NCBI GenBank assembly: GCA_009903935.1 | Contig: WYEG01000049.1 | Location: 1 to 33,703 of the forward strand | Length of the DNA stretch: 33,703 nt | Reading direction: 5' to 3' | Source: Caldimicrobium sp. | GTDB lineage: Bacteria > Desulfobacterota > Thermodesulfobacteria > Thermodesulfobacteriales > Thermodesulfobacteriaceae | Shown here: positions 1-33,703 of the stretch, piece after piece | Layout of the letters: each line of letters begins with the position of its first letter | How positions within the stretch are numbered: the first letter of the stretch is position 1 | Program-made: the position numbers and the translations under genes | The notes under the pieces: model-generated | Database searches by the model: none | What the model was told of the DNA's origin: nothing | The model's input: the letters and a program-made list of their open reading frames with translations, nothing else

Positions 1-140
1 AGATGGTGATGCCAGGGGACAATGTGGAGCTTGAGGTTGAGTTGATAAAGCCTGTGGCGTTGGAGGAGGGTTTGAGGTTTGCGATAAGGGAAGGTGGAAG
101 GACAGTAGGAGCAGGCGTTGTCACAAAAATAATAGAATAG
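1..140 (+). CDS. tuf: Elongation factor Tu, C-terminal end (partial)
   Basis: Only the last 46 codons are inside the window, read from base 3 to the TAG at 138-140. The peptide contains MVMPGDN and ends [17 protein letters not shown], which is the end of beta-barrel domain III of EF-Tu, the GTPase that delivers aminoacyl-tRNA to the ribosome. Its place directly before rpsJ is the usual end of a str operon (rpsL-rpsG-fusA-tuf) joined to the S10 cluster. The stop lies 19 bases before the preferred rpsJ start, so co-transcription is likely. The GTPase domain lies off the left edge and cannot be judged. Confidence 0.95.
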
Positions 141-159
141 GTAGCAAGGGGTAATGGGT

Positions 160-471
160 ATGCTTAGCTCTCCGAAGATACGAATAAAGCTTAAGAGTTA
201 TGACCATCGAGTTTTAGACCGCTCGGTTATTCAGATTGTGAACACGGCAAAGGAGACCGGCGCCAAGGTGGTAGGACCTATTCCGCTTCCTACCAAGATT
301 AGTAGATGGACGGTTCTTAGGTCTCCACACATTGATAAGAATTCTCGGGAACAGTTTGAGATAAGAGAGCATAAACGTTTGTTAGAAATTTATGAACCTA
401 CCCAGCAGACGATAGATGCCCTTATGCAGCTTGAGTTGCCTGCTGGGGTAGAGGTGGAGATAAAGACGTAA
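160..471 (+). CDS. rpsJ: 30S ribosomal protein S10
   Basis: S10 is a small-subunit head protein that also serves as NusE in transcription antitermination. The product has the family blocks [15 protein letters not shown] near the N-terminus, GPIPLPTK, and [15 protein letters not shown] in the middle. I choose the ATG at 160 (103 aa) because AAGGGG at 146-151 sits 8 bases before it; the in-frame ATG at 154 would be only 2 bases from that site. Length fits the family (about 102 aa). It opens the S10 cluster and is followed 14 bases later by rplC. Confidence 0.96.
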
Positions 472-485
472 AGGGAGTGATGGAT

Positions 486-1121
486 ATGAAAATAGAGGGA
501 ATTTTAGGCAAAAAACTCGGCATGACTCGAGTTTTTGATGGTGAAGGTAATGCCATACCGGTAACTGTGCTTGAGGTTGGTCCTTGTGCGGTCGTTCAGG
601 TAAAGACAGTGGAGAAGGATGGCTACAATGCGGTCCAACTTGGGTTTAAGCCTAAAAAGCTAACCAAGTGCACTTTACCCATGATCGGGCATTTCTTGAA
701 AGCAGGTCTTGATACTGGTTTTTATCTCCTTAGAGAGTTTAAAGTTGAGGACCCAAATCAGTTTAAGCCTGGTCAGGTTATAACTCTTGCCGATTTAGCT
801 CTTGAGCCTGGGATGAAAGTTGATGTGACTGGGACGAGTAAAGGGCGTGGATTTACCGGGACGATTAAGCGTTGGAACTTCCAAAGGCAGCCGATGAGCC
901 ATGGTGCAAAGAAGGTTCATCGTAAACGCGGGTCAAGCGGAGCAAACACCTTCCCAGGACGGGTTATCAAGGGGAAGAAAATGGCTGGTCACTATGGTGC
1001 CGAGACGGTGACTATTAAAAATTTGACGGTAGTTGATGTTATACCTGATAAGAATTTACTTTTAGTGAAAGGCGGAGTGCCTGGCTGGCCTAATGGTTAT
1101 GTGATGGTTTACTTTAAATAA
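486..1121 (+). CDS. rplC: 50S ribosomal protein L3
   Basis: L3 is an early-assembly large-subunit protein that reaches toward the peptidyl transferase centre. Visible family motifs are GILGKKLGMTRVFDGEG at the N-terminus, TGTSKGRGFTGTIKRW in the centre and MSHGAKKVHRKRGSSG, the loop that approaches the catalytic centre. The frame is open from a GTG at 477 and an ATG at 480, but those overlap the ribosome-binding site AAGGGAG (471-477); the ATG at 486, 8 bases behind it, is the better start and gives 211 aa. It is followed by rplD. Confidence 0.96.
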   Translation: MKIEGILGKKLGMTRVFDGEGNAIPVTVLEVGPCAVVQVKTVEKDGYNAVQLGFKPKKLTKCTLPMIGHFLKAGLDTGFYLLREFKVEDPNQFKPGQVITLADLALEPGMKVDVTGTSKGRGFTGTIKRWNFQRQPMSHGAKKVHRKRGSSGANTFPGRVIKGKKMAGHYGAETVTIKNLTVVDVIPDKNLLLVKGGVPGWPNGYVMVYFK

Positions 1122-1138
1122 GGATGAGGGAGAAACAG

Positions 1139-1771
1139 ATGAGTGAAGTAAAGGTTAAGCTTATTGATGGACAGGGGAAGATAGTTGGAGATATAGGTCT
1201 GCCAGCAGATATATACGGAGTTGAGCCTAAGGTTGGATTGTTGCATGAGGTTGTTCGCTGGCAGATGGCAAGATGGAGGGCAGGGACGGCCTGCACTAAG
1301 ACTAGAGGTGAAGTAAGAGGAGGTGGAAGAAAGCCCTGGCCTCAGAAGCATACAGGTAGGGCAAGGCAGGGGTCGATCAGAGCTCCTCAGTGGGTTGGTG
1401 GAGGAGTAGTCCATGGACCTAAGCCAAGGGACTATGAATTTAAGTTGAACAAGAAGGTCAGAAGGCTCGGTTTAAAGATGTCATTAGCTACGAGGGCTTT
1501 AACTGGAAACCTTTTTGTGGCAACGGAGTTTCCAAAGTTAGAAAAACCCAAAACAAAAGAGATATTAAACTATTTAAGCAATCTTGGCACCGATTCTGCC
1601 CTTTTTATTGTCCCGGAAAGGGACCTTGTTTTAGAAGCCTCAGCGAGGAACCTACCTAAGGTTAAGGTTTTAGCCGTAGAAGGGCTTAATGTATATGATG
1701 TGCTAAACCATGAAAAGTTGATCATTGAACAATCTGCCTTGCCAAAGATTGAAGAAAGGTTGAGGAGATAA
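1139..1771 (+). CDS. rplD: 50S ribosomal protein L4
   Basis: L4 binds 23S rRNA, lines the exit tunnel, and in enterobacteria represses the S10 operon. Motifs: GGRKPWPQKHTGRARQGSIR, the basic tunnel loop, and GPKPRDY soon after, then the C-terminal globular part. The frame opens at ATG 1124, but GAGGGAG at 1126-1132 lies within that extension and points to ATG 1139 (210 aa, start MSEVKVKLID). I cannot see the S10 leader, which would lie upstream of the window, so L4 autoregulation cannot be tested here. Confidence 0.96.
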   Translation: MSEVKVKLIDGQGKIVGDIGLPADIYGVEPKVGLLHEVVRWQMARWRAGTACTKTRGEVRGGGRKPWPQKHTGRARQGSIRAPQWVGGGVVHGPKPRDYEFKLNKKVRRLGLKMSLATRALTGNLFVATEFPKLEKPKTKEILNYLSNLGTDSALFIVPERDLVLEASARNLPKVKVLAVEGLNVYDVLNHEKLIIEQSALPKIEERLRR

Positions 1772-1774
1772 GCC

Positions 1775-2065
1775 ATGAAGGATCCAAGGACGATTATTCT
1801 TGCCCCGATAATAACGGAAAAATCTATGCTTCTTAAGGAGAAGAACAATCAAGTAAGTTTTTGGGTTGACCCTTCAGCAAATAAGATCGAGATAAAAAAA
1901 GCTGTAGAAGACCTGTTTAAGGTTAAAGTGCTTGATGTTCAGACGATTAGGGTTAAGGGGAAACCTAAAGGTAGTTTTAGGTATCAAGGAAGGACATCGA
2001 TAAGGAAGAAGGCGATCGTTAAACTTGCACCTGGGCAAACAATCGAATTTTTTGAGACATTATAA
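1775..2065 (+). CDS. rplW: 50S ribosomal protein L23
   Basis: L23 sits at the tunnel exit and is the docking point for trigger factor and the signal recognition particle. The 96-residue product has [14 protein letters not shown] near the start and VRVKGKPKG-like basic residues ([17 protein letters not shown]) in the middle, as in the family. The ATG at 1775 is preceded by GGAGAT inside the end of rplD, 3 bases after whose stop it begins. Trigger factor, its functional partner, is encoded further along in this window at 24652-25932. Confidence 0.96.
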
Positions 2066-2082
2066 ATTAGGGGAGTGATAGC

Positions 2083-2907
2083 ATGCCAATAAAAAAATGT
2101 AAGCCAACCTCTCCTGGTCGTAGGTTCATGACCATTTTGGTGAATCCGGACTTAGCCAAAAAGGAGCCGGAAAAGGGCTTAGTTGAGCCTAAGAAGAGCA
2201 CGGGTGGGAGGAATAACTACGGAAGGGTAACGGTAAGGTTTAGAGGTGGTGGGCATAAAAGGCTTTACAGGGTCGTTGATTTTAAACGGGATAAGGACAA
2301 CATTCCAGCCAAGGTCGTTGCCTTAGAGTATGACCCAAACAGGTCGGCAAACATTGCCCTTCTTCAGTATGCTGATGGGGAGAAGCGTTATATTCTTGCC
2401 CCTGAGGGTTTAAAGGTTGGCGACATCGTTATGTCAGGTGAGAATGTAGAGATTAAGGTAGGAAACGCTTTACCTTTGAAAAATATACCAGTTGGAACGA
2501 TGGTTCATAATGTGGAACTAAGACCCGGGAAAGGGGGGCAGCTTGCCCGTTCGGCTGGGGCTTTTGCACAGATCCTTGGCAAGGAAGGGACTTATGTTAT
2601 AATAAGACTTCCTTCTGGGGAAATTCGAAAGGTTCATGGCGATTGCCGAGCTACAATCGGTCAGGTTGGGAACCTTGAATGGGAAAACATTGTTATAGGT
2701 AAGGCTGGAAGGTCAAGATGGCTTGGAAGAAGACCCCATGTGCGAGGAGTGGCCATGAACCCCGTTGACCACCCCTTAGGTGGTGGTGAGGGTAGGACTC
2801 ATGGCGGACGTCATCCTTGTTCTCCTTGGGGTCAACTTTGTAAAGGACTTAAAACGAGGGGTAAGAAACCCTCTGATAAGTTTATAATTAAGAGACGTAA
2901 AGGTTAA
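2083..2907 (+). CDS. rplB: 50S ribosomal protein L2
   Basis: L2 is a core large-subunit protein needed for subunit joining and peptidyl transferase assembly. The 274-residue product has [17 protein letters not shown] (about 44-60), the RNA-binding OB/SH3 part, and near the C-terminus [16 protein letters not shown] with the essential His, then [14 protein letters not shown]. Length is normal. It starts 17 bases after rplW with a GGGAGTG site, and is followed by rpsS after 15 bases. Confidence 0.97.
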
Positions 2908-2922
2908 CGGAGGTTTTAAAGG

Positions 2923-3213
2923 ATGCCAAGGTCTAAGAAGAAAGGACCCTTTGTTGATGAGCATTTGATGAAGAAGGTTTTGAAGGCTCGAGAGACTGGG
3001 GATAAACGTCCGATTAAAACCTGGAGCAGAAGGTCGACGATTGTTCCTGAGATGGTTGGTTTGACCTTTGCGGTCCACAACGGACATAAGTTTATACCGG
3101 TGTATGTAACGGAGAATATGGTTGGACATAAGCTTGGAGAATTTGCCCCGACTCGCACCTTTAAGGGGCATCCAGCCGATAAAGGAAAGGTTAAGGGAGT
3201 AAAGAAGAAGTAA
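2923..3213 (+). CDS. rpsS: 30S ribosomal protein S19
   Basis: S19 sits on the 30S head near the A site, bound with S13. The 96-residue product starts [12 protein letters not shown] and has [18 protein letters not shown] followed by a block around [20 protein letters not shown], all family hallmarks. A GGAGG site (2909-2913) precedes the ATG. Its partner S13 is encoded at 12385-12753. The basic C-terminal tail (VKGVKKK) is normal. Confidence 0.97.
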
Positions 3214-3225
3214 GGGAGGAGAGCC

Positions 3226-3579
3226 TTGAGAGCCAAAGCGACAGCCAGATATGTTTTGATTTCCCCTTACAAGGCAAGGTTAGTTATAGATACGATCCGG
3301 GGGAAAAAGGTAGATGAGGCGTTAAACATTTTGAATTCTTTGCCTAAAAAAGGTGCTCGGATTATAAAAAAGGTTTTGCTTTCGGCTATCGCTAACGCCG
3401 AGAATAATTATGGTATGGACCCTGACAAGCTTTATGTGGTGCGGGCGTATGTGGATGAGGGTCCAAGGTTAAAGAGGATTTGGCCTCGTGGTTGGGGAAG
3501 AGCAAGCCGGATCTTGAGGCGCATGAGCCATATAACCGTTGAGGTTGAGGAACTCGATATTCGCGGAAAAAGGAGGTAA
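3226..3579 (+). CDS. rplV: 50S ribosomal protein L22
   Basis: L22 contacts all 23S rRNA domains and its long hairpin lines the exit tunnel. The 117-residue product has [20 protein letters not shown] at the N-terminus and the hairpin signature near the C-terminus with [18 protein letters not shown]. The start is TTG at 3226, preceded by GGGAGGAGAG with good spacing; no ATG fits. The hairpin appears intact and shows no obvious macrolide-resistance deletion. Confidence 0.96.
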
Positions 3580-3582
3580 GCC

Positions 3583-4245
3583 TTGGGGCAGAAGGTTAAT
3601 CCAATAGGGTTGAGAATAGGGATTACGCGCACCTGGGATTCCCGGTGGGTAGCAAAGCCATCGGAGTTTTCCAAGTTTGTTTATGAAGATTATCTGATTA
3701 GAAAGTATTTGAAAGAAAAATATTACCATGCGGGTATACCAAAGATAGAGATAGAGAGGGCAGGGACTAATGTTAGGATAATTATTCATGCGGCAAGACC
3801 AGGAATTGTTATCGGTAAAAAGGGAGCAGAAATTGAAAAGATCAAGTCTGAGCTTAAGAAACAATTTAAGGATCGCGATATAGAGGTAACGGTTGAGGAG
3901 GTTAGGAGACCTGAGCTTGAAGCTCAGCTTGTTGCTGAAAACATTGCTCAGCAGATAGAAAAGCGTGTTTCCTTTAGGCGGGCTATGAAGAGGGCTGTGG
4001 CCTTGGTTATGAGGTATGGAGCACAAGGAGTTAAGGTTGAATGCTCTGGAAGGCTTGGGGGTGCGGAAATTGCCCGTAGCGAATGGTATCGTGTCGGAAG
4101 GGTGCCACTTACTACCTTGAGAGCCGACATTGATTATGGTTTTGCCGTTGCGGTTACTAAGTATGGAACCATCGGTGTTAAGGTATGGATCTTTAAGGGT
4201 GAGGTTTTACCAGAGAAGGCAGGACAAGAAAGAATAATAATTTAG
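3583..4245 (+). CDS. rpsC: 30S ribosomal protein S3
   Basis: S3 lies at the mRNA entry site and helps unwind mRNA. The 220-residue product starts [16 protein letters not shown] and has a type II KH domain with [16 protein letters not shown] (the GKKG loop), then the C-terminal domain with [20 protein letters not shown]. The start is TTG at 3583, preceded by AGGAGG (3571-3576) inside the end of rplV, only 3 bases after its stop. Length is typical (210-235). Confidence 0.97.
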
Positions 4246-4259
4246 AGGTGAGGTGAGCC

Positions 4260-4676
4260 ATGCTTCTTCAGCCGAGGAAGACTAAGTATAGAAAACAACA
4301 GAAAGGAAGGGTTAGGGGGAAGGCTTCCCGTGGCTATACCCTTGCCTTTGGTGATTACGGTTTAAAAGTGTTAGAGGGTGGGTGGCTTACAGCTCAGCAA
4401 TTAGAGGCTGGGCGTGTGGCGATTGTCCGCACAGCAAGGAAAGGTGCCAAAGTTTGGATAAGGGTTTTTCCGGATAAACCCATAACTAAGAAGCCTGCGG
4501 AAACCAGGATGGGTAAGGGTAAGGGACCTGTTGAGGGCTGGGTAGCGGTGGTAAAGCCCGGAACTATTATCTATGAGATATCTGGGGTTCCTGCTGAAGT
4601 AGCGAAGGAGGCTTTGAGGCTTGCTGGTTCAAAGCTACCTTTCAAATGTAAGATAGTGAGCCGGGAGGAACTTTAA
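4260..4676 (+). CDS. rplP: 50S ribosomal protein L16
   Basis: L16 organises the A-site region of 23S rRNA. The 138-residue product has [17 protein letters not shown] at the start, [20 protein letters not shown] in the centre and [19 protein letters not shown], all standard for the family. The start follows GAGGTGAG with normal spacing. Its TAA shares one base with the rpmC ATG, so the two genes are probably translationally coupled. Confidence 0.97.
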
Positions 4677-4876
4677 TGAAGGCAAAAGAGCTGCGTGAGC
4701 TATCAATACCCGAGCTAAAGGAAAGGGTTGCTAAGCTAAGGGAAGAATTGATGAACCTGAGATTTCAGAAGACCATACACAAGCTTGAAAATCCCATGAG
4801 GATTAGGCAGGTAAGGCGAGAGATAGCCAGAGTTTTAACTATTCTTAAAGAAAAGGAAAGGTCTGCAAACCAATAA
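4676..4876 (+). CDS. rpmC: 50S ribosomal protein L29
   Basis: L29 is a small two-helix protein next to L23 at the tunnel exit. The 66-residue product has [20 protein letters not shown] and LREELMNLRFQK, then the second helix with IRQVRREIARVLTILKEKE. It overlaps rplP by one base, and its binding site CGGGAGGA lies in the end of rplP. Length and sequence are normal. Confidence 0.96.
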   Translation: MKAKELRELSIPELKERVAKLREELMNLRFQKTIHKLENPMRIRQVRREIARVLTILKEKERSANQ

Positions 4877-4895
4877 GTTTATAGGGGTTTAGAGT

Positions 4896-5168
4896 ATGGG
4901 GAAGCGCAAAGAGTTTATCGGGACTGTGGTATCAGACAAGATGGATAAGACGGTTGTTGTGCTTGTCGAGACTATGGTGAGGCATCCTCTCTATGAAAAG
5001 TTTGTGAGGAGAAGGAAAAAATACATGGCTCATGATGAGAATAACGAGTGTAGGATTGGGGATAAAGTCCTTATTGAAGAAACAAGACCCCTTTCTCGCA
5101 GAAAGCGTTGGAGGGTAAAGAAAATACTTGAAAGGGCAAAAGTTCTTTCTACTGAAGGGACTGAATAA
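4896..5168 (+). CDS. rpsQ: 30S ribosomal protein S17
   Basis: S17 is an OB-fold primary binder of 16S rRNA. The 90-residue product has [38 protein letters not shown] and [20 protein letters not shown], as expected. The ATG at 4896 has GGGG-type purines 8-14 bases upstream rather than a strong site. Length matches the family (about 85-90). Confidence 0.96.
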
Positions 5169-5186
5169 AGAAGGGGGTGATGGGTC

Positions 5187-5555
5187 ATGATACGCCAACA
5201 GACCTATCTTAATGTGGCTGATAATTCTGGAGCTAAGGAGCTTCTTTGTATTAGAGTTCTTGGCGGACCAGGTAGACAATACGGAACGGTTGGAGATATT
5301 ATCGTTGCTTCGGTGAAGGATGCTTTACCCAACTCCAAGGTGAAAAAGGGTGATGTAGTTAAGGCAGTGATCGTTAGGACGAAAAAGGAGGTCCAGAGAC
5401 CTGATGGGACGACCATCAGGTTTGATGAGAATGCTGCAGTTTTGATAAATCAGTATAAAGAGCCCATCGGGACCCGTATTTTTGGCCCTGTAGCCAGGGA
5501 GTTGAGGGCCAAAGGATTTATGAAGATCATTTCGTTAGCACCTGAGGTCTTATAA
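5187..5555 (+). CDS. rplN: 50S ribosomal protein L14
   Basis: L14 lies at the subunit interface and forms bridges with 16S rRNA. The 122-residue product is textbook: [20 protein letters not shown], then [30 protein letters not shown] and [11 protein letters not shown] near the C-terminus. AAGGGGGTGAT precedes the ATG with good spacing. This marks the start of the spc part of the cluster (rplN-rplX-rplE-rpsN-rpsH). Confidence 0.97.
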
Positions 5556-5569
5556 AGAGGGGTGAAAGG

Positions 5570-5938
5570 ATGATAAAACGAGGAGCCAACAAGGGGTTGC
5601 CAAAGCCCCACGAGGCAAAGGTTCATGTAAAAAAGAACGATACAGTGGTAGTAATTGCTGGAAGAGATAAGGGAAAGATTGGGAAGGTTCTTCAGGTCTT
5701 CCCAAGAAAGGGGAGGGCTATCGTTGAGGGAGTAAACATTGTAAAAAGACATATGAAGCCTACTCCTTACAGCTCCGGGGGCATAGTGGAGAAACCTGCT
5801 CCCATTCATGTTTCTAATCTTATGCTTTACTGCGGAAAATGTAAAAGAGGGGTAAAGGTAGCCAAAAAGATACTTGAAGATGGAACTAAGGTAAGGGTTT
5901 GCAAAAAATGTGGAGAAATTATTGAGCCGAAGGAGTAA
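5570..5938 (+). CDS. rplX: 50S ribosomal protein L24 with a C-terminal Cys4 pair
   Basis: L24 starts large-subunit assembly and borders the tunnel exit. The KOW motif is visible as [20 protein letters not shown] (about 24-43), followed by [12 protein letters not shown]. The C-terminal part carries CGKC (88-91) and CKKC (111-114), two pairs of cysteines that could hold zinc, as in many L24 proteins of deep-branching and thermophilic bacteria. At 122 residues it is slightly longer than the 103-residue E. coli form because of this segment. A GAGGGGTGAAAGG site precedes the ATG. Confidence 0.96.
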
Positions 5939-5944
5939 GGGGCA

Positions 5945-6481
5945 ATGGACTTGAGAGAACACTATCAAAAGGTGGTTAAGCCAAAGCTTGTTGAAAGATT
6001 TGGTTATAAAAATATCCATCAAATACCAAAGATTGAAAAGATAGCGGTAAACATGGGGCTGAGCGAGGCCACGCAAAACCCTAAGATTGTGGACCAAGCC
6101 CTTGAAGAGCTTGCGATAATTACAGGGCAAAGACCAAAGGTTTGCCGAGCAAGGAAATCTATTGCCGGGTTTAAGCTAAGGAAGGGTATGCCCATTGGGG
6201 TAATGGTTACCCTTCGGGGAAAGAGGATGTATGATTTTTTGGCAAGACTCATTAACATAGCCATTCCAAGGCTTAGAGATTTTAAAGGGTTACCAAGGTC
6301 TGGATTTGATGGAAGGGGAAATTATACCTTAGGACTTGCAGACCATACTATTTTCCCTGAGCTTGATGCAAGCAAGGTTGAAAAGGTAAAAGGTATGAGC
6401 ATCACCATCGTGACCACGGCGAAGACCGATGAGGAGGCTTACGAGTTGTTAAAAGAGATGGGAATGCCCTTTAGGAGGTAA
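5945..6481 (+). CDS. rplE: 50S ribosomal protein L5
   Basis: L5 binds 5S rRNA in the central protuberance and contacts P-site tRNA. The 178-residue product has [40 protein letters not shown] and the stretch [20 protein letters not shown], then HTIFPELD; all are family blocks. It starts 7 bases after rplX with AAGGGGC near its ATG. The AGGAGG for the next gene (6473-6478) lies in its last codons. Confidence 0.97.
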
Positions 6482-6487
6482 TTGATA

Positions 6488-6673
6488 ATGCCAAGAAAAG
6501 CTCAATTAGAGAAAGCAAAGAGAGAGCCTAAGTTTAAGGTGAGAAAGAGGAATAGATGCAGTATCTGTGGGCGAGCTCGAGCCTACATACGGAGGTTTGG
6601 GCTTTGTAGAATGTGTTTTAGAAAGTTAGCATCCGAAGGGAAGATTCCAGGTGTAAGAAAGGCAAGTTGGTAA
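6488..6673 (+). CDS. rpsN: 30S ribosomal protein S14, zinc type
   Basis: This is the short, zinc-binding S14 of 61 residues (often named rpsZ), a 30S head protein. Cysteines at 24, 27, 40 and 43 (CSIC, CRMC) form the zinc ribbon. The frame is open from a TTG at 6482, but the ATG at 6488 is 9 bases after AGGAGG (6473-6478) and gives the usual [10 protein letters not shown] start. The zinc form is common in thermophiles and agrees with zinc forms of S4 and L36 in this window. Confidence 0.95.
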
Positions 6674-6689
6674 GGGAGGGCTAAGTAAG

Positions 6690-7085
6690 ATGATGACCGA
6701 TCCGATTTCCGATATGTTGATGAGAATAAAAAACGCTCTTATGGCTCGTCATAAGACAGTAGTTGTGCCTGGTTCAAAGCTAAAACTTGAAATTGCAAGG
6801 ATTTTGAAGGATGAAGGCTACATCGAAGATTATCGTGTAGTAGAAGAAAAGCCCCAGATAAAGATAGAGATTGTCCTTAAGTACGATGAAAAAAAGAGAC
6901 CTGTTATCGCGGGGATAAAAAGGGTAAGCAAGCCAGGGAGGCGTATATATAGAGGTTACAAAGAGCTTCCAAGGGTTCTTGACGGAATGGGGATTGCGAT
7001 CATTTCCACCTCGCAGGGCATTATGACCGACCATGAGGCAAGGAAGAGGCGACTTGGTGGTGAAGTAATCTGTGAAATTTGGTAA
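6690..7085 (+). CDS. rpsH: 30S ribosomal protein S8
   Basis: S8 is a primary 16S rRNA binder and, in E. coli, the translational repressor of the spc operon. The 131-residue product has [19 protein letters not shown] at the start, the middle [20 protein letters not shown] and the C-terminal signature [20 protein letters not shown]. Two ATGs are adjacent (6690 and 6693); both fit the GGGAGGG site. I did not find a clear S8-type rRNA mimic before rplE, but this was checked by eye only. Confidence 0.97.
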
Positions 7086-7097
7086 AGGGGTGATAGT

Positions 7098-7697
7098 ATG
7101 GCTGATGTTTCACGGGTTGGTAGGAAGCCTATAGAGATACCACCACAGGTAAAGGTTGAAATAAAGGATGATGGTGTAGTTCGCGTTGAAGGTCCAAAGG
7201 GGACCTTAGAAAAAAAGATGCCACCTTTGGTTAAGGTCGTTAAGGAGGGGAATTTACTCAAGGTGGAGATGGATGCTCCGCAAAAGAAGCTTTTAAACAA
7301 GGCAAAGGCGTTTCAAGGATTAGCAAGGGCTTTGCTTAATAACATGATAGTTGGGACGACGCAGGGGTTTACAAAGGCTTTAGACATTGTTGGTTTAGGA
7401 TACAAGGCTGAGCTTAAAGGGAACGATGAGATTGTTTTTTCATTAGGTTATTCTCATCCCATCAATTTTAAACTTCCTCAGGGAATTTCTGCAAAGGTCG
7501 AGAGGGGAACGGGTGAGGTTCAGGTAAGGGTTACCCTTTCAGGCATTGATAAGGAGTTGTTAGGACAGGTTGCGGCAAACATCCGTAGACTTAGACCGCC
7601 AGAGCCTTACAAGGGTAAGGGCATAAGGTATGCTGATGAGGTAATCCTTCGCAAGGCTGGAAAGAGCGGTAAGGGTGGAAAGGGAGGTAAGAAGTGA
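7098..7697 (+). CDS. rplF: 50S ribosomal protein L6 with a Gly/Lys tail
   Basis: L6 sits near the sarcin-ricin loop and the GTPase-associated region. The 199-residue product has [27 protein letters not shown], the centre block LVGLGYKAE-like ([13 protein letters not shown]), and the C-terminal signature [19 protein letters not shown]. It is about 20 residues longer than the usual 178 because of a basic Gly/Lys tail ([14 protein letters not shown]). The stop TGA shares one base with the rplR ATG (TGATG). Confidence 0.96.
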
Positions 7698-8083
7698 TGA
7701 GACCAGAAAAAAAATTAGAAGCAAGATTAAGAAGGAAAAAAAGGGTAAGGAAGAAGATATTTGGTTATCTTGAGAGACCAAGGGTAAGCGTCTTTCGTAG
7801 TCATAAGCATATCTATGCTCAGATCATCAATGATGTGGAAGGGCATACCTTGGTTGCTCTATCTTCGTTATCTCCCGAGGTGAAAACCAAGGTTGAGGAG
7901 TTGAAGAGCAAAGGAGAGGTCAAAGGTAAGGTAGATGTAGCAAGGCTTGTGGGAAGAATGCTTGCTGAAAAGGCAAAGGCGAAGGGTATAACCAAGGTGG
8001 TTTTTGACCGTGGTGGATATAAATACCATGGACGGGTTAAAGCCTTGGCTGAAGGTTTGAGAGAGGGTGGATTAGAATTTTAA
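7697..8083 (+). CDS. rplR: 50S ribosomal protein L18
   Basis: L18 binds 5S rRNA together with L5. The 128-residue product has a basic N-terminus rich in Arg/Lys, then [20 protein letters not shown], and near the C-terminus [20 protein letters not shown], the family signature. The ATG at 7697 overlaps the rplF stop by one base and is about 7 bases after GGGAGGTAA (7682-7690); the GTG at 7694 is a poorer choice. Confidence 0.96.
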
Positions 8084-8096
8084 AGGGGGTGTGATC

Positions 8097-8600
8097 TTGG
8101 CAAGAGGAGCGGAAGAGCTAATTGAAAAGATAATTCAGATAAGAAGAGTAACTAAGGTGACCAAGGGTGGAAAAAAGCTTCGCTTTGCCGCTCTTGTTGT
8201 GGTTGGCGATGGAAAGGGAAGGGTTGGTTATGCCCTTGGTAAAGCGCCTGAAGTCCCAGATGCTATAAGAAAGGCGATTGAGAAGGCAAAGAAGGAGATG
8301 ATCGAGGTTCCTATTGTTCATGGCACTATACCTCACAGGATAGAGGAAGAATTTTCGGCAACTAAGATAATACTAAGACCAGCTCCTCCGGGAACTGGAG
8401 TTATTGCGGGTGGAACGGTTCGTGCTATTATGGATGCTGTCGGTGTTACCGATGTGGTTACTAAATGTATAGGGAACAGCAATCCCCATAACTTGGTTAA
8501 GGCAACCTTTAAAGCCTTTGAGAGGCTTCAGAGCCTTGATTATGTGGCTAAGAAGAGAGGTAAGACCAAGGAAGAAATCCTTGAGAGGGTAAGGGGATGA
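8097..8600 (+). CDS. rpsE: 30S ribosomal protein S5
   Basis: S5 is a decoding-fidelity protein at the mRNA entry channel. Motifs: [20 protein letters not shown], the N-terminal dsRNA-binding fold, then [20 protein letters not shown] and [20 protein letters not shown] in the C-terminal domain. AAAGGGGG (8082-8089) points to the TTG at 8097 (167 aa, [11 protein letters not shown]); the GTG at 8091 would touch the site. Its TGA overlaps the rpmD ATG by four bases. Confidence 0.95.
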
Positions 8601-8782
8601 GGAAGCTTAAGATTACTTTAAAAAGAAGCAGATACGGGTGGAAGCCAGAGCATAGAGAGACCTTAAAGGGCTTGGGTTTAAAAAAGATAGGGCAGACGGT
8701 GGTAAGGGATGATACACCTGAAATTAGGGGTATGGTTAGGAAAATAAGCCATCTTGTTGAGGTGGAGGAATATGAAGGATAG
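8597..8782 (+). CDS. rpmD: 50S ribosomal protein L30
   Basis: L30 is a small ferredoxin-like-fold protein missing from some lineages. The 61-residue product has [20 protein letters not shown], then [20 protein letters not shown] and [13 protein letters not shown], the whole family profile. It starts in an ATGA overlap with rpsE, so translation is likely coupled. Its last codons (GGAGGAATATG) also supply the binding site and start of rplO. Confidence 0.95.
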
Positions 8783-9248
8783 TATAGTTGATTTAAGCAA
8801 TCTTAAACCTTTTTATGGGGCAAAGCATAAGGAAAAAAGGGTTGGACGTGGTCATGGGTCAGGTCACGGGAAGACCTCTGGAAGAGGGCATAAAGGACAG
8901 AAGGCTAGGGAGGGTCTTGATATTAGACCCTTCTTTGAGGGCGGGCAGACCCCTATCATCAGAAGGTTGCCCAAGCGGGGATTTAAAAACATCTTCAAGG
9001 TTGAGTATGCGGTGGTTAATGTAGGTGCCTTAAGCAAGGCTTTCTCCCCAAATGAGGTTGTGGATGAAAATTCTTTAAGGGAGAAGGGGCTGATTAAAGG
9101 TAAAGGTAAGCCTATAAAACTTCTCGGAAATGGAGAAATTAACATACCTTTGACCATAAGGGTTCATGCGGTATCAAGGTCGGCTAAGGAGAAGGTTGAG
9201 AAGGCTGGGGGTAGGGTTGAACTTATTAAAAAAGTGGTCAAGTCTTAA
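8772..9248 (+). CDS. rplO: 50S ribosomal protein L15
   Basis: L15 is an rRNA-binding protein needed late in 50S assembly. The 158-residue product contains [20 protein letters not shown], the Gly-rich extension, then GFEGGQTP-like ([18 protein letters not shown]). I take the ATG at 8772, which overlaps the end of rpmD by 11 bases and follows GGAGG closely (about 3 bases, tighter than usual); a TTG at 8754 is the alternative. It lies directly before secY, as in nearly all spc operons. Confidence 0.94.
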
Positions 9249-9260
9249 GGTTTAAGAATA

Positions 9261-10571
9261 GTGAACGGGAAAGAAGGTCTTTTAAGCTTAGCAAACATTC
9301 CGGAGCTTAAAAGAAGGCTTTTTTATCTTTTTTTAGGTTTAGCCATCTATCGTTTTGCTGTTCATATCCCAGCGCCAGGGGTCAATTCCGAAGCTTTTTT
9401 TGAGCTCTTTCAGAGGGCTGGGGGGACTCTTTTTGGATTTTTGGACATTTTTTCTGGTGGTGCTCTTCGGAGGTTTTCAGTATGCGCTCTTGGGGTTATG
9501 CCCTACATTAGTGCTTCGATCATCATGCAACTTTTAACGGTAGTTTTTCCTAACATCAAGGAATATTACAAGGAGGGTCCAGAGGGTCGAAGGAAGATCG
9601 CCTATTATACTCGTTACTTGACGGTGGTGATCTGCCTCATTCAAGGGTTTGGTATGGCAGTAGGCTTAGAAAGGATGACAACACCTTCTGGGCTACCAAT
9701 TGTGGCCGAACCCGGGATGACCTTTAGGATCCTAACTGCCTTGACCTTGACAGCTGGGACCCTTTTTCTTGTATGGCTTGGCGAGCAGATGACTGAGCAT
9801 GGAATTGGAAACGGCATTTCCATGATCATCTTTTCCGGTATCGTTGCTGGGATTTTTCCAGCCATTGCAAGGAGTTTAAAGTTTGTGCAGACTGGGGAAT
9901 TTTCTTTCTTTGCGCTGCTTTTAATCTTGGTTTTGCTTTTTGGAATTTTAGCCTTTACTTGTTTTATGGAGTTAGCCCAGAGGCGGATCCCCGTTCATTA
10001 TGCCCGAAGACAGGTTGGGCGTCAGCTTATCGGGGGGCAGACAAGCTATTTACCTCTTAAGGTTAACACCTCGGGTGTTATTCCTCCGATATTTGCCTCC
10101 TCGGTGTTGATGTTCCCGGCAACGGTCGCAAGCTTTGTGCCCATTTCTTTCTTTCAGGAGTTATCTAAAATTTTTATCCCAAGCTCGCTTTTCTACAACC
10201 TACTTTTCGCGGCGCTTATCATCTTTTTTGCTTACTTTTATACAGCGGTGATCTTTAACCCCAAGGAGGTTGCCGACAATCTTAAGAAATGGGGAGGCTT
10301 TATCCCTGGTATTAGACCAGGTCGTCAAACTGAGGAGTTTTTAGAAAAAGTGTTAACGAGGATAACCGCGATCGGGGCGATATACCTTGCCTTTATCTGC
10401 ATTCTTCCTAACTTCTTAGTATTCAACCTTAATATCCCCTTTTATTTTGGTGGGACATCGCTTTTGATCGTTGTGGGAGTTGCTCTTGACCTTATAGGTC
10501 AAATTGAAGCTCATCTTTTAAGCAGACAATACGAAGCCTTCATAAAGCATACCAAGCTTAAAACAAAATAA
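9261..10571 (+). CDS. secY: Protein translocase subunit SecY
   Basis: SecY is the inner-membrane channel of the Sec translocon that works with SecE and SecA or the ribosome. The 436-residue product has the family length and about ten hydrophobic segments, the first at about 17-37. Motifs: IPAPGVNSEAF (plug region), FSGGALRRFSV, LGVMPYISASIIMQLL, GIGNGISMIIF and YARRQVGRQLIGGQTSYLPL (cytosolic loop), then IPGIRPGRQTEEFL. The start is GTG at 9261 with only a weak AAGG site 10 bases upstream, an oddity in an otherwise well-marked cluster. Confidence 0.97.
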   Translation: MNGKEGLLSLANIPELKRRLFYLFLGLAIYRFAVHIPAPGVNSEAFFELFQRAGGTLFGFLDIFSGGALRRFSVCALGVMPYISASIIMQLLTVVFPNIKEYYKEGPEGRRKIAYYTRYLTVVICLIQGFGMAVGLERMTTPSGLPIVAEPGMTFRILTALTLTAGTLFLVWLGEQMTEHGIGNGISMIIFSGIVAGIFPAIARSLKFVQTGEFSFFALLLILVLLFGILAFTCFMELAQRRIPVHYARRQVGRQLIGGQTSYLPLKVNTSGVIPPIFASSVLMFPATVASFVPISFFQELSKIFIPSSLFYNLLFAALIIFFAYFYTAVIFNPKEVADNLKKWGGFIPGIRPGRQTEEFLEKVLTRITAIGAIYLAFICILPNFLVFNLNIPFYFGGTSLLIVVGVALDLIGQIEAHLLSRQYEAFIKHTKLKTK

Positions 10572-10584
10572 GAGGAGGTGGGCT

Positions 10585-11235
10585 ATGAACATCGTATTTT
10601 TAGGACCTCCAGGAGCAGGGAAGGGCACGCAGGCTAAGATTTTGATCGAAAGGTATGGGATACCTCAGATCTCTACTGGTGACATGCTGAGGGAGCATAG
10701 GGCAAAGGGGACTGAGCTTGGTAAAAAGGCTCAGGAGTACATGGACAAGGGTCAGCTTGTTCCCGATGAGATCATCTTAGGTATGGTTAAGGAGAGGCTA
10801 TCACAGCCTGACTGTCAGAAGGGCTTCATCTTGGATGGTTTTCCAAGGACAGTGGCCCAAGCTGAAGCTTTGGACAAGCTACTTTCTGAGATGGGTAAAA
10901 AGCTTGACTTTGCTTTAGCTCTCATCGTGCCTGACGACCTCTTAGTAGAGAGGCTTACAGGTAGGAGGACCTGTAAAAATTGCGGAATGATGTACCATAT
11001 CAAGTATAAACCGCCAAAGGTTGAGGGGAAATGTGATGTTTGCGGAGGAGAGCTTTATCAAAGACCTGATGACAACGAAGAGACGGTGAGAAACAGGCTT
11101 AAAGTTTATCATGAACAAACTGCCCCGTTGATTGAATACTATAAGAATAAGGGCATCTTAAGGGAGATAGACGGGAGCAAATCTATTGAAGAGATTACGC
11201 AACAGATAATTTCTATCCTTGAAGGGAAGGCTTAA
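10585..11235 (+). CDS. adk: Adenylate kinase with zinc-type LID
   Basis: Adenylate kinase interconverts AMP + ATP and 2 ADP in the cytoplasm. The P-loop GPPGAGKGT is at 7-15; ISTGDMLREH and DGFPRTVAQAEAL are the AMP-binding blocks. The LID domain carries CKNC (130-133) and CDVC (150-153), four Cys that bind structural zinc as in Gram-positive and many thermophilic enzymes. The 216 aa length is normal. GAGGAGGT precedes the ATG. adk between secY and map is a common order. Confidence 0.97.
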   Translation: MNIVFLGPPGAGKGTQAKILIERYGIPQISTGDMLREHRAKGTELGKKAQEYMDKGQLVPDEIILGMVKERLSQPDCQKGFILDGFPRTVAQAEALDKLLSEMGKKLDFALALIVPDDLLVERLTGRRTCKNCGMMYHIKYKPPKVEGKCDVCGGELYQRPDDNEETVRNRLKVYHEQTAPLIEYYKNKGILREIDGSKSIEEITQQIISILEGKA

Positions 11236-11239
11236 GGGT

Positions 11240-12004
11240 TTGTGGGGAGAACCACGACCGATCCTCAAGACGAAGGAGGAGATCGAGAAGCTTCGAAGGG
11301 TTAACAAAATTGTTATGGAAATTTTGTTAGCCTTGAAGGAGGAGGTAAAACCTGGCAAGTGCACCTTTGAGTTTGAGGAGTTAGCCCTTTTGCTCTGCGA
11401 AAAGAAGGGGGTAAAGCCAGCCTTTAAGGGCTACCGGGGATATCCCTATGCTTTGTGTGTGTCGGTCAATGAAGAGGTAGTGCATGGCATGCCTCGGAAG
11501 GATAAGTATTTGAAGGAAGGGGATATAGTGAGCTTTGATTTTGGAGCCATTCTTGACGGTTATTATGGGGATGCCGCTTTGACCGTTGGTGTTGGAGAGG
11601 TTTCTGAGCTAGCAAAGACCCTTATGAAGGCTACTGAGGAGGCACTTTATAAAGGTATTGAAAAAGCAAGGATTGGTAATAAAATAGGGGATATCTCTTA
11701 CGCCATTCAAAGGCATGTTGAATCTTATGGTTTTAGCCCGGTTAAGGATTTTGTGGGGCATGGTATTGGAAGAAATTTGCATGAACCCCCAGAGGTGCCT
11801 AATTGGGGAAAGCCGGGGAGGGGGTTAAGGATTGAAGTAGGTATGGTTTTAGCTATAGAGCCTATGGTGTCGGCAGGTAGTTCAGAGGTAGAGATTTTGT
11901 CCGATGGTTGGACTGCGGTAACAAAGGATAGGAGTTTATCTGCGCATTTTGAGCATACTGTAGCCATTACTCCACGAGGACCGGAAATATTATCAAAGGT
12001 ATAG
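11240..12004 (+). CDS. map: Methionine aminopeptidase, type I
   Basis: This metalloenzyme removes the initiator methionine from new proteins. All five metal ligands are present in order: D100 (VSFDFGA), D111 (GYYGDAALT), H174 (FVGHGIGRNLHEPP), E207 (VLAIEPM) and E238 (HFEHTVAIT), numbering from the TTG at 11240. The frame opens at a TTG at 11219 inside adk; I prefer the TTG at 11240, 9 bases after GGGAAGG (11224-11230). There is no N-terminal zinc extension, so it is the short class-Ia form. infA follows 7 bases later. Confidence 0.95.
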   Translation: MWGEPRPILKTKEEIEKLRRVNKIVMEILLALKEEVKPGKCTFEFEELALLLCEKKGVKPAFKGYRGYPYALCVSVNEEVVHGMPRKDKYLKEGDIVSFDFGAILDGYYGDAALTVGVGEVSELAKTLMKATEEALYKGIEKARIGNKIGDISYAIQRHVESYGFSPVKDFVGHGIGRNLHEPPEVPNWGKPGRGLRIEVGMVLAIEPMVSAGSSEVEILSDGWTAVTKDRSLSAHFEHTVAITPRGPEILSKV

Positions 12005-12011
12005 GTAAGCC

Positions 12012-12260
12012 ATGGCCAAAGAAGATGTGATCCATCTTGAGGGCAAGGTGGTTGAAGCCTTGCCCAATGCTATGTTTAGGGTTGAGCTTGAGACGGGGCA
12101 TACTGTTCTTGCTCATATTTCTGGCAAGATGAGGGTGCATTACATTCGGATCTTGCCAGGAGACACAGTTGTGGTAGAATTGTCGCCTTACGACCTTACA
12201 CGAGGAAGGATAATCTACAGAGGAAGTAAGAAAGACTGGGAAGCAGGGAGGGAGAAATAG
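12012..12260 (+). CDS. infA: Translation initiation factor IF-1
   Basis: IF-1 occupies the 30S A site during initiation. The OB-fold protein has [40 protein letters not shown] and [20 protein letters not shown], the typical sequence. It is 82 residues against the usual 72, with a polar tail after YRG ([11 protein letters not shown]). AGGTA-type purines precede its ATG. The gene lies before rpmJ, as in most bacteria with this alpha cluster. Confidence 0.96.
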
Positions 12261-12261
12261 T

Positions 12262-12375
12262 ATGAAGGTTAGTCCATCGGTAAAGAAGAGATGCCAAAAG
12301 TGTAAGATTATAAGAAGGAAGGGAGTAGTGAGGGTTATTTGTGAAAATCCTAAGCATAAGCAAAGGCAGGGTTAG
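12262..12375 (+). CDS. rpmJ: 50S ribosomal protein L36, zinc type
   Basis: L36 is the smallest ribosomal protein. I translated it by hand because it is very short: ATG at 12262 to TAG at 12373-12375, 37 residues starting [15 protein letters not shown]. The zinc ligands C11, C14, C27 and H32 are all present ([17 protein letters not shown]), so this is the C+ form. It follows infA by one base, with GGGAGGGAGAAA ahead of it, and precedes rpsM. Confidence 0.96.
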
Positions 12376-12384
12376 GGGGTAGGC

Positions 12385-12753
12385 ATGCCTAAGATCGCAG
12401 GTGTAGACATACCAGAAAGAAAGCCAGTTGAAATAGCCTTGACCTACATTTATGGGATAGGGAGGACGCAAGCTCAGGTAATCTGCACGAGAGCTGGGAT
12501 TGATTGGTTTAAGAAAGTGAAGGACTTGACGGAAGAGGAGATCAACCGCATAAGACAGATCGTGGAGAAGGAATACAAGGTAGAGGGTGATTTAAGGAAA
12601 GAGGTAAGACAAAACATTCAAAGGTTGATAAGCATTGGCTGCTATAGAGGGTTGAGGCATCAGCGCGGGTTGCCTGTTCGTGGACAGAGGACCCGTTCCA
12701 ACGCAAGAACACGCAAAGGTCCAAGACCAAGCTCATTAAGGCGTAAGAAGTAG
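12385..12753 (+). CDS. rpsM: 30S ribosomal protein S13
   Basis: S13 is a 30S head protein contacting P-site tRNA and bridging to the large subunit. The 122-residue product has [20 protein letters not shown], then [13 protein letters not shown] and the C-terminal basic tail with [27 protein letters not shown] site precedes the ATG. It opens the alpha part of the cluster (rpsM-rpsK-rpsD-rpoA-rplQ). Confidence 0.97.
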
Positions 12754-12762
12754 GGGGAGAAA

Positions 12763-13149
12763 ATGGCAAAGGCAAAGGCAAAAAAGAAAAAGGTCAAACG
12801 AACAGTAAGCGAGGGCATTATTCACATCCATTCAACCTTTAACAACACCATAGTAACCATTACAGACAGGCAAGGCAATGTGATTGCTTGGGCAAGCGGT
12901 GGGACCGAGGGCTTTAAAGGAACAAGAAAAGGGACGCCTTATGCAGCTCAGCTTGCCATGCAGAGTGCTTTAAAGAAGGCTCAACCCTATGGTCTTAAAG
13001 AAGTTTGGGTGTATGTGAAGGGACCAGGTCCAGGAAGAGAGGCTGCGCTTAGGGCTTTACAGGGCTCTGGGCTTAAGGTAACCTTAATCAAGGATGTAAC
13101 TCCTATACCTCACGACGGTTGCAGACCGCCTAAAAGAAGAAGGGTCTAA
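12763..13149 (+). CDS. rpsK: 30S ribosomal protein S11
   Basis: S11 lies on the platform of the 30S subunit near the mRNA exit. The 128-residue product has [38 protein letters not shown], then [15 protein letters not shown] and near the end [19 protein letters not shown], all family signatures. The N-terminus is Lys-rich ([13 protein letters not shown]). AGGGGGAG precedes the ATG. Confidence 0.97.
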
Positions 13150-13170
13150 AGTAGAAAAAGGAGGGATAAA

Positions 13171-13803
13171 GTGGCAAGGTATACAGGACCAAGGTGTAGG
13201 CTTTGCAGAAGAGAGGGAAGAAAGCTTTTCCTTAAGGGAGAGCGTTGTTATACAGATAAATGCGCCTTTGAGCGTAGAAGCTATCCACCAGGGCAGCACG
13301 GCCCACTACAGTTAAGGGTAAAGCTTTCAGAATACGGTATCCGTTTAAGAGAAAAGCAGAAGGTAAAGCGTATATATGGTATTTCTGAGAAGCAGATGAA
13401 AAAGTATTATGAAATGGCAGTCCACATGCCTGGGCAGGCGGGTCATAATCTGCTCCAGCTTCTCGAGAGAAGGCTTGATAATGTGGTGTATAGGCTTGGC
13501 TTTGCCTCATCAAGGGCTCAGGCAAGGCAAATGGTAAACCATGGCTTTTTTATGGTTAACGGACGCAATGTTGATGTTCCATCTTACTTAGTTAAGCCCG
13601 GTGATGTTATTGAGTTGAAAGAAAAGTACAGAAATAACCCTCAAATTCAAGAAAACCTTGAGGTCCGTGTTCAGAGGGGTATACCTGGATGGCTTGAGCT
13701 TGAACCGGATAACTTCCGTGGAAGGGTAAAGGCTTTACCTACGAGAGAAGACATTACTATGCCCATCCAAGAAAGCTACATCATCGAGTTTTACTCTCGA
13801 TAA
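13171..13803 (+). CDS. rpsD: 30S ribosomal protein S4, zinc type
   Basis: S4 is a primary 16S binder and, in E. coli, the alpha-operon repressor. The N-terminus carries C9, C12, C26 and C31 (CRLC, CYTDKC), the C+ zinc form. Then come [10 protein letters not shown] and the S4 domain with [20 protein letters not shown] and [20 protein letters not shown]. The 210-residue length is normal. The start is GTG at 13171, preceded by AAGGAGGGAT. Confidence 0.97.
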
Positions 13804-13835
13804 TCGTCGAGAAACCATTACAGAGGTAAGGCTAT

Positions 13836-14822
13836 ATGAAAAGGCCGGTAGAGTTAATCAAACCCGAAAGTGTTAAAATTGATGAGGATAGTAAGCTTCC
13901 TTACTATGGGAAGTTTATAATTGAACCTTTGGAAAGAGGCTTTGGGATCACCCTTGGGAATGCCTTAAGAAGGGTTTTGCTTTCTTCCATCCCTGGTTAT
14001 GCCATAACTGAGGCGCGGATAGAGGGGGCACCTCATGAGTTTGTTAGTTTGCCGGGAGTTCTCGAAGATGGCACGGAGATTGTTTTAAACCTAAAGGGAG
14101 TGAGATTTAGGTTAAAAGGTGAGGGTCCATTTTTGGCTAAGATTGAGAAAAAAGGTCCAGCTGAAGTAAAGGCTTCAGACATAAAACTACCTAATGGGGC
14201 AGGAGAGGTTGTCAATCCAGACCATCATATTTTAACTTTAACAACCGATAGAAGCATTACCATTGAGCTTAAGATTGAGAAGGGGCGCGGTTATGCTCCG
14301 GCTGAATATCAGAAGGGGCACGAACCCGGGGTAATTTTAATAGACGGAATTTTTTCTCCTATAACTAAGGTCAATTTTACGGTTACGCAGGCAAGAGTGG
14401 GTAAAAGCAGCGATTACGACCGTTTAACCCTTGAAATCTGGACTGACGGGACTATAGACCCGAAGGATGCCCTTGCTTATTCAGCAAAGGTCCTTATAGA
14501 ACAATTTTCCATATTTACTGGTGGGATGGAACTACCTGAAATCTCAAGACCTGTTGGAGATACTTCGGCTATTTACAGCGTTTGTAATGTTTTAAACATG
14601 ACGATCGAGGAGCTTGATCTTTCAGGTAGAGCTTACAACTGTCTTAAATCGGCTGGGATAAACTATGTAGGAGAACTGGTAAAGTATACAGAAGCGGAGC
14701 TTCTTAAGCTTCGGAGCTTTGGTAAAAAATCCCTTGATGAAATCGTTGAAAAATTGAGCCAATATAATCTTAGACTTGGGATGAAAGACATTAACTGGAA
14801 ACCGCCGCGCCCGGTTTCTTGA
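13836..14822 (+). CDS. rpoA: RNA polymerase subunit alpha
   Basis: The alpha subunit dimerises to start RNA polymerase assembly and its C-terminal domain binds UP elements and activators. N-terminal domain: GFGITLGNALRRVLLSSIPG, AITEARIEGAPHEFVSLPGV and NPDHHILTL. C-terminal domain (about 250-325): EELDLSGRAYNCLKSAGINY and LLKLRSFGKKSLDEI, with the helix-hairpin-helix residues. At 328 residues it is full length. A GAGGTAAG site lies 6 bases before the ATG. It precedes rplQ after 42 bases. Confidence 0.97.
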   Translation: MKRPVELIKPESVKIDEDSKLPYYGKFIIEPLERGFGITLGNALRRVLLSSIPGYAITEARIEGAPHEFVSLPGVLEDGTEIVLNLKGVRFRLKGEGPFLAKIEKKGPAEVKASDIKLPNGAGEVVNPDHHILTLTTDRSITIELKIEKGRGYAPAEYQKGHEPGVILIDGIFSPITKVNFTVTQARVGKSSDYDRLTLEIWTDGTIDPKDALAYSAKVLIEQFSIFTGGMELPEISRPVGDTSAIYSVCNVLNMTIEELDLSGRAYNCLKSAGINYVGELVKYTEAELLKLRSFGKKSLDEIVEKLSQYNLRLGMKDINWKPPRPVS

Positions 14823-14864
14823 AGCTTTGGCTTAGGCAGAGTTGATGAATAGGAGGAGGATAAG

Positions 14865-15425
14865 ATGAGGCATAGGAAGCGTAGTAGAAGGCTCACGACA
14901 ACTTCAGAACATAGATTAGCCCTAATGAGGAACCAGGTTAGGGATCTTTTGACGCATGGAAGAATTGTGACCACCCTCCCCAAGGCGAAAGAGCTTAGAA
15001 GATATGCAGAAAGGATGATAACTTTAGCAAAGAAGGGGGACCTCGCTTCCCGTAGGAGAGCCTTAGCTTTTATTCAAGATAAGGTAGTAGTTAGAAAGCT
15101 CTTTACTGAGCTTAGGGAGAAGTATCTTGACCGTCCAGGTGGCTACACAAGGATCGTAAAGCTTGGAGAAAGAAGGGGTGATGGAGCTTTCTTAGCGATG
15201 GTCGAACTTGTGGAAGAGAAGTTAACCTTTAAAAAATCCAAGAAAATTTCGGAAAGATTGAAAAAAATAAACGAATTTATAGAAAAAAAGAAAAAAGAGC
15301 TCCAACCTCAACCAGAACCAGCAGAAGCTAAGCCTGCAGAAAACCAAGCGGAAGTTGAAGAGGAAAGAGTGCAAGCAACGGAGGAAGCTTCTTCCTCACA
15401 AGGAACACAGGAAGTTAACACCTAA
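14865..15425 (+). CDS. rplQ: 50S ribosomal protein L17 with a long acidic tail
   Basis: L17 lies near the tunnel exit. The core is standard: MRHRKRSRRLTTTSEHRLAL, RNQVRDLLTHGRIVTTLPKA and RYAERMITLAKKGDLASRRR, then VKLGERRGDGAFLAMVELV. At 186 residues it is about 65 longer than the usual 115-130; the extra part begins with Lys-rich helices (about 125-145) and ends in a Gln/Glu/Pro/Ala-rich acidic segment (QPQPEPAEAKPAENQAEVEE and on). Tails occur on L17 in other phyla but their role is unknown. It is the last gene of the ribosomal run. Confidence 0.96.
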   Translation: MRHRKRSRRLTTTSEHRLALMRNQVRDLLTHGRIVTTLPKAKELRRYAERMITLAKKGDLASRRRALAFIQDKVVVRKLFTELREKYLDRPGGYTRIVKLGERRGDGAFLAMVELVEEKLTFKKSKKISERLKKINEFIEKKKKELQPQPEPAEAKPAENQAEVEEERVQATEEASSSQGTQEVNT

Positions 15426-15441
15426 AATTTATAAGTTAGAA

Positions 15442-15457
15442 GCCCCCTTTAGGGGGC
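15442..15457 (+). terminator. Terminator after the ribosomal protein cluster
   Basis: GCCCCC-TTTA-GGGGGC forms a 6-bp perfect GC stem with a 4-base loop, followed by ATTCTTTAT. It lies 16 bases after the rplQ stop. It is the only strong hairpin I see after 15.4 kb of tightly packed genes. The T-run is broken, so some read-through into the next gene is possible. Confidence 0.75.
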
Positions 15458-15472
15458 ATTCTTTATGGTCCC

Positions 15473-16927
15473 TTGTGTCATATAAAGAAAGACATTCAAA
15501 ATCGGTTCTTTTTGCTTTTTAGCTCACCCGATAAGGAAAGGATAACTCATCTCCTTTTTGATTTATCAAAGACCGAGAAGATGTTTATCGTTGGTGGAGC
15601 GGTGAGGGATAGCCTCATTGGTAAATCCTTTAACGACCTTGATTTAGTGGTTGAAAGGAACCCTGAAGGGATAGCGAAGAAGCTTGCAAAAGACCTTGGG
15701 TTTGCCTTTGTTGAGCTTTCGCGAGAATTTGGTATCTACCGGGTTGCTAATCCTTGGACTGTTATCGATATAAGCCTTCAACGAAGGAAATCCATTGAAG
15801 AGGACCTTAAGCTAAGAGACTTTACAATAAACGCCATGGCTATTCCGGTGAGGAGCTTATTTGAGGATAGGGCTTATTTTATCGATCCTTTCTTAGGTTA
15901 TGTAGATTTAAAAGAAAAACGGGTCCGGGGAATTGCAGAGGGAAACATAGTAGATGATCCGTTGAGGATCCTGCGAGGATATCGTTTTTTTGCTCAAGGA
16001 TACGGCTTATTAGAGAGGAAGACCAGAGAATGGTTTGCTAAGCATGCTAAAAGTTTAATCCTTTCTGCACCGGAAAGGATTCTTTATGAGCTTGAGTTGA
16101 TACTTTTAACTGACCGGGCATATGAGGCATTTGTTCTTATGGATGAAGACGGGGTGCTTGAGGTAATCTTCCCGGAGGTCAACCCTTGCAGGAATGTCCC
16201 TCAGCCTGAGTATCATCATCTTGATGTCTGGGGGCACATGCTTGAGAGTTTAAAGTGGGCAGAAGCCATTTTAAAGGACCCTGAAGCTTACCTTGGGCGA
16301 AGCTTGCCTAAGGATTTGAAGGAGGATAAGGATTTTATCATTTCGGTAAAACTGGCAAGCTTTTTTCATGACCTTGGCAAGGGATATACCTTTAAACAGA
16401 CCGAGGAAAGGATTGTATTTTACGGACACGAAAAAGTTTCATCAGATTTAGCTCTGAAAATAGCTGAGAGATTGAGGTTTAAAAGGGATTTAGGGGAAAG
16501 GATAGCTCTCTTGGTTAAAAGCCACATGCGTCCCTGTCAACTGCTAACCGAGTTTGAGAAGGGGACGCTTACTATTCGGGCTAAAAGAAATTTAATTAAA
16601 GATGTTCCCTATCTTTGGGATCTGTTTATCGTTGCTATGGCCGATAGCCTTGCAAGTAGAGGTGTAGATAAAGAGCCTGACTACGAAGACAGACTTAGAT
16701 CCTTCTTTCATCATCTTTTTTCCTTTAAAGAAGAGCTTGAGAGGGTAGAAAAGAGAGAAAGAGTCCTAACCGGCAGGGATCTAATAGAGCTTGGTTTTAA
16801 ACCTGGTCCAATCTTTAGCAAAATATTGGCAGCGGTTGAACTAAAAGTTTTGGAGGGTGAGATAAAAACTAAAGAGGAAGCTGTGAAATTTGTGCTGGAA
16901 AATTATTCAACTTACCTTTTGACTTAA
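15473..16927 (+). CDS. tRNA nucleotidyltransferase / poly(A) polymerase class II, with HD domain
   Basis: The product belongs to the class II CCA-adding enzyme family, which builds or repairs the 3' CCA of tRNA. Visible: GGAVRDSLIG (41-50), the catalytic pair in DLDLVV (55-60), RDFTINAMAI (115-124), DDPLRILRGYRFFAQ (161-175), and an HD metal site FFHDLGKG (297-304) with HHLDVWGH before it. It could be a full CCA enzyme, or a CC- or A-adding specialist, which cannot be decided by eye. The start is uncertain: TTG at 15473 has no ribosome-binding site and lies 16 bases after the terminator; M37 would be too short. All three tRNA genes in the window lack an encoded CCA, so such an enzyme is required. 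Confidence 0.88.
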   Translation: MCHIKKDIQNRFFLLFSSPDKERITHLLFDLSKTEKMFIVGGAVRDSLIGKSFNDLDLVVERNPEGIAKKLAKDLGFAFVELSREFGIYRVANPWTVIDISLQRRKSIEEDLKLRDFTINAMAIPVRSLFEDRAYFIDPFLGYVDLKEKRVRGIAEGNIVDDPLRILRGYRFFAQGYGLLERKTREWFAKHAKSLILSAPERILYELELILLTDRAYEAFVLMDEDGVLEVIFPEVNPCRNVPQPEYHHLDVWGHMLESLKWAEAILKDPEAYLGRSLPKDLKEDKDFIISVKLASFFHDLGKGYTFKQTEERIVFYGHEKVSSDLALKIAERLRFKRDLGERIALLVKSHMRPCQLLTEFEKGTLTIRAKRNLIKDVPYLWDLFIVAMADSLASRGVDKEPDYEDRLRSFFHHLFSFKEELERVEKRERVLTGRDLIELGFKPGPIFSKILAAVELKVLEGEIKTKEEAVKFVLENYSTYLLT

Positions 16928-16984
16928 AGATTACCAAAGAATTTTTTATTTATTGCCTTATTGGATCAACTAAGGTAGCACATC

Positions 16985-17094
16985 TAGGAAGAATGTGTAG
17001 GGGTGGCTGCTCGCCTAACACAAACCAAAATATAAGACTACCGGTTGGTCGCCTTACAACTTTTTTAATGGGCAAACGCCGTTTGCTCCTACAT
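16985..17094 (-). repeat. Three-palindrome dispersed repeat, copy 1
   Basis: The complement of this stretch reads closely like 26105-26216, so the two are inverted copies about 9 kb apart. It contains GGGCAAACGCCGTTTGC (17070-17086), ACCGGTTGGTCGC (17040-17052) and GGGTGGCTGCTCGCC (17000-17014), each a small palindrome separated by AT-rich spacers. It fills most of the 217-base gap between the nucleotidyltransferase gene and tRNA-Asn. Nothing else is seen in that gap except the tRNA promoter. Confidence 0.8.
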
Positions 17095-17104
17095 TTAACC
17101 CCCC

Positions 17105-17132
17105 TTGACATTGTTTTAAAATCGTTTATTTT
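17105..17132 (+). promoter_or_regulatory. Promoter of tRNA-Asn
   Basis: TTGACA (17105-17110) is a perfect -35 box, followed after 16 bases by TATTTT (17127-17132). Transcription would start a few bases before the tRNA 5' end at 17145. Sequence reading only; the -10 box matches four of six consensus bases. Confidence 0.65.
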
Positions 17133-17144
17133 AAAAAATAATCT

Positions 17145-17217
17145 TCCCCGGTAGCTCAATCGGCAGAGCGGCGGGCTGTTAACCCGTAGGTTGCAGGTTC
17201 GAGTCCTGCCCGGGGAG
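17145..17217 (+). tRNA. tRNA-Asn (anticodon GTT)
   Basis: A full cloverleaf can be drawn: acceptor TCCCCGG / CCGGGGA, D arm GCTC...GAGC, anticodon arm GCGGG-CTGTTAA-CCCGT with anticodon GTT, variable AGGTT, T arm GCAGG-TTCGAGT-CCTGC. Discriminator is G. The next bases are CTT, so CCA is not encoded and must be added by the enzyme of the neighbouring gene class. It is 73 bases long. Confidence 0.95.
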
Positions 17218-17382
17218 CTTCTTAAAATTATCCAGGTGTTTAAATCGTATTAAAAAATATCGTAGATTTGAACATCTAATCTAAATTGATAACCAAACAA
17301 AAGAGGTTCAAAATTTGTTTTTCTTTTTAAAAAAGTCAGAGAACCTGAGATTACAAAAAAAATACATTGTGAGGGAATAGGC
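17218..17382. other. Leader region between tRNA-Asn and rho
   Basis: AT-rich stretch without a gene. AGGTTC (17304-17309) and GAACCT (17340-17345) can pair around a T/A-rich loop, leaving a possible leader structure before rho. rho leaders are regulated by Rho itself in enterobacteria; here this is only a possibility. I see no convincing -10/-35 pair. Confidence 0.35.
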
Positions 17383-18693
17383 ATGGATGAATTCAGTGTA
17401 AACCCAGAGAGAGAGCTTTTAGAAGATTTACCATCTCTTATCCATCTTTCTGACCTTAGAAAAAAAACTCTAACTGAGCTCTATCAACTGGGGGAAAGGC
17501 TTGGCATAGAAGGGATCTACAATCTCTACAAAAAATCAGAAGTGGTCTATCAGATTATAAATGCCTTATTAGCAAGAAATGTAGAAATAGCGGTAGAAGG
17601 TGTCCTCGAAGTCCTACCTGAAGGCTTTGGCTTTTTGCGCTACAGCGACTACAACTACATGCCAAGTTCTGAAGATATCTATGTTTCACCACCTCAAATA
17701 AGAAAATTCGGCTTAAAGACAGGTGACACCATTTATGGATACATCAAACCCTCAAAGGAAGGGGAGAAATATTTTCCTTTAGCCAAAATCGAAAGAATAA
17801 ATTATCTTTCACCTGAAATGGTCCGTTCAAGGACACCCTTTGAACATCTAACCCCTATCCATCCCAACAAATGGTTAAGGCTTGAAACCACACCAGATAA
17901 CCTTTCAACGAGGATCATAGACCTCTTTGTGCCCATAGGCAAAGGACAAAGAGGTTTGATCGTTGCTCCACCACGCACTGGTAAAACAGTCCTCCTACAA
18001 AACATCGCAAACGGAATCGTCGCCAACTATCCTGACATCTATCTTATCATTTTACTTGTTGATGAAAGGCCCGAAGAAGTAACAGAAATGCAGAGAATCG
18101 TTCCAAAAGCTGAGGTCATTAGCTCAACCTTTGATGAACCACCAGAAAAACACATTAAAGTTGCAGACATCGTCATCGAAAAGGCTAAAAGGTTAGTTGA
18201 ATGCAAATACGATGTAGTCATCCTTCTTGATAGCTTGACCCGTCTAACTCGAGCCTCAAACTTAACCGCTCCTTCAAGCGGAAAGCTTCTTTCTGGTGGT
18301 ATCGACGCTAACGCTTTTCATAAGCCTAAGAGATTCTTCGGAGCAGCAAGAAACATCGAAGAGGGAGGAAGCCTAACCATCATAGCAACTTGCTTGATTG
18401 ATACCGGGAGCAGGATGGATGAGGTCATTTTTGAAGAGTTCAAAGGAACGGGCAACATGGAGATTGTGCTTGATCGAAGGCTTGCTGAAAGGAGAATATG
18501 GCCAGCTATTGATATCCATCTCAGTGGAACAAGAAAGGAAGAGCTACTCCTCCCACCTCACATACTCCATCGTGTTTGGCTCCTAAGGAAAGTCCTTGCC
18601 CCCTTAAGCCCTGTCGAATGCATGGAATTTTTAATCGAAAAAATGAAAGACACAAAAAGCAACGAAGAATTCTTAAGCATAATGAACCAGTAA
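17383..18693 (+). CDS. rho: Transcription termination factor Rho
   Basis: Rho is the hexameric RNA helicase that ends transcription. Domains: an N-terminal helix bundle (about 20-65), a cold-shock-like RNA-binding part with [20 protein letters not shown] (81-100) and [15 protein letters not shown], and the RecA-like motor with P-loop APPRTGKT (195-202), Walker [15 protein letters not shown], and [20 protein letters not shown] then [13 protein letters not shown]. The 436 aa length is normal with no insertion. GAGGGAA precedes the ATG. Confidence 0.97.
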
Positions 18694-18758
18694 TATCGAC
18701 AGGTGGTTACTCAGTAGATTTATCTAGGCATCCCTTATTTCTAAGGCAACGACAAAAC

Positions 18759-18790
18759 GGAGACCCCTTGATTAGCTCGGAGTGACAAAA
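18759..18790 (-). repeat. Decayed copy of the GTCACCCCGAG hairpin repeat
   Basis: On the - strand this reads like GTCACTCCGAG ... AAGGGGTCTCC, a worn version of the module seen in the two elements near 30.7 and 33.4 kb. It lies in the 174-base gap between the convergent rho and cytochrome genes. The 3' part of the gap holds the shared terminator. Confidence 0.5.
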
Positions 18791-18826
18791 AGGCTTTGAG
18801 CGATAAAAAAGCTTTTTAAAAACATG

Positions 18827-18856
18827 AAGGGAAAGGGGGAGAAGCCCCTTTCCCTT
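18827..18856. terminator. Bidirectional terminator between rho and the cytochrome gene
   Basis: AAGGGAAAGGGG pairs perfectly with CCCCTTTCCCTT around a 6-base loop (12 bp stem). On the - strand the hairpin is followed by CATGTTTTTAAAA, serving the cytochrome gene; on the + strand by GCGTTTATATT, serving rho. The two genes converge on it. Confidence 0.75.
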
Positions 18857-18867
18857 GCGTTTATATT

Positions 18868-20178
18868 CTAAGCTCCAGGATAGGGTTCTTTGTCAGAAAA
18901 TCTGACCTTTTTGACCTCCCTCCTCCAGAGTTGGGCATAATCATCCTTTTTGCCAAAGGGGAAGTACCAGAGTTCAACTTCCAAAGTATACTCTAAGGAT
19001 TCAGGCTTTTTGTCCTTAGTCGGTAAGAAGATTCTATACTCTTCCTTTTTCTCCTCTAAAGGATGAAGACCCCATTCAACCAACAATCCTGATTTATCAT
19101 AAGGACCTCTACCCATCCTATCTCCTATACCTAGTTGATGAGGCACAGGCATTAAAACTTTACTTTCGGAGAAAACTACCTTGCCAGATGGGTCTTTGGC
19201 GGTCACTTCCAGGACCAGCCTGTTTGGCGTAGGTCAGCCATCGGGTATGGCATGTCCTGCCTTGTTTCGTATTTCTACTATAGCGTAGATTAATGGCTTA
19301 AGTACTGTTCCGTCCCTCCAATAGATTGGTTTAGCGTTTACATGGAAGTCAACAGCCATCTCTTGCATCTTTTTATCTCTGTAAGCTTGAATGTTATGTC
19401 CAAGCCCGCTTTCCCTCATATGGCAGTCTTGACAGCTCTTCATACCTCCTTTAGCTACATAGCTCCATAGATAATATCCATAAGCCGTGGCGCACTGGGA
19501 AGGTTCGTCAAGCTCAAGGTTTGGTCCCAACCCATGGCACTGTCCGCAGAAGATAGCTTCTTTGATGGCTGAACTATGTTTAATCTTTGGCATCTTTTCA
19601 AAAGGATGGTCTCCACTTTTTGAGCCATAGACTGCTTTCCTTTCAGGATAGCCTTCTACCCATTTGTGAATAATGGCATTTCTTTGATGACAGATCAAAC
19701 AGTTTATGTTTAGCTTTTCTAACTTTTCCTGTGCTTTGGCCGAGGTCTTCTCATCTCCTTCCATATAATCCATAGCAAGTTTAATGATCTCTTGAGCAAC
19801 AGAATCCTCTGCCTCCTCTAACTGAGGTAAATGACATTTTGCACAAAACATCAAGTGTTCAACCCTAACATCCTTGACATCTTTGACCCCTGCATATGGG
19901 AAATTCTTAAGACCTACCTTATATGCGGTTAGGATCGTGGCTATTGTCCTTCCGGTTCCAAAAATAGACCGGGCATGAAGACTTTTTGACCACTCCTCCG
20001 CAATATCAGCATGACAATTTACACATTCGCTAGAATCATACATAGCAACCAACTCATCCACTGTTTTAGCCTTGTTTAAAGGCTCTTTATAAGGCGTTTT
20101 AGCCTCCGGAGAAGCCACAGTTAGCCCTACCAACAAGGCAGGCACGCTTACATACCCTAAAAGTTTTCGCCAACGCAT
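18868..20178 (-). CDS. Periplasmic five-heme cytochrome c with an in-frame TGA (candidate selenoprotein)
   Basis: Read as one frame from ATG (20178-20176) it gives 436 residues with a TGA at codon 315 (19236-19234). The N-terminus is a signal peptide (about 1-26). Five CXXCH heme sites lie at 52-56 (CVNCH), 112-116 (CAKCH), 160-164 (CLICH), 211-215 (CGQCH) and 249-253 (CQDCH); ECVNCHADIAEEWSKSLHAR resembles cytochrome c554-type domains. The segment around the TGA is AGHAIPDG-stop-PTPNRLVLEV, and the frame continues without another stop through a beta-rich domain of about 120 residues. I recall related cytochromes having Cys at this point; TGC/TGT to TGA is one base. Readings: selenocysteine insertion, a recent nonsense mutation, or a sequence error. 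A strong site AAAGGAGGGGG precedes the ATG. A role in periplasmic electron transfer is inferred; no partner gene is adjacent. Confidence 0.8.
19198..19220 (-). promoter_or_regulatory. Candidate SECIS-like stem-loop just after the in-frame TGA
   Basis: Counting from the base after TGA, bases 14-15 and 17-22 can pair with 28, 30-34 and 35-36 (GG-C-UGGUC-C against G-U-GACCG-CC), with one-base bulges, leaving the loop UGGAA about 22 bases from the TGA. Loop G in the second position and the distance agree with general descriptions of bacterial SECIS elements. An alternative shorter hairpin CAGG-CUGGU-CCUG (19210-19222) competes. Drawn by hand; no energy was calculated. Confidence 0.4.
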
Positions 20179-20212
20179 AATCCCCCTCCTTTCTATTGAA
20201 TTTTTTTTTGAA

Positions 20213-20239
20213 ATTTTATGAAATTTTTTTTAAAGTCAA
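20213..20239 (-). promoter_or_regulatory. Possible promoter of the cytochrome gene
   Basis: On the - strand, TTGACT (20239-20234) is followed after 15 bases by TAAAAT (20218-20213), about 35 bases before the start codon. The spacing is one or two bases shorter than ideal. It lies in a very AT-rich gap. Confidence 0.4.
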
Positions 20240-20245
20240 ATAGAT

Positions 20246-20260
20246 AATTTCTATGAAATT
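20246..20260. promoter_or_regulatory. Perfect inverted repeat upstream of the cytochrome promoter
   Basis: AATTTC-TAT-GAAATT, two 6-base arms with a 3-base centre, sits 7 bases upstream of the -35 box just described. Its position suits an activator or repressor site for the cytochrome gene. In such AT-rich DNA a chance palindrome is possible. Confidence 0.35.
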
Positions 20261-20328
20261 AATAGGGGTGTGGTAATAAATTTGAAAAATTTAAAATTTT
20301 ATTTCACAAATCAAAAAAAATAAGAAAA

Positions 20329-20361
20329 TACCCCCCAAGGATTTTGTCCCCTGGGGGAGTA
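20329..20361 (-). terminator. Terminator after lon
   Basis: On the - strand TACTCCCCCAGG pairs with CCTTGGGGGGTA (11 of 12 positions, one G-T) around a 9-base loop, followed by TTTTCTTATTTTTTTT. This is a typical intrinsic terminator for the tig-clpP-clpX-lon run and separates it from the cytochrome gene. Confidence 0.85.
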
Positions 20362-20381
20362 TAAAAATTGTCAATTAGCAA

Positions 20382-22793
20382 TTAGTGGGATATTCCCTGT
20401 TGACTTACCTGGTCTTCAAGCTTTACTAACTGCCAAACATCAAGGAAAGGTGCTTCCTTGAAAAGATTTTCTGGGTCTGCAAGGTCAAGAGCAATCTTTA
20501 AAACCTCATCCATATGTTCAACAAACATAATTTCTAAGGGCTTCAAGATTTTTGGATTGATATCCTTTAGGTCCTTCTCATTTTCCTTAGGGATAATCAC
20601 GGTTTTGATCCCACCTCTTATGGCGGCAAGAAGTTTTTCCTTTAAGCCACCAATGGGAAGCACCCTTCCTCTTAAGGTGATCTCTCCGGTCATAGCTACA
20701 GTATTTTTAACAGGAACCTTTGTTAAGGCAGAAACGATTGCCGTAGCAATGGTTATACCAGCGCTTGGTCCATCCTTGGGGATAGCTCCCTCGGGCACAT
20801 GCACATGGATATCAACCTTATGATAAAAGTCGAGGGGGAGACCAAGCTGGAGAGCTCTTGACCGGACGTAGCTCATCGCTGCCTGGACCGACTCCTGCAT
20901 AACCTCGCCAAGCTTTCCGGTGATCTTTAAATTACCCTTACCGGGCATAATCACAGCCTCGATCTGTAAAAGAGCTCCTCCGGTTTCTGTCCAGGCAAGT
21001 CCTGTAGCAATGCCAACTTGAGGTTTCTCCTCAGCCACTCCATAACGGTATTTAGGAATTCCAAGGAAGCTTTCAAGCTTTGAAATGGTAACCTTGATGG
21101 GCTTAAATTCCTTGGGGTTCTTAGCCACATCCTTAGCGACCTTCCTGCAAATGGTAGCAAGCTCCCTTTCTAAGTTTCTGACTCCAGCCTCGCGGGTATA
21201 CCTTCGAATTATCTCCAAAATCATCTTATCGCTAAGCTGGACCATCTCAGGCTTAAGACCATGGGCCTCAAGCTGCCTCGGAAGGAGATGTCTTTTTGCT
21301 ATCTCTAACTTTTCCTCTTCCGTATAACCAGGTAGCTCAATTATCTCCATCCGGTCAAGAAGGGGGGCTGGAATGGTGTAAAGCGTGTTAGCCGTGGTTA
21401 TGAAAAATACCTGTGAAAGGTCGTAAGGAATTTCTAAATAGTGGTCCTGAAATGAAAAGTTCTGCTCTGGGTCGAGCACCTCTAAAAGAGCTGCCGCTGG
21501 GTCTCCGCGAAAGTCTGTTCCAATTTTGTCTATTTCGTCTAAGCAAAAGACAGGATTTATCGTTCCTGCCTTTTTCATGCCTTGGATGATCTTCCCGGGT
21601 AAGGCTCCAACATAGGTCCTTCTGTGCCCCCTTATCTCCGCCTCATCCCTTACGCCGCCAAGGGATATCCTCACAAAGTTTCTGCCGATAGCCTTGGCTA
21701 TCGACCTTGCAAGAGAAGTCTTACCAACCCCAGGTGGTCCAACGAAGCAAAGGATCGGACCCTTTATTTTTTGGACAAGCTTCTGGACGGCTAAATGTTC
21801 TATAATTCTCTGTTTAGGTTTTTCTAAGCCGTAATGCTCTTTGTTTAACAATTCTTCAACCTTATCAAGGTCGATGTTTTCTTTCGTTTTCTCATACCAG
21901 GGGAGGCTTAAGATCCAGTCAATGTAGTTTCTTACCACCGTTGCCTCAGCAGACATAGGAGGCATGAGGCTTAACTTCTTAAATTCCTTCCAGACAACCT
22001 CTTTAGCCTCTTTAGGGAGCTTCTTTTTCTTGATCCTCTTTTCTAACTCTGCAAGGTCGGTCCGACCATCCTCCCGCTCGCCAAGCTCCTTCTGTATAGC
22101 CTTCATCTGCTCTTGGAGATAATAATCCCTCTGGTGCTTCTCCATCTGCTTCTTGACACGTTCCCGGATACGAGCCTCGGTTTTGATGATCTCAATCTCA
22201 CCGCGGAGATGCCCTAAAACGGTCTCAAGCCTTTTCTTTACGCTGATGGTTTCAAGAAGCTTCTGCTTTACCTCTACCTTAAGATTTAAAAGGGCTGAAA
22301 GCCTATCCACAAACTCCAAGGGATTATCAAGGGTAAGAAGAGTGCTTACCGTGTCCTGGTTGAGCTTTTTGTTGTATTGCGCATACTCCTCGAGGGCTTC
22401 CTTACATAGGTTCATTAAGGCAATGGTTTCTGCATCCTCCTCGAGGACCTCGTTCATCTCTTCAACTTCAACGGAAAAATATTCTTCGGTAGTAAAGTAT
22501 CTAACTATCCTTCCCCTGGCCAACCCTTCCACCAATACCTTTAAAGTATTATCAGGAAGCCTAACAAGCTGAAGAATCCGGCAGATAGTCCCTACACGGT
22601 AAATGTCCTCTGGCGTAGGTGCGTCTATCTTTGGGTCCTTCTGAGCAGCAAGAAATATCAGTTTGTCCCTTTGGTAAGCCTTCTCGACGGCGATGATGCT
22701 TTTTGTCCTTCCAATAAAAAGTGGAACCGCTGTTTGAGGGAAAACTACAAGCTCCCTCAAAGGCATTAAAGGTAAAACCTTCAAATTATCCAT
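20382..22793 (-). CDS. lon: ATP-dependent protease Lon
   Basis: Lon is a cytosolic AAA+ serine protease that degrades misfolded and regulatory proteins. N-terminal LON domain: [20 protein letters not shown] (about 6-25). AAA+ module: P-loop [12 protein letters not shown] (about 355), Walker [10 protein letters not shown]. Protease domain: [14 protein letters not shown] with the catalytic Ser and [18 protein letters not shown] with the catalytic Lys. At 803 residues it is normal for the A-type enzyme. It starts 8 bases after the clpX stop and appears to be the last gene of the proteostasis run, before a clear terminator. Confidence 0.97.
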
Positions 22794-22801
22794 AAACTTC
22801 T

Positions 22802-24055
22802 CTAACCCCCTTTAGCCATTTTTGAGTTATAAATTAAGATCGGTCGATCCTTTTTCAAGACAACTTCTTCGGTTATCACACACTCCTTTACTCCAGAAAG
22901 GCTTGGTATCTCATACATCACATCTATCATAATCTCTTCAAGGATAGACCTTAGACCCCTTGCTCCGGTCTTCCTTTTATAAGCCATCTCGGCAACGGCT
23001 CTCAAAGCGCCCTCTGTAAACCTAAGATTTACTCCCTCCATCTCAAAGAGCTTCTGATACTGCTTAATGAGGGAGTTCTTTGGTTCAACAAGGATCCTCA
23101 CCAAATCATCAACGGAAAGCTCATCAAGGGTAGCCACAACCGGAAGCCTACCCACAAACTCAGGAATAAAACCAAACTTTATAAGGTCCTCTGGCTGAAC
23201 ATGAGATAGAATCTCTCCAAGCGTCAAATCCTTAACAGACTTAATCTCTGCTCCAAATCCTATCGAACCCTTTCCAAGCCTCCTCTTGATAATATCTTCT
23301 AAACCAACGAAAGCTCCTCCGCAGATGAAGAGTATGTTGGTAGTATCGATGCGGATGTATTCCTGTTGAGGATGCTTTCTTCCACCCTTAGGGGGTATGT
23401 TGGCTATAGTTCCTTCAAGGATCTTAAGTAAAGCCTGTTGCACTCCTTCTCCAGATACATCCCGAGTAATTGATGGACCTTCTGTTTTTTTGGCGATTTT
23501 ATCGACCTCATCAATGTAGACTATGCCCTTTTGGGCTGCCTCAACATCAAAGTTTGCCGCTTGTAAAAGATAAAGGAGGATGTTTTCAACATCCTCACCT
23601 ACATATCCAGCCTCAGTCAAAGGTGTGGCATCAGCAATGGTAAAAGGAACCCTTAAAAATTTAGCCAAGGTCTGAGCAAGAAGAGTTTTACCCGAGCCTG
23701 TAGGTCCGATAAGCAGAATGTTTGTCTTTTGGATCTCTACATCATCCTGTTTTTTCCTGGGTTTATATTCCGTGCTTAGGATCCTTTTGTAATGATTGTA
23801 TACCGCAACGGAGAGGATCTTTTTTGCCCTTTCCTGACCAATGACATATTGATCAAGATAGGCTTTTATCTCCGCTGGCTTAGGAAGCTTTGGTGCCTCC
23901 TCAGCCTCGTTTGCCCTTTCAAACTCTTCTTCCAAAATCTCATTACAAAGCTCAACGCATTCGTTGCATATGTAAGCTTGGGCTCCAGCAATTAATTTTC
24001 TTACCTCGCTCTGAGTCCTTCCGCAAAAGGAGCACCTTGGTTCATCCTTTCTCAT
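22802..24055 (-). CDS. clpX: ClpXP ATP-binding subunit ClpX
   Basis: ClpX unfolds tagged substrates and feeds them to ClpP. The N-terminal zinc-binding domain has C8, C11, C30 and C33 (CSFC, CNEC). The AAA+ part has [15 protein letters not shown], the Walker B YIDEVDKI, sensor and arginine-finger blocks, and [15 protein letters not shown] with the IGF-type loop region earlier (GSIGFGAE). Full length at 417 residues. It follows clpP by 6 bases, the usual order, so the two are likely co-expressed. Confidence 0.97.
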
Positions 24056-24061
24056 AGCCCT

Positions 24062-24649
24062 CTAACCTCTTTTATACAAGATATGGTCTATTATTCCATA
24101 CTTCTGAGCTTCCTCAGAGGACATGTAAAAGTCCCTCTCTGTGTCTTTGGCTATTCTTTTTTTGTCCTGACCGGTATGCTTGGCAAGGATCTCATTGAGT
24201 ATGTCCCTAAGCCTAAGTATTTCCTTTGCTTGAATCTCAACCTCCGTTGCCTGCCCTTGGAAGGCACCCATAGGCTGGTGGATCATGATCCTTGAATGAG
24301 GAAGGGCATACCTTTTCCCTTTAGCTCCTGCAGCTAAAAGCACTGCTGCCATGCTTGCTGCTTGACCAACGCAAATAGTGCATACATCAGGCTTTATATA
24401 CTGCATTGTATCATAGATGGCTAAGCCTGCTGATACCATGCCCCCAGGGGAATTGATATAAAGCATGATATCTTTTTCTGGGTCCTCAGCCTCAAGAAAA
24501 AGAAGCTGAGCTATCACAAGGTTTGCTACATGATCATCTATCGCCGTCCCAAGGAAGATGATCCTTTCTTTAAGCAAGCGGGAATAGATATCGTAAGCTC
24601 TTTCGGTCCTTCCCGTCTGCTCGATAACTATGGGAACATAGAAGGGCAT
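24062..24649 (-). CDS. clpP: ClpP protease proteolytic subunit
   Basis: ClpP is the tetradecameric serine peptidase that works with ClpX. The catalytic triad is complete: S99 ([10 protein letters not shown]), H124 ([10 protein letters not shown]) and D173 (TERDFYMSS). [20 protein letters not shown] is the standard N-terminus. 195 residues, normal. AAGGAGG inside the end of tig lies 7 bases before its ATG, 2 bases after the tig stop. Confidence 0.97.
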
Positions 24650-24651
24650 GC

Positions 24652-25932
24652 TTATTCCTCCTTGAAAATAGGCTTTGAATTTTCAACAAGGAATTGCAAG
24701 GTCCTCTCGGCAAGCATCTTAGGTAGAATATTAAACTGAAGGATCCTAATTGCCTCCTCCTCAGGGATGCCCAAACCCTTCATCATGTTTTCCTTCATCC
24801 TTTCTATTTCTTCATCTGGTATGGATATACCTTCTATCTCTGCTATCTTTTCTAAAAGGATTTCCTCTTTAGCCTGCTTTTCAGCAATAGGCATTAGCCT
24901 TTTCTTCAAACTTTCAAGGGATAGGTTCAATTTTTCAAAACTCAGTCCATCTTGAGCCAATGTCTCTCTAAGTTGGTCAACCAATTGATAAAACTTAATT
25001 TCTACATACCTTGCCGGAACCTCAAAATCTACCTTTTCTAATATCTTCTCTAAAAGCCTTTCCCGATATCTATTTTCATTCCTCCTCTTTTTATCGTTAA
25101 GGAGCCTTTCTCTTATGCTTTCCCTAAGCTTTTCAACGCTTTCAAAGCCAAGGTTTAACTTTTTCAAAAATTCATCCGTTAGCTCTTCAAGCTCCCTTCT
25201 ATAAATCTCCTTCACTTCAATTTCATAACGGACTTTTTTCCCGGCAAGTAAAGGATTTAAGGCATCCTCAGGATGTTCAACTTCCACGGTAAACCTATCT
25301 CCAATCCTTTTTCCTATAAGTTCGCGTTCCACCTTCTCGTTAAACTCACCCGTGCCCACATCGATGTATAAAGCTTGAGCTTCATGACCAGGAATAGGGT
25401 TCTCCCCATCATAAGCTACAAAGCTTATCACCACCGCATCCCTCTCCTTAATCTCATCATCAACCTCTTTAAGCTCAGAGAAAGAATACCTAAGCTCGTT
25501 TAAAATCCTTTCTACCTCTTCCTCAGAAACCTCGTCCTTTTCTCTCTCAACCTCAAGCCCAATGTAGTCTTCCTTAGACAAATTGATCTCCGGTCTAACC
25601 TCAACCAAGACAGAATATGTAAAGGGAGACCCCTCTACGATCCTATCAAAACTCTCGATGCGAGGACGAAGAAGCGGCTCAAGGTTAGCTTCTTTTATGG
25701 CTTTCTCTAAGGTTTCGCCTATCAATCTTTCAATGCTCCTCTCCTCAATCTCCTCCTTAAAAAGCTTCCTTACTAAATAAAGTGGAGCTTTACCCTCCCT
25801 AAATCCCTTAATCTTTGCCCTTCTCTGATACTCCCTCTCAACTTCCTCAACAACCCTTTTTGTCTCTTCAGGCGGGATTTCAACCTTAAGTATTTTGTCA
25901 ACCGATGTTCTATCCTCAACCTCTACCCTCAT
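24652..25932 (-). CDS. tig: Trigger factor
   Basis: Trigger factor is the ribosome-bound chaperone and prolyl isomerase. The ribosome-docking signature GFREGKAP is near residue 45; the FKBP-type isomerase domain (about 160-250) includes [13 protein letters not shown] and [16 protein letters not shown]; the rest is the helical arm domain. At 426 residues it is normal. AAAGGAGGAAGG precedes the ATG. It heads the run tig-clpP-clpX-lon, an order known from many bacteria. Confidence 0.96.
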
Positions 25933-25958
25933 CCTTCCTCCTTTTTTAGAATATTTCG

Positions 25959-25964
25959 ATTATA
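25959..25964 (-). promoter_or_regulatory. -10 box of the tig operon
   Basis: On the - strand TGGTTATAATCG contains a perfect TATAAT, about 27 bases before the tig ATG. I see no good -35 box at the right distance, although TG lies two bases before the hexamer, a loose extended -10. Start of transcription is expected about 20 bases before the ATG. Confidence 0.5.
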
Positions 25965-26104
25965 ACCATATTTCAAACCCTTGGCTGTATTCAGGTTAAT
26001 TCGCCTTTAACTTACCTTATTTTCCTATCTTTACAATATAAAAGAAACTTTATTCCTAATTTGAAATTCAGGAAGACCTTTAAGCACTAAGGGGACATGG
26101 AAGG

Positions 26105-26216
26105 AGCGGGGCAAACGGCGTTTGCCCATTGAAAAAGTTGTAGGGGCGACCAACCGGTCGCTTTATATTTTGTTTTGTATTGGGCGAGCATCCGCTCACC
26201 CCTACATATTCTTCCT
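26105..26216 (+). repeat. Three-palindrome dispersed repeat, copy 2
   Basis: Three inverted repeats in line: GGGCAAAC-GGC-GTTTGCCC (26109-26127), GCGACC-AACC-GGTCGC (26146-26161) and GGGCGAGC-ATCC-GCTCACCC (26182-26201), separated by AT-rich spacers and ending in CCCCTACAT. The whole matches the complement of 16985-17094. It occupies the centre of the 397-base divergent gap between tig and gpsA; the rest holds only the two promoters. Confidence 0.85.
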
Positions 26217-26271
26217 TGATTTATTTATCTTTAATGTGATATTACAATTAATTGTAATCGTTGACTGACCT

Positions 26272-26300
26272 TTGTAAGGAAAAATCTATAGTAGTATAAT
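26272..26300 (+). promoter_or_regulatory. Promoter of gpsA
   Basis: TATAAT (26295-26300) is a perfect -10 box, with TTGTAA (26272-26277, four of six) 17 bases upstream. A second TTGACT at 26261-26266 is too far to pair with it. The expected leader is about 23 bases and includes GAGG before the gpsA ATG. Confidence 0.6.
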
Positions 26301-26329
26301 AGCCAATCGTAAAAAGTAAGATTGAGGCC

Positions 26330-27349
26330 ATGAATAAGCTTAAGGTTTGCGTCATAGGTGGGGGCTCTTGGGGGACTGCTTTAGCGAAGGTCCTTTCTGA
26401 GAAGGGTATTAGAGTTTTTCTTCTTGTGCGTAGGAAGGACCTTGCAGACAATATTAATTTTAGACATGAAAACCCAGACTACCTACCAGGCATAAGGCTA
26501 CCTCAAGAGATTTCGGCTACCGTCAACGCTTACGAATGCCTTGAAGGAGCAAGCCTTGTCATCTGGACCATACCCTCTCATGCGTTAAGGAGCTTTTTTG
26601 AAAGTTTAAGCAGAGAAGAATATGAGCTTTTGAAAAGTATAGAGCATCACCTTCTCGGTATAAAGGGAATAGACCTTGAAACAGGAAAGTTTCCAAGCCA
26701 GATACTCCGGGAAAGACTCGGGGAAAAGAGTAACATTTATATCCTTGGGGGTCCCTCCTTTGCAAAAGAGGTGGCAAGGGGGCTTCCAACTGCGGTAGTT
26801 GTTTCTGCCTTTGGCAATTTAGATTCATTAAAATGGGTGCAGGAAACCCTGGCTCATCGTTATTTTCGTGTCTATCGAAATGATGACCCAGTGGGTGTTG
26901 AGTGTGCGGGTGCACTAAAGAATGTGATCGCCATTGCAGGAGGGATATGCGATGGCTTAGAGCTTGGCGCAAACGCCCGCGCAAGCCTCATAACAAGAGG
27001 GCTTCTTGAGCTTATCAGAGTTGGGGATGTCTTTGGTGCAAAAAGGGAAACCTTTTACGGGCTTGCCGGTCTTGGAGACCTTGTTTTGACTTGCACCTCA
27101 GCCCTCTCAAGAAACTACCGCCTTGGTTTTTTGCTTGCTAAAGGATATCCCCTGGAGTCGGCTTTAAAGGAAATTAAAGAAGTTGCCGAAGGTTATCGAA
27201 CTGCAAAAGTAGTAAAAGAGATTAGTGAAAAATTTAACTTAACCCTTCCCATCTGTTCCGAGGTTTATAATATCCTTTATGAAAAAACTTCAGTAATCGA
27301 AGCCCTGGAAAGGCTTTTGCGTCGTGAGCTAAAGGAAGAATTTTGGTAG
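26330..27349 (+). CDS. gpsA: NAD(P)-dependent glycerol-3-phosphate dehydrogenase
   Basis: GpsA reduces dihydroxyacetone phosphate to sn-glycerol-3-phosphate for phospholipid synthesis. The Rossmann loop GGGSWGTALA is at 10-19; GGPSFAKEVARGLPTAVVVS and ECAGALKNVIAIAGGICDG carry the catalytic Lys, followed by FYGLAGLGDLVLTCTSALSR. At 339 residues it is full length. The DsrE-like gene follows after 32 bases and may share its transcript. Confidence 0.96.
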   Translation: MNKLKVCVIGGGSWGTALAKVLSEKGIRVFLLVRRKDLADNINFRHENPDYLPGIRLPQEISATVNAYECLEGASLVIWTIPSHALRSFFESLSREEYELLKSIEHHLLGIKGIDLETGKFPSQILRERLGEKSNIYILGGPSFAKEVARGLPTAVVVSAFGNLDSLKWVQETLAHRYFRVYRNDDPVGVECAGALKNVIAIAGGICDGLELGANARASLITRGLLELIRVGDVFGAKRETFYGLAGLGDLVLTCTSALSRNYRLGFLLAKGYPLESALKEIKEVAEGYRTAKVVKEISEKFNLTLPICSEVYNILYEKTSVIEALERLLRRELKEEFW

Positions 27350-27381
27350 GAAAGATAAAAAACAATTGAGAGGAGGGGGAG

Positions 27382-27717
27382 ATGTTAAAGTTACTTTTGC
27401 ATGTTCCGGATTCTTCAAGGTTTGAAGCAGCTTTAAAACAGGCTCGTAATTTTGCCTTAGCCATGGGCGATAAACCTTATCAAGTGAGAATTTTGGTCAA
27501 CTTTGAAGGCGTAACAGTTTTAAACGACCTATCTCCATATTCAGCCCTACTCCAAGAGAATTTTTCTTTTGGGGCAGAAGTTTACTTTTGTGAAAATGCT
27601 ATGAAAGCCTTTAATGTAAGTATGGATAAGGTCCCTCAACAAGCAAAAACCGTCCCAGCTGGTATCGTTGCTCTCGTTACTTGGCAGGATGAAGGTTTTA
27701 GATATGTAAGAGCTTAA
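27382..27717 (+). CDS. DsrE/DsrF-like sulfur-relay family protein
   Basis: The 111-residue product looks like the single-domain DsrE/TusD-type fold: MLKLLLHVPDSSRFEAALKQ at the start, VRILVNFEGV, then VYFCENAMKAF with a single conserved-looking Cys (C70) before an AM motif. Such proteins can carry sulfur as a persulfide, or be regulators of unknown role. There is no DsrF or DsrH partner nearby, so a sulfur-oxidation DsrEFH complex is unlikely. GAGGAGGGGGAG precedes the ATG. Confidence 0.75.
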   Translation: MLKLLLHVPDSSRFEAALKQARNFALAMGDKPYQVRILVNFEGVTVLNDLSPYSALLQENFSFGAEVYFCENAMKAFNVSMDKVPQQAKTVPAGIVALVTWQDEGFRYVRA

Positions 27718-27730
27718 TTTTAGGTAATTG

Positions 27731-27756
27731 CTAATTCTGTCCCAGCCACAGATTAG
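27731..27756. other. Stem-loop after the DsrE-like gene
   Basis: CTAATTCTGT pairs with ACAGATTAG (one bulged T) around CCCAGCC. It lies 14 bases after the stop and may slow or end transcription, although no T-run follows. Confidence 0.45.
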
Positions 27757-27774
27757 TCGCGTAGATAAAATCTA

Positions 27775-27836
27775 AGGGCGTTCGGCTGGGCGCCCATTGT
27801 TTATAAAAACCGGATAGCTGCTAGCGCCTACATTTT
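27775..27836 (+). repeat. Diverged third copy of the three-palindrome repeat
   Basis: GGGCGTTCGGCTGGGCGCCCATTG resembles the first palindrome and its CCCATTG flank in copy 2; AACCGGATAGC and TAGCGCCTACAT resemble the later parts. Spacing is shorter and several bases differ. It lies in the 192-base gap between the DsrE-like gene and tRNA-Val. Confidence 0.45.
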
Positions 27837-27909
27837 TTCTTTGGAATAGAAAGTATTAGAGAATTTCCAAATTGACAGGGAAGTAAGAACAAAAAAGACA
27901 AAACAAAAA

Positions 27910-27981
27910 TGGGCGGAAGAGGATTCGAACCTCTGACCCCCGGCTTGTAAGGCCGATGCTCTCCCCCTGAGCTATCCGCCC
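27910..27981 (-). tRNA. tRNA-Val (anticodon TAC)
   Basis: Cloverleaf on the - strand: acceptor GGGCGGA / TCCGCCC, D arm GCTC...GAGC, anticodon arm TCGGC-CTTACAA-GCCGG with anticodon TAC, variable GGGTC, T arm AGAGG-TTCGAAT-CCTCT, discriminator A. No CCA is encoded. A T-rich run (TTTTTGTTTTG) follows directly and probably ends transcription. Confidence 0.95.
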
Positions 27982-27995
27982 AATGTTAAACCATT

Positions 27996-28023
27996 ATTAT
28001 AACAATTTTTTGCCTGCTGTCAA
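27996..28023 (-). promoter_or_regulatory. Consensus promoter of tRNA-Val
   Basis: TTGACA (28023-28018) and TATAAT (28001-27996) both match consensus perfectly, with a 16-base spacer. The whole promoter sits in the last codons of the tolQ-like gene, and its -10 box contains that gene's stop codon. The tRNA 5' end is 14 bases beyond the -10 box. Confidence 0.8.
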
Positions 28024-28644
28024 TTCAAAATTCAACCTTTGAACTAAAATATCAAGCTTTTTAGATAGGTTTTCTCTTTTCAGAATAAAGTAGTTGTAAG
28101 CCATGCTTGCTGGTATGGCAACAAAAAGACCCATAGCGGTGTTGACCAAAGCCTCGGCAATCCCTGGGGCAACGGTAGCTAAGCTTGCGCTCCCTTTTAG
28201 ACCAATATCATGAAAAGCCTTCATGATGCCCCAAACAGTCCCAAAAAGACCGATGAAGGGGGCTGTGCTTGCGCAGGTGGCAAGGTAGCCAAGACCTGAG
28301 GCTAACCTTAAGGTAAGGGCTTCCTTTTCGATCTTTGCAAGCTCCTCAAGATCTTCCATCTTTAAACTTCCACCCTCGGAAGCCTTAAATATGTATTCGC
28401 TTAATTTATTTATAAATCTTGAGAGTTCATCATCTCCTCTAACTAAAGTTTTAAGGTTTGTAGCTTTTAGGTAAGGAAGGCGTTCCACATCCTCAAAACA
28501 CTGGGCGAGCCTTGCTTCAAAGCTTCTAAGCTTGAATAAGTTTAGAAAGATGTAATACCAGCTAAGAAGGCTCATCCCAAAAAGGAAGAGCAAAATAAAT
28601 TTCCCCATGAGACCGGTAGATAAGAAAAGTTTAAGGACATCCAT
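27997..28644 (-). CDS. TolQ/ExbB/MotA-family proton channel protein
   Basis: Inner-membrane protein of the family that uses proton flow to energise outer-membrane processes. Three hydrophobic segments are visible at about 13-35, 117-142 and 158-188. The family signature APFIGLFGTVWGIMKAF (about 128-144) and ATVAPGIAEALVNTAMGLFV (156-175) are present. 215 residues, like TolQ. No tolR/exbD gene follows: the next gene is tRNA-Val. It overlaps mqnD by 14 bases, so translation is likely coupled. TolQ is more probable than MotA because of length, but ExbB is possible. Confidence 0.85.
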   Translation of the reverse strand: MDVLKLFLSTGLMGKFILLFLFGMSLLSWYYIFLNLFKLRSFEARLAQCFEDVERLPYLKATNLKTLVRGDDELSRFINKLSEYIFKASEGGSLKMEDLEELAKIEKEALTLRLASGLGYLATCASTAPFIGLFGTVWGIMKAFHDIGLKGSASLATVAPGIAEALVNTAMGLFVAIPASMAYNYFILKRENLSKKLDILVQRLNFELTAGKKLL

Positions 28645-29467
28645 TGTCCATCCCCCAAAATAGGTACTTCAATGAACCATCCTTCAATCCCTGATACTGA
28701 GCAAGCGTTTTTATGGCTAAAACACCTTCTTTCCCAAGGCTTTCTGTATAATCGTTAACAAAGGTTTCAACATGCCTTTTTATGGTTTCTTCGTCAAGCT
28801 CCTGAGCATGTTTTTTTAGCAAGGGCAAAACTTCACACCAATTCCCCTTAGCAAACTTAAGCGAAGCCTTAATACTATTCAAAATCTCCTGTTTAAACTC
28901 GGAAGGAAGGTCTTTTTTGACAAATATACCACCAAGAGGAAGTGGAAGCTTATGTTTTTTTTCCCAGAGTGCCCCTAAGTCGTAGACCAATTTTAGCCCG
29001 TAGCCTTCATACACAAACCGCCCCTCGTGGATCAAAACCCCAAGGTCAAGCTTACCCTCTAAAAGCTTAGGTATAATCTGATAAAAGGGAAGAAAGACCT
29101 CATCATATTCTTCAGGGAAGAAGGCTTTAAAAAGTAAGTTTGCGGTTGTATGCTCTCCCGGTAATCCTACCCTTGGTCTCTGAGGATAGGGGAGGGATTT
29201 TGCGACGACGACAGGACCTGTTCCAAAACCTAAGGCTGAGCCCGTATCCAAAACCTGATAAGTTTTAGAAAGTTCGCTTAAGATGGCAAAGGACGCCTTA
29301 ATGACCGGATAGCTCCCTTTTATGGCAAGCCTGTTTAGCTCTTCGATATCGTAAAAATGGACCTCAAAATCGATAAAGCTTTCGACCTTTTGAAGCAAGA
29401 CCCCAGAAAAGATGAACACATCGTTCGGGCAGGGAGAGATGGCTACTTCCAGTTTTGAACGATGCAC
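28631..29467 (-). CDS. mqnD: 1,4-dihydroxy-6-naphthoate synthase (futalosine pathway)
   Basis: MqnD converts cyclic dehypoxanthine futalosine to 1,4-dihydroxy-6-naphthoate on the way to menaquinone. Motifs: ISPCPNDVFIF (10-20), VIKASFAILSEL (about 55-66), GFGTGPVVVAK with the catalytic region, and the block HEGRFVYEGYGLKLVYDLGA. 278 residues, as usual. The start is GTG at 29467, inside the end of mqnB (25-base overlap), with GGGAG next to it. Pairing with mqnB supports the futalosine route. Confidence 0.93.
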   Translation of the reverse strand: MHRSKLEVAISPCPNDVFIFSGVLLQKVESFIDFEVHFYDIEELNRLAIKGSYPVIKASFAILSELSKTYQVLDTGSALGFGTGPVVVAKSLPYPQRPRVGLPGEHTTANLLFKAFFPEEYDEVFLPFYQIIPKLLEGKLDLGVLIHEGRFVYEGYGLKLVYDLGALWEKKHKLPLPLGGIFVKKDLPSEFKQEILNSIKASLKFAKGNWCEVLPLLKKHAQELDEETIKRHVETFVNDYTESLGKEGVLAIKTLAQYQGLKDGSLKYLFWGMDNGCP

Positions 29468-30066
29468 TCCCAGACCTCACGAAGCCTTTTCTTTGCTTTT
29501 TCTAAATCCCAGGGCTCCTCAGGGTTGGCTAAAAGATTGCTTATTATCCTTACCTCAAGAAGAAAAACTTTGGCTTTTTTTGCTGCTCTTGCTACGCCAA
29601 ACCCTTCCATGTTTTCCGCAAGAACTTGAAATCTCTCTTCTATAGCCTTTGCCCGCCTCACATCGTAGGTTGCTGAGCAAACAGTTGCCAGAGGTCCAGC
29701 TTGAGGGTAGAACCCATTTAGCTCAAGGAGATATATGAGTTTTTCGGTGAAAACATGCGCAAGGGGGCAGTAATCCCTCACTCCCAAGGCTTCTGGCAGA
29801 GGCACAAGATGGGTTGGATAGGCTCTACCAAGGTCTGCATGCCTCTCGCAGGTGCCAACGACCACATCGCCCACCCTAAGCTCCGAGTTAGGATAGGCTC
29901 CAGCAAACCCTGTTAAAAAGGCAAGCGTAGGCTTTTTGTTTAAGAAAACTGCATAAGCGTTTAGAGCAGAATCAACTGGACCAACTCCCACCACCTCAAT
30001 CTCTAAAGGTAGACCTTCCAAAGCTTCTTTTTCAAGCTCACTCGGCACAAGGACAAGTAAAGGCAT
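29443..30066 (-). CDS. mqnB: Futalosine hydrolase
   Basis: MqnB removes hypoxanthine from futalosine, the step after MqnA. The 207-residue product has the nucleoside phosphorylase/hydrolase fold: VVGVGPVDSALNAYAVF, TGFAGAYPNSELRVGDVVV and the active-site region AENMEGFGVARAAKKA followed by VRIISNLLANPEE. AGGAG lies about 12 bases before its ATG. It overlaps the unknown gene upstream by 29 bases and mqnD by 25 bases. Confidence 0.9.
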   Translation of the reverse strand: MPLLVLVPSELEKEALEGLPLEIEVVGVGPVDSALNAYAVFLNKKPTLAFLTGFAGAYPNSELRVGDVVVGTCERHADLGRAYPTHLVPLPEALGVRDYCPLAHVFTEKLIYLLELNGFYPQAGPLATVCSATYDVRRAKAIEERFQVLAENMEGFGVARAAKKAKVFLLEVRIISNLLANPEEPWDLEKAKKRLREVWECIVQNWK

Positions 30067-30358
30067 TTGTCTCAGCTTCTCCTAAGTCGTCATCGTAGAA
30101 GAGTTTAGCAAAGATTCCTAGGTTGTAAAGCTCAAGTAAGATTAAATCAACCTCATGGGCTCGCAAGAGGTTCCCTTCGGAGTAGAAAGGGGAAAAAATT
30201 CTAACTACAGGCGGGTTTAAAGATTCTACCTCAACCTTAAAGGGTTTTTCGGAAGGAAGCCCCTTTAACCTTTCTTGTAAGAATTTTTTTACAAAAAGTC
30301 GCAAGTCTTTCTCTTTTCTGAATTTCAAATCAGACCTTCGGAAGGAGTTTTTAAGCAC
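30038..30358 (-). CDS. Unrecognised small protein upstream of mqnB
   Basis: I do not recognise this 106-residue protein. It is basic at the N-terminus (RRSDLKFRKEKDLRLFVKKF), then mixed, with VESLNPPVVRIFSPFYSEGN and HEVDLILLELYNLGIFAKLF, and ends in FTCPCAE. No signal peptide or membrane segment is seen. It overlaps mqnB by 29 bases, so it is probably translated with the menaquinone genes. Start uncertain: GTG at 30358 has no good binding site; a TTG at 30328 lies 6 bases after GAAGGT and is a fair alternative. Confidence 0.65.
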   Translation of the reverse strand: MLKNSFRRSDLKFRKEKDLRLFVKKFLQERLKGLPSEKPFKVEVESLNPPVVRIFSPFYSEGNLLRAHEVDLILLELYNLGIFAKLFYDDDLGEAETNAFTCPCAE

Positions 30359-30437
30359 CCTATCATGTCTTCCTGAGCTTGGTGATGGACCCCTCCCTTC
30401 GGCCGGGTGACATGGGGGAAAGTTTTTTGAAACAGCC
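30359..30437 (-). repeat. Truncated MITE-like element (copy C)
   Basis: On the - strand it begins GGCTGTTTCAAAAAAC (30437-30422), matching the end of copy A in 14 of 16 bases, and continues into GTCACCCGGCCGAAGGGAGG, a worn hairpin module. The other end is missing. It fills the gap between tRNA-Leu and the unknown gene and forms the 5' region of the latter. Confidence 0.65.
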
Positions 30438-30449
30438 TAAAGCAAAAAA

Positions 30450-30535
30450 TGCCGAGGGCGGGAGTCGAACCCGCACGGGGCGCAAACCCCAGTGGATTTT
30501 GAGTCCACCGCGTCTTCCTGTTCCGCCACCTCGGC
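30450..30535 (-). tRNA. tRNA-Leu (anticodon CAA)
   Basis: On the - strand: acceptor GCCGAGG / CCTCGGC, D arm, anticodon arm GTGGA-CTCAAAA-TCCAC with anticodon CAA, a long variable arm typical of Leu tRNA (GGGGTTTGCGCCCC region), T arm GCGGG-TTCGACT-CCCGC, discriminator A. No CCA is encoded. TTTTTTGC follows. 86 bases. Confidence 0.95.
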
Positions 30536-30545
30536 GTACATTTTT

Positions 30546-30573
30546 ATTTTAAGATACCTTGGAGTTTCGTCAA
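30546..30573 (-). promoter_or_regulatory. Promoter of tRNA-Leu
   Basis: TTGACG (30573-30568, five of six) and TAAAAT (30551-30546, five of six), 16 bases apart, on the - strand. The -35 box ends where the 10-bp direct repeat flanking element A begins. Confidence 0.7.
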
Positions 30574-30886
30574 GGAGGCATGAAGGCTGTTTCAAAAATG
30601 TTTTTGCGTAAGCCCCCGCTGTCACCCCGAGACCCCCCTCTTTTTTGTCGCCCCGAGCAAAGCGAGGGGTCCCTCGGCGCTTACGCGCCTCGGGAAGACA
30701 GGGATGGGCTGTCACCCCGAGCCTCTTTTTTCGTCACCCCGAGGCGTCAGCCGAGGGGTCTCCTCATGAAGCGTCATCCCGAACGAAGTGAGGAAGGACG
30801 CCGTCCCGAGCGAAGCGAGGGATGCACGGCTTGCGCTCGGCAGGACAAAGTAGGGTGCCCCTTTTTGAACAGCCCCAGGAGGCATG
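30573..30886. mobile_element. MITE-like element A with flanking direct repeats
   Basis: The body runs 30585-30874 (290 bp). Its left end GGCTGTTTCAAAAATG and right end CTTTTTGAACAGCC are near-perfect inverted repeats. Outside lie direct copies of AGGAGGCATG (30573-30582 and 30877-30886), resembling a target duplication. Inside are four or more hairpins of the CCCCGAGC-AAA-GCGAGGGG type (30651-30669, 30737-30758, 30777-30794, 30804-30822). No credible gene is inside. It accounts for most of the 402-base gap between tRNA-Leu and ribE; the remaining 50 bases hold the ribE promoter. Confidence 0.75.
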
Positions 30887-30902
30887 CGCTGCTTTCCCCC
30901 TT

Positions 30903-30931
30903 TTGCCTTAGTTTTTGCTTTGGAGTAAAAT
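30903..30931 (+). promoter_or_regulatory. Promoter of ribE, start codon at or near +1
   Basis: TTGCCT (30903-30908), 17 bases, TAAAAT (30926-30931). The expected transcription start, 6-7 bases past the -10 box, coincides with the ribE ATG at 30938. No ribosome-binding site is present in the right place. No FMN riboswitch is visible. Confidence 0.5.
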
Positions 30932-30937
30932 AAAAAC

Positions 30938-31594
30938 ATGTTTACTGGCTTGGTAGAGGGAGTAGGGCAAATCACAGAGCTAACTCCGCAAGGAAGCGGA
31001 TTTCTGATTAGAATAAAAACCTCATTTAATCTTAAAGGGACAAAGGTTGGAGATAGCATCGCCGTTGACGGAGTTTGCTTAACGGTCGTTCAGCTTGAGC
31101 CCCAAGCCTTCAGAGCTCAGCTTTCTCCAGAAACAATCTCACGCACAACCTTTAAGCTCAAAAAGGTAGGTGATTTAGTAAACCTTGAGAGAGCACTAAA
31201 GCTTGGAGACCGATTAGGCGGACATTTGGTCACCGGTCATGTAGACGGGGTTGGAGCGATAAAAAGAATAGCCAAAATGGGTGATTACACCTTAATTGAA
31301 ATATCAATTCCCAAGGACCTTATTCAATACTTAGTGCCTAAAGGCTCGATCGCCGTTGACGGAATAAGCCTTACGATAAACGAGGTTTTAGAGGATGCGA
31401 TTAGGCTGATGATCATCCCGCATACCTTGGCTGTTACCACCCTTGGAGTAAAAAGGGTTGGCGATTTGGTAAATCTTGAGGTTGATGTGATAGCCAAGAT
31501 GGTCCACCGGTTTCTTAAGCCCTACCTTTCTAAAGTTGAGGAAGAAAAAAGTCTTTTAACCGTTGAGTTTTTAAAAGAACATGGATTTGTCTAA
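30938..31594 (+). CDS. ribE: Riboflavin synthase, alpha subunit
   Basis: This enzyme dismutates two 6,7-dimethyl-8-ribityllumazine into riboflavin. The two similar lumazine-binding barrels are visible: MFTGLVEGVGQI with VGDSIAVDGVCLTVVQL, and GHVDGVGAIKRI with PKGSIAVDGISLTINEV. C-terminal helix follows. 218 residues, typical. No other riboflavin genes are adjacent, so it is detached from a rib operon. It heads the short run ribE-DUF2148-trpF. Confidence 0.95.
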   Translation: MFTGLVEGVGQITELTPQGSGFLIRIKTSFNLKGTKVGDSIAVDGVCLTVVQLEPQAFRAQLSPETISRTTFKLKKVGDLVNLERALKLGDRLGGHLVTGHVDGVGAIKRIAKMGDYTLIEISIPKDLIQYLVPKGSIAVDGISLTINEVLEDAIRLMIIPHTLAVTTLGVKRVGDLVNLEVDVIAKMVHRFLKPYLSKVEEEKSLLTVEFLKEHGFV

Positions 31595-31615
31595 GATTAA
31601 ACCAAGGAGGGAGAA

Positions 31616-32161
31616 ATGAAGCTTAATCCAGAAAAAGAGGTTGTAGAAAAGCTTGCTTTAGAACTACTTGTCTGTGCAAGGACTGCCCCCAAGGCCCGTG
31701 GTCAGGATAACCTTGAACTTGCTATCGTCACCGACAAAGATGAGCTTGAGATGATCGCTCAAGAGATGGAAAGGATCGCCGAAAGGGGAGAAGCCTTCAA
31801 ATTCTTCAAAAGGGATGCAGACAACATCAGAAACTCTGAAGCCTTGGTGCTAATCTCTGTTGATTTTAAAAACCCGGTTGGCGTAAACTGTGGCGCCTGT
31901 GGCTATACCTGCGATACCATAACTAAGGTTGAAAGAAAGGTCCTTGATTACGAGGGACCGATCTGCGCGATGAGGCTTATTGACCTTGGCATAGCTATCG
32001 GCTCAGCCGTTGCCAAGGCTAAGGACCTCTGTCTTGATAATCGTGTGATGTATACCGTTGGCGTTGCCGTAAAAAGGCTTGGGCTTATGCCTGGGCAGGT
32101 CATCCTCGGCATTCCCTTAAGCGTGAAAGGGAAAAATATCTACTTTGATAGAAAGGTTTAA
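31616..32161 (+). CDS. DUF2148 ferredoxin-domain protein
   Basis: The 181-residue protein matches the DUF2148 family, found mostly in anaerobes. VCARTAPKARGQDNLELAIV (19-38) resembles the flavin-fold start of nitroreductase-like proteins; the Cys motif CGACGYTC (92-99) with CAMR further on could hold an Fe-S cluster. The biochemical role is unknown. AAGGAGGGAG precedes the ATG. Placed between ribE and trpF, its stop is 9 bases before trpF. Confidence 0.85.
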   Translation: MKLNPEKEVVEKLALELLVCARTAPKARGQDNLELAIVTDKDELEMIAQEMERIAERGEAFKFFKRDADNIRNSEALVLISVDFKNPVGVNCGACGYTCDTITKVERKVLDYEGPICAMRLIDLGIAIGSAVAKAKDLCLDNRVMYTVGVAVKRLGLMPGQVILGIPLSVKGKNIYFDRKV

Positions 32162-32170
32162 AATTTTCCT

Positions 32171-32803
32171 ATGGTTCTTATAAAAATCTGTGGAATTACA
32201 AACCTTGACGACCTGTTTTTAGTTGACAAGTTTGGTCCAGATTTTGTTGGCTTTGTAATGCATCCTCCCTCTCCCCGGTATGCGGGGGAAAGACTTTCGG
32301 AGCTTCTTTCTACTCCAACTAAGGCTAAAAAGGTTGTGGTCTTTGTCAACCCAACCTACGAAGAAGTAAAGAAAGCCCTTAACCTTGGTGCTGATTTTAT
32401 TCAACTTCATGGAGATGAAGACATAAGCCTTGCAAAAAAGATAGGTATGGAGAGGGTGATTAAAGCTTTTCGCATAAAAAATGATTTTAGGTTAGAAGGG
32501 CTAAAACCCTTTGCCCAAGCCTTTGCCCTTCTTCTTGATGCTTACGATGAGAAAGCTTTTGGAGGAACGGGAAAAATCTTTAACTGGGAGATAGCAAAAG
32601 AGGCAGTAAAAATGGGATATCGAATTTTCTTAGCTGGGGGTCTTAACCCTGAAAATGTTACCTTAGCCATAAAAGAGGTCAACCCTTTCGGGGTTGACCT
32701 TGCTTCAGGCTTAGAGCTTTATCCTGGGAAAAAGGACCCACAAAAGGTTGAAAAGCTCTTTGCAGTTTTAAAGGGGATGAACCCATCCCCTGTAGTCTCT
32801 TAA
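32171..32803 (+). CDS. trpF: Phosphoribosylanthranilate isomerase
   Basis: TrpF carries out the Amadori rearrangement of N-(5'-phosphoribosyl)anthranilate in tryptophan synthesis. A TIM barrel is expected: catalytic Cys in KICGITNLDD (C7), catalytic Asp in LLLDAYDEKAFGGTGK, and the phosphate site FLAGGLNPENV then GVDLASGLE. 210 residues. It is separate from other trp genes here. The ATG lacks a clear ribosome-binding site, so coupling to the gene before it is possible. Confidence 0.95.
   Translation: MVLIKICGITNLDDLFLVDKFGPDFVGFVMHPPSPRYAGERLSELLSTPTKAKKVVVFVNPTYEEVKKALNLGADFIQLHGDEDISLAKKIGMERVIKAFRIKNDFRLEGLKPFAQAFALLLDAYDEKAFGGTGKIFNWEIAKEAVKMGYRIFLAGGLNPENVTLAIKEVNPFGVDLASGLELYPGKKDPQKVEKLFAVLKGMNPSPVVS
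32773..32790 (-). terminator. Hairpin at the trpF/FmdB junction
   Basis: GGGGATG-AACC-CATCCCC, a 7-bp perfect stem inside the end of trpF. On the - strand it is followed by TTTAAAAC and may end the FmdB-type transcript; on the + strand the T-run is poor. Confidence 0.4.
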
Positions 32804-32805
32804 GC

Positions 32806-33021
32806 TCAGCCTATGCCAAACCTGCTTCCACCACCGCAGGAGCTACCTCCTCCAAAACCAAATCCAGATGTTCCAAAGATCCCTGAAAAGGCTGAAATAA
32901 TCTTTTCCACATCCTTAGACCCACAATAGGGGCATTTAACCTCCCTTTCATCCTCCTTGTTAAAGCAAAGCTTTTCAAAGACCCTTCCACAATCATAACA
33001 TTTGAATTCATAAATAGGCAT
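32806..33021 (-). CDS. FmdB-family zinc-ribbon protein
   Basis: The 71-residue protein begins MPIYEFKCYDCGRVFEKL, the standard FmdB/CxxC zinc-ribbon start. Zinc ligands are C8, C11, C30 and C33 (CYDC, CPYC). After about residue 45 comes a Gly/Ser/Phe-rich tail (GFGFGGGSSCGGG). Role unknown; FmdB was first noted as a formamidase regulator. I choose the ATG at 33021 with GGAGGGGG about 7 bases upstream over the TTG at 33027. It converges on trpF with a 2-base gap. Confidence 0.9.
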   Translation of the reverse strand: MPIYEFKCYDCGRVFEKLCFNKEDEREVKCPYCGSKDVEKIISAFSGIFGTSGFGFGGGSSCGGGSRFGIG

Positions 33022-33090
33022 AATCAATCCCCCTCCATTGATAAATTTTTACTAATTTGGTAAAAAATTAAGTCTTTTTTTTATTTGGTC

Positions 33091-33160
33091 AAGGGGTTGA
33101 TATAGTTTGTTGAGGTTAGCCTCTTATACCGATGCCTTCGCGAGGGCTTTGATGCCCTCT
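33091..33160. repeat. Left 70-bp direct repeat flanking element B
   Basis: Identical to 33475-33544 except for one base (GATATAG against GATGTAG). It holds GAGGTTAGCCTC and GAGGGCTTTGATGCCCTC hairpins. It is followed two bases later by the start of element B. Confidence 0.9.
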
Positions 33161-33162
33161 GG

Positions 33163-33473
33163 GGCTGTATTAAAAATGTTTTTGTGCAAGCCCTCCTGCT
33201 GTCGCCCCGAGCTTCCCTTTTTTGTCGCCCCGAGCTTCCCTTTTTTGTCGCCCCGAGCGAAGCGAGGGGTCCCTCGGCGCTTACGCGCCTCGGAATGACA
33301 AAAAGGGAAGCATGCCTCGGGATGACACGGTGGAAGGCTGTCTACCGAGCCCTCTTTTTTGTCGCCCCGAGGCGTAAGCCGAGGGGTCTCCCCCTGGGAC
33401 GCCGTCCCGAGCGAAGCGAGGGATGCCTCGCTAACTCTCGGCAGGACGGAGTAAGGAACATTTTAGAACAGCC
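33163..33473. mobile_element. MITE-like element B
   Basis: The 311-bp body begins GGCTGTATTAAAAATG and ends CATTTTAGAACAGCC, matching inverted ends and matching element A at both ends. It contains hairpins at 33251-33269, 33365-33386 and 33405-33423. A 23-base unit (GTCGCCCCGAGCTTCCCTTTTTT) is repeated in tandem from 33201 to 33257. No gene is seen inside. Together with its flanks it fills the 560-base gap before the last ORF. Confidence 0.75.
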
Positions 33474-33474
33474 G

Positions 33475-33544
33475 AAGGGGTTGATGTAGTTTGTTGAGGT
33501 TAGCCTCTTATACCGATGCCTTCGCGAGGGCTTTGATGCCCTCT
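33475..33544. repeat. Right 70-bp direct repeat flanking element B
   Basis: Second copy of the 70-bp unit, one base after the end of element B. Unlike the left copy, its hairpin GAGGGC-TTTGAT-GCCCTC (33526-33543) is followed by TTGACTTTTTTTATTTT, giving both a terminator-like signal and a -35 box. Confidence 0.9.
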
Positions 33545-33560
33545 TGACTTTTTTTATTTT
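33526..33560 (+). terminator. Terminator-like hairpin before the last gene
   Basis: A 6-bp GC-rich stem (GAGGGC/GCCCTC, loop TTTGAT) followed by a T-rich run. It would stop any + strand transcript coming from the left just before the next promoter. Confidence 0.55.
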
Positions 33561-33571
33561 AAACCGATAAT
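33544..33571 (+). promoter_or_regulatory. Promoter of the last ORF
   Basis: TTGACT (33544-33549, five of six), 16-base spacer, GATAAT (33566-33571, five of six). The predicted start of transcription (about 33578) is only about 3 bases before the ATG, so the mRNA would be nearly leaderless. Confidence 0.6.
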
Positions 33572-33580
33572 AAATTTAAG

Positions 33581-33703
33581 ATGACTAAATTTAGGGCTTT
33601 TTTTGCGACCATAAGGTTATACAAAAAGATAATTCTTTTCCTTGTTTACTTTATCCTTGCCCTAATCTTGCGGGAAAATCCAAGGGAGATCTTAGCAACC
33701 GCT
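33581..33703 (+). CDS. Start of an unrecognised membrane protein (partial)
   Basis: ATG at 33581 opens a frame that runs off the window after 41 codons. The peptide MTKFRAFFATIRLYKKIILF is basic and hydrophobic, continuing LVYFILALILRENPREILAT, with one membrane segment at about 17-33. No ribosome-binding site is seen, which fits the very short leader predicted above. I do not recognise the family; too little is present. Confidence 0.55.
   Translation, partial: MTKFRAFFATIRLYKKIILFLVYFILALILRENPREILATA

Follow-up and report, generated by a model that had tools for sequence, protein, structure and literature searches.

A further member of the ExtKL/MccSep selenoprotein family, encoded between rho and lon in Caldimicrobium sp.

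The closest described system is ExtKL of Geobacter sulfurreducens (GSU2937-2936), a cytochrome with a predicted selenocysteine that was put forward as a candidate for selenite reduction on preliminary data (PMC5877670). The Geobacter family has been placed in the extHIJKL cluster (PMC6148476), and ExtKL is among the 119 prokaryotic selenoprotein families of a 2026 review (PMC13188914). For this family, structures of MccSep are available in the PDB, with the selenocysteine (9wt8) and as a U325A mutant (9wt9).

Family membership and gene layout

We analyzed a window of 33,703 nucleotides from Caldimicrobium sp. (contig WYEG01000049.1, positions 1 to 33,703; we call this whole stretch the window). 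On its minus strand, a frame of 436 residues (20178-18868), with a strong AGGAGG just 5' of the start ATG, is interrupted by just one in-frame TGA, at residue 315 (19236-19234). A preliminary description of the locus had reported a signal peptide, five CXXCH motifs upstream of this TGA and 121 further codons downstream, and our translation recovered all of them. Considering composition alone, the chance of 121 open codons past a stop is about 0.0009. As had been anticipated for gene callers, the plain open reading frame list splits the gene at the TGA, and annotation of such genes would then miss the domain bearing the selenocysteine. The features of the locus are the following:

18868..20178, minus strand: extKL-type selenoprotein gene, predicted to encode a 436-residue exported pentaheme cytochrome c with TGA read as selenocysteine (translation, NF040886, homologues, PDB)
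20185..20190, minus strand: ribosome-binding site AGGAGG (sequence)
20101..20178, minus strand: predicted N-terminal signal peptide, residues 1 to about 26 (sequence, predicted helix 2-21; putative cleavage site)
20011..20025, minus strand: heme-binding motif 1, CVNCH, residues 52-56 (translation, alignment)
19831..19845, minus strand: heme-binding motif 2, CAKCH, residues 112-116 (translation, alignment)
19687..19701, minus strand: heme-binding motif 3, CLICH, residues 160-164 (translation, alignment)
19534..19548, minus strand: heme-binding motif 4, CGQCH, residues 211-215 (translation, alignment)
19420..19434, minus strand: heme-binding motif 5, CQDCH, residues 249-253 (translation, alignment)
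19234..19236, minus strand: TGA codon for selenocysteine 315, motif GHxIPDG-U (homologue alignment; aligned with the selenocysteine of PDB 9wt8)
19198..19220, minus strand: SECIS-type hairpin with a bulged U (folding, synonymous-recoding test)
18827..18856, minus strand: terminator-like hairpin directly 3' of the gene (by consensus match alone; compatible also with the plus strand, that is, with rho)

The protein matches the profile NF040886, named "multiheme c-type cytochrome (seleno)protein ExtKL", with 554 bits against a cut-off of 250, over positions 12-422 of 423. Membership of this family is further seen in the five CXXCH motifs behind the signal peptide and in a Sec/Cys site at PDG-U, within a full-length match. 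A sequence search of the PDB returned MccSep (9wt8/9wt9) at 487 bits; residue X (Sec) of 9wt8 lies opposite residue 315, and the alanine of 9wt9 aligns with the same residue. Like Geobacter ExtKL and MccSep, the window protein would thus be an exported pentaheme cytochrome with selenocysteine at the same aligned position (PDG-U-PTPN), matching along its whole length. Judged by sequence, the gene is an unambiguous further copy of this described and structurally solved selenoprotein family. The novelty of the gene itself is therefore low, and what merits keeping is its unclustered context and a candidate second selenocysteine cytochrome in the same genome, both described below.

Regarding more distant relatives, the penta-heme cytochrome c552 of Thermochromatium tepidum (PDB 5ze8) was the top fold match in a library whose results showed no MccSep. 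This is a distant sequence match covering the last heme and the beta domain, weak (E 1e-8 to 1e-20) and of partial coverage. The AlphaFold2 model of the ExtKL-type protein had a mean pLDDT of 73.9, with residues 314-316 below 50, and around the selenocysteine it was too weak to give a Sec-to-heme distance. Histidines 68, 261 and 309 are invariant and are likely distal heme ligands, as judged from the alignment; since His309 is six residues from the selenocysteine, the latter is probably near a heme. We found no match above any Rfam family threshold in the gene region, and no PHROGs match for the gene.

Reading of the in-frame TGA

Among homologues fetched across the phylum, 47 distinct copies have TGA at site 315 and five have TGT (Cys); two paralogues encode Ile or Val there. 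The alignment proposed in the preliminary description thus gave TGA or Cys everywhere else. NF040886 scored over its cut-off in 40 of the 395 phylum genomes, and most such copies have exactly one TGA. The GHxxPDG-U motif is invariant, and the selenocysteine falls in a C-terminal beta domain.

If the TGA were a true stop, the product would be a 314-residue pentaheme cytochrome, with the remainder untranslated or made as a small protein from the GTG at 19206. The split in the plain open reading frame list and the position of all five heme motifs before the TGA are compatible with this. Against it, all relatives conserve the region past the TGA in an unchanged frame, uninterrupted proteins carry Cys at the site (for example, loci L029, L032 and L101), and the MccSep structure is a single chain running through it. 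Besides, the second half lacks a good start, as the preliminary description had noted: the only candidate, GTG 19206, falls within the hairpin 3' of the TGA and has no ribosome-binding site. We regard termination at this codon as very improbable. A pseudogene, or a sequencing error at what is really a Cys or Trp codon, is less probable still. The TGA is indeed one base away from TGC and from TGG, but dozens of independently assembled genomes show an identical TGA with its hairpin, both halves being conserved, which makes a read error very unlikely. In addition, rplF, rpsE and rpoA end at TGA as a normal stop, as previously pointed out. On comparative evidence we rejected not only sequencing error and a pseudogene but also an altered genetic code and a division into two separate genes.

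The machinery named in the preliminary description for decoding TGA as selenocysteine was all found in the genome. It has a tRNA-Sec (82 bits, tca anticodon), selB, and a selA interrupted by a contig end. The selD gene (L053:1483-2535, plus strand, contig C6 of the same genome) has its own in-frame TGA near the N-terminus (ASGUASK), where SelD selenoproteins carry selenocysteine; by its sequence, selD of Caldimicrobium sp. is a selenoprotein itself. SelA was present in all 50 genomes tested, including those where neither Sec-cytochrome gene was found, and hence its presence does not discriminate.

Soon after the UGA, at +17 to +39 from its U, the message can form a SECIS-type hairpin, GGC-U-GGUC[CUGGAAGU]GACC-GCC, with a bulged U. 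We take its layout to resemble that of the E. coli fdhF SECIS. The hairpin has a free energy of -10.4 kcal/mol, versus -3.2 kcal/mol for synonymous recodings drawn with the gene's own codon usage (z = -4.0). For the 60 bases from the TGA taken as a whole, the free energy was ordinary (z -0.64), and only the local hairpin stood out against synonymous recoding. Across the family, the mean z was -2.5 in TGA copies (n=47, mutually related and so not independent trials; 29 of the 47 at P <= 0.05) and -0.05 in Cys copies (n=5; 0 of 5). The stretch GGTCCTGG..GTGACC is nearly unchanged in most TGA copies, synonymous positions included, and is lost in the TGT copies. A few more distant TGA copies carry different stems. 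With the known family, the machinery, the homologues and the hairpin, the earlier proposal of a selenocysteine cytochrome is well supported.

Two genomes have tandem ExtKL-like genes (L100:7700-10800; L089). Here, the selenocysteine site of one copy is occupied by Ile or Val (PDSISSN, PDSVSSN). These copies retain the conserved His and Cys229. An obligate selenosulfide between Sec315 and Cys229, the invariant non-heme cysteine, was also considered and is unsupported, given that Cys229 is kept in the Ile/Val paralogues. Separately, directly 3' of the Cys forms of ExtKL in two relatives (L063:7504-10034 and L068:7339-10164) lie rhodanese-domain genes reminiscent of ExtH, and both genomes also hold a TGA copy of ExtKL.

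Genomic context and proposed role

Unlike Geobacter ExtKL, the window gene stands alone, between rho (plus strand, 17383-18693) and the group lon, clpX, clpP and tig (minus strand, 20382-25932), as named by reading their translations, and no extHIJ lies beside it. Terminator-like hairpins follow both lon and the extKL-type gene. In two close relatives (L059, L067) the gene likewise adjoins lon, and also rho where the contig allows. As context queries, we used ExtI (porin), ExtH (rhodanese lipoprotein) and ExtM (12-heme cytochrome) from a cluster-bearing relative (L103). ExtI and ExtH had no match in the Caldimicrobium genome; the same queries matched in three cluster-bearing genomes (G067, G102 and G163). 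Homologues of both were also not found in the close relatives. Their absence from the genome indicates that the window protein does not belong to an extHIJKL conduit, and the role described in Geobacter may not carry over.

We conclude, with a probability of roughly 0.93, that the gene encodes an ExtKL/MccSep selenoprotein in which UGA 315 is read as selenocysteine, an exported five-heme chain that is most likely a periplasmic redox enzyme. Family, decoding signal and machinery are read from sequence, and we infer export, heme loading and the acceptor. SelB and Sec-tRNA would decode UGA 315 as selenocysteine, with the hairpin 16 bases downstream as a guide, and the full 436-residue chain would be exported and fitted with five c-type hemes. 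In the periplasm, the hemes may pass electrons to the selenol, which would attack a small acceptor; compounds of selenium, tellurium or sulfur are plausible candidates. A link to selenite would follow only by analogy with the Geobacter reports.

One could argue that the selenoprotein instead relays electrons to the outer membrane, as in an extHIJKL-type conduit, rather than reducing a small substrate. Three relatives outside the family do have the porin and the rhodanese adjoining. Yet the lack of ExtI/ExtH homologues in this genome and in its close relatives, and the position of the gene alone beside lon and rho, make such a relay unlikely here. An ExtKL in a genome that lacks the ext porin and rhodanese, and whose nearest named relatives are Thermodesulfobacteriaceae, would allow its role to be studied apart from an outer-membrane conduit.

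A candidate ExtM-like selenoprotein

Our ExtM query also brought up an 11-heme protein of the same genome (L114:7123-8766, plus strand, contig C33 of G000), with an in-frame TGA in VTPG-U-QDF. Among homologues in loci fetched across the phylum, this site is TGA in 25 and TGC/TGT in eight, with nothing else. The hairpin after the TGA had a mean z of -1.5 in TGA copies (-2.2 in the Caldimicrobium genome) versus -0.3 in Cys copies, and its register differs between species. Against the ExtM profile NF040943, the protein scored 269 bits, with a cut-off of 800. Its match to ExtM extends along the chain and includes the conserved PG-C/U-Q motif, but it differs from ExtM in having eleven CXXCH motifs instead of twelve and selenocysteine in place of Cys. 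An ExtM-type selenoprotein is absent from NCBIfam naming and from the 119-family review table (PMC13188914), and text searches of the open-access literature found none.

On this sequence evidence, the ExtM-like 11-heme protein is a candidate selenoprotein family that is apparently unlisted; if true, ExtM-like Sec/Cys cytochromes would add a family to the bacterial selenoprotein list. We think it rather likely that Caldimicrobium sp. uses two multiheme cytochromes with selenocysteine, the known ExtKL and an undescribed ExtM-like one. Selenocysteine would then be recurrent in ext-type periplasmic cytochromes and retained even without the porin conduit.

Finally, in two relatives (L117:6339-9206 and L118:8144-11026) genes that by eye are Rieske-type-like and membrane cytochrome b-like precede the ExtM-like TGA gene, which suggests a bc-like complex.
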